Positions 1 through 64,000 of a DNA stretch of 64,000 bases are shown here, piece after piece. The notes below the pieces were generated by a model that was given only the letters and a program-made list of their open reading frames with translations, had not been told where the DNA came from and did no database searches. The DNA is taken from the NCBI RefSeq assembly GCF_004364775.1, contig NZ_SOAL01000015.1:1-64000 (forward strand), read 5' to 3'. How positions within the stretch are numbered: position 1 is the stretch's first letter; the number at the start of each line of letters is the position of its first letter. The translations under genes and the position numbers were made by a program. This stretch comes from Comamonas sp. JUb58 (GTDB lineage: Bacteria > Pseudomonadota > Gammaproteobacteria > Burkholderiales > Burkholderiaceae_C).

Positions 1-1648
1 CATTGCCAGCGGCATCCACCTCCAGGCTGGTTGTGCGGTTCAATGCATCGGTCTTGCTGGTGGGCGCCCCGCGCAAGTCATACGCCATCTTTCTGGTATG
101 CCCCTCCCCATCCGTTTGGGCTGTGACATTACCCGCACTGTCGTACTGCCAGCTTTGGGTAATGGCATCCGCCTTGGTGGCATCCCCCGCGCCCTTGGTG
201 CTGCTGGTGAGCTGGCTGTATAGATCGTAGGTATAGACGGTGGTGCGCTGCTCGGGCAAGCCTTTGGCTTCTACCCATTCCGTCACATTCCCCTTGCTGT
301 CATAGCGCCAAGTACTCACAACCCCCAGCTGGTTGGTGTAGCTGCTCTGCCGTCCAAACACGGGCTCATACGTGTACTTCTCCACGCTGCCATCAGGATG
401 GGTGATTTGCAGCGGCTGGTAGTTGCTGTCGTAGCTCGTGGTGGTGCTGTAGCCCCGCGCGTTGGTGTACTTCTGTTGGTAAGCGCCATCCCATTGGTTG
501 GAGGCTGCCCTTTTGCCGTTGAAGGTACGACTGAGTTCGTTGCCTTGCAGGTCGTACTGGGTAATGGTGGCGTTGCCCCGGCAATCGGTGTAGGTGACTT
601 CAAACACCCGGCGCTCGCGCAGGTAGTTGTTGGCGCCCGTTGATGCGCAGCCGCTTTGCCCATCAAACTGGCCCACGCGCCCGCCGCCCCAGAGGTTGGC
701 GAGCTTTTGCGTGGTGCCGCTGGTGCCTGTGGGATCGATGGTGACGCCCTTCTTGCCCAGGCTCAGCATGGGCTCGGGCGCGGGAATGCTTTGGATGTAC
801 TGGGCGCTGATCTTGAGGCCCAGCGGGTCGGTGCGGCTGGTGATCTGGCCGTTGGCGTCGTACTCGTACTTCCAGGCGTGGCCCATGACGTCGGTAACCT
901 GGGCCAGGCGCTGGCCCGCCCATTGGTAGCTGACGCTGCGCCCTGCCAGGTCTTCTATCTTTGTGATCAGGCCGCCTTGCATGGTGACGGTGTAGATGGT
1001 CTTGTCAAAATGGTCCAGGATGCGGGCGCTGGTGGCGCTGTCGTAGGCGAAGCTGACTTTGACGCCGCTGGCGTTGGCGTAGCTTTGGATGACGCCGTCT
1101 TGGCTGTAGTTGATGGTGTTGCCAAAGCGGTCGTACCACTGCCAGCCGGTGTGTTGGCCTGCGGCATCTTTGAGCCGTTTGATGTAAACGGGTGCATTGC
1201 CTTTGCTCTTGGCCATGTACAGATCGCTTTGGCCGCTGCGCTCGTAGAGCACGCCCACCCGCTCTATCACTTTGGCGTCGCTGCCCAGCGGATCGAGCTC
1301 AAAACTGAGCGGCGCCCATGCGGGGTTGAGCCACCAGCGCCCCTGGCTCCAGGAGCGGGCAATGTCCAAGCTGCCGCCCAGCACTTTGACGCTCAGGTCG
1401 GTGTTGCTCTCTTGGTACTCGCCATTGATCCAGTTGATGCGTGGCTCGCCGGCTTTGGCGACTGGGGTGAAGCCCAGCTCGGTGTTGGGCACGAAGGCGC
1501 CTATGCTGGAGATGCCTTGGGCGGAGGCCCAAAATGCGCTAGACAGCAGGCATGCAAGCAGACTTCCACGAATCAATGGACTAGCTGCCCAGGAAATGGC
1601 TGGTCTAGGCCTTGCTTTTCTTAAATTCCGGCGCTTTGCAATAGACAT
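1..1648 (-). CDS. RHS-repeat protein, N-terminal part (3' end outside the window)
   Basis: The minus strand is open from an ATG at 1648 to the window edge (about 549 codons) and has no stop in view. The N-terminus is basic, followed by a hydrophobic stretch ending in WASAQ, a probable Sec signal peptide. From about residue 130 the protein shows repeated YD-type motifs (YDSATSARILDHF, YEYDANGQITSRTDPLG, YDLQGNELSRTF, YDSKGNVTEWVE), the hallmark of RHS/YD repeats that build a beta-cocoon shell, often around a C-terminal toxin. I chose the ATG at 1648 because GGAGG lies 7 bases upstream; another in-frame ATG is at 1654. The toxin tip and any immunity gene, if present, lie outside the window, so polymorphic-toxin function is inference. 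Wall-associated or sugar-binding RHS proteins are alternatives. Confidence 0.85.
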   Translation of the reverse strand, partial: MSIAKRRNLRKARPRPAISWAASPLIRGSLLACLLSSAFWASAQGISSIGAFVPNTELGFTPVAKAGEPRINWINGEYQESNTDLSVKVLGGSLDIARSWSQGRWWLNPAWAPLSFELDPLGSDAKVIERVGVLYERSGQSDLYMAKSKGNAPVYIKRLKDAAGQHTGWQWYDRFGNTINYSQDGVIQSYANASGVKVSFAYDSATSARILDHFDKTIYTVTMQGGLITKIEDLAGRSVSYQWAGQRLAQVTDVMGHAWKYEYDANGQITSRTDPLGLKISAQYIQSIPAPEPMLSLGKKGVTIDPTGTSGTTQKLANLWGGGRVGQFDGQSGCASTGANNYLRERRVFEVTYTDCRGNATITQYDLQGNELSRTFNGKRAASNQWDGAYQQKYTNARGYSTTTSYDSNYQPLQITHPDGSVEKYTYEPVFGRQSSYTNQLGVVSTWRYDSKGNVTEWVEAKGLPEQRTTVYTYDLYSQLTSSTKGAGDATKADAITQSWQYDSAGNVTAQTDGEGHTRKMAYDLRGAPTSKTDALNRTTSLEVDAAGN

Positions 1649-1926
1649 GCACATCCCTCCGATAGTTGTTCTTGATTTAGCAACCCCGAGGCGTTGCCAA
1701 TGATGAACAGGCGCTACAGCACACGGCCACTACTTTGCAAGCCAACCGACAAAAGCACCTGTCATTAAATTAAAAAACTATCAAATAAAAATAATTGATA
1801 GTTTTTAAAACAATGCATTGGATGCAAAAATGCTTACACCATGCTGACGAATGCGCAGAATGCAACACTGATATGGCGGATGAGGTGATGAATGCAGGCA
1901 TCTAAACCCATTCCCTTAAACACATC
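1649..1926. other. AT-rich intergenic spacer with a 12-bp inverted repeat
   Basis: No gene is seen here. The stretch is clearly richer in A and T than its neighbours. It holds a perfect inverted repeat, AAAAACTATCAA (1773-1784) and TTGATAGTTTTT (1795-1806), around a 10-base AT loop. Read on the minus strand the hairpin is followed by a run of six Ts, so it could end leftward transcription coming from the transposase remnant, just upstream of the RHS gene. Confidence 0.5.
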
Positions 1927-2455
1927 TCACAGCTTTCTTGAAGCGCGGATACCGTGCACGAACACTGCGGTATCGCGCAGCCTTAACCAGGGCGTCTCGA
2001 CCCGGGAATCGCCTTCGCCCTTGCGGTCCAGGAGGCCTCCAAGCTGAGCGATCGAACGCACCTTGGGCATCTGCTTTCGCGCCGGTTTGTTGTTGAGGAT
2101 GTAGGCAATGCCGACCATTGCTAGGTCTCAAACAACAGGTCGGACAGCAAGTGTGGCAGGGATCGCCCCTGGCGCATTAACCAGTTGATCCGTCGGGCCA
2201 CACCAGGTACAACGCCAGCGTCCTCTCGATCCGCTCGACCTCGCCCAGCAGCAATGCCTCGATGTGGCACCTTTCCTTGAGGAGCAGGAAGTGCAACTGA
2301 ATCTCCGTGCGCACCCGGTACCATTCCACCAGCTTTACCACTTGCTCCAGCGTGTGGGTTTCCCGGTTGCTCGGCGGCCGCCATCGCCTGCCGGCGGGTG
2401 AAGCTCCTGGGTCACCGCGCAGGTCACTGCCAGCCGGCCTTTACCGTATTGATCT
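1927..2455 (-). pseudogene. IS4-family transposase remnant (C-terminal part, frameshifted)
   Basis: Three minus-strand pieces in different frames line up with the C-terminal end of an IS4/Tn5-like DDE transposase. Around 2240-2350 one frame reads EQVVKLVEWYRVRTEIQLHF, the conserved region holding the catalytic glutamate, followed by LLKERCHIEALLLGEVERIE. The next frame gives VARRINWLMRQGRSLPHLL (about 2150-2210). After a stop, a third frame (1927-2118) reads MVGIAYILNNKPARKQMPK and then LGGLLDRKGEGDSRVETPW, matching the usual GGFLGRKGDGEPGVKTLW tail of the family. At least two frameshifts and a missing N-terminus show that it is dead. No terminal inverted repeats or target duplication were identified. 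Confidence 0.75.
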
Positions 2456-2570
2456 CAGTCTCTCCCTTTGTGACTACTTGCCCCCTCTCATCCCGATCTG
2501 CGTCTATCCCGCTTTGCGAGGGATCTGAGGGGTGCCCCAGGTCTTTGCAAGAATTGTTACGATTCGCCTA

Positions 2571-2595
2571 CCCGGCCATCCTTGGCCGGGTTTTT
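2571..2595 (+). terminator. Rho-independent terminator-like hairpin
   Basis: The stem CCCGGCCA (2571-2578) pairs with TGGCCGGG (2583-2590) around a TCCT loop and is followed by five Ts. It ends 20 bases before the hsp70-like start, yet no intact plus-strand gene precedes it. It may be a leftover of a gene destroyed by the insertion element, or a leader element of the downstream gene. Confidence 0.6.
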
Positions 2596-2615
2596 GCCGT
2601 CTCGCTTGGCCGTTT

Positions 2616-5489
2616 ATGAATTCCTCGTCTCCCTCCTATGTCATTGGTATCGATCTGGGCACCAGCCACACGGTGGTGGCCTATGCAGCACTGACGGCGG
2701 CGGGGGACGAGATTGCACTGCTGAACATTCCCCAACGCAGCAGCGCGGGGGAGGTACAGGCGCAGACCCTGCTGCCCTCGGTGCGCTACCAGGCCGCAGC
2801 GGGCGAGCTGGGCGATGCCTGGCAGCAGCCCTGGCCGCCGCAAGGCGCCAGCGACGAAGCACCCGCAGTCATCGGCCGCTGGGCGCGTGATTTGGGCACC
2901 GCCGTGCCCAGCCGCTTGGTGGCCAGTGCCAAAAGCTGGCTGTCGCACCCCGGGGTGGACCGCAGCGCGGCCATCCTGCCCTGGGGCGCGGGTGACGAGG
3001 TCGCCAAGATATCGCCCCTCGCGGCATCGGCCTCCTACCTGGCCCATGTCAAGGCCGCCTGGGAGCAGGCCCATCCGCAGGCACCGCTGAGCGCGCAGAT
3101 CGTCGTTCTGACGGTGCCCGCCTCGTTTGACGAGGGCGCCCGCGCGCTGACCCTGGAGGCCGCCCAACTGGCGGGCCTGCCCCAGGTGCATCTGCTCGAA
3201 GAGCCCAAGGCCGCCTTCCACGACTGGCTGGTGCTGCAAGGCGAGCAATTGGCTGCGCGGCTGGCCGATAGCCGCCTGGTGCTGGTGGTGGATGTGGGCG
3301 GTGGCACCACCGACCTGACCTTGATCCAGGTCGAGCCCGCTGCCGATGGCGGTCTGCCCAGCCTGACGCGCACTGCCGTGGGCGAACATTTGATGCTGGG
3401 CGGCGACAACATGGACCTGGCCCTTGCCCACCAGCTGGAGCCCCAGTTTGCACCCGAGGGCCAGCGCCTGCCGGCGGCCCGTTTTGCGCAGCTGGTGCAG
3501 CGCTGCCGCATCGCCAAGGAGCAGTTGCTGGCGGCCAATGCGCCCGAGCAGGTAGCGGTGACCATGCTGGGCGGCGGCAGCCGGCTGCTGGCCCAAAGCA
3601 AGACCGCCAGCCTGAGCCGTGCCCAGGTGCAGCAATGGGTGGTGGAAGGATTTTTGCCGCTGGCTGAGCGCGGCGCGGTGCCCAGCAAGCGCCAGGGCGC
3701 CTTGCGCGGCTTTGGCCTGCCGTACCCGGCCGATGCGGCCATCACCCGGCATCTGGCGCAATTTTTGGCCCAGCATGCGGGCAACGGCGGGGCGCAGGCG
3801 CTGCCCGATACCGTCTTGCTCAATGGCGGCGTGTTCCATGCCCATGCGGTGGTGGAGCGGCTGACGCAGCAGCTCAGCGCCTGGCGTGGCGCGCCAGTGC
3901 GCGTGCTGCACAACCCGCACCCCGACTGGGCCGTGGCCCGGGGCGCGGCCGCGTATGGCCTGACCCGTTTTGCGCCTGAGCCGGAACCCGCCGCAGCCGT
4001 ATCCGCCACCTCGGATGCAGCAGCGCCACCTGTGGCCAGCCTGCGCAGCCGTTTGCCGCAGATTGGTGGCGGGTCGGCCCGCAGCTACTGGCTGCTGCTG
4101 CCCGGTGCCAAGGGCGCAGCGCCCCAGGGCCTGTGCCTGCTGCCAAGGGGCACGCAGGAAGGGGTGCGCATGGTGTTATCGGGCCGGCGCTTTGCGCTCA
4201 AGCTGGGCCAGGCGGTGCGCTTTGACCTGCTGGCCAACAGCTTGCCCAGCCTGCCGGCCCAGGCCGGGCAACTGGCGCCGCTGCAAGGGGAAGGTTGGGT
4301 GGAGCTGCCACCGCTGGCCACCGTGTTGCCGGCACCCGAGGGCCAGCACAAGAGCCAGATCGAGGTGCAGCTGCAAGCCAGCATGACCGAAGTTGGCACC
4401 CTGGAAGTGCGCTGCATGGCGGTCGATGACCCCAGCCAATCCTGGTTGCTGCCGCTCAGCCTGCGCGGCGCCGTGCAGGCAGCGGATGACAGCGCAGCCA
4501 CCGAGGACAGCGCCGACGAGGCGCGTGACAGCGTGCGCCGGGAGCAGGCGATTGCGCAGATCGACCGAATTTTTGGCAACCAGGCGCAGGCGGTGGATGC
4601 CAAGGAAGTGCGCCAGCTGCGCCAGGTGCTGGAGCGGCTGCTGGGCCCGCGCAACAGCTGGGACCTGGCCCTGCTGCGCGCCATGTTTGATGCGCTGCTG
4701 GCGCGTGCCAAGCGCCGCCGCCGCACACCCGAGCATGAGCGCGCCTGGCTGAACCTGGCCGGCTGGTGCCTGCGCCCGGGGCTGGGCGCGCAGTTGGATG
4801 CCTGGCGGGTGGAGCAGGTCTGGGCGCTGTACCCGCAAGGCCTGGGCCATGGCAAGGAGCCGGGCAACTGGACCGAATGGTGGGTGTTCTGGCGCCGCGT
4901 GGCTGCCGGCCTGAACGAAGCGCAGCAGATGGAGCTGCTCGAAGATGTGGCCGGCCACATGCAAAAGGCGGTGCAGCAAACCGCCCGCAAGCGCGCCGAT
5001 GGCAGTGGCGGCAAAAGCAGCCATGGCAGCTATGACGACATGCTGCGCCTGTTTGCCGCGATGGAGGCCGTCCCCTGGCAGTACCGCCAGGAGATGGGCC
5101 AGTGGATGCTGCAGCGCCTGAAGCGCGGGGGCGAAACCGTGCAGACTTGGTGGGCCATCGGCCGCCTGGCTGCCCGCCAGCCGATGGCCGCCAATGCCCA
5201 CCTCGTCATGCCACCCAACGCCGCGCAGGAGTTTGTACAGGCCACCCTGGCCCAGGACTGGCGCCGCAACGAGACCGCCATGTTTGCCGCGCTGCAGATG
5301 GCCCGCATGACCGGCGACCGCGCCCGCGACCTGCCCGATGCGCTGCGCTCGGAGGTGCTGGACAAGATGCGCAGCAGCGGCGCGCCCGAGCGCTGGATCG
5401 CGATGGTGAGCCAGGTGGTGGAGATGGATGCCGAAGATCAGCAACGCAGCCTGGGCGACAGCCTGCCGCCGGGTTTGGCGTTGCTATAA
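2616..5489 (+). CDS. Hsp70-family (DnaK-like) protein with long C-terminal DUF3731-type region
   Basis: This 957-residue protein starts with the Hsp70 phosphate-1 motif (IGIDLGTSHTVVAYA, residues 10-24) and carries the phosphate-2 motif VVDVGGGTTDLT (about residues 225-236), so the N-terminal half should be an actin-fold ATPase. A substrate-binding-like segment follows. The last 350 or so residues (a region starting EQAIAQIDRIFGNQ and containing GNWTEWWVFWRRVA) match what I know of DUF3731 in long DnaK-like proteins, and differ from the DnaK lid. The length far exceeds DnaK (about 640). I chose the ATG at 2616 because it directly precedes the conserved core; an upstream in-frame start at 2532 would put the terminator hairpin inside the gene. 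No DnaJ or GrpE gene is adjacent. The client is unknown. Confidence 0.88.
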   Translation: MNSSSPSYVIGIDLGTSHTVVAYAALTAAGDEIALLNIPQRSSAGEVQAQTLLPSVRYQAAAGELGDAWQQPWPPQGASDEAPAVIGRWARDLGTAVPSRLVASAKSWLSHPGVDRSAAILPWGAGDEVAKISPLAASASYLAHVKAAWEQAHPQAPLSAQIVVLTVPASFDEGARALTLEAAQLAGLPQVHLLEEPKAAFHDWLVLQGEQLAARLADSRLVLVVDVGGGTTDLTLIQVEPAADGGLPSLTRTAVGEHLMLGGDNMDLALAHQLEPQFAPEGQRLPAARFAQLVQRCRIAKEQLLAANAPEQVAVTMLGGGSRLLAQSKTASLSRAQVQQWVVEGFLPLAERGAVPSKRQGALRGFGLPYPADAAITRHLAQFLAQHAGNGGAQALPDTVLLNGGVFHAHAVVERLTQQLSAWRGAPVRVLHNPHPDWAVARGAAAYGLTRFAPEPEPAAAVSATSDAAAPPVASLRSRLPQIGGGSARSYWLLLPGAKGAAPQGLCLLPRGTQEGVRMVLSGRRFALKLGQAVRFDLLANSLPSLPAQAGQLAPLQGEGWVELPPLATVLPAPEGQHKSQIEVQLQASMTEVGTLEVRCMAVDDPSQSWLLPLSLRGAVQAADDSAATEDSADEARDSVRREQAIAQIDRIFGNQAQAVDAKEVRQLRQVLERLLGPRNSWDLALLRAMFDALLARAKRRRRTPEHERAWLNLAGWCLRPGLGAQLDAWRVEQVWALYPQGLGHGKEPGNWTEWWVFWRRVAAGLNEAQQMELLEDVAGHMQKAVQQTARKRADGSGGKSSHGSYDDMLRLFAAMEAVPWQYRQEMGQWMLQRLKRGGETVQTWWAIGRLAARQPMAANAHLVMPPNAAQEFVQATLAQDWRRNETAMFAALQMARMTGDRARDLPDALRSEVLDKMRSSGAPERWIAMVSQVVEMDAEDQQRSLGDSLPPGLALL

Positions 5490-5677
5490 GCGCCTGTTCA
5501 AGCGCTGCGCCCCTGGCCTGGAGCAGGCCCTTCGCCCCGTATTTGGGCGCTGGCCTCTGCTGCAATCGCGATGTGTGGGCAGGCCTGGCGCGGCATTCTG
5601 CCCCCCGGCCAGTGCAACAATGGCGGCTGCGCCGCGCGGGACTGCCGGCGCTGTGCCTTTTTCCAGGAGATATTGCA

Positions 5678-6688
5678 ATGATGTTTGACACGACCCCCTC
5701 TTCAGCTTGCTTGCCGCGCCGTGCCGCGCTGGCTGCGGCACTGGCCACCGTGCTGGCGGGCGGCGTGCTACCCCAGGCCTGGGCACAAGGGAGCAGCGCC
5801 AACTGGCCGAGCAAGCCCATCACCTTTGTCGTGCCCCAGGCACCCGGCGGTGCCAATGATGTGATCGCCCGTGCGGTGGCGCAGGGCCTGGGCCAGTCGC
5901 TGGGGCAGCCGGTGATCGTGGAGAACCGGGCAGGGGCCAATGGCAATGTGGGCACCAGCCAGGTAGCGCGCAGCGCGGCCGATGGCTACACCTTTTTGGT
6001 GACGGCACAGAGCGCCTACACGATCAACCCGGCGCTCTACAGCTCGGTGCCGTTTGACCCGATCAAGGACTTCACGCCGGTGATGCAGCTGGCCGTGGCG
6101 CCCTACCTGCTGGTGGTGAACCCGAACTTTCCGGCCAAGAACCTGGATGAGCTGGTGGCCTATGCCAAGCAGCACCCGGGCAAGGTCGAGTACGCATCGG
6201 CCGGCAATGGCACCCTGAACCATCTGCTGGGAGAGATGCTGAAAAAGCAAAAGGGTGTGGACCTGCTGCATGTGCCTTACAAGGGCGCCTCGGCCGCTGC
6301 GACCGATGTGGTGGCCGGCCAGCTGCCGATGACCTTTGGCAGCTTTCCTGGCGTGATGCCCTTTGTGACCAGCGGCAAGCTGCGGGTGCTGGGCGTGGCC
6401 TCGGACAAGCCAACCCAGCTGGCGCCCGAAATCGTGCCGCTGGGCAAGGGCCTGGCTGTTACCAGCTGGTATGGCCTGTTTGCGCCGGCCGGCACCCCCG
6501 ATACCGTCGTCGTACGCCTGCATGCCGCCATCACCAAGGTGCTGGCCACGCCAGTGATGGCCGAGCGCCTGAAGACCTTGGGCGCCGAATCGGTGGTGTC
6601 GACCCCGCAAAGCTTCAAGGCCAGCCTGCCAGCTGAGCTGGCTTACTGGAAGCAAGTGGTGCAAGACTCGGGAGCGCACATTGACTGA
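5678..6688 (+). CDS. Bug-family TTT substrate-binding protein
   Basis: A 336-residue periplasmic solute receptor of the Bug/TctC family (tripartite tricarboxylate transporters). It has a signal peptide with an RR pair and a cleavage site near QAWAQG, then the family signature WPSKPITFVVPQAPGG, VIVENRAGANGNVG and LLHVPYKGASAAATD. AGGAGA lies 8 bases upstream of the ATG at 5678. No TctA/TctB membrane components are nearby, as is common for the many orphan Bug proteins of Burkholderiales. Its stop overlaps the start of the P1 peptidase, so the ligand may be a peptide or amide feeding the two downstream hydrolases. That link is inference from the operon. Confidence 0.9.
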   Translation: MMFDTTPSSACLPRRAALAAALATVLAGGVLPQAWAQGSSANWPSKPITFVVPQAPGGANDVIARAVAQGLGQSLGQPVIVENRAGANGNVGTSQVARSAADGYTFLVTAQSAYTINPALYSSVPFDPIKDFTPVMQLAVAPYLLVVNPNFPAKNLDELVAYAKQHPGKVEYASAGNGTLNHLLGEMLKKQKGVDLLHVPYKGASAAATDVVAGQLPMTFGSFPGVMPFVTSGKLRVLGVASDKPTQLAPEIVPLGKGLAVTSWYGLFAPAGTPDTVVVRLHAAITKVLATPVMAERLKTLGAESVVSTPQSFKASLPAELAYWKQVVQDSGAHID

Positions 6689-7787
6689 TGCCCAAGACGC
6701 CGCACTGCTGGCCGCCTGCAGGCAATTGCCCGTCGTCGGCCTGCTGCCAGCGGGCCCGCGCAATGCCATCACCGATGTGGCCGGCCTGCGCCTGGGGCAT
6801 TGCACGGTGGCCGATGGCGATCTGCAGACCGGGGTCACGGTGCTGATCCCGCCGCAGGACAACCCCTTTATGCACAAGCTGCCCGCTGGCCTGGCGGTGA
6901 TCAATGGCTTTGGCAAGAGCGCCGGCCTGGTGCAGCTGGCCGAGCTGGGCCAGATTGAAACCCCGATTGCGCTGACCAATACCTTTGGCGTCTCGGCTGT
7001 CGTGCAGGCGCAGATTGCGCAGTGCATTGCCGCCAACCCCGAATGCGGCCGCAGCCTGCCCACCGTGAATGCGCTGGTGCTGGAATGCAATGACGGCTAC
7101 CTGAGCGATATCCAGCGCATGGCCATCGGCCCGGCGCACTACCAGGCGGCGCTGGACAGCGCCTCGACCGACGTGGTGCAGGGCGCGGTGGGCGCGGGCC
7201 GGGGCATGTCGTGCTTCCAGCTCAAGGGCGGCATCGGCAGCGCATCGCGCCAGGTGGTGGTGGGTGAGCAGCGCTATACCGTCGGCGCGCTGGTGCTGGC
7301 CAATATGGGCAAGCTGGCCGATCTGCGCTGGGGCGGCCAGGCGCCGGGCGCAGCGCTGGAGCGGCAGCTGCAGCTGCAGCTGCAGGCCAAGCTGGCTGCT
7401 GGCGAACAAGCTGGAACCGCTGTGGGCGACGGTGTGGACAAGGGCAGCATCATCATGCTGCTGGCCACCGATGCGCCGCTGGACAGCCGCCAGCTCAGCC
7501 GTGTGGCGCGGCGTGCCGCGGCTGGCTTGGCCAACACCGGCTCCTGCTACGGCCATGGCAGCGGCGATATTGCGCTGGCGTTCTCGACCGCCTATACCCT
7601 GCCGGCCGATGCGGCCACGCCCATGCCGGCGCTGGCGATGCTGCATGAGGCGCAGCTGGACCCGCTGTTCCGCGCGGCGGCCGATGCGGTGGAGCAATCC
7701 ATTTTGAATGCGCTGTGGCATGCCCAGAGCGTGCAAGGGCGCGACGGCCACCAGCGCTGGGGGCTGCAAGATCTCTGCAAGGACTGA
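6681..7787 (+). CDS. P1 (S58/DmpA) family peptidase
   Basis: A 368-residue member of the DmpA/BapA N-terminal-nucleophile aminopeptidase family, enzymes that cleave themselves into alpha and beta chains and then release N-terminal L-, D- or beta-amino acids. The family N-terminus (PRNAITDVAGLRLGHCTV, residues 26-43) is present. The expected autocleavage site is Gly255-Ser256 in VDKGSIIMLLATDAPL, with Ser256 the presumed nucleophile. The start is a TTG at 6681, overlapping the preceding stop by 8 bases; no ATG lies in frame until well inside conserved sequence. There is no signal peptide, so it is cytoplasmic. It forms an apparent operon with the Bug protein and the DppA-like gene. Confidence 0.88.
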   Translation: MTDAQDAALLAACRQLPVVGLLPAGPRNAITDVAGLRLGHCTVADGDLQTGVTVLIPPQDNPFMHKLPAGLAVINGFGKSAGLVQLAELGQIETPIALTNTFGVSAVVQAQIAQCIAANPECGRSLPTVNALVLECNDGYLSDIQRMAIGPAHYQAALDSASTDVVQGAVGAGRGMSCFQLKGGIGSASRQVVVGEQRYTVGALVLANMGKLADLRWGGQAPGAALERQLQLQLQAKLAAGEQAGTAVGDGVDKGSIIMLLATDAPLDSRQLSRVARRAAAGLANTGSCYGHGSGDIALAFSTAYTLPADAATPMPALAMLHEAQLDPLFRAAADAVEQSILNALWHAQSVQGRDGHQRWGLQDLCKD

Positions 7788-7791
7788 AGCG

Positions 7792-8610
7792 ATGAAAGTA
7801 CTGATTTCTGTCGATATCGAAGGCGTGGCCGGTGTCTACCACCCCGAGCAGGTGCGCGCGGGCAACCCCGAGTACGAGCGCGCGCGCCGCCTGATGGCCC
7901 AGGAGGCCAATGCCGCTGTCGAAGGCGCTTTTGCCGCTGGCGCGCTGGAGGTCTATGTCAACGACTCGCATGGCGGCTTTCGCAATATGCCGCCCGATCT
8001 GCTCGATGCGCGTGCCCAGGTCATCCAGGGCAAGCCGCGCTACCTGAGCATGGTGGCGGGCGTGGAGCTGGGGGTGGATGCGGTCTGCATGGTCGGCTAC
8101 CACTCGCGCGCGCAGGGCCGGGGCATTCTGGCCCACACCATCAACAGCTTTGCGTTTGCCAGCATCCACATCAATGGGAAGGAGGCCAGCGAGGCCAGCA
8201 TTTACGGCGCCTTGGCAGGCGCCTATGGCGCGCCGGTGGTGATGCTGGCCGGCGACGATGTGCTGCGCGAGGAGAACCAGGCGATCTTCCCGCATGCGGT
8301 GTTTGTGCAGACCAAGCGCGCCACCGGCCAGGGCAGTGGCATCAGCCTCTCGCCCGAGCAGGCGCAAAAAGCCATCCGCGCCGGGGTGGAGCAGGGCCTG
8401 GCCGGGCGTGCCCAGTGCCAGCCGCTGCCAACCGCCAGCCCGGTGCAGGTGCAGATTGCCGCCACCTCGCCCGGCATGGCCGATCTGTTCTGCCAGTGGC
8501 CGACCCTGGAGCGGGTCGATGGCCGCACGGTGCGCTTCAGCGCGCCGGACATTGAATCGGCCGTGCGCATGACCAACTGCCTGTCGGCCATGTCCAGCAT
8601 GCTGCGCTGA
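7792..8610 (+). CDS. M55-family D-aminopeptidase (DppA-like)
   Basis: A 272-residue metallopeptidase resembling Bacillus DppA, a decameric zinc D-aminopeptidase that cleaves D-Ala-D-Ala and D-Ala-Gly-Gly. The metal ligands align by position: Asp8 and Glu10 in SVDIEGVAGV, His60 in VNDSHGG, His104 in GYHSRAQG, and a Glu at 131 or 134. His115 in ILAHTINS matches the proposed catalytic residue. The ATG at 7792 lies 4 bases after the preceding stop and follows directly from it in the operon. With the P1 peptidase it suggests use of D-residue or otherwise protease-resistant peptides, perhaps from peptidoglycan. Substrate specificity is inferred. Confidence 0.88.
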   Translation: MKVLISVDIEGVAGVYHPEQVRAGNPEYERARRLMAQEANAAVEGAFAAGALEVYVNDSHGGFRNMPPDLLDARAQVIQGKPRYLSMVAGVELGVDAVCMVGYHSRAQGRGILAHTINSFAFASIHINGKEASEASIYGALAGAYGAPVVMLAGDDVLREENQAIFPHAVFVQTKRATGQGSGISLSPEQAQKAIRAGVEQGLAGRAQCQPLPTASPVQVQIAATSPGMADLFCQWPTLERVDGRTVRFSAPDIESAVRMTNCLSAMSSMLR

Positions 8611-8620
8611 GCGGCCTGCG

Positions 8621-8642
8621 GCCATGCCCCGGTGGGCATGGC
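8621..8642 (+). terminator. Strong hairpin without a U tract after the dppA-like gene
   Basis: GCCATGCCC (8621-8629) pairs perfectly with GGGCATGGC (8634-8642) around a CGGT loop, 10 bases after the dppA stop. There is no T run, so it is either an mRNA 3' end stabiliser or a weak terminator separating the peptide operon from nasR. Confidence 0.4.
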
Positions 8643-8687
8643 ATGAAACCTGCTGGGTAGAGCGCTCAACATCGTTGGTGCGCGTTT

Positions 8688-9998
8688 ATGAAGTCTTCCC
8701 TGCATTTTCTGGTCGCTGCCCGCCAGCATGAGATGGCTGCGCTGGAACAGCTGGGCAAGGCCTGCTCGCTGGTGGTGGCCATGTCCTCGCTGGTGCATGC
8801 GCTGCAAAAGGAGCGCGGGCTGTCGAACATGGTGCTGGCCAGTGGCGGCGCGCAGGGCGCCGAGCTGCTGGCGCCCCAGCGGCTGCTGGCGGATGCACAG
8901 ATCGCCAATGTGCGCGATGAGCTCGATCGCCTGGGCCCACACCCCTCGGGCGGCAGCGGCGCGCGGCTGTGCAATGCGATTGCCTATACCTTGCAAGGCG
9001 TGGCGGCCCTGCCTGCGCTGCGCGCCCAGGTGCAGGCCGGCGGGCTGACACCGGCTGTCTGTACCGATGCCTTTGCGCGCCTGATTGCCGGCTGCCTGGC
9101 CGTGGTGTTTGAGGCGGCCGACAGCGCCAACGAGCCCGAGATTTCGCGCATGCTGGTGGCCTTGTTCCACCTGATGCAGGGCAAGGAGCTGGCCGGGCAG
9201 GAGCGCGCCTGCGGCACCAGCGCCTTTGCCTCGGGCCAGCTGCAGCCCGGCGCCCGGGCGCAGTGGCTGCACCTGATCGAATTGCAGGAGCGCTGCTTTG
9301 AGGTGTTTGCCAGCCTGGCCAGCGCCCGCGTGCTGCTGCTGTGGCAGGCCCATGTGGCCGGCGATACCGACATGGCGGCGGTGGAGCGCATGCGCCGCGT
9401 GGCCCACACCGCCACCGGCGCCAGCCTGAACCGCAGCTGGAGCGCCGACTGGTTTGCCGCCTGCAGCCACCGGCTCGATGCCTTGCATGGCGTGGAGACC
9501 CTGGTGGCGCAGGAGCTGCAGGTGCTGTGCCTGCACAAGCTGCAGGCGCAGGAGCAAGCGCTGGCGGCCTTGCAGGTGCTGCCGCCGGGTGCTGACGGAG
9601 GCACAGGGCGAGCAGGGGCCGCAGAGGGCGGCATGGCCTTTTTTGAGGCCTCGGCACCGCCCGATGCCTGGTCGCCGGATGCCGTGGGCGCACCGGCGCT
9701 GGGGCGCGATATCTTGTCCTTGGTGCAACAGCAAGCGCAGCGGCTGCAGACCATGCAGAGCCAGATCCACGAAGCCCGCACTGCCCTGCATGAGCGCAAG
9801 ACCCTGGAGCGCGCCAAGGGCCTGCCGATGGCCCAGCACCAGCTCAGCGAGAGCGATGCCTACCAGCTGCTGCGCCAGACGGCGATGAACCAGAACAAGC
9901 GCATGCAGGAGGTGGCCGAGGCGGTGCTGGCGATGGCGGCCTTGGTGCCCACCGTGCCTGGAGCGCCTGCCACGCCTGCCGCCCCCGAGCGGCGCTGA
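8688..9998 (+). CDS. nasR: NasR-type nitrate/nitrite-sensing antiterminator (NIT + ANTAR)
   Basis: This 436-residue soluble regulator has an N-terminal NIT sensor domain (about residues 25-290) with the helix motif LQKERGLSNMVLASGG, which in Klebsiella NasR binds nitrate or nitrite. It ends with an ANTAR RNA-binding domain (about 350-415) showing ERAKGLPMAQHQLSESDAYQ followed by LLRQTAMNQNKRMQEVAEAV. Proteins of this type bind paired hexaloop hairpins in leader RNA and prevent intrinsic termination. Two such leaders lie downstream, before the transporter operon and before the reductase operon, which strongly supports the assignment. A Pro/Ala-rich linker sits between the domains. The ATG at 8688 is the only good start. 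No leader of its own is visible. Confidence 0.9.
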   Translation: MKSSLHFLVAARQHEMAALEQLGKACSLVVAMSSLVHALQKERGLSNMVLASGGAQGAELLAPQRLLADAQIANVRDELDRLGPHPSGGSGARLCNAIAYTLQGVAALPALRAQVQAGGLTPAVCTDAFARLIAGCLAVVFEAADSANEPEISRMLVALFHLMQGKELAGQERACGTSAFASGQLQPGARAQWLHLIELQERCFEVFASLASARVLLLWQAHVAGDTDMAAVERMRRVAHTATGASLNRSWSADWFAACSHRLDALHGVETLVAQELQVLCLHKLQAQEQALAALQVLPPGADGGTGRAGAAEGGMAFFEASAPPDAWSPDAVGAPALGRDILSLVQQQAQRLQTMQSQIHEARTALHERKTLERAKGLPMAQHQLSESDAYQLLRQTAMNQNKRMQEVAEAVLAMAALVPTVPGAPATPAAPERR

Positions 9999-10146
9999 TC
10001 CGGGCCGCTACCAACAATCCTGCGCACCAAAGCATGGCAGCCACCGTGCAACCCACTGCTGCAATGCACCATTGCAGGGACGGTGGAGGGCATTCCTTGC
10101 TGGCAGCGGTCTGCACGCCAGAGAGAGGCACCGCATTTTTTAAATT

Positions 10147-10160
10147 GGCATGGAATATGC
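10147..10160 (+). promoter_or_regulatory. Sigma54-type promoter (-24/-12) of the nitrate transporter operon
   Basis: TGGCATGGAATATGCA (10146-10161) has GG at 10147-10148 and GC at 10159-10160 separated by exactly 10 bases, matching the sigma54 consensus TGGCACG-N4-TTGCW. The expected start of transcription is near 10172, directly before the first leader hairpin. Control by an enhancer-binding protein such as NtrC is expected; I found no convincing NtrC site upstream here. Confidence 0.8.
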
Positions 10161-10175
10161 ATTGATCTCTTCAAC

Positions 10176-10276
10176 CAGGCCAAAGGCGGCCTGTTTCCGG
10201 TAATCGCGAGTTATTTCGGGACAACGGCGTCCCTTTCCTGATGGTGCAAGCCATCAGCGGAAGGACGCCGTTTTTT
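10176..10276 (+). promoter_or_regulatory. NasR-responsive leader: two hexaloop hairpins and an attenuator terminator
   Basis: Hairpin P1 has stem CAGGCC (10176-10181)/GGCCTG (10188-10193) with loop AAAGGC. Hairpin P2 has stem GGGAC (10218-10222)/GTCCC (10229-10233) with loop AACGGC. Both loops are hexamers with A at position 1 and G at position 4, the known ANTAR-binding signature. P2 overlaps the 5' arm of an intrinsic terminator, AACGGCGTCC (10223-10232) pairing with GGACGCCGTT (10263-10272), continued by inner pairing TGATGG/CCATCA and followed by a T tract. P2 and the terminator are therefore mutually exclusive: NasR holding P2 would allow read-through into nrtA. Confidence 0.85.
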
Positions 10277-10317
10277 GTTTTTGGAACATGCAACGCTTTC
10301 GATGGAGTCCGACCAGA

Positions 10318-11613
10318 ATGACGACACGCCCCACCACTGATACCGCCCCGGCGGCCGAGGCCTCGCCCGCTCCGTCGGCCCAAGCCGGCCGCCGCCAGTT
10401 TCTGCGCCATGGCGCCCAGGCCGCAGCCGCCACCTTTGTCTACAGCGCGCTGGGCCACCAGGGTGTTTGGGCCGCTGGCTCGGATGCGCCCGAGAAAAAA
10501 GAGGTCAACATCGGCTTTATCCCGCTGACCGACTGCGCCAGCGTGGTGATGGCCTCGATGCTGGGCCTGGACCAGAAGTACGGCGTCAAGATCACGCCGA
10601 CCAAGGAAGCCAGCTGGGCCGGTGTGCGCGACAAGCTGACCAATGGCGACCTGGACATGGCCCATGTGCTCTATGGTCTGGTCTATGGCGTGCAGCTGGG
10701 CGTGGGCAGCCCGCAAAAGGACATGGCGGTGCTGATGACGCTCAACCGCAATGGCCAGGCGATTACCTTGTCCAAAAAACTGGCGGACAAGGGCGCGGTG
10801 GATGCCGCCTCGCTCGCCAAGCTGATGGCCACGGACAATCGCGAATACACCTTTGCGCAGACCTTCCCTACGGGCACCCATGCGATGTGGCTGTACTACT
10901 GGCTGGCCAGCGCAGGCATCCACCCACTCAAGGATGCCAAGGTGATCACCGTGCCGCCGCCGCAGATGGTGGCCAATATGCGCGTGGGCAATATGGATGG
11001 CTTTTGCGTGGGCGAGCCCTGGGGCCACCGCGCGATCATGGATGGCATCGGCATCACGGCCGTGACCACCCAGGACATCTGGCGCGACCACCCGGAAAAG
11101 GTGCTGGGCTGCACGCAGGACTTTGTCAGCCGCCACCCCAACACCGCACGCGCCGTGACCATGGCCATCCTGGAGGCGGGCCGCTGGATCGATGCCAGCC
11201 TGCAGAACAAGCAGAAGATGGCTGAGACCATTGCCGGCAAGGCCTATGTGAATACCAGCGTGGACGCGATCAACCAGCGCATTCTGGGCCGCTACCAGAA
11301 TGGCCTGGGCAAGACCTGGGACGACCCCAACCACATGAAGTTCTTTGCCGATGGCGATGCGACCTACCCCTACCTGTCCGATGGCATGTGGTTCCTCACC
11401 CAGCACAAGCGCTGGGGTTTGCTGAAGAACCACCCCGACTATTTGGCCGTCGCGAAAAAGATCAACCAGACCGCGCTGTACAAGGAAGCGGCCACGCAGC
11501 TGAAGATGGCCGTGCCCAAGTCGGACATGCGCAGTAGCGCGCTGATCGATGGCAAGGTCTGGGATGGCTCGGACCCCGCCAAGTACGCCGACAGCTTTGC
11601 TATCAAAGCCTGA
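10318..11613 (+). CDS. nrtA: Nitrate ABC transporter substrate-binding protein (NrtA/NasF type)
   Basis: A 431-residue CmpA/NrtA-family receptor that delivers nitrate (or nitrite) to the NrtBC importer. It carries a twin-arginine motif RRQFLRHGAQ (from residue 25), so it is probably exported folded by Tat. Family features include VNIGFIPLTDCASVVMAS, TFPTGTHAMWLYYWLA, VGNMDGFCVGEPWGH and DDPNHMKFFADGDATYPYLSDGMWF. I prefer the ATG at 10318, which has GGAG about 10 bases upstream; an in-frame ATG at 10288 sits directly on the terminator T tract and has poor spacing. Expression depends on the leader just upstream. It is the first gene of a three-gene operon with nrtB and nrtC. Confidence 0.93.
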   Translation: MTTRPTTDTAPAAEASPAPSAQAGRRQFLRHGAQAAAATFVYSALGHQGVWAAGSDAPEKKEVNIGFIPLTDCASVVMASMLGLDQKYGVKITPTKEASWAGVRDKLTNGDLDMAHVLYGLVYGVQLGVGSPQKDMAVLMTLNRNGQAITLSKKLADKGAVDAASLAKLMATDNREYTFAQTFPTGTHAMWLYYWLASAGIHPLKDAKVITVPPPQMVANMRVGNMDGFCVGEPWGHRAIMDGIGITAVTTQDIWRDHPEKVLGCTQDFVSRHPNTARAVTMAILEAGRWIDASLQNKQKMAETIAGKAYVNTSVDAINQRILGRYQNGLGKTWDDPNHMKFFADGDATYPYLSDGMWFLTQHKRWGLLKNHPDYLAVAKKINQTALYKEAATQLKMAVPKSDMRSSALIDGKVWDGSDPAKYADSFAIKA

Positions 11614-11626
11614 TAAGGAGCACCCC

Positions 11627-12613
11627 ATGCCAGCTGCACTGCGAGAGAGTCTGTCGCCCTTGCCGCCATCGGGCCCGGCCCCGGCCGAGCGCAAGGTCTT
11701 GTCCATCCATGAGCACATGGCGCGCAGCCTGCCCACCGCTGGGCTGGCTGCGGCGGCCGAACCCTCAGCGTCATCAGCGCCATCCGCGCCGGCTGCTGCG
11801 GCGCCGCGCGATCTGGCTGCCGCCTGGCAGCAGCGCTTTGGCAGCTTGGTGCAAAGCCTGCTGCCACCGGTGCTGGGCTTTGGCCTACTGCTGGTGCTGT
11901 GGTCCATCATCGCCCAGGGCAACCCCGGCATTCCCGGCCCGCAGGAGACCTGGCTGCAGGCGCAGGAGATCTTTCGCGATCCCTTCTACCGCAACGGCCC
12001 CAATGACCAGGGCGTGGGCTGGAATGTGCTGGCCTCGCTGCAGCGGGTGAGCATCGGCTTTGGCCTGGCGGCGCTGGTCGGCATTCCGCTCGGCTTTGTC
12101 ATTGGTCGCTTCGAGTTTCTCTCGCGCATGTTCAACCCGGTGATCAGCCTGCTGCGCCCGGTATCGCCGCTGGCCTGGCTGCCCATTGGCCTGCTGGTGT
12201 TCAAGGGTGCGAACCCGGCGGCGATCTGGACCATCTTTATCTGCTCGATCTGGCCGATGGTGATCAACACCGCGGTCGGCGTGCAGCGCGTGCCGCAGGA
12301 CTATATGAATGTGGCGCGGGTGCTGAACCTGAGTGAGTGGAAGATCGCCACCACCATTCTCTTCCCCGCCGTGCTGCCCTATATGCTGACGGGCGTGCGC
12401 CTGGCCGTGGGCACCGCCTGGCTGGTGATCGTCGCTGCCGAGATGCTGACCGGTGGCGTGGGCATTGGCTTCTGGGTCTGGGACGAGTGGAACAACCTCA
12501 ATGTCAAGAACATCATCATTGCGATCTTTGTCATCGGCCTGGTCGGCCTGCTGCTGGAATGGGCGCTGATCCGCCTGGCCTCGGCATTCACTTTTGAGGA
12601 GATCAAGGCATGA
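11627..12613 (+). CDS. nrtB: Nitrate ABC transporter permease
   Basis: This 328-residue inner-membrane permease follows nrtA by 13 bases, with AAGGAG 6 bases before the ATG at 11627. The N-terminal 80 residues are a cytoplasmic Ala/Pro-rich extension, followed by about six membrane segments and the EAA loop region (VGVQRVPQDYMNVARVLNLS), where the ATPase docks. LTGVRLAVGTAWLVIVAAEM and the ending IRLASAFTFEEIKA are typical of the NrtB/CmpB subfamily. The stop overlaps the nrtC start (ATGA), indicating translational coupling. Confidence 0.93.
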   Translation: MPAALRESLSPLPPSGPAPAERKVLSIHEHMARSLPTAGLAAAAEPSASSAPSAPAAAAPRDLAAAWQQRFGSLVQSLLPPVLGFGLLLVLWSIIAQGNPGIPGPQETWLQAQEIFRDPFYRNGPNDQGVGWNVLASLQRVSIGFGLAALVGIPLGFVIGRFEFLSRMFNPVISLLRPVSPLAWLPIGLLVFKGANPAAIWTIFICSIWPMVINTAVGVQRVPQDYMNVARVLNLSEWKIATTILFPAVLPYMLTGVRLAVGTAWLVIVAAEMLTGGVGIGFWVWDEWNNLNVKNIIIAIFVIGLVGLLLEWALIRLASAFTFEEIKA

Positions 12614-13443
12614 CGCCCAATACGCTCAACATTCCCGCCACGCCCCAGGGCAAGTACATCGAGATCCAGCAGGTGGCGCAAAGCTTCAAGACCGCCAAGG
12701 GCCTGTTCCAGGCGCTGCAGGGCATCAACCTGGAGATTGCCCAGGGCGAGTTTGTCAGCCTGATCGGCCACTCGGGCTGCGGCAAATCCACCTTGCTGAA
12801 CCTGATTGCCGGCCTGACCAGCCCCAGCGAAGGCACCTTGCTCTGCGCCAACCGCGAGATCAAGGGCCCCGGGCCGCAGCGCGCCGTGGTGTTCCAGAAC
12901 CATTCGCTGCTGCCCTGGCTGACCTGCTGGGCCAATGTGCACCTGGCAGTCGAGCGGGTGTTTGGCGGGCGTGAGCGCAAGGCCCAGCTCGCCGCCCGCA
13001 CCGATGCCGCGCTGGCGCTGGTGGGCCTGACCCACGCGGCGCAAAAGCGACCCGGCGAGATATCGGGCGGCATGAAGCAGCGCGTGGGCATTGCCCGGGC
13101 CTTGTCGATGGAGCCCCAGGTGCTGCTGATGGACGAGCCCTTTGGCGCGCTGGATGCCCTGACCCGCGCCAAGCTGCAGGATGAGCTGCTGGAGATCGTT
13201 GCGCGCACGCGCAGCACCGTGGTGATGGTGACCCATGATGTCGATGAGGCGGTGCTGCTGTCCGACAAGATCGTGATGATGACCAATGGGCCCGCGGCGA
13301 CGATTGGCGAGGTGCTGACGGTGCCCCTGGCCCGCCCGCGCAACCGGGTGGCGCTGGCCGAGGATGCGCAGTACCAAGCCTGCCGCAAGGCGGTGATCGA
13401 CTTTCTCTACACCCGCCAGGTGCATGTGGAGAAGGTGGCCTGA
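12610..13443 (+). CDS. nrtC: Nitrate ABC transporter ATP-binding protein
   Basis: A 277-residue ABC ATPase. Walker A is GHSGCGKST (residues 53-61), the signature EISGGMKQRVGIARAL, Walker B VLLMDEPFGALDAL, and the H loop VMVTHDVDEAV. It lacks the extra NrtA-like domain of cyanobacterial NrtC, so it corresponds to NrtD/NasD-type single-domain ATPases; the symbol follows operon position. It energises nitrate import with two presumed copies per NrtB dimer. The start overlaps nrtB by 4 bases, and an intrinsic terminator follows 23 bases after the stop. Confidence 0.92.
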   Translation: MTPNTLNIPATPQGKYIEIQQVAQSFKTAKGLFQALQGINLEIAQGEFVSLIGHSGCGKSTLLNLIAGLTSPSEGTLLCANREIKGPGPQRAVVFQNHSLLPWLTCWANVHLAVERVFGGRERKAQLAARTDAALALVGLTHAAQKRPGEISGGMKQRVGIARALSMEPQVLLMDEPFGALDALTRAKLQDELLEIVARTRSTVVMVTHDVDEAVLLSDKIVMMTNGPAATIGEVLTVPLARPRNRVALAEDAQYQACRKAVIDFLYTRQVHVEKVA

Positions 13444-13466
13444 GCGCTGCCATTGATGCCGCCCCA

Positions 13467-13492
13467 GGCGCTCCGCACGGAGCGCCTTTTTT
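13467..13492 (+). terminator. Rho-independent terminator of the nrtABC operon
   Basis: GGCGCTCC (13467-13474) pairs with GGAGCGCC (13479-13486) around GCAC, followed by TTTTTT. It closes the transporter operon, so the reductase operon needs its own promoter, which is present downstream. Confidence 0.9.
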
Positions 13493-13526
13493 ATGCACGC
13501 AAATGAGGCAGCGCGGCACGCGAGCA

Positions 13527-13541
13527 GCACAAAAAATGTGC
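13527..13541 (+). promoter_or_regulatory. Candidate NtrC enhancer site
   Basis: GCACA-AAAAA-TGTGC is a perfect inverted repeat with the same 15-base geometry as the NtrC consensus GCACC-N5-GGTGC. Its centre lies about 50 bases upstream of the -24 element of the reductase promoter. Binding is inferred from sequence only. Confidence 0.5.
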
Positions 13542-13583
13542 ACAGGCAATGCGCGGCTGCCGGCGCGCGTCGACAGCCAACTT

Positions 13584-13597
13584 GGTATGGAACTTGC
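13584..13597 (+). promoter_or_regulatory. Sigma54-type promoter (-24/-12) of the nitrite/nitrate reductase operon
   Basis: TGGTATGGAACTTGCA (13583-13598) has GG at 13584-13585 and GC at 13596-13597 with 10 bases between and a perfect TTGCA -12 element. The predicted start of transcription is near 13609, upstream of the second NasR-type leader. Confidence 0.85.
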
Positions 13598-13631
13598 ATA
13601 GTTCTTGGCGTGGCCATGGCGGCCACCGGGT

Positions 13632-13716
13632 GGTGGTGCAAAGTGGCGCTGCCGTCCAAAGACAAAGACGTCTAAGCGCGCATGCCTGGCATGCGGCGCC
13701 TAGACGTCTTTTTTTT
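13632..13716 (+). promoter_or_regulatory. Second NasR-responsive leader and attenuator, before nirB
   Basis: P1 is an 8-bp stem (with G-T pairs), GGTGGTGC (13632-13639)/GCGCTGCC (13646-13653), with hexaloop AAAGTG. P2 is AGAC (13660-13663)/GTCT (13670-13673) with hexaloop AAAGAC. Both loops keep A1 and G4. P2 overlaps the 5' arm of a strong terminator: AAAGACGTCTA (13664-13674) pairs with TAGACGTCTTT (13701-13711), with further inner pairing GCGC and GCATG/CATGC, ending in eight Ts (13709-13716). The layout repeats that before nrtA, although the sequences are otherwise different. Confidence 0.82.
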
Positions 13717-13737
13717 GTGCTGCCCACGGGAAATGCT

Positions 13738-16269
13738 ATGAAAAAAATCAAGTTGGTCATGGTTGGCAACGGTATGGCGGGTGTGCGTGCGCTCGAAGAG
13801 CTTCTGGCCCTGGCCCCGGATTTGTACGAGATAACGGTATTTGGCGCGGAGCCGCACCCCAACTACAACCGCATCCTGCTGTCGCCGGTGCTGGCGGGCG
13901 AGCAGACCTTGGAGGACATCGTTCTCAACGACTGGAGCTGGTACGAGACGCATGGCGTGCGCCTGCATGCCGGCTGCACGGTGCATGCGGTGGACCGCGC
14001 CCGCCGCGTGGTGCATGCCCGCAATGCCCAGGGCGAGGCCGTGACGGCCGACTACGACCGGCTCATTCTGGCGACGGGCTCCAACCCCTTCATGCTGCCG
14101 ATTGCCGGCAAGGAGCTGCAAGGCGTGCTGGCCTACCGCGACATTGCCGATACCCAGGCGATGATCGATGCGGCCAGCAGCTGGCGCCATGCGGTGGTGA
14201 TTGGCGGCGGCCTGCTGGGGCTGGAGGCGGCCAATGGCCTGATGAAGCGCGGCATGCAGGTGTCGGTGGTGCATGCGGGCGAGTGGCTGATGGAGCGCCA
14301 GCTGGACGACCAGGCCGGGCAGCTGCTGAAGAAGTCGCTGATCGAGCGGGGCATGCAGTTTTTCATGCAGGCGCAGACGCAGGAACTGCTGGGCAATGCC
14401 GAAGGCCGCGTGCGCGCGCTGCGCTTTGCCGATGGCCGCGAGATCGAGGCTGACCTGGTGGTGATGGCCGTCGGCATCCGCCCCAACACGGCGCTGGCCG
14501 AGGCCATGCACCTGCATGTGAACCGGGGCATTGTCGTCAGCGACACTATGCAGACCATCACCGACCCGCGCATCTATGCGGTGGGCGAGTGCGCGGCGCA
14601 CCGGGGCATTGCCTACGGCCTGGTGGCACCGCTGTTTGAGCAGGGCAAGGTGCTGGCCAACCACCTGGCCGAGCTGGGCATTGGCCGTTACCAGGGCTCG
14701 CTCACCTCGACCAAGCTCAAGGTCACCGGCATCGATCTGTTCTCGGCCGGGGATTTCCAGGGCGGGGAGGGCACCGAGCAGATCGTGCTGAGCGACCCCT
14801 ACTCGGGCGTGTACAAAAAGCTGGTGATCAAGGAAGACCGGCTGGTGGGCGCCTGCCTGTACGGCGATACGGTCGATGGCAGCTGGTACTTCAAGCTGCT
14901 GCGTGAAGGCCGCAGCGTGGCCGATATCCGCGACAAGCTGATGTTTGGCGAATCCAACCTCGGCGATGCCGGCCACCAGGGCCAGAACAAGGCCGCCGCG
15001 CTGGCCGATGCCGATGAGGTCTGCGGCTGCAATGGCGTGAGCAAGGGCGCCATCTGCAAGGCCATCAAGGACAAGGGCCTGTTCACCCTGGACGAGGTGC
15101 GCAAGCACACCAAGGCCAGTGCCAGCTGCGGCTCCTGCACCGGCCTGGTCGAGCAGATCATCATGTTCACCGTCGGTGGGGACTATTCAGCCTCGCCCAA
15201 GACCAAGCCGATGTGCGGCTGCAGCGAGCATGGCCACCAGGCGGTGCGCGATACCATTCGCGAGCACCGGCTGCTGACGACGGACAGCGTCTTCCGCTTC
15301 ATGGAATGGAAGACGCCCAATGGCTGCGCCAGCTGCCGCCCGGCCATCAACTACTACCTGATCAGCACCTGGCCCAAGGAGGCGCGCGACGACCCGCAAA
15401 GCCGCTTCATCAACGAGCGCAGCCATGCCAACATCCAAAAGGATGGCACCTACAGCGTGATCCCGCGCATGTGGGGCGGTGAGACCACGGCCGCCGAACT
15501 GCGCCGCATTGCCGATGTGGTGGACAAGTACCAGATCCCCACCGTGAAGGTGACCGGCGGCCAGCGCATTGACCTGCTGGGCGTGAAAAAGGAAGACCTG
15601 CAAGGCGTGTGGAACGACATAGGCATGCCCTGCGGCCACGCCTATGCCAAGGCGCTGCGCACCGTCAAGACCTGTGTGGGCAGCGAGTGGTGCCGCATGG
15701 GCACGCAGGACAGCACGCAGATGGGCAAGGACCTGGAGCGCGCGATGTGGCGCATGTATGCGCCGCACAAGGTGAAGTTTGCCGTCAGCGGCTGCCCGCG
15801 CAACTGCGCTGAATCAGGCATCAAGGACGTGGGCATCATCGGCGTGGACTCGGGCTGGGAGATGTACATCGCCGGCAATGGCGGCATCAAGACCGAGGTG
15901 GCGCACTTTCTCACCAAGCTCAAGACCGCCGAGGAGGTGCTGGAGTACACCGGTGCCTTTATGCAGCTCTACCGGTTGGAGGGCTGGTACCTGGAGCGCA
16001 CGGTGCACTACGTGAACCGGGTGGGGCTGGACTATGTCAAGCGCCGCATTCTGGACGATGCCGCCGGCCGCCAGGCGCTCTGGAACCAGCTGCAGCAGGC
16101 GCTGGAGGGCGAGCCCGACCCCTGGTTCGAGATCGACAAGGCGAGCGTGGACCTGCGCCAGTTCGAGCCGCTGCCGGTGCTGCCCGCACTGCAGGCTGGG
16201 CCTGTGCTGGCGGCCCTTTCCGCCCCTGCACCCGTACCCGTACCCGCCACCACCACCGCCGGCGCATGA
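13738..16269 (+). CDS. nirB: Assimilatory NAD(P)H nitrite reductase, large subunit
   Basis: An 843-residue enzyme that reduces nitrite to ammonium with six electrons from NAD(P)H. Domains in order: FAD/NAD-binding reductase starting with VMVGNGMAGVRALEEL (GxGxxG at residues 10-15); two BFD-like [2Fe-2S] domains (CGCNGVSKGAICKAI to SCGSCTG, then MCGCSEHGH to GCASC); and the ferredoxin-like plus siroheme/[4Fe-4S] half with Cys646, Cys652, Cys686 and Cys690 in the C-x5-C...C-x3-C pattern. The length is normal for NirB/NasB. The ATG at 13738 follows the attenuator T tract by 21 bases. The gene heads an operon with nirD, the nitrate reductase and the siroheme methyltransferase. Confidence 0.95.
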   Translation: MKKIKLVMVGNGMAGVRALEELLALAPDLYEITVFGAEPHPNYNRILLSPVLAGEQTLEDIVLNDWSWYETHGVRLHAGCTVHAVDRARRVVHARNAQGEAVTADYDRLILATGSNPFMLPIAGKELQGVLAYRDIADTQAMIDAASSWRHAVVIGGGLLGLEAANGLMKRGMQVSVVHAGEWLMERQLDDQAGQLLKKSLIERGMQFFMQAQTQELLGNAEGRVRALRFADGREIEADLVVMAVGIRPNTALAEAMHLHVNRGIVVSDTMQTITDPRIYAVGECAAHRGIAYGLVAPLFEQGKVLANHLAELGIGRYQGSLTSTKLKVTGIDLFSAGDFQGGEGTEQIVLSDPYSGVYKKLVIKEDRLVGACLYGDTVDGSWYFKLLREGRSVADIRDKLMFGESNLGDAGHQGQNKAAALADADEVCGCNGVSKGAICKAIKDKGLFTLDEVRKHTKASASCGSCTGLVEQIIMFTVGGDYSASPKTKPMCGCSEHGHQAVRDTIREHRLLTTDSVFRFMEWKTPNGCASCRPAINYYLISTWPKEARDDPQSRFINERSHANIQKDGTYSVIPRMWGGETTAAELRRIADVVDKYQIPTVKVTGGQRIDLLGVKKEDLQGVWNDIGMPCGHAYAKALRTVKTCVGSEWCRMGTQDSTQMGKDLERAMWRMYAPHKVKFAVSGCPRNCAESGIKDVGIIGVDSGWEMYIAGNGGIKTEVAHFLTKLKTAEEVLEYTGAFMQLYRLEGWYLERTVHYVNRVGLDYVKRRILDDAAGRQALWNQLQQALEGEPDPWFEIDKASVDLRQFEPLPVLPALQAGPVLAALSAPAPVPVPATTTAGA

Positions 16270-16292
16270 TGCCGCGCCGCCAGGAGACCGAC

Positions 16293-16721
16293 ATGAATGA
16301 ATGGATCACCATCTGCGCCATCGATGAGATTCCGGTGCTGGGCGCCCGCCGCGTGGCCCGCGCCCAGGGGCTGGATGTCGCAGTGTTCCGCACCGCCAGC
16401 GGCGAGGTATTTGCGCTGCTGGACCGCTGCCCGCACAAGGGCGGGCCTTTGTCGCAAGGCCTGGTGTTTGGCAGCAGCGTGGCCTGCCCCTTGCACAACT
16501 GGACGATTGCGCTGGCCACCGGCCAGGCCGCTGCTCCGGACGAGGGCTGCACCCCGCGCTTTGCGGTGCGGCTGGAGGGCAGTGCGGTGCAGCTGCGCGC
16601 CGATGAGCTGGCCCAGCATGCGCTGGAGCAGACCCGGCCACTGGCCGGGCCGGTAGGCCTGGGGCGCTGTGGCTCTGCGGCCGCCAGCTGCAGCCCGTCG
16701 CAGCCCGCTGTGGCCGCCTGA
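16293..16721 (+). CDS. nirD: Nitrite reductase small subunit with intact Rieske motif
   Basis: A 142-residue Rieske-type partner of NirB. Unlike many NirD proteins, which have lost the cluster ligands, this one keeps both pairs: Cys46 and His48 in CPHKGGPL, and Cys65 and His68 in CPLHNW, so it probably binds a [2Fe-2S] cluster. CAGGAG sits 6 bases before the ATG at 16293; an in-frame ATG at 16266 overlapping the nirB stop is possible but has no ribosome site. The last 35 residues are a Ser/Ala/Cys-rich tail beyond the fold. Confidence 0.9.
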   Translation: MNEWITICAIDEIPVLGARRVARAQGLDVAVFRTASGEVFALLDRCPHKGGPLSQGLVFGSSVACPLHNWTIALATGQAAAPDEGCTPRFAVRLEGSAVQLRADELAQHALEQTRPLAGPVGLGRCGSAAASCSPSQPAVAA

Positions 16722-16746
16722 TTTCGCCCACCGGACGGAGCCGCCC

Positions 16747-19608
16747 ATGCCCGAGACCCGATCCACCTGCCCCTATTGCGGCGTGGGCTGCGGCGTGATC
16801 ATCACGTCCGACGGCCAGCAGATAACAGCCGTGCGCGGCGACCCGGCGCACCCGGCCAACCAGGGCAAGCTCTGCACCAAGGGCAGCAGCCTGCACCTGA
16901 CGGCAGCGCCCGCGCTGGCGCGGCAAAGCCGCTTGCTGCAGCCGATGCAGCGCCTGCAGCGCGGGGCCACGCCCGAGGCCCGTAGCTGGGACACGGCGCT
17001 GGACCACCTGGCCGCCCAGCTGCTGCAGATCCATGCCGACCACGGGCCCGATGCGCTGGGCTTTTACCTGAGCGGCCAGCTGCTGACCGAGGACTACTAC
17101 GTGTTCAACAAGCTGGTCAAAGGCTTGCTGGGCACCAACAACCTGGACACCAACTCGCGCCTGTGCATGAGCAGCGCGGTGGCCGGCTACAAGGCCACCC
17201 TGGGGGCGGATGCACCACCGGCCTGCTATGAAGACATCGACCTGGCCGGCTGCCTGTTCATCAGCGGCAGCAATATGGCCTGGGCGCACCCCATCCTGTT
17301 CCGCCGGGTGGAAGAGGCCAAGGCGCGCCACCCCGAGCGCAAGATCATCGTCGTTGACCCGCGCCGCACCGAGACCGCCGAGCTGGCCGATCTGCACCTG
17401 GCCTTGCAGCCGGGCAGCGATGTGATGCTCTGCCATGGCCTCTTGCACATCATGCTGGCCCAGGGTTGGGCCGACTCGGCCTTTATCGATGCGCATACCA
17501 GCGGCTTTGCGCAGTTGCATGCCATCGTGCGCGAGGCGACGCCGGAGCGGGTGGCCCAGGTCTGCGGTCTGGCGCTGGCTGATCTCTACCTGGCCGCCCA
17601 ATGGCTGGCCTGGGGCGGGGCCGATGCGCCCGGCACGAACGGCGAACGCCTGCCCACGCTGAGCCTGTACTGCCAGGGGCTGAACCAAAGCAGCAGCGGC
17701 ACGGCCAACAATGCGGCGCTGATCAACCTGCACCTGGCCACCGGCCAGATTGGCAAGCCGGGCGCCGGCCCCCTGTCCTTGACCGGCCAGCCCAATGCGA
17801 TGGGCGGGCGCGAGGTGGGCGGCCTGTCCAACCTGCTCAGCGCCCACCGCGACATGGCCAACCCGCAGCACCGGGCCGAGGTGGCCCAGCATTGGGGCGT
17901 AGATGCCGTGCCGGCGCTGCCCGGCAAGTCGGCGCTGGAGATGTTCGAGGCCGCAGCCGATGGCCAGATCAAGGCCTTGTGGATTGCCTGCACCAACCCC
18001 GCGCAGAGCATGCCCGAGCAGGCCATGGTGCGCCGCGCGCTGGAGCGGGCCGAGCTGGTGGTGGTGCAGGAGGCCTTTGCCCAGACCGAGACGACCGCCT
18101 ATGCCGACTGGCTGCTGCCCGCCACCACCTGGGGCGAGAAGCTGGGCACGGTCACCAACAGCGAGCGCCGCATATCGCGGGTGCGCGCGGCGGTGGCCGC
18201 GCCCGGCGAGGCCCGCCATGACTGGCAGATTGGTGTGCAACTGGCCCAGCGGCTGGAACGCCATCTGCGGCCCGGCCGCCCCAGCCTGTTTGCCTATGAC
18301 ACCGTGCAGGCCGAGCGCGGCTGCGAAGCCATCTGGATGGAGCACCGCGACAGCACGCGCGGGCGCGACCTGGACATCACGGGCCTGAGCTGGGCGCTGC
18401 TGGAGGCGCAAGGCCCGCAGCAGTGGCCGCTGCCCAGCGGCGCGGCCCAAGGGCGCCAGCGCCTGTACAGCGATGGCCGGTTTGCCACCGACGATGGCCG
18501 CGCCCGTTTTGATGCCCAGGCCTGGAAGCCGGTGGCCGTGCCGCGCGATGCGCACTACCCCTTCAGCCTGAACACCAGCCGCCTGCGCGACCAGTGGCAT
18601 GGCATGAGCCGCACCGGCCAGCTGGGCCGCCTGTTTGCCCATGCCAGTGAGCCCAGCGTGCAGGCCCACCCGCAGGACATGCGCCGCCGGCAGCTGGAGG
18701 ATGGCGACCTGGTGCAGCTGCACAGCCGCTACGGCAGCCTGGTGCTGCCGGTACTGGCCGATGCCGGCCTACAGCTCGCGCATTTGAACCTGCCGATGCA
18801 CTGGGGCAGCATGCACCTAAGCGGCAGCACGGTAGACGGCCAGCGCCTGGCGGGCGTGAACGCGTTGACCACACCGGAGCGCTGCCCACGCTCCAAGCAG
18901 CCCGAGCTCAAGCACGTGGCGGTGCAGCTGGAAAAAGCCAGCCTGCCCTGGCAGTGCCTGGGCATGGCCTGGCTCGACGACTGCCAGGTGCTGGCCACGC
19001 GCCAGGCGCTTGCTGCGTTGCTGGGTGAGTTTGACTTTGGCAGCTGCGTGCTGTTTGGCCGGGCCGTGCCACTGGATGGCGCTGCCGGCCAGGGCCGCAA
19101 TGGCGTGCAGTTCCGCGCTGCCGCACGCCAGGCGCCGCCGGCGGCCTTGCTGGCGCGTTTGCAGCAGCTGCTGCAGCTCGATGGCCCGCAGACTCTGCGC
19201 TATGCCGATGCGCAGCGCCAGTGCAGCCGCGCCATGGCCATGGGCGAGCAAGCGGGCGAGCCGGTGCTGCAGGCCTTCTTGCTCTGCGGCGATGCCAGTG
19301 CCGGCCAGTGGCTGGCGCCGGTGCTGCGCGATGAGCAATCGACGCGCAGCTTTGGCCGCCTGCTGCTGTCCTCGGGCAGCCAGGCGCCTGCCGCTTTGCC
19401 GACCCGCGCACGCCAGGTCTGCGCCTGCATGAATGTGGACGAGGCCGCCATTGGCGAGGCCCTGGCCCGCATTGACGGCGCGCCGGAGCAGCGCCTGCTG
19501 GAGCTTAAAAACACCTTGGGCTGCGGCACACGCTGCGGCTCCTGCATTCCCCAACTCAAGCAGCTGGTGCAGCGCGTGGCCCCGGCCGCGCTGGCCCCTT
19601 CTGCCTGA
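16747..19608 (+). CDS. nasA: Assimilatory nitrate reductase, Mo-bisMGD catalytic subunit
   Basis: A 953-residue molybdoenzyme reducing nitrate to nitrite in the cytoplasm. The N-terminal [4Fe-4S] ligands are Cys8, Cys11, Cys15 and Cys43 (CPYCGVGCGV, GKLCTKG). Molybdopterin-binding stretches follow (NLDTNSRLCMSSAVAGYK, LTGQPNAMGGREVGGLSNLL, AFAQTETTAYADWLLPATTWGE). A C-terminal BFD-type [2Fe-2S] domain carries Cys892, Cys894, Cys930 and Cys933, as in Klebsiella NasA/NasC-type enzymes. There is no signal peptide, consistent with assimilation rather than periplasmic Nap. The ATG at 16747 has GGAG about 8 bases upstream. No separate electron-transfer subunit is encoded here; the fused cluster may accept electrons from NirB-like or ferredoxin-type partners. 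Confidence 0.93.
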   Translation: MPETRSTCPYCGVGCGVIITSDGQQITAVRGDPAHPANQGKLCTKGSSLHLTAAPALARQSRLLQPMQRLQRGATPEARSWDTALDHLAAQLLQIHADHGPDALGFYLSGQLLTEDYYVFNKLVKGLLGTNNLDTNSRLCMSSAVAGYKATLGADAPPACYEDIDLAGCLFISGSNMAWAHPILFRRVEEAKARHPERKIIVVDPRRTETAELADLHLALQPGSDVMLCHGLLHIMLAQGWADSAFIDAHTSGFAQLHAIVREATPERVAQVCGLALADLYLAAQWLAWGGADAPGTNGERLPTLSLYCQGLNQSSSGTANNAALINLHLATGQIGKPGAGPLSLTGQPNAMGGREVGGLSNLLSAHRDMANPQHRAEVAQHWGVDAVPALPGKSALEMFEAAADGQIKALWIACTNPAQSMPEQAMVRRALERAELVVVQEAFAQTETTAYADWLLPATTWGEKLGTVTNSERRISRVRAAVAAPGEARHDWQIGVQLAQRLERHLRPGRPSLFAYDTVQAERGCEAIWMEHRDSTRGRDLDITGLSWALLEAQGPQQWPLPSGAAQGRQRLYSDGRFATDDGRARFDAQAWKPVAVPRDAHYPFSLNTSRLRDQWHGMSRTGQLGRLFAHASEPSVQAHPQDMRRRQLEDGDLVQLHSRYGSLVLPVLADAGLQLAHLNLPMHWGSMHLSGSTVDGQRLAGVNALTTPERCPRSKQPELKHVAVQLEKASLPWQCLGMAWLDDCQVLATRQALAALLGEFDFGSCVLFGRAVPLDGAAGQGRNGVQFRAAARQAPPAALLARLQQLLQLDGPQTLRYADAQRQCSRAMAMGEQAGEPVLQAFLLCGDASAGQWLAPVLRDEQSTRSFGRLLLSSGSQAPAALPTRARQVCACMNVDEAAIGEALARIDGAPEQRLLELKNTLGCGTRCGSCIPQLKQLVQRVAPAALAPSA

Positions 19609-19628
19609 TGCTTTTGAAAGGTCTTGCC

Positions 19629-20435
19629 ATGCATGCCATTGCCACCACACCCCTTGCCGCCGGCCGCTGCTACCTGGTGGGCGCCGGCCCCGGCGACCCC
19701 GAGCTGCTGACCCTGCGCGCCTGGCGCGCCATCCAGGCCGCCACCTTGCTATTGGTGGACGACCTGGTCTCCGCCGACATCGTGGCGCTGGCGCCCGCTG
19801 CCACGCGCACCATCTATGTGGGCAAGCGCGGCGGCCGGGCCAGCACTTCGCAGGCCTTTATCGAAAAGCTGATGGTGATGGCCGCCCGCCAAGGCGAGAC
19901 GGTGGTCCGCCTCAAAGGCGGAGACCCTTTCATCTTTGGCCGGGGCGGCGAGGAGGTCGCCCACCTGCAGGCCCAGGGTGTGCAGGTGGAGGTGATCAAT
20001 GGCATCACCTCGGGCCTGGCCGCCGCCACCAGCCTGGGCGTGCCGCTGACCCACCGCGACTATGCCCATGGCGTTGTCTTTGTGACCGGCCATGTCAAGC
20101 CGGGTGGGGCGCCTCTGGATTGGCGCCAGTTGGGCGCGACGGCTGAGGCGATGTCGCTCAGCCTGGTGGTGTACATGGGGGTGGCCTCGGCGCCTTTGAT
20201 TGAGGCTGGTTTGTTGGCTGGTGGCTTGGCGCCGGATACGCCGGTGGCTTTGGTGCAGAACGCTAGTTTGTCTTCTCAGCGGTCGGTGTTGACTTCTTTG
20301 TCTTGTTTGGTGAGCTGTTTGCAGGGGAGTGGGTTGGGGAGTCCTTGCATGATGGTGATTGGTCGGGTGGCTGGGTTGGCGGATGCTAGTTTGTTGTGGC
20401 AGGGGTTGGTGGAGCCGCTTGAGCGGCAGGCTTGA
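19629..20435 (+). CDS. cobA: Uroporphyrinogen-III C-methyltransferase (SUMT) for siroheme
   Basis: A 268-residue SAM-dependent enzyme that makes precorrin-2, the siroheme precursor needed by NirB. Family motifs include YLVGAGPGDPELLTLRA, VYVGKR-like IYVGKRGGRAS, VVRLKGGDPFIFGRGGEE and the ending MMVIGRVAGLA. The oxidase/chelatase domains of CysG are absent, so a separate enzyme must finish siroheme. I chose the ATG at 19629 (GAAAGG 7 bases upstream) over an ATG at 19608 that overlaps the nasA stop. From about 20180 to the stop the DNA becomes extremely G- and T-rich and leucine is almost always TTG, unlike the first two thirds of the gene. Confidence 0.92.
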   Translation: MHAIATTPLAAGRCYLVGAGPGDPELLTLRAWRAIQAATLLLVDDLVSADIVALAPAATRTIYVGKRGGRASTSQAFIEKLMVMAARQGETVVRLKGGDPFIFGRGGEEVAHLQAQGVQVEVINGITSGLAAATSLGVPLTHRDYAHGVVFVTGHVKPGGAPLDWRQLGATAEAMSLSLVVYMGVASAPLIEAGLLAGGLAPDTPVALVQNASLSSQRSVLTSLSCLVSCLQGSGLGSPCMMVIGRVAGLADASLLWQGLVEPLERQA

Positions 20436-20510
20436 TGGGCTGCTTGTGTTGGTGCTGCTGCTAGTCAGTTGTTGCTAGTTGGTTGTTGCAGCGCCTTTTA
20501 ATGCGCTTTG

Positions 20511-20800
20511 TTTACTACTGCGTAGGGCAGTTGGCCGGGTCTCGCCCCGGCGGGCGAGGTACTTTTCTTGCGCGGCCAAGAAAAGTACCCAAAAGAAGGC
20601 CGCCCCTGCTGCTTGCGACCCTTCGCGTTGCGAAGGGCAACCTGTGTCGTGGCGTTTGCGGGGTGTGCCGCGAAACTCTCTACGCGCCAAGGCGCTCCGT
20701 TCGGACAGACGCGGCAAGCTAGTTCACGATGCACTGGCACTCTTCGGTGCGAGTGCCACCCCGCAAACGCCACGACCCAGGCGCATGCAAAAGGGGGGAT
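20511..20800 (+). repeat. Repeat unit A (about 290 bp)
   Basis: It runs from TTTACTACTGCGTAGGGC to GCATGCAAAAGGGGGGAT and is nearly identical to unit B. It contains a 13-bp hairpin, GGTACTTTTCTTG (20558-20570) with CAAGAAAAGTACC (20577-20589), and further short inverted repeats (CCCTTCGCG/CGCGAAGGG-type and TTTGCGGGGTG/CACCCCGCAAA). Confidence 0.85.
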
Positions 20801-20885
20801 TCGGGATAGCTTCTTTGAGCGGTGGATGATGCTGTCCTTCGCTTCTTGCTGGTTGGCTGGCCGTTGTGCTTGTTAATTAATTCTG

Positions 20886-21176
20886 TTTACTACTGCGTAG
20901 GGCGGCTGGCCGGGTCTCGCCCCGGCGGGCGAGGTACTTTTCTTGCGCGGCCAAGAAAAGTACCCAAAAGAAGGCCGCCCCTGCTGCTTGCGACCCTTCG
21001 CGTTGCGAAGGGCAACCTGTGTCGTGGCATTTGCGGGGTGTGCCGCGAAACTCTCTACGCGCTGAAAGCGCTCCGTTCGGACAGACGCGGCAAGCTAGTT
21101 CACGAAGCGCTGGCACTCTGCGGTGCCAGCGCCACCCCGCAAACACCACGCCCCAGGCGCATGCAAAAGGGGGGAT
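20886..21176 (+). repeat. Repeat unit B (direct copy of A)
   Basis: It matches unit A over its whole length with a few scattered differences, including the hairpin GGTACTTTTCTTG/CAAGAAAAGTACC. The differences near the 3' part keep the pairing of the inner stem (for example TGGCACTC/GCACTGCC-type arms change together), suggesting the structure is conserved. Confidence 0.85.
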
Positions 21177-21181
21177 GCTGA

Positions 21182-21230
21182 AACAGCCAACAGCCAACAG
21201 CCAACAGCCAACAGCCAACAGCCAACAGCC
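21182..21230 (+). repeat. Tandem heptamer (AACAGCC)7
   Basis: Seven perfect head-to-tail copies of AACAGCC occupy 49 bases between repeat units B and C. Such arrays can change length by slippage. There is no open frame that makes sense across it. Confidence 0.95.
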
Positions 21231-21235
21231 TTCGG

Positions 21236-21283
21236 GCCATCGCTGCGCTCGGCCGGTTTTGGGTGCCGAGCGTAGCGATGGCA
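21236..21283. repeat. Long inverted repeat (18-base arms)
   Basis: GCCATCGCTGCGCTCGGC on the left and GCCGAGCGTAGCGATGGC on the right are complementary except for one position, around a short G/T-rich loop. It separates the heptamer array from unit C. Confidence 0.8.
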
Positions 21284-21300
21284 CACGTCTGCTCAGTTTC

Positions 21301-21581
21301 CCTTCTGAATGCGCCGAGGAGCACAGGGTATGGGCTGGGCAGTTGCACCGAAGAGTGCAACTGCTTCGTGAACTGACTCACCGCGTCTGTTTGAACGGAG
21401 CGCCTTGGCGCGTAGTGAGTTTCGCGGTGCAGCCCATACCCGAGCACCACAGGTTGCCCGCAGCGAAGCGGAGGGACGCAGTCAGCAGGGCGACCTTCTT
21501 TTGGGTACTTTTCTTGGTCGCCAAGAAAAGTACCTCGCCCGCCGGGGCGAGACCCGGCCAGCAGCCCTACGCAGTAGTAAA
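21301..21581 (-). repeat. Repeat unit C (inverted, diverged copy)
   Basis: Read on the minus strand it begins with the same TTTACTACTGCGTAGGGC and the tract CGGGTCTCGCCCCGGCGG, and keeps the hairpin arms GGTACTTTTCTTG/CAAGAAAAGTACC. The distal half has diverged from A and B but keeps the same order of inverted repeats. Confidence 0.8.
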
Positions 21582-21653
21582 AAGCGCCTATTAAAAGGCG
21601 CTGTTAACAGCCAGTAGACAAGAGCAAATCAAGAAGCGCAGAGCAGCTACCGG

Positions 21654-22142
21654 TCACTTGACCGGAATAACCGTAGAGGAAGGCACCGCCACCGCCGTCA
21701 CACTGTTCTGCGGCGAGCCCTCAATCACCTTGTCGGAGTACGTCATGTACACCAAAGTATTGCGCGCCGCATCCACCATGCGCACCACCCGCAACCGCTT
21801 GAACAGCAACGAGGTCCGCTCGCTGAACACCTCTTCCTGCTGCTTCAAAGGCTTCTCGATGCTGATCGGCCCCGCCTGCACACAGGCAATCGACGCCTCC
21901 GAGCGGTCCTCAGCCAGACCCAATGCGCCCTTGACGCCACCCGTGCGGGCACGCGACACATAGCAGGTCACGCCCTTGACCAGCGGGTCGTCATAGGCCT
22001 CGACAACGATCTTGTGGTCGGGGCCGATGAACTTGAACACCGTGTCCACCGAGCCGATGGTGTCCGGTTGGGCCCAGGCGGCCGTGGCGGCCAGGCAGCC
22101 TGCGGCGACGACGGCGTGGCGCCAGGAAGTGGTGGTCAGCAT
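21654..22142 (-). CDS. creA: CreA-family periplasmic protein
   Basis: A 162-residue protein with a signal peptide (hydrophobic core [14 protein letters not shown], cleavage before QPD). The mature part matches the CreA family: [35 protein letters not shown] and [19 protein letters not shown]. The molecular role of CreA is not established; it is widespread in Proteobacteria and exported. It sits 66 bases downstream of cphA on the same strand and could be co-transcribed, although a functional link is not evident. Confidence 0.9.
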
Positions 22143-22208
22143 GGAGGGTTTCCGGAAAAGGGAAGGGACTGCACCGGCGCCAAGGCCGGTGCATGTGGGA
22201 GCAGAGGA

Positions 22209-24791
22209 TCAGGCCTGGGCGGCGGCCTGGGCCACGTGGCGCTGCAGGTGCTCCAGCGCTTCTTCGACCTGGTCGACCAGGACCAGGCAGAGGTCGCCCG
22301 GTTGGAGGCGTGCCAGCGCGTGGTCGATGGCGATGAACTCGCCGTGGATGTCGGTCACGTAGCTGGTGCGGCTGGCGCCTTGCAGGCCTTGGCGCAGCAG
22401 CGCGATGACTTCGCCGTCGGCGCGGCCGCGTTGGGCGGCATCCTGGTAGAGGATCACGTCGTCGAAGGCCTCGCCCAGCATTTCGGTCTGGACGCGGATG
22501 TCTTCGTCGCGGCGGTCGCCGGCGCCGCTGATGACCACGCTGCGCTTGTTGGCGGGCATGGCTTCCACGGCCTGGATCAGCGCGCGGATGGCATCCGGGT
22601 TGTGGCCGTAGTCGGCAATGATGGTCGCACCGCGGTAGTCCATCACATTGAAGCGGCCAGGGGCGTTGTCGCTGTCGTTGACAAAGCCGGCCAGGCCACG
22701 GCGGATGGTCTGCCAGGGCAGGCCGGCGGCCCAGGCGGCGCCGATGGAAGCCATGACGTTCTCGACCTGGAAGGTGATCGCGCCATTGCGGGTGATCGGG
22801 ATCTCGCGCAGCGGGATCGACTCGCGCCAGGAGCCTTCGGCGGCCACGATGCTGTCGCCATCGACATAGACGACGCGGCTGCCTTGCGCACGGTGCGTGG
22901 CCATCACGGGGTGGTGGCGGTCGGCGGCGAAGAAGATCACCTTGCCGGGGCAGACATGGGCCATCGCGGCGACCAGCGGGTCGGCGGCGTTGAGCACGGC
23001 GTAGCCGGTGGGAGCCACGTTCTGCACGATCACGCGCTTGAGCACGCCCACGTCTTCCTTGGTGGTGATGAAGTTCAGACCCAGGTGGTCGCCTTCGCCC
23101 ACGTTGGTGACCACGGCGACCTGGCAGCGGTCAAAGCCCAGGCCTTCGCGCAGAATGCCGCCGCGTGCGCATTCGAGCACGGCGGCATCGGTCTCGGGGT
23201 GGGCCAGGGCGTTGCGCGCGCTGCGCGGGCCCGAGCAGTCACCGCTGTCGATCTGGCGGCCGTTGACGTAGACGCCATCGGTGTTGGTCATCGCCGTGCG
23301 CCAGCCGTGCGAGGTGAACAGATGGGCGATGACGCGGGTGGTCGTGGTCTTGCCGTTGGTGCCGGTCACGGCCACCAGCGGGATGCGGCCGTCGTTGCCG
23401 GCGCTGAACATCTCATCGACCATGGGCACGCCGACATGGCGGGGCTTGCCGAAGGAGGGCGCCAGGTGCATGCGCAGGCCGGGGGCGGCGTTGACTTCGA
23501 CAATGCCGCCGCTTTGCTCTTCCAGCGGCTTGAGCATGGTTTCGCAGACCACGTCCACGCCGCAGATGTGCAGGCCAATGGTCTGGGCCGCTTCGATCGC
23601 GCGGGCGGCGATTTCGGGATGCACGTCATCGGTCACATCGGTGGCACTGCCGCCGGTGGACAGGTTGGCATTGTTGCGCAGCACCACGCGCTGGCCTTGG
23701 CCGGGCACGCTGTCGGGGGTCATGCCTTCGCTGGCGATGCGGGAGATGGCGATGTCGTCCAGGCGGATCTTGGTGAGCGCGGTGCCGTGGCCGGTGCCGC
23801 GGCGTGGGTCCTGGTTGACCAGGTTCACCAGCTCGCGGATGGTGTGCTGGCCGTCACCCAGGACCTGGGGTGGCTCGCGGCGGGCAGCGGCGACCAGTTG
23901 GCCACCCACCACCAGCAGGCGGAAGTCGTGGCCGGGCAGGAAGCGCTCAACCATGATCTCGTCGCCAAATTCGCTGGCGGTCTTGTAAGCGGCTTCCAGG
24001 CCTTCGCGGGTGGTGATGTTGACCACCACGCCCTTGCCCTGGTTGCCATCCTGGGGCTTGACCACGACGGGCAGGCCCACTTCCAGTGCCACTTGCCAGG
24101 CCTCGTTCACATCGGCCACAGGGCGGCCCATGGGCACGGGCACGCCAGCGGCATGCAGCAGGCGCTTGGTCAGGTCCTTGTCCTGCGCAATGGATTCCGC
24201 CACGGCGCTGGTCGAATCGATCTCGGCCGCCTGGAAGCGGCGGGCCTTGGAGCCCCAGCCCAGCTGCACCAGCGAGCCAGTGGTCAGGCGGCGGAAGGGA
24301 ATGCCACGGGCGACGGCGGCATCGACGATGGCGCCGGTCGAGGGGCCGATGCGCTCGTCTTCATCCAGCTCGCGCAGCGCGGCAATGGCGGCGTCGGCAT
24401 CAAAAGGGCTGTCGTTCAAGGTGGCCTGGATCAGCGCTTCGGCCTTTTCCATCGCCAGCTTGCCCACCGCTTCTTCGGTGTATTCGACGACGACCTGGTA
24501 GGTGCCAGGCTCGGTCGTCACATGGGTGCGGCTGAAGGTGACCGGGCAGCCGGCCTGCGCCTGCAGCGAGAGTGCGGCGACTTCGAGCACATGGGCCAGC
24601 GACAGGGCCTGGTCGGCGCCATGGGGCTGCAGGGGGGCGATGTTGGGGAAGCGCGCGCGCAGTTTTTCTTCAAAACCGGGGATGGTGCTGTAGCGCTGTT
24701 CGCTGTCTTCACAGCGCACGATGGTCTCGATGGCGGTGCTGCGGGTCCAGAGATTGGGGCCACGCAAGGCACGGGTGCGGGAGAGCTGCAT
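22209..24791 (-). CDS. cphA: Cyanophycin synthetase
   Basis: An 860-residue enzyme that elongates the Asp backbone of cyanophycin and adds Arg side chains. It has an N-terminal domain (to about 165), an ATP-grasp domain (about 205-450; PVVVKPQDGNQGKGVVV, GIVEVNAAPGLRMHL) and a Mur-ligase-like domain with an intact P-loop GTNGKTTT (477-484) and a C-terminal ADYGHNPDAIRAL. Both ATP sites look complete, so this should be the active polymerase. I chose the ATG at 24791, which begins the conserved MQLSRTRALRGPNLW; an upstream in-frame start at 24905 would overlap the preceding gene. It lies 79 bases after the second cphA-like gene and is probably in one operon with it. Confidence 0.95.
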   Translation of the reverse strand: MQLSRTRALRGPNLWTRSTAIETIVRCEDSEQRYSTIPGFEEKLRARFPNIAPLQPHGADQALSLAHVLEVAALSLQAQAGCPVTFSRTHVTTEPGTYQVVVEYTEEAVGKLAMEKAEALIQATLNDSPFDADAAIAALRELDEDERIGPSTGAIVDAAVARGIPFRRLTTGSLVQLGWGSKARRFQAAEIDSTSAVAESIAQDKDLTKRLLHAAGVPVPMGRPVADVNEAWQVALEVGLPVVVKPQDGNQGKGVVVNITTREGLEAAYKTASEFGDEIMVERFLPGHDFRLLVVGGQLVAAARREPPQVLGDGQHTIRELVNLVNQDPRRGTGHGTALTKIRLDDIAISRIASEGMTPDSVPGQGQRVVLRNNANLSTGGSATDVTDDVHPEIAARAIEAAQTIGLHICGVDVVCETMLKPLEEQSGGIVEVNAAPGLRMHLAPSFGKPRHVGVPMVDEMFSAGNDGRIPLVAVTGTNGKTTTTRVIAHLFTSHGWRTAMTNTDGVYVNGRQIDSGDCSGPRSARNALAHPETDAAVLECARGGILREGLGFDRCQVAVVTNVGEGDHLGLNFITTKEDVGVLKRVIVQNVAPTGYAVLNAADPLVAAMAHVCPGKVIFFAADRHHPVMATHRAQGSRVVYVDGDSIVAAEGSWRESIPLREIPITRNGAITFQVENVMASIGAAWAAGLPWQTIRRGLAGFVNDSDNAPGRFNVMDYRGATIIADYGHNPDAIRALIQAVEAMPANKRSVVISGAGDRRDEDIRVQTEMLGEAFDDVILYQDAAQRGRADGEVIALLRQGLQGASRTSYVTDIHGEFIAIDHALARLQPGDLCLVLVDQVEEALEHLQRHVAQAAAQA

Positions 24792-24870
24792 AGTGTTTCT
24801 TTCAGATGGAGGGCCCGCTGAATCAGCGGGCCGTGCATGCTTGTCGTCGTGGAGAGCCGTGTCCGGCGTA

Positions 24871-27051
24871 TCAGGCGTTGTACTCGAAGGTCTTGATACC
24901 GGCACCGATCAGATCGGGGGTGATATCCAGCGCCCAGGCCGTGGCGATGGCGGCAAGCAGGGCCGAGGTGTCGGGCTTCTTGCCGCCCGGCAGGCTCAGC
25001 GCATCGAGGGTGCCCAGCACGCGCTCTTGCGCGCCGGTGGCCAGCACCACGTTGTTGCCCTTGATGATGACGGCGCGGCCGCCTTCGTGCTGGGCTTCGG
25101 TGTTGGCGCGGTGGGCGGCCACGGCTTCGTTCTCTGCCTGGGTCGTGTACAGCACGACTTCGCCATCGCAGAGCTCGGCCAGGTCGGCCACTTCGGGCAG
25201 GTCGGCGTTGAGCACGCCGGCGCCTTCGTCCAGCACCACATCGATCTGGGTGCGCATCACGCGGCGCATCTGGCCGGCTTCCAGCACATCGTGGTCGGGC
25301 AGGGCTTCGTAGCCTTGCATATCGGTCACCACACCGACCAGGCAGCGGTCGTAGGCCAGGCCTTCTTCCAGAATGGAGCGTGCCGTGGTCTGGATCACCG
25401 CGGCTTGCGCCAGGCGGTTGGTCAGCAGGCGGTGGGCGCCGGCCCAGTTGGCGGTATTGGTCTTCTGCGTCTGGCGGTTGGACAGGAACATGCCCTCGTC
25501 GCTGGCCACACCGGTGAGCTTGCCCGACAGCTGCAGCAGCCAGCCGACCAGGCGCGCGATGAAGGCGTTGTTCTGCGTGCCGACAATGCCGACGATCGGG
25601 ATGCGGCCTGCACCGGCACCTTCTTCGCGGGGGAAGAGGTGGTCCGCAATGGCCATGCCGACCGGGCGCGGTGCGCCGCTGGTGGGCTTGAGGTGCATCA
25701 GCAGGCCGGGGCCGGCATTGACTTCCAGAATCGCGCCCTGGCCTTGCATCGGCTGGGAGACGTCCTTGAGGATCATGTCCATGCCGGCGATGTCCAGGCC
25801 GACGATCTTGGCGGCCAGAACGGCGTAGTAGGCGACATCGGGGTGCACATCGTCCAGGCAGTCGATGGCCATGTTGCCATTGCGTTGCAGCAGCACGCTC
25901 TGGCCTTGGGCGATCACGCTGTCTGGCGTGACATGCTGGCGGTTGAGTTCGAGCTTGACGGCGCCGGCTTCCAGCTTGATCCAGTCGAGCGGGTACTCTT
26001 GCTCGGGACCACGGCGGGGGTCTTCGTTGAGCACGGCCACCAGCTCACGCAGGGTGGCCTTGCCATTGCCGTAGACGCTGACGGTCTCGCCCTTGGTGGC
26101 CGCGACCACCTTGTCGCCCACCACCAGCAGGCGGTGCTCAACGCCGTCGATGAACTTCTCGACGATGACGTCCGAGCCTTCGGGCTGGGCCAGTGCAAAC
26201 GCGGCCTTGATGTCCGCCTCTTTGGACAGCTCCAGGGTCACGCCACGGGCGTGGTTGCCGTCGGAGGGCTTGACGGTGACGGGGAAGCCGATTTCCTGGG
26301 CCACTTCCCAGGCTTCTTCGGGGCTGGCCACGATCTGGCCTTCGGGTACGGGCACGCCGCAGGCGGTCAGCAGGCGCTTGGTGAAGTCCTTGTCCTGGGC
26401 AATGCCTTCGGCAATCGCGCTGGTCTGGTCGGACTCGGCCGTCCAGATGCGGCGCTGTGCAGCGCCATAGCCCAGCTGGACCAGGTTGCCATCATTGAGG
26501 CGGATATGGGGAATGCGGCGCTCGCTGGCGGCATCGACGATGCAGCCGGTCGAAGGGCCGAGGTAGCGGTCATTGATCGCCGTCTTGATCGCGTGGACCG
26601 CCGGCTTGATGTCGTAGGGCTCGTCGTTGATGGCGGCCATCAGCAGCTGGTGGCCATGCTCCAGGGCGACGCGGGCCACGGCCTCTTCGGGGCAGCGGAA
26701 CACCATGCGGTAGACACCGCGCTTGGAGATCTCACGCGTCTGGCCGAACTCGGCAGGCATGCCGGCCAGGTTTAGCAGCTCGATGATCACGTGTTCCATC
26801 ACATGGCCCATCCAGGTGCCGCCTTCAAGGCGCTGGATGAAACCGCCGCGTTCACCGACGCCGCAGGTGTGCTCGATCAGGTCGGGCAGCCAGGTGGTGA
26901 GGCGCTCGTTCAGCCCGGGGATCTTGTTCGAGGGATAGTCCTCCAGCTCTCCAAGGTCCAGCCAGACCTCCAATACGGGGCGGTAAGTCCAGACGCTGGG
27001 GCCGCGCAAAAAGGTCGTGCGCAAGAGTTGGATGGTATTGAATTTCGCCAT
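24871..27051 (-). CDS. Second CphA-like protein with degenerate Mur-ligase P-loop
   Basis: A 726-residue paralogue of cyanophycin synthetase, first gene of the minus-strand operon. The N-terminal domain and the ATP-grasp domain are well kept (FPVTVKPSDGNHARGVTL, GAILEVNAGPGLLMHLKP). The Mur-ligase-like part is short, and the P-loop reads GTQNNAFIA (491-499) where cphA has GTNGKTTT, so the Lys and Thr that bind ATP phosphates are gone. It should keep only one of the two ligase activities, or serve as a regulatory or partner subunit. It corresponds to the CphA' type described beside CphA in beta-proteobacteria. I chose the ATG at 27051; a TTG at 27060 is the alternative. Confidence 0.9.
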   Translation of the reverse strand: MAKFNTIQLLRTTFLRGPSVWTYRPVLEVWLDLGELEDYPSNKIPGLNERLTTWLPDLIEHTCGVGERGGFIQRLEGGTWMGHVMEHVIIELLNLAGMPAEFGQTREISKRGVYRMVFRCPEEAVARVALEHGHQLLMAAINDEPYDIKPAVHAIKTAINDRYLGPSTGCIVDAASERRIPHIRLNDGNLVQLGYGAAQRRIWTAESDQTSAIAEGIAQDKDFTKRLLTACGVPVPEGQIVASPEEAWEVAQEIGFPVTVKPSDGNHARGVTLELSKEADIKAAFALAQPEGSDVIVEKFIDGVEHRLLVVGDKVVAATKGETVSVYGNGKATLRELVAVLNEDPRRGPEQEYPLDWIKLEAGAVKLELNRQHVTPDSVIAQGQSVLLQRNGNMAIDCLDDVHPDVAYYAVLAAKIVGLDIAGMDMILKDVSQPMQGQGAILEVNAGPGLLMHLKPTSGAPRPVGMAIADHLFPREEGAGAGRIPIVGIVGTQNNAFIARLVGWLLQLSGKLTGVASDEGMFLSNRQTQKTNTANWAGAHRLLTNRLAQAAVIQTTARSILEEGLAYDRCLVGVVTDMQGYEALPDHDVLEAGQMRRVMRTQIDVVLDEGAGVLNADLPEVADLAELCDGEVVLYTTQAENEAVAAHRANTEAQHEGGRAVIIKGNNVVLATGAQERVLGTLDALSLPGGKKPDTSALLAAIATAWALDITPDLIGAGIKTFEYNA

Positions 27052-27274
27052 ATCGATCAACGGATAAACATAAGTAACAATTCCGGGGGGAATCGCCGTA
27101 GATGGGAAAGCATTGTGCGCCCAAATGAGGCAGATTAATCGCTGTCAGCCTATTGGGCGTGTCAGACGTTAAAGACAGATGAGGGCGGGGCGGCCCATGC
27201 CGCGGTTCGCCACAATAATATGCGGTTGTTCACCGGACAACTGCCACCGCCCCGTGCGGAGAGAAAAACGCCAT
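27052..27274. promoter_or_regulatory. Divergent intergenic region of the cyanophycin cluster
   Basis: This 223-base stretch must hold the promoters for the minus-strand cph genes and the plus-strand ABC/DUF1854 genes. It is AT-richer than its neighbours. I could not identify a convincing -35/-10 pair or operator palindrome, so shared control of the two arms is only inferred from the arrangement. Confidence 0.45.
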
Positions 27275-29623
27275 ATGCAACATCAACATTCCGCGGACGC
27301 GTCAGCATTCTTTGCGGGTCCGCTAGGAACCCAATTGCGAGCCAAGCTCAACAATCTGGAAAACGTGCTTGCCGTCACTCCCGTTGACTTGACCTCTGAT
27401 TTGCGCTTCGGCAGCGGCCAGGTGGTTCTGACCTCGGAGCGCCTTCTGGCCTTTGATACCGATGCCCAGCAATGGAGTGAGTGGGTACTTTCGCCTGATT
27501 TGAGCCTGCGTTTTTTTGACCATGGCGGTGTGGGCAGCCTGGAGCTGCACGACAGCGCGCAGCGCCTGGGCCTGTGGCGCATCACCCTGAGCCACCAAAC
27601 GGCGGTACTGGGCCTGATGCAGCAGTTTGAACGCCAACGTGAGCGCTTGCTGCGCAACGAGGCCTACCAGGTGGTGGAAGACGAGCGCTCGCTCTGCCCG
27701 GTCTGCGGCAGCGTACTGCCCCCCGATAGCGAAGAATGCCCTGCCTGCGCCCGCCAGCAGAATGCACCGACATCGAGTTGGGTGCTGCTGCGCCTCTGGC
27801 GCTTTGCCCAGCCCTACAAAATGCAATTGTTGTTGGGTTTTGTCTTGACGCTCTGCACCACGGCCGCCCAGCTGGTGGCGCCGTACCTGACGATTCCGCT
27901 GATGGACAAGATCCTGATCCCGTTCCAGAACGGCGAGAAGATCGATGCCGGCCTGGTGCGTTTTTACCTGGGTGCGCTGCTGATTTCGGCGCTGATCGCC
28001 TGGCTGCTGGGCTGGGCGCGCACCTTTGTGCTGGCGCGCGTCTCTGAGCGCATCGGCGCCAATTTGCGCACGACCACCTACAACCACCTGCTCAAGCTCT
28101 CGCTCGATTTTTACGGCAGCAAGCGTACCGGTGACCTGATGGCCCGTATCGGCGCCGAAACCGACCGCATCAACCTGTTTCTGTCGCTCAACGCGCTGGA
28201 TTTTGCGACCGATGTGCTGATGATCGTGATGACCTCGGCCATCCTGTTCTCGATCAACCCCTGGCTGGCCCTGGTCACCCTGGTGCCGCTGCCGTTTATT
28301 GCCTGGATGATCCACACCGTGCGCGACAAGCTGCGCACCGGCTTCGAGAAGATCGACCGCGTCTGGTCCGAAGTGACCAATGTGCTGGCCGACACGATTC
28401 CCGGTATCCGCGTCGTGAAGGCCTTTGCGCAAGAGCAGCGCGAGGCCGACCGCTTTGCCGCCGCCAACCAGGTCAACCTGGAAGCCAATGACCGGGTCAA
28501 CAAGACTTGGTCGCTGTTCACCCCCACGGTCACCCTGCTGACCGAAGTCGGCCTGCTGATCGTCTGGGCCTTTGGTATCTACCTGGTGGCGGGCGGCTCG
28601 ATCACCGTCGGTGTGCTGACCGCCTTTATCGCCTACATCGGCCGCTTCTACACGCGTCTGGATTCGATGAGCCGCATCGTCTCGGTAACGCAAAAGGCCG
28701 CTGCCGGCGCCAAGCGCATTTTTGACATCCTGGACCATGTGAGCAACGTGCCCGACCCGGTCAACCCGGTTAAGCTGGGCAAGGTGCAGGGCGCCATCAC
28801 GATGGAGAACGTCGGTTTCCGCTATGGCAGCCGCACCGTCATCAAGGACCTGAACCTGCAGATCCGCCCCGGCGAGATGATTGGCCTGGTGGGCCACAGC
28901 GGCTCGGGCAAGAGTACCCTGGTCAACCTGATCAGCCGTTTCTACGACGTGACCGATGGCTCGATCCAGCTCGATGGCGTCGATGTGCGCCGCATTGCGG
29001 TGTCCGACTACCGCAGCAACATCGGCCTGGTTTTGCAAGAGCCCTTCCTGTTCTTCGGCACCATTGCCGAGAACATTGCCTACGGCAAGCCCGATGCGAC
29101 GCGCGAAGAGATCGTTGCCGCTGCCCGCGCCGCCCATGCGCATGAGTTCATCCTGCGCCTGCCCCACGGCTATGACTCGCTGGTCGGCGAGCGCGGCCAG
29201 GGCCTGTCCGGCGGTGAGCGCCAGCGTATCTCGATTGCGCGCGCGCTGCTGATCGATCCGCGCATCCTGATCCTGGACGAGGCGACCTCGGCCGTGGACA
29301 CCGAGACCGAAAAGGAAATCCAGCGTGCGCTGGACAACCTGGTGCAAGGCCGCACCACGATTGCGATTGCCCACCGCCTGTCGACCCTGCGCAAGGCCGA
29401 CCGCCTGGTGGTGATGGACCGTGGCGAGATCGTCGAAGTCGGATCGCATGACGCGCTGATGGCCCAGGAAGGCGCCTACTGGCGCCTGTACATGGCGCAG
29501 GCACGCCGCGCCGAGGAGGATGCCGAAGCCGCTGGCGTGGTCACCGCGCGTGCGGCGGGCGTGACCTATGACATGCAGTCCCTTCCCAAGTCCCATGTGG
29601 ACGGGTCCGATGAAAACCGCTGA
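27275..29623 (+). CDS. Cyanophycin-associated ABC exporter with zinc ribbon
   Basis: A 782-residue half-transporter. Residues 1-120 form an unassigned N-terminal domain, followed by a zinc ribbon with Cys141, Cys144, Cys155 and Cys158 (CPVCG, CPAC). A six-helix exporter-type membrane domain spans about 180-470, and the ATPase has Walker A GHSGSGKST (540-548), signature LSGGE (644-648) and Walker B ILILDE. The layout fits homodimeric exporters of the MsbA/BmrA type with an added cytoplasmic front end. It is divergent from the cyanophycin synthetase genes and followed 24 bases later by a DUF1854 gene, a recurrent set that I recognise as cyanophycin-metabolism associated. The substrate is unknown. 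I chose the ATG at 27275, which has CGGAGAG upstream. Confidence 0.9.
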   Translation: MQHQHSADASAFFAGPLGTQLRAKLNNLENVLAVTPVDLTSDLRFGSGQVVLTSERLLAFDTDAQQWSEWVLSPDLSLRFFDHGGVGSLELHDSAQRLGLWRITLSHQTAVLGLMQQFERQRERLLRNEAYQVVEDERSLCPVCGSVLPPDSEECPACARQQNAPTSSWVLLRLWRFAQPYKMQLLLGFVLTLCTTAAQLVAPYLTIPLMDKILIPFQNGEKIDAGLVRFYLGALLISALIAWLLGWARTFVLARVSERIGANLRTTTYNHLLKLSLDFYGSKRTGDLMARIGAETDRINLFLSLNALDFATDVLMIVMTSAILFSINPWLALVTLVPLPFIAWMIHTVRDKLRTGFEKIDRVWSEVTNVLADTIPGIRVVKAFAQEQREADRFAAANQVNLEANDRVNKTWSLFTPTVTLLTEVGLLIVWAFGIYLVAGGSITVGVLTAFIAYIGRFYTRLDSMSRIVSVTQKAAAGAKRIFDILDHVSNVPDPVNPVKLGKVQGAITMENVGFRYGSRTVIKDLNLQIRPGEMIGLVGHSGSGKSTLVNLISRFYDVTDGSIQLDGVDVRRIAVSDYRSNIGLVLQEPFLFFGTIAENIAYGKPDATREEIVAAARAAHAHEFILRLPHGYDSLVGERGQGLSGGERQRISIARALLIDPRILILDEATSAVDTETEKEIQRALDNLVQGRTTIAIAHRLSTLRKADRLVVMDRGEIVEVGSHDALMAQEGAYWRLYMAQARRAEEDAEAAGVVTARAAGVTYDMQSLPKSHVDGSDENR

Positions 29624-29647
29624 TCTGCAGCCCAGGAAAGCCTTGCC

Positions 29648-30127
29648 ATGACTTTGACTACTTCTTCCGCACCGCTGCCGCTCAGCCGCAATGCCTTTGG
29701 CCGCCTGGTGTTTCTCAAGGACGGCGCCCCGCACCAGGTCAACCCGGTGCGCGCCTTTCCGCTGTCGGCCCCGTTGCACGGCATCTCCCTCATTGGTGAA
29801 GACGGCAAGGAAGTGCTGTGGATCGCCGATATGGAGGCCGTGGACCCGGCCGCCCGTGCGCTGCTCGACGAGGACCTGGCCGCGCGCGAATTCCAGCCGC
29901 TGATCGAGCGCATCCTCAGCGTCTCGACCTTCTCGGTGCCCAGCATCTGGGCTCTGGAAACCGACCGGGGCCCCGTTCAGATGACCTTGAAGGCCGAAGA
30001 GGACATCCGCAAGCTGCACGGCCGCCAGAATCTGCTGATCACTTCGGCCGATGGCGTGCACTACCGCCTGCCCGATACCAACCGCCTGGACAAGGCGTCG
30101 CGCAAGCTGCTGGAGCGCTTTCTCTAA
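29648..30127 (+). CDS. DUF1854 protein, cyanophycin-associated
   Basis: A 159-residue soluble protein without signal or membrane segments. The sequence RNAFGRLVFLKDGAPHQVNP, VNPVRAFPLSAPLHGISLIG, and the later WALETDRGPVQMTLKAEEDI and LLITSADGVHYRLPDTNRLD match DUF1854. It is co-directional with the ABC gene (24-base gap) and ends at a terminator. Its biochemical role is unknown; constant pairing with the zinc-ribbon ABC protein suggests a partner or regulator of that transporter. Confidence 0.88.
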   Translation: MTLTTSSAPLPLSRNAFGRLVFLKDGAPHQVNPVRAFPLSAPLHGISLIGEDGKEVLWIADMEAVDPAARALLDEDLAAREFQPLIERILSVSTFSVPSIWALETDRGPVQMTLKAEEDIRKLHGRQNLLITSADGVHYRLPDTNRLDKASRKLLERFL

Positions 30128-30153
30128 GCGGCTTATCCACACCCCCATACCCC

Positions 30154-30181
30154 AGGCCCGGTTTTCCGGGCCTTGGTTTTT
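30154..30181 (+). terminator. Rho-independent terminator after the DUF1854 gene
   Basis: AGGCCCGG (30154-30161) pairs with CCGGGCCT (30166-30173) around TTTT, followed by TGG and five Ts. Confidence 0.8.
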
Positions 30182-30229
30182 AGGGGGCCCTGGAGTGCTG
30201 TTCCTGTCCCCCATGCTTTAGTCGGTCTG

Positions 30230-30264
30230 CTATTTGCAGGCATAATGCAATTCATTTGCAATAG
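30230..30264. promoter_or_regulatory. Palindromic operator candidate upstream of the zinc uptake genes
   Basis: TGCAA-TTCAT-TTGCA (30246-30260) is a perfect 15-base inverted repeat, nested in a wider symmetry of CTATTTGCA (30230-30238) and TTGCAATAG (30256-30264). It lies about 65 bases before the small membrane gene, where a metal regulator such as Zur would be expected. It does not closely match the enteric Zur box, so the regulator is a guess. Confidence 0.4.
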
Positions 30265-30325
30265 TGGCGCGTCTGCCCCGGCTCTCGGGGGAGTGCGCCA
30301 CTTGGTTTGATCGTCTGCCTCGCCC

Positions 30326-30787
30326 GTGTCCTCCCTGCGCTTCTTCCATCCCCTGTCTGTCTCGGCGCATGCGCCGAGGCCGCTGCGTGGCTGGGCGGTG
30401 GCGCTGCTGTGCTGGCTGTGTTTTGCGCAGCTGTGCATGCCGCTGCTGGGCAAGCTCCATGACATCAGCCACCTCTATGCCAGGGCGCTGCAAGCCGCTG
30501 TTGTAGCGACATCGTCGGCCACGGCTGGCGAGCGCGATGGCAGCGATAGCGTGGTCAGCCCCGGCCATGGCGTGCATGACCTGTTTGGCAAGCACTCCGA
30601 AGCCGATTGCCAGGGCTTCTCGCACATGGCCTTGGGTGCTGGCCTTCTCTGCCATGCGCTGCAAGCGCCCTTGCTGCGGGCGGTGCAGGAAGCAGCACCG
30701 ACCGTGCTGGCCATCTTGCTGCGGCAAAGCCCGGCGCTGTTCTTTGCGCGTGGGCCTCCCTCTCTCATCCCCTCCTTGTTTCATTGA
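30326..30787 (+). CDS. Small hypothetical membrane/exported protein, DUF2946-like
   Basis: A 153-residue protein starting at GTG 30326. It has one hydrophobic segment (GWAVALLCWLCFAQLCMPLL) that may be a signal anchor, then a His- and Cys-containing stretch (GHGVHDLFGKHSEADC, FSHMALGAGLLCHAL). The start, size and position before a TonB receptor resemble the small DUF2946-type proteins often found beside metal uptake genes, but I cannot confirm the family. It lies 166 bases upstream of the ZnuD-like receptor. A 186-codon open frame on the opposite strand covers the same bases and looks like a low-complexity shadow. Confidence 0.6.
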   Translation: MSSLRFFHPLSVSAHAPRPLRGWAVALLCWLCFAQLCMPLLGKLHDISHLYARALQAAVVATSSATAGERDGSDSVVSPGHGVHDLFGKHSEADCQGFSHMALGAGLLCHALQAPLLRAVQEAAPTVLAILLRQSPALFFARGPPSLIPSLFH

Positions 30788-30953
30788 CACGGCCGTTCAC
30801 CCCTGAGCTTTGATGGCGCAGGGCAGCGCAGGCCGGTCTGTCTTGTTTTTTCCGCGCAGTTGCCGGGCGTTTTGGCGCCTGGCCGGTTCAGCCCGCAGGG
30901 CGGGGCTGCGCCTGCACATGCTGGGGATGCATGTGCTTTTCGAGGGGTAGACC

Positions 30954-33110
30954 ATGGGTTTCCATGCACAACAGGCGCAGCCGCTGATGGCGCGCACAGC
31001 AATTTTCAAGCCGCAGGCGCGCGATCTGCGCCCGGTGGCAGCAGCGGTGATCGGCCTGCTGCTGAGCAGCGCCGCGCTGGCGCAGAACGCTGAAGACAGC
31101 ACGCAGGCAACGACCGCCGCGACCACTGCGACCACCGCAACCACCACCTTGCCCGAGGTGACGGTGTCGGCCAGCGGCACCAACCGCACGGTCGATGACA
31201 TGACCACGCCGGTGAGCGTGCTGCAAGGCGATGAGCTGGTGCAAAAGCGCGGTGCCAGCCTGGGCGAGACCCTGGCCAATGAGCCCGGCATCCAGGCCAC
31301 GCACTTTGGTGCGGGTGCCAGCCGCCCGGTGATTCGCGGCATGGACGGTGCGCGGGTCAAGGTGCTGAACGATGGCGCGGTGATCCAGGATGCCTCGACC
31401 ATCAGCCCCGACCATGCCGTGGTGAGCGAGCCCATGCTGGCCACCCAGATCGAGGTGCTGCGTGGTCCATCGGCGCTGATCTATGGCGCCGGTGCGATCG
31501 GCGGTGTAGTCAATGTGCTGGACAACAAGATCCCCACCAAGGTGCCGGAGAAGGGCTATGAAGGCCAGGTCGAAGTGCGTGCCGGTACGGGCGCCAATGA
31601 TGCGGCGACGGCGCTGTCGCTGACCGCCGGCTCGGGCCCCTTTGCCCTGCATGTGGAAGGCATGGCCCGCAATGCCGATGACTACCGCGTGGGCAGCGGC
31701 TGGGGCCTGGGCAACAAGGTGGACGGCAGCCGCGCGCGCAATGCTGGCGGCAGCATTGGCCTGTCCTGGATCGGCGACAGCGGCTATGTGGGCCTGGCCT
31801 ACACCCGCACCCAGGCACGCTACGGCCTGCCCGGCCACAACCACAGCTTTGAAGGCTGCCACACCCATGGCCTGCACTTGCACTGCGGCGGCCATGATGA
31901 CCATGACCACGGCGAAGACGGCCATGACCACGACCACGACCATGAAGAAGAAGGCGTGCCAGTGGTGGACATGCACAGCGAGCGCTATGACCTGCGCTCC
32001 GAGTGGCGCCAGCCCTTCGCCGGCGTGTCGGCCATCCGTGTGCGCGGTGGCGTGACGCGCTACCACCACGACGAGATCGAGGGCGGCGAGATTTCCACCA
32101 GCTTCAAGAACCGCGCGCATGACATGCGTGTTGATGTGCTGCACGAGCCGATTGCCGGCTGGACCGGTCTGGTGGGCTTTGAGGCCGCGCAGCGCCGCTT
32201 CAGCGCTACCGGTGAAGAAGCCTATGTGCAGCCAACCCGCACGCAAAGCCAGGGCGTCTACTTGCTTGAAGAACGCCGCTTTGGCGACTTTGGCGTGGAA
32301 GCCGCACTGCGCCACGACTGGCAAAGCGTGTATGCCAACGACGACGGCCTGGTGCGGAAGCACAAGGGCAATTCGCTGTCGCTGGGCGGCAGCTGGCGCT
32401 TTATGCCGGGTTACCGCCTGAGCGCCCATGTCACCTCGGCCAGCCGCCTGCCGACCGCCGAAGAGCTGTATGCGCGCGGCCTGCACATGGCCACCTCGAC
32501 CTATGAGCTGGGCAACCCCGACCTGCGCAAGGAGCGCTCGGGCAATATCGACATCGGCATTGCTCGCACCGCGGGCGACACGACCTACTCGGTCAATGTC
32601 TACCGCAACCGGGTGAACAACTACATCTATGGCCGCACCGTCGATGAGCATGAAGGCCTGCAGCTGCTGCAGTACGCACAACAGACGGCCACCTTCACCG
32701 GTCTGGAAGGCCAGATCCAGCACCGCATCAACGCGAACTGGACGGTGGGTGCCACCGGTGACCTGGTGCATGCCAAGCTCGAAGACGGCAGCAAGATCCC
32801 GCGCCTGGCCCCTGCCCGCGTAGGTTTGCGCGTAGCAGGAAAATGGGCCAACTGGCGCAGCGAGGCGCAGTGGCAGCTGGTCAAGCGCCAGAACAAGGTG
32901 GCGGACTATGAAACCGAGACCCCTGGCTACGGCATGCTGAACTGGCGCGTGAGCTACCACCAGACCTCCAGCGATGGCACGCCATGGCAGATCTACCTGA
33001 AGCTGGACAACCTGACCAACAAGCTGGCCTACGTGCACACCTCGTTCATTAAGAACGCGGCGCCGCTGCAGGGCCGTGCGGTCTCGCTGGGCTTTATCAA
33101 GCAGTTCTAA
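30954..33110 (+). CDS. TonB-dependent receptor, ZnuD-like zinc transporter
   Basis: A 718-residue outer-membrane receptor. It has a signal sequence (cleavage near SSAALAQNA), a TonB box region LPEVTVSASG, a plug domain (TPVSVLQGDELVQKRGASLG, NEPGIQATHFGAGASRPVIR, EVLRGPSALIYGAGAIGGVV) and a 22-strand barrel ending in the terminal Phe of FIKQF. Around residues 300-335 an extracellular loop is packed with His and Asp (GGHDDHDHGEDGHDHDHDHE), the metal-capturing loop type of ZnuD. This points to zinc uptake, with the plausible alternative of another divalent metal. GAGGGG precedes the ATG at 30954. Confidence 0.9.
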   Translation: MGFHAQQAQPLMARTAIFKPQARDLRPVAAAVIGLLLSSAALAQNAEDSTQATTAATTATTATTTLPEVTVSASGTNRTVDDMTTPVSVLQGDELVQKRGASLGETLANEPGIQATHFGAGASRPVIRGMDGARVKVLNDGAVIQDASTISPDHAVVSEPMLATQIEVLRGPSALIYGAGAIGGVVNVLDNKIPTKVPEKGYEGQVEVRAGTGANDAATALSLTAGSGPFALHVEGMARNADDYRVGSGWGLGNKVDGSRARNAGGSIGLSWIGDSGYVGLAYTRTQARYGLPGHNHSFEGCHTHGLHLHCGGHDDHDHGEDGHDHDHDHEEEGVPVVDMHSERYDLRSEWRQPFAGVSAIRVRGGVTRYHHDEIEGGEISTSFKNRAHDMRVDVLHEPIAGWTGLVGFEAAQRRFSATGEEAYVQPTRTQSQGVYLLEERRFGDFGVEAALRHDWQSVYANDDGLVRKHKGNSLSLGGSWRFMPGYRLSAHVTSASRLPTAEELYARGLHMATSTYELGNPDLRKERSGNIDIGIARTAGDTTYSVNVYRNRVNNYIYGRTVDEHEGLQLLQYAQQTATFTGLEGQIQHRINANWTVGATGDLVHAKLEDGSKIPRLAPARVGLRVAGKWANWRSEAQWQLVKRQNKVADYETETPGYGMLNWRVSYHQTSSDGTPWQIYLKLDNLTNKLAYVHTSFIKNAAPLQGRAVSLGFIKQF

Positions 33111-33138
33111 GCAGCTGGCTGTAGAAGCCTGAACGCCA

Positions 33139-33174
33139 AAGCCGCTGTCTCCATCAGGAGCCAGCGGCTTTTTT
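33139..33174 (+). terminator. Rho-independent terminator after the TonB receptor
   Basis: AAGCCGCTG (33139-33147) pairs with CAGCGGCTT (33162-33170) around a 14-base loop and runs into six Ts (33169-33174). It separates the receptor from the convergent 5'-nucleotidase. Confidence 0.85.
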
Positions 33175-33197
33175 GCGCCTGGGTGGGATGCAGGCGA

Positions 33198-34097
33198 TCA
33201 GAGGTTGGAGATGCCGCTGCTCACATGCCCGGCCGGCACATGGGCCGCTGCGCTGGTCACATGGCCGGTCTGGTCGTCAAAGAAGAAATCGGGCTCGAAC
33301 TCGCGCAGAAACTCGCCCTTGGCCAGGCCGCCGAGGAACATGGTTTCATCGACGCCGATGTTCCAGTCCATCAGGGTGCGGATGGCGCGCTCATGCGCCG
33401 GAGCGCTGCGGGCGGTGACCAGCGCGGTGCGGATGCGCATCTGGCTTTGCGTGTCTTGCTGCAGCCGGTGCAGCGCAGCCAGCAGCGGCTTGAAGGGGCC
33501 ATCGGGCAGGGGGCGGGTGGCGTGTTCGATCTCATGGCGCTGGAACGCATCCAGTCCCTGGGCCTGGAAGACGCGCTCGGCCTCATCGGAGAACAGCACG
33601 GCATCGCCGTCAAAGGCAATGCGCACTTCATCGGGATGGCTGTCCTGCGCCTGGGCCGATTCGGTCAGCACGCGAGCCGCCGGAAAGCCCAGCTGCAGCG
33701 CCTGCTGCACATCGGTGGCATTGGCGGACAGAAACAAATGCGCGCCCAGCGGCTTGAGGTAGCGGAAAGGGTCGCGCCCCTGGGTGAACACCCCGCGCTG
33801 GATGGAATGCAGGCCATGGGCTTTGCAGCTGCGGAACACCCGCATGCCACTGACCGGGTCATTGCGCGACAGCAGCACCACCTCGACCTTTTGCACCGTA
33901 CCGCTGTTAAAGGCCAGCAGCTTGCGCACCAAGGAGAAGGCCACGCCCGGCGGCGCGGGGATATCGAGCCGCTGCAGCTGCAGCTGGGCATAGGCCTGGT
34001 CCTTGTCTTGCTCGAAAACCCGGTTTTCTTCTTCAAAGTTGAACAGCGCCCGCGAGGAGATCGCGACCACCAGCTTGTTTTCGAGAGTGGCAGCCAT
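33198..34097 (-). CDS. 5'-nucleotidase (cytosolic, PF06189 type)
   Basis: A 299-residue soluble protein of the bacterial 5'-nucleotidase family related to eukaryotic cytosolic nucleotidase I, hydrolysing nucleoside monophosphates. Recognisable stretches are VVAISSRALFNFEEENRVFE, VEVVLLSRNDPVSGMRVFRS, IAFDGDAVLFSDEAERVF (the aspartate-rich HAD-like motif) and the C-terminal DETMFLGGLAKGEFLREFEP with FFFDDQ. It has no export signal. It stands alone: the TonB receptor is convergent, and the GntR gene upstream is co-directional 57 bases away. Confidence 0.88.
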   Translation of the reverse strand: MAATLENKLVVAISSRALFNFEEENRVFEQDKDQAYAQLQLQRLDIPAPPGVAFSLVRKLLAFNSGTVQKVEVVLLSRNDPVSGMRVFRSCKAHGLHSIQRGVFTQGRDPFRYLKPLGAHLFLSANATDVQQALQLGFPAARVLTESAQAQDSHPDEVRIAFDGDAVLFSDEAERVFQAQGLDAFQRHEIEHATRPLPDGPFKPLLAALHRLQQDTQSQMRIRTALVTARSAPAHERAIRTLMDWNIGVDETMFLGGLAKGEFLREFEPDFFFDDQTGHVTSAAAHVPAGHVSSGISNL

Positions 34098-34154
34098 GGC
34101 CGTCCTTGTTGCTGAACTGGGGCCAATATAGCGCAGTGGCAGGGCAGTTTGTAC

Positions 34155-34889
34155 TCAATACCAAGCCTGGGAGAACTGCGAAATGACACGTCCCAAATGC
34201 TGCTGCATCGCCTGGCGCGCCTGCTCGGGCTGGCGCTCGGCAATTGCGGCAAATATGGCCTGGTGGTCCTTGAGGCTGGCCTCGCGCAGCTGCTCGGAGT
34301 GGAAATGCTGCTCGATCTTGTCCCAGCGCGGGTCCTGGCGGGCGTTGTCCCACATGGCTTCCACCATGTGCTGCAGCACGCGGTTGCCGGTGGCCTCGGC
34401 AATGGCGAGGTGAAAACGCCGGTCGGCTGCATCGTAGGCGTCCTTGTCGGCCAGCTGCAGGCGCATGGTGGCGAGGGCATCGAGCATGCGGTCCAGGTCG
34501 GCATCGCGGCGCTCGCTGGCAGCGGCTGCGGCAATCTCGGCCTCGACCAGCACGCGGGCGCGCAGGGTTTCCAGCGGGCCGGGGCCGGTGGGCACATCAA
34601 AGGCGGGCAGGCGGCTGGGGCCACTGGCACCCGTGGACTGCAGGTAGATGCCCGAGCCCAGGCGCACCTCGACGAGGCCTTGCACCTCCAGCGCAATGAT
34701 GGCCTCGCGCACGGCAGTGCGGCTGACGCCGAACATGTCGGCGAGGGTGCGCTCCGAGGGCAGGCGCTGGTCGGCCGCCGCGCTGTCTGCAGCAGTTTCT
34801 TCCAGGATTTTTCTGGCGAGGTCTTGGTAGGACCTGACGCCGGTGGTGCGGCTGTCGTCGTCAACCGTCGGGACCAGCTTGTTGGGCAT
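34155..34889 (-). CDS. FadR-subfamily GntR transcriptional regulator
   Basis: A 244-residue regulator with an N-terminal winged helix (RLPSERTLADMFGVSRTAVR, residues 43-62, and LVEVRLGSGIYL) and a C-terminal FCD ligand domain with metal-binding type residues (AADRRFHLAIAEATGN, FHSEQLREASLKDHQAIF). It is divergent from uxuA, and three TGGT-(N2-3)-ACCA-like palindromes lie in the shared 181-base region, so it most likely represses the uxuA-Bug operon in response to a hexuronate or related sugar acid. The ligand is inferred. Confidence 0.9.
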   Translation of the reverse strand: MPNKLVPTVDDDSRTTGVRSYQDLARKILEETAADSAAADQRLPSERTLADMFGVSRTAVREAIIALEVQGLVEVRLGSGIYLQSTGASGPSRLPAFDVPTGPGPLETLRARVLVEAEIAAAAASERRDADLDRMLDALATMRLQLADKDAYDAADRRFHLAIAEATGNRVLQHMVEAMWDNARQDPRWDKIEQHFHSEQLREASLKDHQAIFAAIAERQPEQARQAMQQHLGRVISQFSQAWY

Positions 34890-34988
34890 CTTGCGCGTAT
34901 TCCGTTCATGGGCCGATCCGCCAAAACCGGAGGGCCAGCAGCAGTGTAAGCCGCCGTCCGGCCCAAATGCGGCAAATACCGGACATAG

Positions 34989-35041
34989 TGGTAAACCATC
35001 AATCTAAATGGTCTGGCCAGTTTGTAGAATTGGTCTAACCA
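34989..35041. promoter_or_regulatory. Three FadR/GntR-type operator candidates before uxuA
   Basis: TGGTAAACCA (34989-34998), TGGTCTGGCCA (35009-35019) and TGGTCTAACCA (35031-35041). The last fits the FadR-subfamily consensus TnGTnnnACnA exactly, the middle one differs at one position, and the first is one base shorter. The last two start 22 bases apart, two helical turns. They lie 30-82 bases before uxuA, across the likely promoter. Confidence 0.65.
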
Positions 35042-35070
35042 GATTTTTAATTGCAGGAAAAGGTTCATCC

Positions 35071-36147
35071 ATGAAGATGTCGTTTCGTTGGTTTGGCAGC
35101 TCGGACCCGGTGTCCCTGGCCTATATTCGCCAGATCCCCGGGGTCACGCATATCGTCTCGGCGATCTACGACGAGCCGGTTGGCGCCGTCTGGCCGCTGG
35201 CCAAGATCGAGGCGCTCAAGCAGCATATCGAAGAGGCCGGCCTGGCTTTTGAGTTGGTGGAATCGGTGCCGGTGCACGAAGACATCAAACTCGGCCGCGA
35301 CAGCCGCGACCAGCTGATCGCCAACTACCAGCAAACCCTGCGCCATCTGGCCGCTGCCGGTGTGCAGGTGGTGTGCTACAACTTCATGCCGGTGTTTGAC
35401 TGGACCCGCACCGAGCTGGCCAAGCAGCTGCCCGATGGCTCCACCTGCCTGGCCTTTGACAGCCGCATGGCCGACAGCATTGATGCGGAAAAAGGCATCT
35501 CGCTGCCCGGCTGGGACAGCAGCTACCGCAGTGACGAGCTGCAAGGCCTGCTGCAGGCCTACCGCCAGGTCGATGCCGAGCAGCTCTGGCAGAACCTGGC
35601 CTATTTTCTGCAGGCGGTCATCCCGGTGGCCGAAGAATGCGGCATCAAGATGGCCATCCACCCCGATGACCCACCGCGCCCGATCTTTGGCCTGCCGCGC
35701 ATCGTGAAGAACCGCGACGACTTGGCCCGCATCGTCGACCTGATCGATAGCCCCGCCAATGGCCTGACCCTGTGCTCGGGCTCGCTGGGCGCCGGCCCGC
35801 AGAACAATGTCGAGGCGCTGGTGCGCGAGTTTGGCGGCCGGGGCCGCATCCACTTTGCGCATATCCGCAATGTGAAGGTCTCGCCCGACGGCGATTTCGA
35901 AGAAACCGCCCACCTCTCGACCTGCGGCTCGCTCGACATCGCGGCCATCGTCAAGGCCTACCACGATGTGGGCTTTGCAGGCTATGTGCGCCCGGACCAC
36001 GGCCGCATGATCTGGGGCGAAACCGGCAAGCCCGGCTATGGCCTCTACGACCGGGCTCTGGGCGCCGTCTACATCAACGGCCTGTGGGAAGCGGTGGACA
36101 AGTTCTCACCCGAGCAGCAAGACAGCGCAGCACCTGCTGCAGTCTGA
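35071..36147 (+). CDS. uxuA: Mannonate dehydratase
   Basis: A 358-residue enzyme of the UxuA family (TIM barrel, Mn2+ or Fe2+) converting D-mannonate to 2-keto-3-deoxygluconate. Characteristic sequence: [76 protein letters not shown] and [13 protein letters not shown]. The His, Cys and Asp residues in these motifs are the usual metal ligands. The ATG at 35071 has AGGAAAAGG upstream. No other hexuronate genes (uxaC, uxuB, kdgK) are in the window; the next gene is a Bug binding protein 23 bases away. Confidence 0.93.
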
Positions 36148-36170
36148 TTTCAAACCAAGGAGACATAACA

Positions 36171-37193
36171 ATGAAGACCAAGACAACACAGCACGCGATG
36201 CTGCGCCGCCAACTGACCCAAGGCCTGGCCCTGGGCCTGGCGCTGGGCACCAGCCTGGTCGGCGCCCCGGCGCTGGCGCAAACCGCCTACCCGACCAAGC
36301 CGGTGACCCTGATGGTGGGCTTTCCGCCAGGTGGTCAGACCGATTTTGCCGCCCGTGTGCTCAGCAACAGCTTGGCAGCCAACCTGGGCCAGGGCGTGGT
36401 CATCGAGAACAAGGCCGGCGTCAACGGCAACCTGGGCTCGGCGGACATCATGCGCTCGGCCCCCGATGGCTACCGCATGCTGGTGGGCAATGGCTCGATG
36501 ACGGTGACCCCGCATGTCTTCCCGACCCTGGGCATTGTGGACCCGACCAAGTTTGTGCCGGTCGGCATTCTGCTGCAGTCGCCGCTGGTGCTGGTGGTGC
36601 CGGCTGCGTCGCCGGTGAAGGACTTTGCGCAGTTTGCCGCCCTCGTCAAAGAGCGCGCCAAGGCAGGCAAGGGCGTGGACTATGGCACCCCGGGTGCAGG
36701 CTCGCTGGTGCATGTGACCACCGAGCTGATGCGCGAGCGCCTGGGCAGCCCAGCGATGAACCATGTGCCCTACAAGGGCAGTGGCCCGGCCGTGATCGAC
36801 CTGATGGCCGGCCGCATCGAGGCGATGTTTGATGCCACCTCGGTGTTTGATCCCTATATCAAGTCCGGCAAGGTGCGCGCCATCATGGTGACCAGCAGCA
36901 GCCGCGTCGCCTCTCTGCCCGATGTGCCGACCCCCGCCGAAGTGGGCCTGAAGGATTTCGAGATCATCTCCTTCATCGGCATGTATGGCCCGCCCGGCAC
37001 CCGCCCGGAGGTGGTGCAAAAGCTCAATACCGCCATCAACACGGTGCTGAAGGAACCAGCGGTTATCCGCAGCTTTCAGGAGCGCGGCGATCAGCCAGGC
37101 GGCGGTACGCCTGAGCAACTGGATGCGATGACGCGCGCGCAGTACAAGCTCTGGGGCGATGTGGTGAAGGCCAACAAGATCCACGCGGAGTAA
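36171..37193 (+). CDS. Bug-family TTT substrate-binding protein, co-transcribed with uxuA
   Basis: A 340-residue periplasmic receptor with a signal peptide (cleavage after APALAQ) and the Bug signature YPTKPVTLMVGFPPGGQTDF, VVIENKAGVNGNLGSADIM, MNHVPYKGSGPAVIDLMAG. AAGGAG lies 8 bases before the ATG at 36171. Its position directly after uxuA, behind the same operators, suggests a sugar-acid ligand such as a hexuronate or aldonate. No membrane components are adjacent. Confidence 0.9.
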   Translation: MKTKTTQHAMLRRQLTQGLALGLALGTSLVGAPALAQTAYPTKPVTLMVGFPPGGQTDFAARVLSNSLAANLGQGVVIENKAGVNGNLGSADIMRSAPDGYRMLVGNGSMTVTPHVFPTLGIVDPTKFVPVGILLQSPLVLVVPAASPVKDFAQFAALVKERAKAGKGVDYGTPGAGSLVHVTTELMRERLGSPAMNHVPYKGSGPAVIDLMAGRIEAMFDATSVFDPYIKSGKVRAIMVTSSSRVASLPDVPTPAEVGLKDFEIISFIGMYGPPGTRPEVVQKLNTAINTVLKEPAVIRSFQERGDQPGGGTPEQLDAMTRAQYKLWGDVVKANKIHAE

Positions 37194-37202
37194 GGGCCGA
37201 AT

Positions 37203-37235
37203 CAGGCCAGGCGCGCCGTATGGCGCCCTGGCCTG
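37203..37235. terminator. Bidirectional hairpin between convergent genes
   Basis: CAGGCCAGG and CCTGGCCTG (with GCGC pairing inside) form a GC-rich stem-loop between the stops of the Bug gene and gspF. There is no T run on either strand, so its strength as a terminator is doubtful. Confidence 0.4.
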
Positions 37236-37241
37236 CAGCGT

Positions 37242-38459
37242 TCAACGCACAAACTGGTTGAGCTGGATGATGGGCATCAGCACCGCCATCACGATGATGC
37301 CGACAATGATGCCCATGCCGACGATCAGCAGCGGCTCCAGGATGGTGGCCAGGCGCATCGCGCGGCGCTTTACATCGCCTGCCAGCTGGTTGGCCACACG
37401 CTGCAGCATCTGCGGCAGCTCGCCGGTCTGCTCGCCCAGGCGGGCAAACATCGACAGCAGCGCGGGGTAGCGCTTTTTCTGGGCCAGGGCTGATGCGAGC
37501 GGCGCGCCTTCGCGCACCATGTCCAGCGCATCGATGGCATCCTGGCGCATGGCCTGGTTGGAGACGGTTTGCGCAGCGGCCTGCAGCGCTTTCAAGATGG
37601 GCACACCGGCATTGCTGAGCATGGCCAGGGTGGAGGCAAAACGGGCGGCATTGTAGTTGCGCGAGAGCTTGCCGATGACCGGCAACTGCAGCCAGCCAGC
37701 ATCAAAGCGCTGGCGAAAGGCCGGTTGGCGCAGTGACAGGCGCAGCATCACGGTGCCAACAACCGCAAGGCCCGCGCCCAGCCACCACCAGTGGCGGATC
37801 AGGTCGCTGAAGCCCAGCATGATGCGGGTCAGCAGCGGCAGCGCATGCTTGGTGCCCGAGAACACCTCGGCCACCTGGGGCACCACATAGCTCATCAGCA
37901 CCATCACCACGACAAAGGCAAAGCAGGTAACGATGGCTGGGTAGAGCGAGGCACCGATGAGGCTGTTCTTGAGCTGGTCGCGCTCTTCCAGATCATCGGC
38001 CAACCGCGACAGCACCTGGTCCAGGTGGCCGCTGTGCTCGCCCGCATCGATCACGGCGCGGTAGATCTGCGAAAAATCACGGGGGTAGAGGGCCAGCGAC
38101 TTGGCAAAGGTGGAGCCGCCATTGACCTCGGCGCGCAGGCTGGCCACCAGCTGGCGCTGGGGCTCACTGTTGATCTCTTCGATCAGCGCAGTCAGCGCGC
38201 GCTCCAGCGGCAGGCCGGAGCTGATGAGGCCGGCGAGCTGGCGCGTCCAGACCGCCAGGCTGGTGGCATTGAAGACCGCGCGCCGGCTGCGCACCGTGCT
38301 GGCACCGCTGTCGTCGACATCGCCCAGGGGCTCGACCGCCAAGGGCACCATGGCCTGGGCACGCAGCAGGCTGCGTGCCGCCTTGGCGCTGTCGGCTTCG
38401 ATCATGCCCTTGCGGGTCTGGCCCTGGGCGTCTAGAACTTCGTACGAAAAAGCGGGCAT
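37242..38459 (-). CDS. gspF: Type II secretion inner-membrane protein GspF
   Basis: A 405-residue platform protein with two T2SF repeats. It begins MPAFSYEVLDAQGQTRKGMI, shows the first repeat around WTRQLAGLISSGLPLERAL and FSQIYRAVIDAGEHSGHLD, and the second around FASTLAMLSNAGVPILKAL and MFARLGEQTGELPQML, with three membrane segments and the usual end IIVGIIVMAVLMPIIQLNQF. The ATG at 38459 begins the conserved N-terminus. It is 9.9 kb from the rest of the gsp cluster, with unrelated genes in between. Confidence 0.93.
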   Translation of the reverse strand: MPAFSYEVLDAQGQTRKGMIEADSAKAARSLLRAQAMVPLAVEPLGDVDDSGASTVRSRRAVFNATSLAVWTRQLAGLISSGLPLERALTALIEEINSEPQRQLVASLRAEVNGGSTFAKSLALYPRDFSQIYRAVIDAGEHSGHLDQVLSRLADDLEERDQLKNSLIGASLYPAIVTCFAFVVVMVLMSYVVPQVAEVFSGTKHALPLLTRIMLGFSDLIRHWWWLGAGLAVVGTVMLRLSLRQPAFRQRFDAGWLQLPVIGKLSRNYNAARFASTLAMLSNAGVPILKALQAAAQTVSNQAMRQDAIDALDMVREGAPLASALAQKKRYPALLSMFARLGEQTGELPQMLQRVANQLAGDVKRRAMRLATILEPLLIVGMGIIVGIIVMAVLMPIIQLNQFVR

Positions 38460-38545
38460 GGACTGGTGGATAAAACAAGGTGGCTCCACGGCCACCCCGG
38501 GCTATTGTGCCTGATCCACGTGGCATGCAGATGGCAGCGGCCCGA

Positions 38546-39196
38546 TCAGGCAGCGGCTGCGCTGGGCATCTGCACGGGGCCATCGAGCGCATCGGCACGC
38601 TGAGCGGCCGGGCGCTGCAGCAGCGGCAAGGCGTAGTCCTGGAAGGCGGGCAGGCTCGGCAGGGTGCCTTCCTGCATGCTCCAGCCGATATAGCTGGCCA
38701 GGTACAGGTCGGCCGCCGTGAAATGGTCGCCACAGGCATAGCGCTTGCCGGTGACCGCCAGCTGCAGGCTGCGCAGCACATCGTCAAAACGGCCAAAGCC
38801 TGCCGACAGCGCCTGGCGCTCGCTCTGGTTCTGCAGCCAGCCCTCCGCCTTGGCGGTGGACACCGCCTCGACCGGCCCAGCCACAAAGAACAGCCAGCGG
38901 TAGTAGCTGCCGCGCTCGCTGCTGCCCAGCGCTGGGGCCAGCTTTTTCTCGGGGAAGAGGTCGGCCAGGTAGGCCAGGATCGCGCCGGTCTCGCTCACCA
39001 TCGTGTCGCCATGCTGCAGCGCTGGCACCTTGCCCATGGGGTTGAGCGCCAGGTAGTCGGGCGACTTCATCGTGCCGCCAAACTCCAGCCGCACCGGTTC
39101 ATAGACGGCGCCGCATTCTTCCAGCATCCAGCGCACCATGCGGGCGCGGGACTGGGGGTGGTAGAAAAAGCGCAGCGGGGCGTTGTGAGTGGTCAT
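38546..39196 (-). CDS. Glutathione S-transferase family protein
   Basis: A 216-residue protein with an N-terminal thioredoxin fold (LRFFYHPQSRARMVRWML, ALNPMGKVPALQHGD with the cis-Pro, and MVSETGAILAYLADLFPE) and an all-helical C-terminal domain ending DHFTAADLYLASYIGW. The activating residue is probably the Ser or Tyr near residue 10-15. The ATG at 39196 has AGGAAG upstream. The substrate is unknown. A WYL regulator lies just upstream on the same strand and may control it. Confidence 0.88.
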   Translation of the reverse strand: MTTHNAPLRFFYHPQSRARMVRWMLEECGAVYEPVRLEFGGTMKSPDYLALNPMGKVPALQHGDTMVSETGAILAYLADLFPEKKLAPALGSSERGSYYRWLFFVAGPVEAVSTAKAEGWLQNQSERQALSAGFGRFDDVLRSLQLAVTGKRYACGDHFTAADLYLASYIGWSMQEGTLPSLPAFQDYALPLLQRPAAQRADALDGPVQMPSAAAA

Positions 39197-39296
39197 GTCA
39201 TCTTCCTGTTCAGGGCTTGGCAAAGTCGCCATGCACGCAGGTTAGACAGGGGCGCTGACAGAAACTGTCAGCAGCCGAACATGAAGCGGTCCGCGC

Positions 39297-39995
39297 TTAT
39301 GACCAGCCATTCATCGTGTAGCCCGTTTCCGCCAGCCAGCGCTGGATGAGGCTGTGCCGGCTTTGCGGATAGCGCTCCTGCAGCTCCTGCATGGCATGCA
39401 CCCGGTCGGCCCGAAAATGGCGAAAGCCCTGGCGCAGCTCGCACCAGGCGGACACCACCCGGCTGCGGTCGAAATAGGCCATCGCAAACGGCCAGACCAG
39501 GCGCTCGGTCAGGCGACCGTGTTGGTCCTCGTAGTGCAACACCACCTTGTGTTCGGCACGGATCGCGCGGCGCAGCCCGGTCTGCCAGGTTTCGGGCTGG
39601 GGGTTGGGCTGCATATTGGGGACCATCAGGCCGCTGGTATCGACTGCGATGCGCAGCTCCAGCGGCAGGGCGCTGCGGATGCGGTCCATCGCGGCGCTGG
39701 CGGCACTGGCCAGCTGCGGGTCGGCCTGCAGGCTGGCCCAGCGGGCGCCCAGCAGCAAGGCTTCCAACTCATCGGCATTGAACATCAGCGGCGGCAGCAA
39801 AAAGCCGGGCCGCATCTCAAAGCCAATGCCCGGATCGCCCTCGATGGCGGCGCCTTGCTCGCGCAGGCTGGCAATATCGCGGTAGAGGGTACGCAGGCTC
39901 ACCTCCAGGGTCTGGGCCAGCGCCGGGCCGGTTTGGGGCTGGCGGGCGCGGCGCAACAGATCGAGCAGGCGGAGCAGGCGGGCAGGGCGGGACAT
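39297..39995 (-). CDS. YafY-type HTH/WYL transcriptional regulator
   Basis: A 232-residue regulator with an N-terminal HTH_11 winged helix (ARLLRLLDLLRRARQPQTGP, EVSLRTLYRDIASLREQGAA) and a WYL ligand-sensing domain (LRRAIRAEHKVVLHYEDQHG, RLVWPFAMAYFDRSRVVSAW). The ATG at 39995 starts just before the helix. It precedes the GST gene by about 100 bases in the same direction. The effector is unknown. Confidence 0.88.
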   Translation of the reverse strand: MSRPARLLRLLDLLRRARQPQTGPALAQTLEVSLRTLYRDIASLREQGAAIEGDPGIGFEMRPGFLLPPLMFNADELEALLLGARWASLQADPQLASAASAAMDRIRSALPLELRIAVDTSGLMVPNMQPNPQPETWQTGLRRAIRAEHKVVLHYEDQHGRLTERLVWPFAMAYFDRSRVVSAWCELRQGFRHFRADRVHAMQELQERYPQSRHSLIQRWLAETGYTMNGWS

Positions 39996-40033
39996 CGCGC
40001 AAGCATAGCCGGTCTGCCGCGCCTGCAACCGGC

Positions 40034-40948
40034 TCAGCCCGGCGCTTTTTGCCCGATCTCGAAATTGGCCTGGATCTCCAGCGCGCGCACCAGGCCGGAA
40101 TGGTCCCAGCCCGCGCCGCCGTGGGCCACGCAGCTGTTGAACAGCTCCTGCGCCTGGGCGGTGTTGGGCAGCGCCACGCCGAGCTGGCGTGCGCTGGATA
40201 GCGCCAGGTTCAGGTCCTTTTGGTGCAGCGCGATGCGGAAGCCGGGCTCAAACGTGCGCTTGATCATGCGCTCGGCATGCACCTCCAGAATCTTGGACGA
40301 GGCAAAGCCGCCCAGCAGCGCCTGGCGCACCCTTGCCGGGTCAGCACCGGCGCGGGATGCAAACAGCAGGGCCTCGGCCACCGCCTCGATGTTCAGCGCG
40401 ACGATGATCTGGTTGGCCACCTTGGCGGTCTGGCCGTCGCCGTTGCCGCCGACCAGGGTGATGTTCTTGCCCAGGGTTTCGAACAACGGCTTGACACGCT
40501 CGAAGGCCGCCTCCGGGCCGCCCACCATGATGGACAGGGTCGCATTTTTGGCCCCCACCTCGCCGCCCGATACCGGCGCATCGAGGTACTGCGCGCCCAG
40601 CGCGGTGATGCGCTTGGCAAAGTCCTTGGTCGCTACGGGCGAGATGGACGACATGTCCACCACAATCTTGCCGCTGCTGCCCTTGAGGCCGGCGGCCAGG
40701 CCATCGGGGGCAAACAGCACTTTCTCGACGTCGGGCGTGTCGGGCACCATCACAAAGACGATATCGGCCCGCTCGGCCACGCCGCGCACCGATGTGCATT
40801 GGGTGGCTGTGCTTTCTGCGATATGGGCCGGCACCTTGCCGCGCGTGTTGATGAACAGCTGGTGGCCGGCGGCGATCAGGTGGCTGCACATGGGCGCGCC
40901 CATGATGCCCAGGCCGATAAAACCCAGTTTGAGTGGCGTTGCATGCAT
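40034..40948 (-). CDS. glxR: 2-hydroxy-3-oxopropionate (tartronate semialdehyde) reductase
   Basis: A 304-residue beta-hydroxyacid dehydrogenase reducing tartronate semialdehyde to D-glycerate with NAD(P)H. It has the Rossmann motif GFIGLGIMGAPM (residues 9-20), the substrate loop DAPVSGGEVGAKNATLSIMV and the catalytic Lys176 in DGQTAKVANQII. It is the last gene of a gcl-hyi-glxR operon, 53 bases after hyi, so the assignment to the GlxR/GarR branch rather than 3-hydroxyisobutyrate dehydrogenase rests on both sequence and context. Confidence 0.93.
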   Translation of the reverse strand: MHATPLKLGFIGLGIMGAPMCSHLIAAGHQLFINTRGKVPAHIAESTATQCTSVRGVAERADIVFVMVPDTPDVEKVLFAPDGLAAGLKGSSGKIVVDMSSISPVATKDFAKRITALGAQYLDAPVSGGEVGAKNATLSIMVGGPEAAFERVKPLFETLGKNITLVGGNGDGQTAKVANQIIVALNIEAVAEALLFASRAGADPARVRQALLGGFASSKILEVHAERMIKRTFEPGFRIALHQKDLNLALSSARQLGVALPNTAQAQELFNSCVAHGGAGWDHSGLVRALEIQANFEIGQKAPG

Positions 40949-41001
40949 GCAGAAATCTCCTTGGTTTTTTATGGATGTGAGGGTGTCGGTCTCAGGGGCG
41001 A

Positions 41002-41805
41002 TCAGGCAGTGGCCGTCGCCCGCTTTTGGCCAGCTACCGTTTCCAGCCAGTGCAGGCCTGCCTCGGTGCTCTGCGCGGGCTTGTATTCGCAGCCCACCCA
41101 GCCGCTGTAGCCGATGCGGTCCAGGTGCGCCAACAGGAAGGGATAGTTAATCTCGCCGCTGCCCGGCTCATGGCGGCCTGGGTTGTCAGCCAGCTGCACA
41201 TGGCCGATGCGGGCCAGGTGCTTTTGCAGGGTGGCGGCCAGCTCGCCTTCGCTGCGCTGGGCATGGTAGATGTCGTACTGCACAAAGGCGTTGGCAGCGC
41301 CTACTTCGTCCAGGATGGCCAGTGCTTGGTCGGTGCGGCTCAGGTAGAAGCCGGGGATGTCGAAGGTATTGATGGGCTCGACCAGCAGGCGCAGGTCGGC
41401 CATCTTCAGCGCCGCAGCGGCAAAGCGCAGGTTGTCGACCAGGGTGCGGCGCAAGCTGGCGGCATCCACATCGGCGGGCGCTTTGCCGGCCAGGCAATTG
41501 AGTTGCGGCACGCCCAGCGCATGGGCATAGGTAACGGCCTTGGCAACGCCGGCGCGGAATTCATCCACCCGCCGGGGATCGCAGGCAATGCCGCGCTCGC
41601 CCGCTTCCCAATCGCCCGCAGGCAGGTTGTGCAACACAATCTGCAGGCCTGTGGCATCAAGCCGCTGCTGGATCTCTTCTACCGTATGGGCATACGGAAA
41701 CAGAAACTCCACGGCCTCAAAACCGGCCTGGGCGGCGCGCTCAAAGCGGTCGAGAAACGGCACTTCGGTAAACAGCATGCTGAGGTTGGCAGCAAAACGG
41801 GGCAT
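41002..41805 (-). CDS. hyi: Hydroxypyruvate isomerase
   Basis: A 267-residue TIM-barrel isomerase interconverting hydroxypyruvate and tartronate semialdehyde. Family sequence: MPRFAANLSMLFTEVPFLDR, GFEAVEFLFPYAHTVEEIQQ, LHNLPAGDWEAGERGIACDP, LLVEPINTFDIPGFYLSRTD and GHVQLADNPGRHEPGSGEIN, which hold the metal-binding acidic residues. I chose the ATG at 41805, with GGAG 8 bases upstream; an upstream ATG at 41838 would touch the gcl stop. It lies between gcl and glxR. Confidence 0.93.
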   Translation of the reverse strand: MPRFAANLSMLFTEVPFLDRFERAAQAGFEAVEFLFPYAHTVEEIQQRLDATGLQIVLHNLPAGDWEAGERGIACDPRRVDEFRAGVAKAVTYAHALGVPQLNCLAGKAPADVDAASLRRTLVDNLRFAAAALKMADLRLLVEPINTFDIPGFYLSRTDQALAILDEVGAANAFVQYDIYHAQRSEGELAATLQKHLARIGHVQLADNPGRHEPGSGEINYPFLLAHLDRIGYSGWVGCEYKPAQSTEAGLHWLETVAGQKRATATA

Positions 41806-41837
41806 GGCAAAACTCCGGTTATAAAACGAGGGGTGCA

Positions 41838-43628
<1,791 letters not shown>

Positions 43629-43705
43629 GGGGTCTCCTTTACAGCTGGGTTCGACTGTAGGGAAGCCCGGCGTTTGCCGGAAGGCGCAGGCGGACCATAA
43701 AATTT

Positions 43706-43720
43706 ATTCCACCCAGGAAT
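43706..43720. promoter_or_regulatory. LysR-type operator candidate between gcl and lysR
   Basis: ATTCC-ACCCA-GGAAT is a perfect inverted repeat containing the LysR T-N11-A motif (T at 43707, A at 43719). It lies 78 bases upstream of the gcl start and 120 upstream of the LysR start, next to an AT-rich stretch that may hold the gcl promoter. Confidence 0.55.
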
Positions 43721-43839
43721 GGACGGCACGGCGCAGCATGCCGCATCATCGGGCGCAGAGGCGCTGCAAACCTGTTCAAAAAGCGCCCAGCGTGTAACGA
43801 GCGGCATGCCAGGCCGCAGCAATCCCAGGAGACACAACC

Positions 43840-44757
43840 ATGGACCGACTCGATGCCATGCACATGTTTGTGCGCGTGGTGGAAACGGGCAGCTTTACCA
43901 AGGTGGCGCAGGAGTTTTCATCGACCCAGCCCACAGTGACCAAGCAGGTGGCAGCGATGGAGGCGCGGCTCCAAGTGCGCCTGCTCAACCGCAATACGCG
44001 GGGCGTGAGCCTGACCGAGGCGGGTGCGCTGTACTACGAGAAATGCAAGCGCATCGTCAGCGATGTGGCCGATGCCGACAATGTCGTGCAGGTGCGGCAA
44101 ACGCAGGTGCAGGGCCAGCTGCGCATTGGCAGCTCGGTCGCGTTTGGGCGGCGCGTGCTGATTCCGCTGGCGATGGATTTCATGCAGCACAACCCGCAGG
44201 TGCAGGTGGACCTGAGCTTTGAAGACCGCTACACCGACCTGGTGGCCCAGGGCATTGATGTGGCGCTGCGCCTGGGCAAGCTGGCGGATTCATCGCTGGG
44301 TGCGCGCATGCTGGGCGTCAATCCCTGGGTGCTGGTGGCCTCGCCCGCCTACTTGCGCAAGCAGGGCACGCCGCGCCGGCCATCAGACCTGAAAGAGCAT
44401 TCGGCACTGATCTACAGCAGCGTGCAGGGCAATGATGTCTGGCGCCTGCGCAATGCCAGTGGCGAGTCCGTCTCCGTGCCGGTCACGGGCCGGCTGCGCT
44501 CCAACAACCTCTCGGCCTTGCTGGCCGCTGCGCGCTCGCACATGGGCGTGGCCGCACTGCCGCGCTATGTGGCGCATGAATCGCTCAAGGCGGGCCGCGT
44601 GGTCGAGGTGCTCAAGACCTGCCGCCTGCCGGAGCAGGAGATCCATGCCGTCTACCCCTCGCCGCGCCTGGTGCCACAAAAGGTGCAGTCCTTTATCGCG
44701 TTCTTGCAGGGCAGCTTTGATGCCGCCTGGTGGGAGAACCTGCCCCAAGGCGGCTAG
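43840..44757 (+). CDS. LysR-family regulator of the glyoxylate operon
   Basis: A 305-residue LysR-type regulator with the N-terminal winged helix (MFVRVVETGSFTKVAQEFSS, QPTVTKQVAAMEARLQVRLL) and a periplasmic-binding-like effector domain of the CrgA/AaeR group (IGSSVAFGRRVLIPLAMDFM, DVALRLGKLADSSLGARMLG). It is divergent from gcl, so it probably activates gcl-hyi-glxR; the inducer may be glyoxylate, hydroxypyruvate or allantoin-derived. GGAGACA precedes the ATG at 43840. Confidence 0.9.
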   Translation: MDRLDAMHMFVRVVETGSFTKVAQEFSSTQPTVTKQVAAMEARLQVRLLNRNTRGVSLTEAGALYYEKCKRIVSDVADADNVVQVRQTQVQGQLRIGSSVAFGRRVLIPLAMDFMQHNPQVQVDLSFEDRYTDLVAQGIDVALRLGKLADSSLGARMLGVNPWVLVASPAYLRKQGTPRRPSDLKEHSALIYSSVQGNDVWRLRNASGESVSVPVTGRLRSNNLSALLAAARSHMGVAALPRYVAHESLKAGRVVEVLKTCRLPEQEIHAVYPSPRLVPQKVQSFIAFLQGSFDAAWWENLPQGG

Positions 44758-44791
44758 GCGCGGGAGGGGCTGCCCAGCCTGGCAGCCCGCA

Positions 44792-46126
44792 TCACAGGAT
44801 CAGAATGGCGCGGAAATCGTTGACATTGGTGTGCGTGGGCCCGGTCACCACCAGGTCGCCCAAAGCCACGAAAAAGCCATAGGCATCGTTGCGGTCGAGG
44901 TGGTCGCTGAGGCGCAGCTGCAGCGCCGCCGCGCGCTGCAAGCTGTCGGGCGCGACGCGCGCGCCGGCATTGTCTTCGACACCATCGATGCCATCGGTAT
45001 CGGCCGCCAGTGCCCAGACATTGCCCTGGCCTTGCAGGGCCTGCGCCAGGCCCATGCAGAACTCGCCAGCGCGCCCACCGCGCCCCTTGGCGGCACCGGG
45101 CTGGCGCGGGCGGATGGTGACCGTGGTTTCGCCCCCGGAGAGGATGACGCAGGGCTTGGCAAAAGGACTGCCATGGCGGGCCACGGCGCGTGCCAGCGCC
45201 GCATGCATCTTGCCGATCTCGCGCGACTCGCCCTCGATCTCGTCGGACAGCACATGGGCGGCGACACCGGCGGCGACGGCGGCTTCGGCCGCCGCATCCA
45301 GCGATTGCTGGGGCGTGGCGATCAAATGCACCTCATGGCCGGCAAAGCGTGGATCGCCGGGCTTGGGGGTTTCCAGCGAGCCATCCTCCAGCGCGGCGCG
45401 CAGACTGTCGGGCAGCGGGATCTGGTAGCGGTTCAGAATCGCCAGCGCCTCGGCGCAGGTCGAGGCATCGGGCACCGTGGGGCCGCTGGCGATGACCGAG
45501 GGATCGTCGCCAGGCACATCGCTGATGGTCAAGGTCACCAGCTTGGCGGGGTAGCAGGCAGCGGCCAGGCGCCCGCCCTTGAGGCGCGAGAGGTGCTTGC
45601 GCACACAGTTCATCTCGCCAATGGCGGCACCGCTCTCCAGCAGGGCCTGGTTGATGCGCTGCTTGTCCTGCAGGTCCATGCCTTCGGCGGGCAGGGTCAG
45701 CAGCGCCGAGCCCCCGCCCGAGATCAGGCAGAGCACCAGGTCATCGGCGGTCAGGCCTTGGGTCAGCGCCAGTATGCGTTCGGCCGCCGCCAGGCCGGCG
45801 GCATCGGGTACGGGGTGTGCGGCTTCGACCACCTCCAGGCGCTGGGCGAGCCCTGCGGGGCGGGGCGGAATATGGCCGTAACGGGTGACGACCAGGCCGG
45901 ACAGTGGTGCATCCTGGGGCCAGAGGGCTTCGAGCGCCTGCGCCATCGAGCCGCCCGCCTTGCCGGCGCCCAGCACCACGGTGCGGCCTTTGGGCGGTGG
46001 CGGCAGGTACTGCGCCATGCTGTGCAGCGGTTGCGCGCGCTGCACCGCGCGCTGGTACAGGTCCAGAAGAAACTGCTGGGGATCGCGCCGGGGATCGGCC
46101 AGCGCGGGTAGTGGGGTGTGGCTCAT
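44792..46126 (-). CDS. Glycerate 2-kinase (MOFRL family, GckA/TtuD)
   Basis: A 444-residue protein with an N-terminal DUF4147 domain (GRTVVLGAGKAGGSMAQALE, LCLISGGGSALLTLPAEGM) and a C-terminal MOFRL domain (CVILSGGETTVTIRP, GGRAGEFCMGLAQALQG, ALAADTDGIDG). Members phosphorylate D-glycerate at C2 with ATP; older annotation calls them TtuD hydroxypyruvate reductase. Beside gcl, hyi and glxR it completes the path from glyoxylate to 2-phosphoglycerate. It converges with the LysR gene and is transcribed separately from gcl. Confidence 0.9.
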   Translation of the reverse strand: MSHTPLPALADPRRDPQQFLLDLYQRAVQRAQPLHSMAQYLPPPPKGRTVVLGAGKAGGSMAQALEALWPQDAPLSGLVVTRYGHIPPRPAGLAQRLEVVEAAHPVPDAAGLAAAERILALTQGLTADDLVLCLISGGGSALLTLPAEGMDLQDKQRINQALLESGAAIGEMNCVRKHLSRLKGGRLAAACYPAKLVTLTISDVPGDDPSVIASGPTVPDASTCAEALAILNRYQIPLPDSLRAALEDGSLETPKPGDPRFAGHEVHLIATPQQSLDAAAEAAVAAGVAAHVLSDEIEGESREIGKMHAALARAVARHGSPFAKPCVILSGGETTVTIRPRQPGAAKGRGGRAGEFCMGLAQALQGQGNVWALAADTDGIDGVEDNAGARVAPDSLQRAAALQLRLSDHLDRNDAYGFFVALGDLVVTGPTHTNVNDFRAILIL

Positions 46127-46217
46127 GCGGTAGGTCTCCGCTGGCCATTATGAAAGCTGGCGGCTGGCGCAGGTGGAATAGACGTTATTCCTGGCGACGG
46201 CTGTACAGCTGCGCGAT

Positions 46218-46784
46218 CTAGCCGGGTGGCGTGCGGTTGCCCCAGTCGGTGTAGAACACACCCGCCGTGTCCTTGCGGATGTAGACATAGGCCGGGCCGG
46301 CATGGGTGTCGCCATGGGCATGGGCCTTGTCGGGAATGCGCCAGTAGTAGACGGTGCCATCCATCTCGGCAAAGTGGCCCATGTACTGCAAATCCTCGGC
46401 ACGCACCGGGTCGGCGCTGCTGAGCGACTGGCCCAGTTCCATGCGCACATAGCGCGGCACGGAGCGCTCCTGCGCCTCCGTCAGGCCCGTGCTGCCCAGC
46501 CAGGGGGCCTGCTCCTGCACCTCGGCCTCGGTCTGCAATTGCTCTTGCTTGGTGCGGTATTCGCGGCGGAATTCGGGCGTTTGCATGTGCGCGGCCAGCG
46601 CGGGGTCTTCGTTGCCGACGCTGGTCTGGGGCTGGGCGCCCGCTGCAGACGGGGCTACGGCCGGTGCGGCCTGCTGGGCCTGGGGCGCCGGTGGGGGATC
46701 GTCGGGGGGCTGCTGCATGCAGCCGGCCAGCAAGGTGCAGGCCGTCAATGCCGCTGGCAGGGTGGTTCTATAGGGGACAGACAT
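46218..46784 (-). CDS. Hypothetical lipoprotein
   Basis: A 188-residue protein with a lipoprotein signal: the lipobox LLAGC puts the lipidated Cys at residue 22. A Pro/Ala/Gln-rich linker of about 30 residues follows. The mature domain contains LTEAQERSVPRYVRMELGQS, YMGHFAEMDGTVYYWRIPDK and GPAYVYIRKDTAGVFYTDWG. I do not recognise a family. It stands alone between the glycerate kinase and the LLM oxidoreductase. Confidence 0.72.
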   Translation of the reverse strand: MSVPYRTTLPAALTACTLLAGCMQQPPDDPPPAPQAQQAAPAVAPSAAGAQPQTSVGNEDPALAAHMQTPEFRREYRTKQEQLQTEAEVQEQAPWLGSTGLTEAQERSVPRYVRMELGQSLSSADPVRAEDLQYMGHFAEMDGTVYYWRIPDKAHAHGDTHAGPAYVYIRKDTAGVFYTDWGNRTPPG

Positions 46785-46878
46785 GGCGCAAGCATAGCCT
46801 GGGTGGGACGGGATCGGCGCCGCTTTTGCTGAAAAAAGGGCGCCGATCAGGGCGAAAGGCGCAGGTTAAGGCCTCTGC

Positions 46879-47895
46879 TTAGGCGGCGTAGCCTGCACGC
46901 AAGGCCTGCGTCGCAATATCGAGCGAGCGCAGACGCAAATCGCCATCATAGATATCGCAGACCAGCATCAGCTCGTCGGCCCCAGTGTGCTGGGCCAGCA
47001 CCTTCAGGCGCTGCTGCACACGCTCGGGCCCGCCAATGGAGGCCACCGCCAAAAAGCCTTCGATCGCCTGGCGCTCGGCAAAGTTCAGGCTGTCCATAAA
47101 GCCTTCGACCGGTGGCGGCAGCAGACCGCGCTTGCCGGTCACAATGCCCAGCACGCGCTGGTAGGTGCTGCTGGCGAGGAACTCGGCCTCGCTGTCGGTC
47201 GGCGCTGCAATCACCGGCGCGCCGACGATCACATAGGGCTTGTCCAGGGTGGCCGAGGGCTTGAACAGGTCGCGGTACAGCTGCACGGCCTGCTGCAGCA
47301 TGCGCGGCGCAAAGTGCGAGGCAAAGGCATAGGGCAGGCCCAGGTGCGCGGCCAACTGGGCCGAGAACAGGCTCGATCCCAGCAACCACAGCGGCACATT
47401 GGTGCCAGCACCCGGTGTGGCCACCAGCTTTTGCCCAGGCTGGGCGGGGCCCAGCAGGCGCTGCAGCTCCATCACATCGCGGGGGAAATCCTCTTCGGTC
47501 TCGACCCGGTCACGGCGCAGTGCGCGCATCGTCATGCCATCGGTGCCTGGCGCGCGGCCCAGACCCAGGTCGATACGGCCCGGGTAGAGCTCGGCCAGGG
47601 TGCCAAAGGCCTCGGCCACCACCAGCGGTGCATGGTTGGGCAGCATGATGCCGCCCGAGCCAACACGGATGTGCTGGGTCGCCCCAGCCACATGGCCGAT
47701 CAGCACGGCCGTGGACGAGCTGGCAATGCCCGGCATATTGTGGTGTTCGGCCATCCAGTAGCGCGTAAAGCCGAGCGACTCGACATGCTGAGCCGTGCGC
47801 ACGGCCAGTTGCAAAGCCTGGGCAACCGTGCCGCCTTCGCGCACAGCCACCAGGTCCAACATCGAAAGCGCGGGGGGTGTTTTTGTCTCAGTCAT
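46879..47895 (-). CDS. LLM-class flavin-dependent oxidoreductase (luciferase-like)
   Basis: A 338-residue F420/FMN-type bacterial-luciferase-like protein of the YhbW subgroup. Typical stretches are [76 protein letters not shown] and [20 protein letters not shown]. These proteins form a TIM barrel using reduced flavin; the substrate of this branch is not known. There is no flavin reductase beside it. Confidence 0.9.
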
Positions 47896-48006
47896 GCGGA
47901 CATTCTTGCCTAGGCAAATATCCTTTGCTGACTGTGGTTATGGGGTAAATGCGTAGGTCGAAGCCTGGTGGTTGGCAGAACGCCGCCCTGCAGAAGGGGC
48001 CTGAAT

Positions 48007-48288
48007 TCAACGCTGCCGAATCGACCGCGCGCAGCTGATCCCCACCAGAATCCCCCAGAGCAGCACCAGCAGCGCCGTCGCCAGGAAGCGCTCGCCTTGC
48101 TGCATCGCAAACCAGGAGATCACCAGCGCCATCAGGCCGGCGATGCGCATCAGCCGGCGCAGCTGCGCAGTGGACATGCGCGGCTGAAAATGGCGCAGTG
48201 CTGCCAGGCTGGCGATGGCCAGCACGGTGAGCCAGAGAAACAACATGCCGCCGTAGGGCGCGACGAGGGTATTGAGCGATTCCAACAT
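48007..48288 (-). CDS. Small hypothetical membrane protein
   Basis: A 93-residue protein with three predicted hydrophobic helices ([51 protein letters not shown]) and a basic C-terminus. I recognise no family. It follows gspE by 70 bases on the same strand and could be the distal gene of that operon, but nothing links it to secretion. Confidence 0.55.
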
Positions 48289-48358
48289 GGGGCGATTGTG
48301 TCAAATCGCCAATACCCGTTGGCGCGGGCGGCGCCTACGGGGTATTCGGACAATTTGG

Positions 48359-49720
48359 TCAATCGCGGGTGACGCGGACGACTTCTTCTGCGCTGGTGAT
48401 GCCTTCGCGCACCAGGCGTTCGCCATCTTCGCGCATCAGATGCATGCCGGTGGCCATGGCCTGGTTGCGGATCTCGGACTCGGGCGCCTGGGCGTGGATC
48501 TGGGCGCGGATGGCCTCGTCCACCACCAGCAGCTCGAAGATGCCGGTACGGCCTCGGTAGCCGCTGGGGTCGCTGTCGTCGATGCGGCGCACCAGGCGCT
48601 GGGCCAGCACGCCCAGCAGCGAGGAGGACAGCAGGAAGGGCTCGACGCCCATGTCGGTCAGTCGGGTGATGGCGCTGGTTGCATCGTTGGTGTGCAGGGT
48701 GGCCAATACCAAGTGACCGGTGAGCGAGGCCTGGATGGCGATCTGTGCGGTTTCGAAGTCGCGGATTTCACCAATCATGATGATGTCCGGATCCTGGCGC
48801 AAGATGGCGCGCAAGGCCTTGGCAAAGGTCAGGTCGATCTTGGGGTTGACCTGGGTCTGGCCGATGCCTGACAGCTCGTACTCGATCGGGTCTTCCACCG
48901 TCATGATGTTGCCCTGGTTCGCATCGAGCCCGCTGAGCGCTGCATACAAGGTGGTGGTCTTGCCCGAGCCGGTGGGGCCAGTCACCAGCACGATGCCGTG
49001 CGGCTGGGCCACCAGTTTTTCAAAGCGTTCCAGCGTTTCGCCCTGCATGCCGACCGAGCCCAGGCTGAGCTTGGATTCGCTCTTGTCGAGCAGACGCAGC
49101 ACGGCGCGCTCGCCATGGGCGCTGGGCAGGGTGGAGACCCGCACATCGATGGCGCGGGTGCCCAGGCGCAGGCTGATGCGGCCGTCCTGGGGCAGGCGTT
49201 TTTCCGAGATGTCCAGGTCGGCCATGATCTTGAGGCGCGAGATCAGAGCCGCATGCAAGGCGCGGTGGGGTTGCACCACTTCGCGCAGCGAGCCATCGAT
49301 GCGAAAGCGCACGCTGGAGTGGCGCTCATAGGGCTCGATGTGGATGTCCGAGGCGCCGTCGCGCGCTGCCTGGGTGAGCAGGGCGTTGAGCATGCGGATG
49401 ATGGGTGCATCGCCAGCCGATTCCAGCAAATCCTCGACGGCGGGGATGTCCTGCATCATGCGCGAGAGGTCGGTGCCTTCTTCCACCTCGCTGATCACGG
49501 TGGCGGCATTGGATTCGCTGTGCGAGTAGGCGGCGCTGATGCGCTGGGCCAGCTCGGCATCGCCCAGCTGGGCCAGGTGCTGCACGGGGTACTTGCGCAG
49601 CACCTCGGACAGCGCGGAGCCCTGGGGCTGCGCGCCGTGCCAGAGCAGGTGCTGGCCGGCATCTTCTTCCAGCAGCAGCTGGCTGCTGCGCGCAAAGGCA
49701 TAGGGCAGGGGGTGACGCAT
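48359..49720 (-). CDS. gspE: Type II secretion ATPase GspE, lacking the zinc module
   Basis: A 453-residue cytoplasmic motor ATPase. It shows the N-terminal GspL-binding region, Walker A GPTGSGKT (248-255), the Asp box [20 protein letters not shown], Walker [10 protein letters not shown] and the His box [15 protein letters not shown]. Typical GspE proteins carry a tetracysteine zinc-binding insert of about 40 residues after LAQRLVRR. Here the sequence passes directly from [15 protein letters not shown] to [12 protein letters not shown], so all four Cys are missing without a frameshift. The start at 49720 leaves 24 bases to the gspD stop, in the same direction. Confidence 0.93.
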
Positions 49721-49744
49721 GGGTTCGGCTCTCTCTGCGCGCTA

Positions 49745-52063
49745 TCAGGGCTCGAAGCGCATGCCTTGCGGCGTCACGGTCAGCGGGCGGGATTCGATCA
49801 CTGGCGTCTCGGAGTAGCCCAGCGGCGTGCCCGAGGTCTGCTGGCCCATCGGCGTGATGATGGACGAGTCGTTGATCGGCACGCGCGTGCTTTGCTCGGG
49901 CTGGGCAGCGATCTGCGCGCCGCGCATCAGCTCGTAGCGGTCCATGCTGACTTGCTGGGTGGCGGCGGCATCGCGCATCACCACGGGGCGCAGGAAGACC
50001 ATCAGGTTGGTCTTCTTGCGCGAGCGGGTGTCGCTGCGGAACAGCGCGCCAATGCCGGGTATATCGCCCAGGTAAGGCACCTTCTGCACCGAGCCGGAGT
50101 ACTGGTCCTGCAGCAGACCACCAATTACGATCACCGAGCCATCGTCCACCAGCACGGTCGATTCTATCGAGCGCTTGTTGGTGGTGGGGCCGTTGGCATT
50201 GGTGGTCGTGCCGTCGAGCACGTTGGAAGTCTCCTGGTAGATCGTCAGCTTGACGGTGCCATTGGCATTGATCTGCGGGCGCACGCGCAGGGTCAGGCCC
50301 ACGTCCTTGCGCTCCACCGTGGTGAAGGGGTTGACGGTGCTGCTGCCAGTGCTGTTGGCGTAGGAGCCGGTGACGAAGGGCACGTTCTGGCCGACCAGGA
50401 TCTGTGCTTCCTGGTTGTCCAGGGTCAGTAGGTTGGGGGTGGCGAGCACATTGCCATCGGCATTGGACTGCAGCAGGTTGGCCAGCGCGCCCAGCACATA
50501 CTCGCCGTTGTGCTTGAAGGCGATGCCGGCGTTCATGCCGGCGCTGGGCAGGGTGCTGTAGGTGCCGTTGGCAATGCCGGCGGCCAGGTTGAACAGGTTG
50601 GCCCCGCCCACGGTGAAGTTGTTGCCGATGACGCCGACGACGTTGTTGCCCTGGCCCAGCAGGCTTTGCCACTGCACGCCAAACTGCGCCGCTTTCTCGG
50701 CGCTGACTTCGACGATCAGGCTCTCAACCAGAACCTGGGCGCGGCGGCTGTCGAGCTGGTCGATGACCGAGCGAATCTGGCGGTACAGCGGCTCTGGCGC
50801 CGTGATGATCAGCGAGTTGGTCGCCGTGTCGGCCTGGATGATGCCGCCGGTGGCGCTGCCGCTGTCGCCCGAGGTGCCCAGCGAGGTGCCGGTGCCCAGG
50901 CGTGCGCCCGAACCCAGGCCACCTGCGCTGCTGTTGCTGGCGCTGCTGCCCAGGGTGCCGCTGGTGCTGCCGCTGAGCGAGGTGCTGCCGCTGCGCGTAT
51001 TGGTGCTCAGGCCGCCGCTGCTGCCGCTGCTCGACAGGTTGGTGGAGGGGCTGGCGCTGTTGCCGTCCTGGCCGGCCAAGGCCGCGCGCAGGGTGGTGGC
51101 CAGCGCGGTGGCATCGGCATTGCGCAGGTAGACCACATGGATATTGCCCGAGGCATTGCCGCCACGGCTGGGGCTGTCGAGCTTGCCGATCAGCATCTTG
51201 GCCTGCGACAGGCGCGCAGGGTTGGCCGCGCGCAGCAGGATGCTGTTGGTGCGCGGATCGGCCAGCACCGAGGTGCGGTAGGCGTTGTCGGTCTGTGCGG
51301 CGCCGGGGGCTGCACCGGCAGTGGCGCTGCCGCTGGCGGACACGGTCTGGCCGCCTTCCAGCAGGCGCTGCAGCATGGGCACGATGTCGGTGGCGACTGC
51401 GTGCTCCAGCTGCACCACTTCCACATCGCTGGCATTGGCCACATCCATCGACGCGATGATGCGCGAGAGGCGCTGCAGGTTGTCGGCGTAGTCGGTGATG
51501 ACCAGGGAGTTGTTGCCCGGGTTCACATTGATGGTGTTGTTGGGGCTGATCAGCGGACGCAGCACCGGCACCAGGTTGTTGGCGCTCTCGAAGTTGAGCT
51601 TGAAGATCTGGGTGACGATCTGGCCGCCACCGGGCACCTGGCCGCCGGCGCCGCCCTGGGTGATGCGCACCGTGCCGCCTTGCAGCTTGGCATCGGCCTC
51701 GGGCACCACCTTGTAGAGGCCTGCAGCCTCGACCACGGTGTAGTTCTGCAGGCGCAAGGCCGCCAGGAACTGCTCGAACGCAGCCTGGGGCGAGACGGGC
51801 CGGTCGGTCACCAGGTTCATCGTGCCCTTGATGCGCGGATCCACCACCACGCTCTTGCCGGTGATGGTGGCCATGGTGCGCGCGATGGACTCGATGTCGG
51901 CATTGGCAAAGTTCAGGGTCACCTGCTCGCCTGCACGGATGCTGGCGGTGCCGGTGGTGATGGCGGTTTGCGCAAGCGCCGCGCCATTGCCGCCCATTAG
52001 AAGGACGCTTGCTGCGATGGAGTGCAGCGCAAATCGATAAATGGGAGAGTGGTAATGCATCAT
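49745..52063 (-). CDS. gspD: Type II secretion secretin GspD
   Basis: A 772-residue outer-membrane secretin. After a signal peptide (cleavage near GAALAQ) come N0 (VTLNFANADIESIARTMATI), N1-N3 repeats, and the secretin core (VPFVTGSYANSTGSSTVNPF, VGLTLRVRPQINANGTVKLT, IVIGGLLQDQYSGSVQKVPY). A low-complexity Ser/Gly/Thr-rich insert of about 75 residues (DNA about 50840-51060) lies between the last N repeats. Two adjacent ATGs (52063, 52060) are possible starts. The gene begins 4 bases after the gspN stop. Confidence 0.94.
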   Translation of the reverse strand: MMHYHSPIYRFALHSIAASVLLMGGNGAALAQTAITTGTASIRAGEQVTLNFANADIESIARTMATITGKSVVVDPRIKGTMNLVTDRPVSPQAAFEQFLAALRLQNYTVVEAAGLYKVVPEADAKLQGGTVRITQGGAGGQVPGGGQIVTQIFKLNFESANNLVPVLRPLISPNNTINVNPGNNSLVITDYADNLQRLSRIIASMDVANASDVEVVQLEHAVATDIVPMLQRLLEGGQTVSASGSATAGAAPGAAQTDNAYRTSVLADPRTNSILLRAANPARLSQAKMLIGKLDSPSRGGNASGNIHVVYLRNADATALATTLRAALAGQDGNSASPSTNLSSSGSSGGLSTNTRSGSTSLSGSTSGTLGSSASNSSAGGLGSGARLGTGTSLGTSGDSGSATGGIIQADTATNSLIITAPEPLYRQIRSVIDQLDSRRAQVLVESLIVEVSAEKAAQFGVQWQSLLGQGNNVVGVIGNNFTVGGANLFNLAAGIANGTYSTLPSAGMNAGIAFKHNGEYVLGALANLLQSNADGNVLATPNLLTLDNQEAQILVGQNVPFVTGSYANSTGSSTVNPFTTVERKDVGLTLRVRPQINANGTVKLTIYQETSNVLDGTTTNANGPTTNKRSIESTVLVDDGSVIVIGGLLQDQYSGSVQKVPYLGDIPGIGALFRSDTRSRKKTNLMVFLRPVVMRDAAATQQVSMDRYELMRGAQIAAQPEQSTRVPINDSSIITPMGQQTSGTPLGYSETPVIESRPLTVTPQGMRFEP

Positions 52064-52067
52064 ATGT

Positions 52068-52877
52068 TCAACCAACCGAGAGCAGCACGCGGCTTCCGCT
52101 GCGCTGCCCAATCATAGTCAATAGATTTGCGAGAGCTGCCTCGCGCCCTTCGGCAGCCCAGGCTTCCCCCTGAAAACGCAGGCGCTGGCCCACCCATTGG
52201 CCCTGGCCTTTGAGCTGGAGCGCGCCATCCAAGGTGGACAGCTGCAAGCTGGTGCTGTCACCGCCTTGCAGTTGCAGGCGGTAGCTGCCCAGCGGCTGTA
52301 TCGTGGACAGGCGGGAGGTCACCGCCATCACATCCAGATCGGCACCGCCCTCGACCTGCAGGCGCCCGGCATTGAGCGCGAGCGACAGATCATGGGTCTT
52401 GAGCAGCAGCTGGCCCTGGGGCTGGATGGTGTTCCAGGGCGTGCCCAGGCCCACCAGCAGCGATGCCGGCCAGCGGCTTTCATGCGCGCCCAGTTGCACC
52501 TTGGCACCGCCCCAGTGGGGCTGGATGCGGATGGGCATGGGCGCGGCCATGCAGCAGCTGGCATTCCAGCGCATGTTGAGGCCGCGCAGGCTGGGGCGCA
52601 GTGACCAGTCCACCCGGCCGGGCAGGGCCATCTGGTCGCGGCTGGCTTGGCCGCCGGTAAATACCCATTGGGCCGAGCCGTTCCAGACCGTGCCACGCGG
52701 CTCGCGCAGCTGCAGCTGGCCCTGGCTGGCCCAGGCCAGGCCTTGCGCCAACCAGTGTGCGGGGGCAAACAACACCAAAGCGGCCAGGCCACCGGTGCAG
52801 GCGCCCACTGCTGCCCAGCGCCAGGGCGCACGGGCGCTGCCGTGGGGCAAAGAGGGGTTCAAGCGCTGCCGGGCCAT
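52068..52877 (-). CDS. gspN: Type II secretion protein GspN
   Basis: A 269-residue protein with one N-terminal membrane segment (AAVGACTGGLAALVLFAPAH) and a periplasmic domain typical of T2SN: REPRGTVWNGSAQWVFTG, PGRVDWSLRPSLRGLNMRW and QPQGQLLLKTHDLSL. GspN is present in only some T2SS systems and its role is unclear. I chose the ATG at 52877; the longer upstream frame overlaps gspM and is not conserved in character. Confidence 0.88.
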   Translation of the reverse strand: MARQRLNPSLPHGSARAPWRWAAVGACTGGLAALVLFAPAHWLAQGLAWASQGQLQLREPRGTVWNGSAQWVFTGGQASRDQMALPGRVDWSLRPSLRGLNMRWNASCCMAAPMPIRIQPHWGGAKVQLGAHESRWPASLLVGLGTPWNTIQPQGQLLLKTHDLSLALNAGRLQVEGGADLDVMAVTSRLSTIQPLGSYRLQLQGGDSTSLQLSTLDGALQLKGQGQWVGQRLRFQGEAWAAEGREAALANLLTMIGQRSGSRVLLSVG

Positions 52878-52891
52878 GCTCTGTGTGCCGC

Positions 52892-53446
52892 TTACTGGGC
52901 CGGCAACTGCAAGACGATATTGCCCGACCAGGTGGGCGCGGCAGCCGGGCCTGCGCCCTTGGCTGGATCGTCGCGGGTCAGGCGCAGCTCGGTGGCAATC
53001 GCATGCGCATTGGCGCGCACCTGGCCCAGCCAGCGCTGGGTGGAGGCGGCCGAGGCGCGGCTCAAGGTAACCGTGACGCGTTCGCCCAGCACGGCCAGCT
53101 TGGCGCTGGTGCCCAGCTGCTGCGTGAGCGAGGCTTCCAGCTGCTGGCGTGCCTGCGTGGTGGTGACGGTGGTGGCCGATTGCAGCTGGCGCGCTTCGGC
53201 CTGCAAGGCCTGCATGCGGGCGAGTTGCTGGTCCAGCTGGGCATGTGCGGCCGGTGCGCTGCGCCAGGTCTGCAGCACCGGCGCAATCGCCAGCCACCAC
53301 AAGAGCGCAATCAGCACCACACCAGCGGCCAGGCTGACGCCCCGGCGCTCACGCGCATCCAGTGCGCGCCAGCGTTGGCGCAGCAGTTGGGCTGCGGAGG
53401 ACGAAGCCGCTGCAGATGCCGACGGTCGGGAGGAGTTTTTCTTCAT
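52892..53446 (-). CDS. gspM: Type II secretion protein GspM
   Basis: A 184-residue inner-membrane protein: a Ser/Ala-rich cytoplasmic start, the membrane helix GVSLAAGVVLIALLWWLAIA, then a coiled-coil and ferredoxin-like periplasmic domain ending VTLSRASAASTQRWLGQV. It partners GspL in the platform. The ATG at 53446 overlaps the gspL stop by 4 bases, indicating coupling; an in-frame start at 53473 is less likely. Confidence 0.88.
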   Translation of the reverse strand: MKKNSSRPSASAAASSSAAQLLRQRWRALDARERRGVSLAAGVVLIALLWWLAIAPVLQTWRSAPAAHAQLDQQLARMQALQAEARQLQSATTVTTTQARQQLEASLTQQLGTSAKLAVLGERVTVTLSRASAASTQRWLGQVRANAHAIATELRLTRDDPAKGAGPAAAPTWSGNIVLQLPAQ

Positions 53447-54696
53447 GGCTGGGCCTGCGCGCGGATGACCCACTGGTCGTTTTGCATCTGGGCCTGCAGG
53501 CCCTGGGCTTGCAGTTTCTGGCTGAAGGCATCAAAGCCATCGGTGGGCAGGCCGCGCAGGCGCAGCTCGCCGCCACTGTATTCGACCGTGCTGGGCACCG
53601 TGCCGGCGGGCAGGCTGGACAGCGCCTGGCCAGCGGCGGCCAACAGCGGTTCGGCATCTGACGGCGACAAGCCGCCCGAGGCCTGGCGCAGGTTGGCCAC
53701 TTCGCGCGCCATTTGCACGGGCGCATCGACCACGACTTGCACATTGGGGAAGGCCTTGGTCAAGGTGCTGCGCACCAGTGTGCCTTTGGCCTGCAGCTGC
53801 TGGCGCTCTTGCCAGGCCCAGATATTGGCACCCACGAGCGTAAGCACCACCAGGGCCAGCACGGCCCAGCGCGCCGGGCGCCATGCCGGGGCATGCAGCA
53901 CATCATTGAGGCCGCTGCCCAGGCGCCGCTGCAGGCGGTTGCGCCCGCTGTTGGCAAATTCGAGCTGTGCCAGGTCCCAGTCGCTGCGTGCGGCATCGCG
54001 CATGGTTTGTGCGGGGCTGTAGAGCTGCACCGGGCGCTGCAGCCAGTGCTCGGCAGTGCTGACCACGGCCGGCTCGGCATGCACGATGCTGTCGGGCCCG
54101 AGCGGGGGCAGCAGCGCTGCGCTCTCGCGCGAGACGGGCAGCACCAGCACCGCATCGGCGCTGTCGGTGCCAAACACTACGGCCTGCGCCAGCTCGGGGC
54201 TGCCGGTGACGAGGATCTGCGCGCCATCGGGTGCGGGCTCGCCCGGGGCATGGCTGGGCACCACACGGGCCACGGCGCGGCCTGCGGCTTCCAGAGCCTG
54301 CAGGTGGTCGCGCAGCCACTGGCGCGGGCAGCAAGCGATCCAGATCGGTTCTCCCTGGCCGGCGGCGCGGGTGTCGGGTTGCAAGGCGAAATGCAATTGG
54401 GCCGGGTCGTCCAGCAGGCGCTCTTCGAGCAGGCCTTCGAGCACGGCACGCAGCCGGGGCGAGCCTGGGCCTACGCCTTGGGGCAGGCTGACCCGTTGCC
54501 ACGACAGCATGGCCGCGGGCACCACGGCGACCACTTCACCGGCGCGGCCGGGTTGGGGCAGCAGGCCGGCGGTGGTGCTGCCTTGCTGGCCGATGGTCAC
54601 GCCATCGGGCGACAGGGCATAGCTGTAGCTCCAGGCCGAGCTGGGCCCTGTATCTGGCCCCGAGGCCAGCGGCAGTGAAATCAGTAATGTACTCAT
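53443..54696 (-). CDS. gspL: Type II secretion protein GspL
   Basis: A 417-residue bitopic protein that recruits GspE to the membrane. The N-terminal 250 or so residues form an actin-like cytoplasmic domain (AMLSWQRVSLPQGVGPGSPR, VEEaL-like LEGLLEERLLDDPAQLHFAL, PIWIACCPRQWLRDHLQALE). A helix (WAVLALVVLTLVGANIWAWQ) leads to the periplasmic domain. The family is divergent but position and topology are decisive. Confidence 0.9.
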   Translation of the reverse strand: MSTLLISLPLASGPDTGPSSAWSYSYALSPDGVTIGQQGSTTAGLLPQPGRAGEVVAVVPAAMLSWQRVSLPQGVGPGSPRLRAVLEGLLEERLLDDPAQLHFALQPDTRAAGQGEPIWIACCPRQWLRDHLQALEAAGRAVARVVPSHAPGEPAPDGAQILVTGSPELAQAVVFGTDSADAVLVLPVSRESAALLPPLGPDSIVHAEPAVVSTAEHWLQRPVQLYSPAQTMRDAARSDWDLAQLEFANSGRNRLQRRLGSGLNDVLHAPAWRPARWAVLALVVLTLVGANIWAWQERQQLQAKGTLVRSTLTKAFPNVQVVVDAPVQMAREVANLRQASGGLSPSDAEPLLAAAGQALSSLPAGTVPSTVEYSGGELRLRGLPTDGFDAFSQKLQAQGLQAQMQNDQWVIRAQAQP

Positions 54697-54768
54697 GAGC
54701 GTGTTGTGCGCTGCATTGTAGAGGGCTCGGCTTCACCAAACTGCAATACGTTTGTCATCATGTTCCTG

Positions 54769-55776
54769 TTAGCGCGCCGCCACGGGGTTCCCGCTGCCAT
54801 CGCCCATCAGGCTGGTGGCCAGCGCGGCCCCGCGCTCGCGCACCACGGTCGTTACATTCAGCCCCTGGCGGTAGACCAGGGATTTCTCCTGCACCACCAG
54901 GTCGTCAAAGCGCAGGCGCGCCCAGACTTCGAAATACACCGATTTGACATCGAGCAGTGCATTGGCATTGGTGAGCGCGGTGTTGTTGGGGAAGCGCTGT
55001 TGCAGCTCGGCAGTGCTCTCGAAAGCCTTGTTCAGTCGCAGCTGGGCGATTTGCTGGGCGGTTGCAAAATCCATGCCCTCCACGGCGGCCCAGATCACGG
55101 TGGCCGAGGCGGTGTTGACATTGACCTTGCTCTCCTGGGGCAGCAGCACCACATAGGGCTCCAGCTGGCTCAGCGTAGACGGCGACAGGCCCCACCAGGC
55201 GAGTTCCTTGTAGGTGCGGGGCAGCAGCGGCGCATTGGCGGCCTTGCCCTCGTTGCGCAGCGCGGCCAGCGCCTGCTGGCTGAGGACGGTCAGCTCGGCA
55301 CCGGGCAGGCCCAGGCGCTCGAACAGGCGCTGGAACTGGCGCAGCGCGACGCTGTTGATCTGGTTGTTGGCGACCAGGTTGCGGATATTGAGGCGTGCCT
55401 GGGCATCGACAATCGCACCCGACAAGAATGCCTGCGCGGCATCGATGCTGCTGTCGTCGGCATTGCTCTGGTTGTTGGAGGCCTGCAAAAAGGTGGACAG
55501 ACGCGCTTCGGCCAGTGGCACCGACCAGGGCTCGGACAGCGAATCGGGGCCGCCCACGCGCGCATCCTGGCGCAGCACCTGGCGCGAGAAATCCAGCCCG
55601 CCCAGCAGCAGCCAAGCGGCCTGCACGCGGGTGCGCTCGGCGCCTTCGACCTCCAGATTGCGCCACTGCTGCCAGACGGCGCTGGCGGCAATGGTGGCCA
55701 CCAGAGTGACGGTGAGCATGGCGGCCAGCAGTGCTGCGCCGCGCTGGCCGTGGCGGGGTAGGCGGAGCAGCTTCAT
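54769..55776 (-). CDS. gspK: Type II secretion minor pseudopilin GspK
   Basis: A 335-residue large minor pseudopilin. The leader is RHGQRG followed by AALLAAMLTVTLVATIAASA, without the Glu5 of other pseudopilins, as is normal for GspK. The globular part has the GspK alpha domain (SGAIVDAQARLNIRNLVANN, GLSPSTLSQLEPYVVLLPQE, VNVNTASATVIWAAVEGMD). The ATG at 55776 overlaps the gspJ stop by 4 bases. It caps the pseudopilus tip with GspI and GspJ. Confidence 0.92.
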   Translation of the reverse strand: MKLLRLPRHGQRGAALLAAMLTVTLVATIAASAVWQQWRNLEVEGAERTRVQAAWLLLGGLDFSRQVLRQDARVGGPDSLSEPWSVPLAEARLSTFLQASNNQSNADDSSIDAAQAFLSGAIVDAQARLNIRNLVANNQINSVALRQFQRLFERLGLPGAELTVLSQQALAALRNEGKAANAPLLPRTYKELAWWGLSPSTLSQLEPYVVLLPQESKVNVNTASATVIWAAVEGMDFATAQQIAQLRLNKAFESTAELQQRFPNNTALTNANALLDVKSVYFEVWARLRFDDLVVQEKSLVYRQGLNVTTVVRERGAALATSLMGDGSGNPVAAR

Positions 55777-56480
55777 GATTTGTTGCCCGACACGATGGGG
55801 TTGACCCAGTCGTTGGTGATGACGCCCGACAGTGCGCCGGGGGCGGGCAGCTCCAGGCTCAGGCGGATGCCATCGGGCAGCGCCACCGTGGTGGGGTTGT
55901 TGGCATCGGTCTGGGGATTGGCGCCCTGGCTGGACAGCGGGTTGCTCCAGCTGTTGCCCCGGAAATACAGCAGCTGCCAGCCGCTGAGGGGCATCAGCAC
56001 GGTTTGCTGCGGGCCGCCGTCGCCGGCATTGTTGGTCATGGCGCTGTTGGTGACCGCATGGGCGGCCATGTCCCAGGCCTGCTGCCACTGCTGCAGGTCA
56101 CGCACCGGCGAAGACTGCCAGCGCACCCAGTAGGCGCGGTTGCCCAGGCTGCGCTGGGCCCAGCTGACGACGCGCAGGCCTTGTTCGTTGATGTCGCTGC
56201 TGCGGCGCGTGAGCCGCAGCACACGGCCATCCCAGTCGATCGGGGTGGTGCCGGAGACGCGCTCGATGCCATTGAGGTCGGTGTTCCACTGCGACAGCGC
56301 GCCCTGCACCACCATGACCTCTTCGCTGTAGTCGCGGGCCTGCTGCTGGGCGCGCACCATGCCGTCGATGCCGCGCCAGCTGGCGATGGTCATCACCGCG
56401 AGGATGGAGATGGCGATCAGCAGCTCGATCAGGGTAAAGCCTCGGCTGCGCGGCTGGCTCCAACGGGGGAAGCGCTGCAT
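55773..56480 (-). CDS. gspJ: Type II secretion minor pseudopilin GspJ
   Basis: A 235-residue minor pseudopilin with the prepilin peptidase site RG|FTLIELLIAISILAVMTI, and the GspJ stretch RGIDGMVRAQQQARDYSEEV followed by VVQGALSQWNTDLNGIERVS. The start at 56480 shares one base with the gspI stop. It forms the tip complex with GspI and GspK. Confidence 0.93.
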   Translation of the reverse strand: MQRFPRWSQPRSRGFTLIELLIAISILAVMTIASWRGIDGMVRAQQQARDYSEEVMVVQGALSQWNTDLNGIERVSGTTPIDWDGRVLRLTRRSSDINEQGLRVVSWAQRSLGNRAYWVRWQSSPVRDLQQWQQAWDMAAHAVTNSAMTNNAGDGGPQQTVLMPLSGWQLLYFRGNSWSNPLSSQGANPQTDANNPTTVALPDGIRLSLELPAPGALSGVITNDWVNPIVSGNKS

Positions 56481-56848
56481 CAGTACCTCCCCACGATGGT
56501 GCTGAGGCGCAGCAAAGGCGCGCCGCCGGAGAACACATGGGCATCGATGCGGCGGAAATCCGGGTTGGGCGTGGCAAAGACGCCCACGCGCACATCAAAC
56601 ATGCGGCCGGCCTGCTCGCAGGCCACGCTGGTCGTGCCCAGGCCTGGCAACTGCTGCGAGAGGCGGGCGGCGATCAGCTGGTTCTCGGCACAGATCTGCG
56701 CGAGCATCACATCGCTTTGGCGGCCTGCGGTCTGGGTCAGCGCGTTCATGGCCTTGCCGCCGGCGAGCAAGGCGATGGCGACGATGGCGAGCGCGACCAG
56801 CACCTCGATCAGGGTGAAGCCGGAATGGGGCGAGGACTTGCTGGGCAC
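56480..56848 (-). CDS. gspI: Type II secretion minor pseudopilin GspI
   Basis: About 122 residues with the cleavage site SG|FTLIEVLVALAIVAIALLA and the GspI core (TQTAGRQSDVMLAQICAENQ). The start is uncertain: GTG at 56848 gives a short leader (MPSKSSPHSG) as usual for the family, while ATGs at 56905 and 56920 would overlap gspH by 35-50 bases. None has a clear ribosome site. I chose the GTG for the leader length. Confidence 0.85.
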   Translation of the reverse strand: MPSKSSPHSGFTLIEVLVALAIVAIALLAGGKAMNALTQTAGRQSDVMLAQICAENQLIAARLSQQLPGLGTTSVACEQAGRMFDVRVGVFATPNPDFRRIDAHVFSGGAPLLRLSTIVGRY

Positions 56849-56870
56849 GCGGGGCTTGTCGGGAAAGGGT

Positions 56871-57314
56871 TCAGGGGGCCTGCAGCTCAAAGGGGCGCAC
56901 ACCATCGGTGGCCACGGCAATGCTGCCCGCGCTGCGGTTGGGGTAGGCCAGCACCACCGTCTGGGGGCCGATCAGTGCCTCGGGCCCCAGGATGATATCG
57001 CCACTGCTGCGCACCGCCACCGGCGGGTGCAGCCAGGCGCCCTGGCGGGTGCCGCCTTGCAGGCCTTCAATCACAAAGCCCTGGCTGTCCGCCCGCCAGC
57101 GCACCGGCTGGCCGCTGGCGCGGGACTGGGCCCGGGCGGCCTCCAACTGCGCGGCCAGGCGCTGGCCTTCGCGCTGGAGCTGGTCCTGGCTGTTGTCGCC
57201 CATCGCAAACACCACGCCGGCACTGGCCAGCGCCATCAAGGTGATGACGACCAGCAGCTCCATCAAGGTAAAGCCGCGCTGGCGGCGCGGCTGGAGGGGA
57301 TGTGGAAAGGGCAT
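56871..57314 (-). CDS. gspH: Type II secretion minor pseudopilin GspH
   Basis: A 147-residue pseudopilin with leader MPFPHPLQPRRQRG and helix FTLMELLVVITLMALASAGV. The body carries the GspH/FimT-type REGQRLAAQLEAARAQSRAS and QPVRWRADSQGFVIEGL. It lies between gspG and gspI in the same direction, 63 bases after gspG. Confidence 0.92.
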   Translation of the reverse strand: MPFPHPLQPRRQRGFTLMELLVVITLMALASAGVVFAMGDNSQDQLQREGQRLAAQLEAARAQSRASGQPVRWRADSQGFVIEGLQGGTRQGAWLHPPVAVRSSGDIILGPEALIGPQTVVLAYPNRSAGSIAVATDGVRPFELQAP

Positions 57315-57377
57315 GGGGGCCGGAGAGCGGGGCAGCGGGAAAGGCAGAAAGCAGGGATCAGGCGGGCTTAGTGCCGC

Positions 57378-57836
57378 TTATTGCCAGCTGCCGATGTCGG
57401 CATTGTTGCCTTCACCGCCGGCCTGGCCATCCGCACCAAAGCTCATCACATCGACTTCGCCTTTGACGCCAGGGTTCAGGTACTGGTAAGGGTGGCCCCA
57501 GGGGTCATTGGGCAGCTTTTCCAGGTAGGGCTTCCAGTTCATCGGCGCAGGGCCGGTGGTGGGGCGGTTGATCAGCGCAGCCAGGCCTTGCTCGGCAGTG
57601 GGGTAGCGCTGGTTGTCCAAACGGTAGCGCTTGAGCGCGCCGCCGATGTTGGTGATATCGGTGCGCGCTGCGGTCACGCGTGCTTCGTCGGCAGCGCCAA
57701 TCACATTGGGCACGATCAGCGCGGCCAGCACGCCGATGATGACCAGCACCACCATCAGCTCGATCAGGGTAAAGCCGCGCTGGATGTTGGCTTGGATGCG
57801 GCGTGCAGCCGACTGCGGGCGGAAGGAAAACATCAT
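57378..57836 (-). CDS. gspG: Type II secretion major pseudopilin GspG
   Basis: A 152-residue major pseudopilin with cleavage at RG|FTLIELMVVLVIIGVLAALI. The calcium-binding C-terminal region is present (YLEKLPNDPWGHPYQYLNPG, MSFGADGQAGGEGNNADIGS with the acidic residues). The first gene of the minus-strand gsp operon, divergent from gspC with 62 bases between. Confidence 0.95.
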   Translation of the reverse strand: MMFSFRPQSAARRIQANIQRGFTLIELMVVLVIIGVLAALIVPNVIGAADEARVTAARTDITNIGGALKRYRLDNQRYPTAEQGLAALINRPTTGPAPMNWKPYLEKLPNDPWGHPYQYLNPGVKGEVDVMSFGADGQAGGEGNNADIGSWQ

Positions 57837-57898
57837 GCTCTCAGGTCAAAGGGGGTCAAAGTGATGAAACTGACATCTGGGTGCATCATAATCTGCGA

Positions 57899-58480
57899 AT
57901 GGTGACACTATCACGCAACCCCTGGTCTCCTCGGCTGGCGGCCGGCCTTTTATGGGCTGGCGCTGCGGCATTGGCGGTGTTCTGGGGGCTCAAGCTGTCG
58001 GCGCCGCGCCAGGTGCTGTCGGCCCCCCAGGCCGGTGGCCCAGCCCAGGTGCAGGTTGATGGCGCCGCGATGGCGCGCCTCTTTGGTGTGCAGGATGGCG
58101 CGCCTGTTGCCGCTCCTGCTGCCCCCACCCGCTGGCGCCTGCTGGGCGTGATGGTGGGCAAGGACAGTGGCGGTGGCGCTGCCGTCATCGCCGTGGATGA
58201 CCAGCCGGCCAAGGTGTTCCGCGTGGGCGCTACCGTCGCCGATGGCCTGGTGCTGCAGGCGCTGCGCAGCGATGCACCGCGCGCCGTGAGCCTGGGTGCT
58301 GGTGTCGATGGCCCGGCGGCTGTCACCATCAACCTGCCTGCCTTGCGTCCGGTGGATGTGGTGGCTGCACCGATTCCGGCCAATGCCGCGAATGCTGTAC
58401 CTGCAGCCCCGCAAGCTGCTGCGCCAGTGCCTGCGGCTGCGGCCAATGTGGACCGCAGCACGGGTTCGCTGCGCGACTGA
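57899..58480 (+). CDS. gspC: Type II secretion protein GspC (short form)
   Basis: A 193-residue inner-membrane protein with one helix (LAAGLLWAGAAALAVFWGLK) and a homology-region domain (MARLFGVQDGAP, WRLLGVMVGKDSGGGAAVIA, DDQPAKVFRVGATVADGLVL). The C-terminus is an Ala/Pro-rich tail with no PDZ domain, so it is a short GspC. It links the secretin N0 domain to the inner platform. It is divergent from gspG, unlike the classical gspC-first operon. I chose the ATG at 57899. Confidence 0.85.
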   Translation: MVTLSRNPWSPRLAAGLLWAGAAALAVFWGLKLSAPRQVLSAPQAGGPAQVQVDGAAMARLFGVQDGAPVAAPAAPTRWRLLGVMVGKDSGGGAAVIAVDDQPAKVFRVGATVADGLVLQALRSDAPRAVSLGAGVDGPAAVTINLPALRPVDVVAAPIPANAANAVPAAPQAAAPVPAAAANVDRSTGSLRD

Positions 58481-58526
58481 TCGCCTAGGCTTTACGTAAA
58501 AGTTTGTTGGGCGCTTGCAGTAGCGC

Positions 58527-59111
58527 TCACAGATCGCCGAACAGCGGCAATCGGAGCCATTCCCCATAAGCGAGTTTGACCGAAGGCCAGTCCTTGGCCA
58601 GCGGCAGCCTTTGGCCCCTGGTCAGCAGCCAATGCGCGCATTGCGCGACGCCAGCGTGGCTGATCCAGAGAACGGGCTGGCCGGTTTCCAGCGCCTGCTG
58701 GCGTGCGGCATCCAGCGCACGCGTGACGCGCGCCATCATCGTGGCCAGTGATTCACCGCCGCCTGGCGCATAGGCCATAAAGTCAGCTGTCCAGGCCTGC
58801 ATTTCTTCGCGCGCAATGCCGTCCCAGCGCTGGCCTTCCCAGGCTCCAAAGTCCATTTCTGCGAGATCGTTGCAGGCGCTTAGCTGGAATGCGGGTGCCT
58901 GTATCTGCAAGGCGGTGGCCAGTTGTGCGCAGCGCTGCAGCGGGGAGTGCCAGACGGTGCCGGCCGGCAGCGCTTCAGCCGCCCAGGCACTTTGCAGCGC
59001 TTGTGCGGCGGTGGCGGTGGCCTTGTCATCAGCGGCCATGTCAGTGCGGCCATAGCAGACGCCCGGCGCTACCAGCGGCTGGGCATGGCGCTGCAGCCAC
59101 AGCGCCGTCAT
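58527..59111 (-). CDS. cobC: Histidine phosphatase, alpha-ribazole phosphatase type
   Basis: A 194-residue histidine-acid-type phosphatase: LWLQRHAQPLVAPGVCYGRT (catalytic His9), HSPLQRCAQLATAL, LAEMDFGAWEGQRWDGIA and a second His in LWISHAGVAQCAHWLL. The ATG at 59111 overlaps the cobS stop by 4 bases, so the likely job is removing phosphate from alpha-ribazole 5'-phosphate in the last steps of cobalamin assembly. Sequence alone would only support a phosphoglycerate-mutase-like fold. Confidence 0.87.
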   Translation of the reverse strand: MTALWLQRHAQPLVAPGVCYGRTDMAADDKATATAAQALQSAWAAEALPAGTVWHSPLQRCAQLATALQIQAPAFQLSACNDLAEMDFGAWEGQRWDGIAREEMQAWTADFMAYAPGGGESLATMMARVTRALDAARQQALETGQPVLWISHAGVAQCAHWLLTRGQRLPLAKDWPSVKLAYGEWLRLPLFGDL

Positions 59112-59944
59112 GCCAGCACCTTGGTCAGCCAACCGCCAGCAGGGCCCAGCGACAGCGCTGCACCCAGGTAGAACGCTATCTCGCTGACCTGCTCGGCAGC
59201 GCCCAGGCCATCCCCGGTAAAGCCTTGCAGGCGGCGCTGCAGCCATTGGCGCATCCACAGCGCAGCGGCGGCGCTGAGCACCAGGGCGAGCAGCAGGACC
59301 ACCCAGCCCTGGGCCAGACCCAGCAGCAGGGCGGCGGGCAAGGACCAGGCCAGGCAGCAAGCCAGGCCTTTGCGGCTGATAAAGGCTGCCAGCGGCTTGC
59401 TTTTGGACGAGGCGCTGTCGCCCACATGGGGCAGGCTGCGCACCACAAACATGGGCCAGAGGCGGGCGATGACATGGGCGGCCACCAGGCTCGCCATGGC
59501 CAGCGACAGGCTGTGGTTGGCGAGCAGCGCGATCAGGGCGGTCTTGCTGAGCACGGCCAGCACCATGGCCATGGCGCCGTAGGCACCAATGCGCGAGTCC
59601 TTCATGATTTCCAGCGCGCGCTCACGCTGGTGGCTGCCGCCCAGGCCATCGACCACATCGCTCAAACCATCCTCATGGAAGCAGCCGGTGAGCAGCACGG
59701 TGGCCAAGGTGCTGAGCACGGCAGCGACCAGCGGGCTGTAGCTATTGCCAGATGGCAGCAGCAGGCTGCTGGCGGCCAGCACACCAGCGGCCACCAGGCC
59801 CACGATCCAGCCCACGCCGGGGAAGTGGCCAGCGCTGGCGCGCAGCATCTCGGGGCTGTAACCCACCCATTCGCCCAGCTTGCCGGTGACCGGAATGCGG
59901 GTGAAAAACTGCACCGCCAACAGAAAATGGCGCAAGGCTTGCAT
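59108..59944 (-). CDS. cobS: Adenosylcobinamide-GDP ribazoletransferase (cobalamin synthase)
   Basis: A 278-residue polytopic inner-membrane enzyme joining adenosylcobinamide-GDP and alpha-ribazole. Signature sequence: LAVQFFTRIPV at the start, then CFHEDGLSDVVDGLGG and the metal-site-like EIMKDSRIGAYGAMAMVLAV. Six or seven membrane segments are visible. Only cobS and cobC occur here; the other nucleotide-loop genes must be elsewhere. Confidence 0.94.
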   Translation of the reverse strand: MQALRHFLLAVQFFTRIPVTGKLGEWVGYSPEMLRASAGHFPGVGWIVGLVAAGVLAASSLLLPSGNSYSPLVAAVLSTLATVLLTGCFHEDGLSDVVDGLGGSHQRERALEIMKDSRIGAYGAMAMVLAVLSKTALIALLANHSLSLAMASLVAAHVIARLWPMFVVRSLPHVGDSASSKSKPLAAFISRKGLACCLAWSLPAALLLGLAQGWVVLLLALVLSAAAALWMRQWLQRRLQGFTGDGLGAAEQVSEIAFYLGAALSLGPAGGWLTKVLA

Positions 59945-59967
59945 GCTGCGGCTGGGGTGGTTGGGCT

Positions 59968-61536
59968 TTAGGCCTGCAGGAACAAGCGGTAGGCCGGGTT
60001 CTGGGTCTCTTCGATCCAGGGGTAGCCCAGGTTGTTCAAGAACTGCTCAAAGCTCTGCGAGTCTTCCTGGGGCACTTGCATGCCCACGAGGATGCGGCCG
60101 TAATCCGCGCCCTGGTTGCGGTAGTGGAAGAGGGAGATGTTCCAGTTCGGGGCCATCAGGCTCAGGAACTTGAACAGCGCGCCGGGCCGCTCGGGGAAGA
60201 TGAAGCGCAGCAGGCGCTCGTCTTGCGCTAGCTGCGAGCGCCCGCCCACCATGTGGCGCACATGCTCCTTGGCCAGCTCGTCAAAGGTCAGGTCCAGCGC
60301 TTCAAAGCCGTTCTTCTGGAAGTTGCGGCAGATCTTTTCCGACTCGCCCTTGCTGTTGGTCGAGATGCCGACAAAGACATGGGCGCGTCGGTCATCGCTG
60401 ATGCGGTAGTTGAACTCGGTCACGCTGCGTGCGCCACCGGGCAGGTTGCCGATGACTTCGCAGAAACGCTTGAAGCTGCCGCGCTCCTCAGGGATGGTGA
60501 CGGCAAACAGCGCTTCCTTTTCCTCGCCCACATCGGCCCGCTCGGCGACAAAGCGCAGGCGGTCGAAGTTCATGTTGGCGCCGCTCAGGATGGCGGCATA
60601 GGTCTCGCCCTTGGTCTTGTTCTTGGCCACATACTGCTTGATGCCGGCCACGGCCAGGGCGCCTGAGGGCTCGACGATGGAGCGGGTGTCGACAAAGATG
60701 TCCTTGATCGCGGCGCAGACGGCATCGGTGTCGACGGTGATGTATTCATCGACCAGGCCATGGGCGACGCGGAAGGTCTCTTCGCCCACCAGCTTGACGG
60801 CGGTGCCATCGGCAAACAGGCCCACATCGTTCAGCGCCACGCGCTTGCCTTCGCGGGCGGACTGGATCATTGCGTCCGAGTCGTTCATCTGCACGCCGAT
60901 GACCTTGATCTCGGGCCGCACCGCCTTGATGTAGTTGGCCACGCCGGCGATCAGGCCGCCGCCGCCAATGGCGACAAAGACCGCATTCAGCGGCGAGGAT
61001 CCGATTTTCTGCACCTGGCGCATGATCTCCATTGCGATCGTGCCCTGGCCGGCAATGACATCGGGGTCATCAAAGGGGTGGACAAAGGTCAGCCCCTGTT
61101 CCTGTTGCAGCTTGAGCGAGTGCTCATAGGCATCGCTGAAGCTTTCGCCGGTCAGTACCACTTCGCCCCCCAGGCCCTTGACCGCATCGACCTTGACCTG
61201 CGGCGTGGTGGTGGGCATCACGATCACGGCACGGGTGCCCATGCGGCTGGCCGACAACGCCACGCCCTGGGCGTGGTTGCCTGCCGAGGCACAAATCACG
61301 CCGGCCTTGAGCTGCTCGGCCGTCAGGTGGGCCATCTTGTTGTAGGCGCCGCGCAGCTTGAAGCTGAATACCGGCTGCTGGTCTTCACGCTTGAGCAGCA
61401 CCTTGTTGTGCAGGCGGCGGCTGAGGTTCTTGGCCGAGTCCAGGCTGGATTCAATGGCCACGTCATAGACACGCGCTGTGAGAATTTTCTTCAGGTAATC
61501 GGCCGGCGTCAGCGCGGCAGCAGTCTTGGAGGGCAT
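59968..61536 (-). CDS. ilvA: Threonine deaminase (biosynthetic)
   Basis: A 522-residue PLP enzyme converting threonine to 2-oxobutyrate, the first step to isoleucine. The PLP lysine is Lys60 in VFSFKLRGAYNK, with the glycine loop AIGGGGLIAGVANYIKAVRP. Two ACT-like regulatory domains fill the C-terminus (ALFAVTIPEERGSFKRFCEV, RLLRFIFPERPGALFKFLSL), so it is the Ile-inhibited, Val-activated biosynthetic form. I chose the ATG at 61536, the conserved start; 374 bases upstream begins a leader peptide with an attenuator, so it is probably also controlled by branched-chain aminoacyl-tRNA levels. Confidence 0.95.
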   Translation of the reverse strand: MPSKTAAALTPADYLKKILTARVYDVAIESSLDSAKNLSRRLHNKVLLKREDQQPVFSFKLRGAYNKMAHLTAEQLKAGVICASAGNHAQGVALSASRMGTRAVIVMPTTTPQVKVDAVKGLGGEVVLTGESFSDAYEHSLKLQQEQGLTFVHPFDDPDVIAGQGTIAMEIMRQVQKIGSSPLNAVFVAIGGGGLIAGVANYIKAVRPEIKVIGVQMNDSDAMIQSAREGKRVALNDVGLFADGTAVKLVGEETFRVAHGLVDEYITVDTDAVCAAIKDIFVDTRSIVEPSGALAVAGIKQYVAKNKTKGETYAAILSGANMNFDRLRFVAERADVGEEKEALFAVTIPEERGSFKRFCEVIGNLPGGARSVTEFNYRISDDRRAHVFVGISTNSKGESEKICRNFQKNGFEALDLTFDELAKEHVRHMVGGRSQLAQDERLLRFIFPERPGALFKFLSLMAPNWNISLFHYRNQGADYGRILVGMQVPQEDSQSFEQFLNNLGYPWIEETQNPAYRLFLQA

Positions 61537-61739
61537 AGGGATGCACGCTAGAGAAAAGAGGCAACGAGAAGGTAGCGCATGCGGATGGCGCGCCTGGTTG
61601 ATGCGCCAGCCAGCGGGGCATGCGCGGGTGGCGGCATGGGCGGGGGTGGCGAGCATCAGGTGATCGAGAGACCGATGCACTATAACCGCTGGCGTTCACT
61701 GGAGCGGACCGGCAGTGGATTTGCGCCGGAGGCGGGCAG

Positions 61740-61770
61740 AAAAAAAGCCCCTGATGTGAATCAGGGGCTT
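61740..61770 (-). terminator. Attenuator terminator upstream of ilvA
   Basis: On the minus strand an 11-bp perfect stem, AAGCCCCTGAT with ATCAGGGGCTT (61745-61770), around a 4-base loop, is followed by seven Ts (61746-61740). It lies 39 bases after the leader-peptide stop and 200 bases before ilvA. A second hairpin, CCACC/GGTGG (about 61776-61792), sits directly upstream of it, as in attenuators with alternative folds. Confidence 0.8.
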
Positions 61771-61808
61771 GAAACCACCATTGAGAGGTGGAGGAGACAA
61801 CTTGCAAG

Positions 61809-61910
61809 CTACATCCAGCAGTTTTGGCATCGCCTAGCTGTGGAGCAGCAGATGAGTCCAAGTATAGCGATGTTTCTGTTGCGATGCAGCAAAATAATGC
61901 CCGCAACCAT
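61809..61910 (-). CDS. ilvA leader peptide (branched-chain amino acid attenuator)
   Basis: A 33-codon open frame with a ribosome site (GGGGA, 6 bases before the ATG at 61910). It begins MVAGIILLHRNRNIAILGLI: five Ile, four Leu and one Val in the first 20 residues. The codons include rare-looking ATA, CTT and CTC. This is the composition of ilv leader peptides, where ribosome stalling at Ile/Leu/Val codons prevents the downstream terminator from forming. The stop is 39 bases before the terminator stem. The role is inferred from this arrangement. Confidence 0.75.
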   Translation of the reverse strand: MVAGIILLHRNRNIAILGLICCSTARRCQNCWM

Positions 61911-62003
61911 TTTTTTCCCCAATGCTGTTGATAGACAGCAACAAATAGCAGGGGTTAGGGCAGATCTGCCACACTTGTGGCGTCTGATTTTTGGAGAGTT
62001 GCA

Positions 62004-62453
62004 ATGGAATGCACGGTAACGTGGACGGGTGCGAGCGGCGCCCGCTCGGGAATGGGCTTTGTGGCAGAAACCGGCAGCGGCCATGTGGTGGCCATGGATG
62101 GCGCGCCTGACGCAGCCAACCCGGCCAACGGCGGGCAGAACCTGGCCGCCCGCCCGATGGAGCTGCTGTTGGCCGGCACCGGCGGCTGCACCGCCTATGA
62201 CGTAGTGCTGATCCTCAAGCGCGGCCGCCACGATGTGAAAAACTGCACCGTGGCCCTGAAGGCGGAGCGCGCCGACACCGAACCCAAGGTGTTCACCAAG
62301 ATCCATATGCAGTTCACCGTCACCGGCAAGGGCATCCCGCCAGCCGCTGTGGAACGCGCCATCGCAATGAGCCACGAGAAGTATTGCTCGGCCAGCATCA
62401 TGCTGAGCAAGACGGCCGAGATCACCACGGGGTTTGACCTGGTGGAAGCCTAA
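62004..62453 (+). CDS. OsmC/YhfA-family protein
   Basis: A 149-residue protein of the OsmC superfamily, cysteine-based (hydro)peroxide reductases; the YhfA branch has no proven substrate. Family sequence: ARPMELLLAGTGGCTAYDVV with the first redox Cys, and the helix AIAMSHEKYCSASIMLSKTA with the second Cys. The ATG at 62004 has GGAGAG 6 bases upstream; an in-frame start at 61977 is less likely. It stands alone before a bidirectional terminator. Confidence 0.9.
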   Translation: MECTVTWTGASGARSGMGFVAETGSGHVVAMDGAPDAANPANGGQNLAARPMELLLAGTGGCTAYDVVLILKRGRHDVKNCTVALKAERADTEPKVFTKIHMQFTVTGKGIPPAAVERAIAMSHEKYCSASIMLSKTAEITTGFDLVEA

Positions 62454-62480
62454 AAGCGCAGCGCGCAAGCGATGTTGTAG

Positions 62481-62507
62481 AAAAGCCGCCTTGCAGGGCG
62501 GCTTTTT
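62481..62507. terminator. Bidirectional terminator between osmC-like gene and coq7
   Basis: AAAAGCCGCC (62481-62490) pairs with GGCGGCTTTT (62497-62506) around TTGCAG, flanked by Ts on the plus strand and As on the other side, so it can serve both convergent genes. Confidence 0.85.
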
Positions 62508-62551
62508 ATTGGGCAGCTTGGCCGGCGGTTTCTGTGGCCGGTCGGCTCTCT

Positions 62552-63172
62552 TTATATATGGTGCGCCGTAACAGTCATCACCTTGGAGGCGATCTTCATC
62601 AGCATCCGGGCGGGCAGGGGCACGGGCAGGGCGCCGGCGTCCACCGCTGCGGCGGCATGGCGTTCCTCGTCGGCTTTCATCTGGCTGACGACGGCCCGCG
62701 ATGGTGCGTCGTGCGCTGGCAACAGCTCCAGGTGGGACTGCAGGTGCAAGGACACCTGGTTTTCCGTTTCCTCGACAAAGCCGAGGCTGGCACGGTCGCT
62801 GACCTTGGCTGCCACGGTGCCGATCACAAAAGCGCCGGCAAACCACAGCGGGTTGAGCAGGCTGGGGCGCTCGCCCAGGTCCTGCAGGCGCTGGTGGGTC
62901 CAGACCAGGTGGTCCATCTCTTCCTGGGCGGCTTCGAGCAGGTGCTCACGCAGATGCTCATCACGCGTCACCATGGCCTGGGCGGTGTAGAGCGCCTGCG
63001 CGCAGACCTCGCCCACATGGTTGACCCGCATATAAGAGGCGGAGAGTTTTTTCTCCTCAGGACTGAGGTCCGCCTCGTCCATGCCGGCAGCGGGCGAGGG
63101 GTTGGCCGCACGCGGCGTTGCAAACAGGGTGCGCAGCGCAGTATCTGCTGCGCAAAGGAGTCGTTCTTGCAT
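62552..63172 (-). CDS. coq7: Coq7-type demethoxyubiquinone hydroxylase
   Basis: A 206-residue carboxylate-bridged di-iron monooxygenase of ubiquinone synthesis, hydroxylating 2-polyprenyl-3-methyl-6-methoxybenzoquinone. The metal ligands are in [37 protein letters not shown] (ExxH) and [10 protein letters not shown] (ExxH). The start is the ATG at 63172 ([20 protein letters not shown]); a longer upstream frame lacks conserved character. It is the last minus-strand gene before the porin. Confidence 0.93.
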
Positions 63173-63495
63173 AGGTTGCCATGCTAACCAGTAGAATACA
63201 CCCCGCTGCAAACATGGCGAATCTCCTCTGAAACGGCTTGTTTTGCAGCAAATTTTTGTCGAAAAATTGGACGGCGGCTGACATTCGTTAAACGTTGCAC
63301 TCAAGCAACGATTTACAGCGAATAGGTCCTCAAGTGGGGGAATTTGTTTGCGCAACCGCCTGCGGTCTGTTGAAATAGAGAGAACTTCCACACTAGGAGG
63401 TTGGCGCGGGAGCAGGTAGAAGTTGTGCAGAACCGTGAGGCTGACATCAACCCCCCCGTACCAGCGCCGTCTGTTAAACCTTGGAGTAACTCGCA
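63173..63495. promoter_or_regulatory. Divergent intergenic region of coq7 and the porin gene
   Basis: No gene is seen in these 323 bases. Two hairpins are visible: AATTTTT/AAAAATT (63252-63268) and CGTTGC (63293-63298)/GCAACG (63305-63310) with loop ACTCAA. The porin promoter and a long, highly expressed 5' leader presumably lie in the right half; I could not fix -35/-10 elements with confidence. Confidence 0.45.
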
Positions 63496-64000
63496 ATGAA
63501 AAAATCTCTTGTTGCCTTGGCAGTGCTGGCCGCTTCCGGCGCCGCAATGGCTCAATCTTCCGTGACCCTGTTCGGTATCGTTGATGCTGGCGTGACCTAC
63601 GCTAAGACCAGCGGTGGCGAAAGCAACTACGGTCTGACCAACTCCGGTAACGCCACCAGCCGTCTGGGCTTCCGCGGCGTGGAAGATCTGGGTGGCGGTC
63701 TGAAGGCTGGTTTCTGGCTGGAAGGCGCAATCCAGAACGACAGCGGTACCGCTTCCGGCGGCGGCGCTGCAGGTCCTGGCTTCGAGTTCAAGCGTCGTTC
63801 CACCGTGTCCCTGATGGGCAACTTCGGTGAAGTGCGTCTGGGTCGTGAACTGACCAGCGCTTACAACGTGGTTTCCGGCTACGACGTGTTCGGCCAAGTT
63901 GGTATCGGCCAAAACTTCAGCTTCGGCAACGGCACCTACGGCTTCGGCGACCCAGTTCGCGTGGGCAACATGGTTTCGTACTACACGCCTAACATGTCCG
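63496..64000 (+). CDS. Gram-negative porin, Omp32-like (3' end outside the window)
   Basis: The first 168 codons of a general trimeric porin. It has a signal peptide [20 protein letters not shown], then [37 protein letters not shown] and [17 protein letters not shown], typical of Burkholderiales/Comamonadaceae anion-selective porins. GGAG lies 9 bases before the ATG at 63496. Codon use changes to C- and T-ending preferred codons (GGT, CGT, TCC), as in very highly expressed genes. The gene continues beyond the right edge. Confidence 0.95.

Follow-up and report, generated by a model that had tools for sequence, protein, structure and literature searches.

The nirBD-nasA operon of the analysed Comamonas strain is very probably preceded by a NasR-controlled transcription attenuator, one of two such leaders in the genome. 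The window (the whole stretch of DNA analysed, 64,000 nucleotides) carries, all on the + strand and in this order, nasR, the nrtA leader, nrtABC-type genes, the nirB leader, nirB, nirD, a nasA-type gene and a uroporphyrinogen methyltransferase gene. The nrtABC-type nitrate uptake genes (10318–13443) encode an NMT1_2 binding protein, a permease (TIGR01183) and an ATPase (TIGR01184). The reduction operon begins with nirB (13738–16269; TIGR02374, 905 bits) and continues with nirD, the nasA-type molybdopterin reductase and uroporphyrinogen-III C-methyltransferase (16293–20435); the reductase fell below the NCBIfam cut-offs, and its name therefore rests on Pfam domains and context. The nirB frame continues without a stop in the 5' direction, past the entire leader and as far as an ATG at 13549 (frame 13549–16269), so a gene caller could put the start upstream of the leader; the start is likely at 13738. 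Behind the operon a stretch is duplicated (20493–20800 and 20868–21176), with copies of 195 nt (95% identity) and 112 nt (93%) at a spacing of 375–376.

Parts and number of the leaders

The first-pass annotation had described a sigma54 promoter, two hairpins (P1 and P2) and a terminator overlapping P2 upstream of nirB, and every one of these parts is present in the sequence. The sigma54-type promoter site (TGGTATGGAACTTGCA, 13583–13598, + strand, with GG at 13584–13585 and GC at 13596–13597) is one of two zero-mismatch matches to a loose consensus in the window, although this pattern by itself occurs at about chance level (40 matches with at most one mismatch vs 32.8 expected). The leader transcript is predicted to start at about 13609. 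A hairpin missing from the earlier list, P0, occupies its 5' end (13610–13626, + strand; GTGGCC-ATGGC-GGCCAC, with the pentaloop ATGGC). P1 follows (13628–13657, + strand), with 12 pairs (13628–13639 with 13646–13657) closing the hexaloop AAAGTG (13640–13645), then P2 (13660–13673, + strand; AGAC-AAAGAC-GTCT) with the hexaloop AAAGAC (13664–13669), and an intrinsic terminator (13664–13716, + strand) with a stem of 13664–13685 and 13689–13711 and a T8 tract (13709–13716). The P1 and P2 loops both have six nucleotides with A in the first and G in the fourth position (A1/G4). Because the terminator stem lies where it does, the loop and 3' arm of P2 fall inside its 5' arm, and P2 and the terminator are mutually exclusive, the arrangement of ANTAR dual-hexaloop leaders. 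The terminator side folds locally at −24.3 kcal/mol (13669–13720) vs about −3.3 kcal/mol for P2, and the leader as a whole has a folding z of −5.1, with none of 200 shuffles folding equally well.

Further upstream, the inverted repeat GCACAAAAAATGTGC (13527–13541, no strand assigned) has the form GCAC-N7-GTGC, which resembles an NtrC site when judged by the NtrC-site consensus. This form is rarer than chance in the window (2 found vs about 5 expected per 64 kb). Of the 28 leader-bearing genomes of the genus, 23 have GCAC-N7-(G/A)TGC ahead of nirB, starting 55–56 bp 5' of the sigma54-type site in 16 of them; the three genus genomes without ANTAR proteins lack it there. A scan of 8600–14200 for sigma70 promoters found none.

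The number of leaders was determined in several ways. A detector combining a P2 hexaloop, an overlapping terminator and an upstream A1/G4 hexaloop gave exactly two sites over both strands of the 64 kb, the nirB leader and the nrtA leader, and three matches in total in 40 dinucleotide shuffles (mean 0.075). A P2–terminator pattern, strict enough to miss some relatives' leaders, matched the same two leaders and no other place in the 5.46-Mb genome, with 0 matches for the reversed-pattern control. With a covariance model (R1), the strain's own nirB leader scored 73 bits and the next genome matches 27.0 and 24.7 bits; the nrtA leader was not among the eight R1 matches in this genome. Neither leader matched Rfam at the gathering thresholds; the one Rfam match in the window is a Betaproteobacteria toxic small RNA (RF02278; 61739–61799, − strand, 50.3 bits vs a threshold of 50). 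The nrtA leader comprises a sigma54-type promoter (TGGCATGGAATATGCA, 10146–10161, + strand, 1 mismatch), P1 (10176–10193, + strand; loop AAAGGC, 10182–10187) and P2 (10218–10233, + strand; loop AACGGC, 10223–10228), followed, from about 10263, by the 3' arm of the terminator and the T tract.

The regulator gene, nasR (8688–9998, + strand), encodes a nitrate-responsive antiterminator in which a NIT domain (PF08376, 7e-53) is fused to a C-terminal ANTAR domain (PF03861, 2e-17); no NCBIfam model matched it. Its best solved relative is the "nitrate regulatory protein" of PDB entry 4AKK (E = 9e-48), which we take to be K. oxytoca NasR. By positions counted by hand, R43 and R237 of the window protein align with arginines of 4AKK, presumably the nitrate-binding pair R49 and R236. 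Y392 and M400 appear, with a numbering offset counted by hand, to align with Tyr164 and Met172, the residues reported to contact RNA in EutV (PMC8934654). The protein is 98–99% identical to NasR of Comamonas koreensis KCTC 12005. Residue 380 (9825–9827), within the ANTAR domain, is a proline in the window; among 131 aligned segments (some genomes counted more than once) it is leucine in 122, isoleucine in 6 and valine in 1, and proline solely in the window's own two copies. P380 may be a sequencing error or a change affecting the protein, and might weaken NasR in this strain alone.

Conservation of the nirB leader and its association with ANTAR regulators

We compared 43 nirB-type upstream regions, 32 of them from the window's genus (53 genomes placed in it, including Comamonas and Delftia). 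The P2 core was found in 33 of the 43, and P0, P1 and P2 stand in register in 28 of the 32 genus regions, with loop-to-loop steps of 24–27 nt (P0–P1) and 23–27 nt (P1–P2). Three of the four genus regions without a leader come from genomes lacking any ANTAR domain (G005, G011 and G026), and the fourth from G008. Outside the genus, P2 was detected in G039, G060, L115, L118 and L143; of these, L115 (Diaphorobacter) and L143 (a MAG) alone have the complete set of three hairpins.

Alignment A2, the 25 distinct leaders (23 from the genus, L115 and L143), has 87.5% of its cells paired, and 15 of the 22 pairs changed on both sides. Its covariation score is 0.294 vs 0.166 ± 0.013 in shuffles (0/500 reach 0.294), and at most 0.095 when slid. 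By hairpin, 96.7% of P0 cells are paired with 4/6 pairs changed on both sides, and 80.7% of P1 cells with 10/12, and P2 hardly varies; RNAalifold on A2 recovers all three hairpins, P1 shortened to 7 pairs. Covariation is thus strong in the P0 and P1 stems. Chance hairpins beside an ordinary terminator, formed without any protein control, have nothing in their favor beyond the weakness of the single motifs (the sigma54 pattern and GCAC-N7-GTGC), and they are scarcely credible against the detector and genome-wide pattern counts, the covariation, the P0 loop letters described below and homologous leaders at 28 of 32 genus nirB loci.

The invariance of A1/G4 in P1 and P2 within this comparison is circular, because the criteria for finding these hairpins demand a purine at position 1 and G4; a fairer test is given by family scans in which the choice of upstream hairpins ignores the loop letters. 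The R1 model matched 58 of 299 family genomes at E ≤ 0.01. At 27 R1-matched loci outside the training set, a stem-only finder placed P1 in 22, all with A1/G4 (it failed on four with a G.G mismatch in P1, and one lacked P2), and P0 carries an A1/G4 hexaloop in 12 of the 22 and not in 10; these family counts are biased, because R1 was trained on such leaders.

In a gene-anchored scan (118 loci given, 87 anchored and 31 not, with some P2 accepted under a looser rule), a P2 with terminator was found at 46 of the 87 loci, i.e., in 37/38 nrtA upstreams vs 9/49 nirB upstreams (one of the nine, L355, is doubtful). None of the 12 nirB genes within 120 nt behind nrtC has its own leader, vs 9/37 of the others, and thus a separate nirB leader characterizes lineages whose nirB is set apart. 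It is not a rule, as 28 nirB genes that are not directly behind nrtC have none.

Within the genus the leader goes with the regulator. It is present at 28 of 29 nirB loci of genomes with NasR or a NasT-like protein beside nrtA (26/27 with full-length NasR and 2/2 with a NasT-like ANTAR protein). The sole NasR-bearing exception is G008, where nirB lies 34 nt behind an ORF ending like nrtC, inside the nrt operon. P1, P2 and the terminator were found in none of the three ANTAR-less genomes (G005, 85% complete, G011 and G026), where the sigma54-type site is present; their nirB upstreams are similar and therefore probably reflect one event. Two side observations were made at these loci. In G032 (L108), a genome without a strong nrtA match, the nasR match is split into two parts, one of which contains a stop. 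In three Delftia-like genomes (G036, G006 and G022; L099, L100 and L101), the NirB homologue behind the leader matches only over the first 411–416 residues and may be an electron-transfer subunit; a second NirB, 37–38% identical, is encoded elsewhere, and in G022 nasA lies about 1.3 kb after the start of the homologue with the truncated match.

Four genus genomes (G025, G030, G063 and G075) lack a full-length NasR and have, beside nrtA, a NasT-like ANTAR protein with a frame of about 230–280 codons (that of G030, L105 11186–11917, is the one viewed in detail). All four keep hexaloop hairpins upstream of nrtA, and G025 and G030 keep the nirB leader, suggesting a sensor swap with the RNA retained. 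Of 28 model-matched loci, 10 have a NasT-like ORF ahead of nrtA, with 60–68% identity to the G030 one. A single RNA design thus apparently serves two types of sensor.

The genome carries two ANTAR proteins, NasR and, on another contig (C8), AmiR. As the sole other ANTAR protein, AmiR might in principle control the nirB leader in place of NasR. We consider this very unlikely, since the protein has an AmiR N-terminal domain (AmiR_N + ANTAR) and is encoded directly behind an AmiC-like binding protein (L002 20–1701; PDB 1PEA/1QO0 matches), so that its partner and signal are probably amides, and since nasR is 3.6 kb from the leader and the presence of leaders in the genus follows that of NasR or NasT-like genes. 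From the sequence, the best reading is that a single NasR serves both leaders. The first-pass claims of a NasR-type antitermination leader before nirB and of one NasR for two operons are supported by the co-occurrence of leader and regulator across the genus and, for the second, also by the detector count of two and the single NasR. The first-pass suggestion that uptake and reduction could respond with different sensitivity is a guess.

The 5' hairpin and the relationship of the two leaders

The first-pass annotation held that the two leaders share only their architecture and the A1/G4 positions. This does not stand, as they also have a common P2 core (GAC-AAMGRC-GTC) and similar promoter-proximal first hairpins (GGCC-loop-GGCC), whereas the architecture itself differs: the nirB leader has three hairpins in two steps of ~24 nt, and the nrtA leader has two ANTAR hexaloops separated by 41 nt. 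Between the first hairpin and P2, nrtA leaders that could be placed in NasR-type genus genomes contain a spacer of 17–28 nt, often a hairpin, with predicted loops that are not A1/G4 hexaloops; P1 of the nirB leader is A1/G4 and is therefore, by position, an extra middle element. We suggest, by position and sequence rather than phylogeny, that P0 of the nirB leader is the counterpart of nrtA-leader P1, and that nirB P1 is additional.

The idea that the nrtA leader breaks the EutV spacing rule was softened, as an additional hairpin sits in the longer gap (38–43 nt) of many among the 35 leaders placed (41 were given; the pattern missed those of G004, G008, G025, G030, G063 and G075, five of which have two A1/G4 hexaloops near the gene, and G008 one). 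The gap is often shorter (27–35 nt) where little folds in the spacer; contrary to this trend, the window's clade keeps a 41-nt gap despite a weak spacer fold (−0.8 kcal/mol).

Hairpins upstream of P2 were also profiled in 40 nrtA regions (32 with P2, 8 without), picked by a stem of at least 4 pairs, −3 kcal/mol or better, 18–75 nt upstream. Of the 41 upstream hexaloop hairpins in the 32 leaders, 36 are A1/G4. Two or more such hairpins occur in 10 of the 32 leaders; in 8 of these they lie 28–31 and 55–60 nt from P2. An R1 match of the genome was the reason for including 13 of the 40 regions, and 7 of the 10 multi-hairpin leaders come from those 13.

P0 was located without regard to its loop letters. 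The 30 leaders have 14 distinct P0 hexaloops, with A1 in 12, G4 in 12 and both in 10, and positions 2, 3, 5 and 6 are mixed. Among all C-G-closed hexaloops of the compared loci, leaders included, 101/1066 have A1 and G4, so that 10/14 corresponds to a binomial probability of 4e-8 with shared ancestry ignored. Counted by genome, P0 is an A1/G4 hexaloop in 20 of the 30 leaders, which thus contain three such hexaloops; the other ten comprise six pentaloops (five genomes of the window's clade and G073), two loops with G1 and two without G4. In the window itself the P0 loop (ATGGC) has five bases, and therefore P0 may be a relic in this strain.

P0 could instead be a mere 5'-terminal stem-loop, e.g., for protection of the mRNA end, with P1–P2 as the working ANTAR target and the A1/G4 letters of the relatives' P0 functionless. 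In all three ANTAR-less genomes a GGCC-type stem is, by eye, readable at the P0 position too (its loops are CGGTGG or TGTTG; RNAfold forms a P0-like 7-pair hairpin in G011 and G026 and does not choose it in G005), the clade of the window has a pentaloop, and genus exceptions exist without G4 (G022, ATTCGT; G061, ATGAAG) or without A1 (G028). The excess of A1/G4 among the distinct P0 hexaloops over the background, and the similar first hairpins before nrtA in family members, count against this explanation, which we regard as conceivable yet somewhat doubtful. Since a P0-like stem is readable in ANTAR-less genomes and A1/G4 occurs elsewhere, P0 may combine a 5' stem that is useful in itself with a loop that is readable as an ANTAR hexaloop where an ANTAR regulator exists. 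There is also a hint of a trade-off between the two hairpins, with a stronger P1 in leaders whose P0 is no intact A1/G4 hexaloop (p = 0.014, Mann-Whitney test on 25 distinct pairs, ancestry uncorrected).

Proposed mechanism and relation to known systems

Like the Comamonas leaders with their sigma54-type sites, the nasF leader of Klebsiella oxytoca has a sigma54/Ntr promoter. The accessible accounts of the nasF/NasR system also describe a NIT-ANTAR regulator, an A1/G4 hexaloop pair, a P2 overlapping the terminator and nitrate assimilation genes (PMC3369931, PMC7496416). Compared by description rather than by the nasF sequence, K. oxytoca has one leader for one operon (nasFEDCBA), whereas the Comamonas strain has separate leaders for uptake and reduction and an extra 5' hairpin in the nirB leader. 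One regulator with two leaders is not new in kind. In Enterococcus faecalis, EutV is reported to serve several attenuators (four T-loops and ef0120) with dual hexaloops and a spacing constraint (PMC3369931, PMC8934654), but it belongs to a phosphorelay sensor and has two hexaloops per leader, not three. In the case of the NasT leaders (Paracoccus nasA, Bradyrhizobium nosR and nirA), too, an ANTAR protein under nitrate control has at least two leader targets, one of them that of an assimilatory nitrite reductase; these leaders have NasT/NasS in place of NasR, and a three-hexaloop leader is not mentioned in the accessible text (PMC6759348, PMC5424462). The nearest precedent found for a third hairpin is the PPE1-5' RNA, described as bound by the ANTAR protein PdtaR and predicted to have three hairpins; it is, however, a trans-acting titrating RNA near a start codon and not an attenuator, and the likeness is in hairpin number (PMC8131098). 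In the text of their paper, Ramesh et al. 2012 list nitrite reductase and nitrate transporter genes among those preceded by predicted ANTAR RNAs, and mention a genome in which six transcription units together carry at least 13 motifs (PMC3369931). A literature search, with supplements and most subscription papers outside its reach, revealed no paper on Comamonas NasR and no three-hexaloop ANTAR attenuator, and we propose the three-hexaloop ANTAR leader as a possible new variant.

The nitrate dependence, binding and hand-off described below would follow the NasR and EutV literature. As reported, NasR is a constitutive dimer that binds RNA only with nitrate or nitrite, at about 1 uM when the RNA has both hairpins and at about 12 uM when it has one (PMC7496416), and EutV contacts one hexaloop at a time, being recruited at P1 and moving to P2 (PMC8934654). 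Under nitrogen limitation, NtrC and sigma54 would start transcription at about 13609, and P0 and then P1 would emerge from the polymerase. Without nitrate, NasR would remain unbound, the terminator (13664–13711) would beat the weak P2, and an RNA of ~108 nt would be released. With nitrate or nitrite, dimeric NasR would be recruited to the first available hexaloop (P1 here, and also P0 in many relatives), pass to P2 and hold it closed, so that the terminator is blocked and nirB is read. The nrtABC leader would follow the same scheme with one recruiting hexaloop. This literature, together with the alignment of the contact residues, suggests that the window's strain probably has an ordinary dual-hexaloop attenuator before nirB, and many relatives one with three hexaloops.

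Spacing bears on this mechanism. A linker 20 nt longer is reported to abolish EutV leader function (PMC8934654), and eut-leader linkers are given as 5–12 nt (PMC3369931). The P1–P2 linker of the nirB leader, 6 nt with 8 P1 pairs, has 2 nt with all 12 pairs and is then below the eut range; the loop-to-loop step of 24 nt is near-constant in relatives (22–27 nt over the 30 leaders with P0, P1 and P2).

The terminated leader RNA could also act in trans as a NasR sponge, coupling both operons by competition. The short RNA would leave the P0 and P1 hairpins free, and small RNAs are reported to titrate the ANTAR regulators EutV and PdtaR (PMC8934654, PMC8131098). We consider such a role unlikely, as the short RNA is expected mainly without nitrate, when NasR reportedly fails to bind RNA (PMC7496416), and no feature of the sequence favors its stability or abundance.

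For the family, we tentatively suggest, at somewhat less than an even chance, that the nitrate ANTAR leaders are, or descend from, three-hexaloop relays in which the regulator passes from P0 to P1 to P2 with the moving polymerase, read by either of two sensors (NasR or NasT-like), and that the window's clade dropped the first step and strengthened the second. The steps are about 25 + 24 nt before nirB; the nrtA leaders of some genomes, several of which have a NasT-like gene, show steps of about 27 + 29 nt. Such a relay would be a three-step version of the EutV successive-binding model, a bold reading with which the regular spacing and the conserved loop letters agree.

The crystal structure of EutV suggests that an ANTAR dimer passes from one hexaloop to the next and cannot hold both at once. 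Natural leaders with one (nrtA) or two (relatives' nirB) recruiting hexaloops, presumably read by the same protein in the same cell, offer a direct test of hand-over, and lineages that gained or lost hexaloops along with the regulator provide a natural mutational series.
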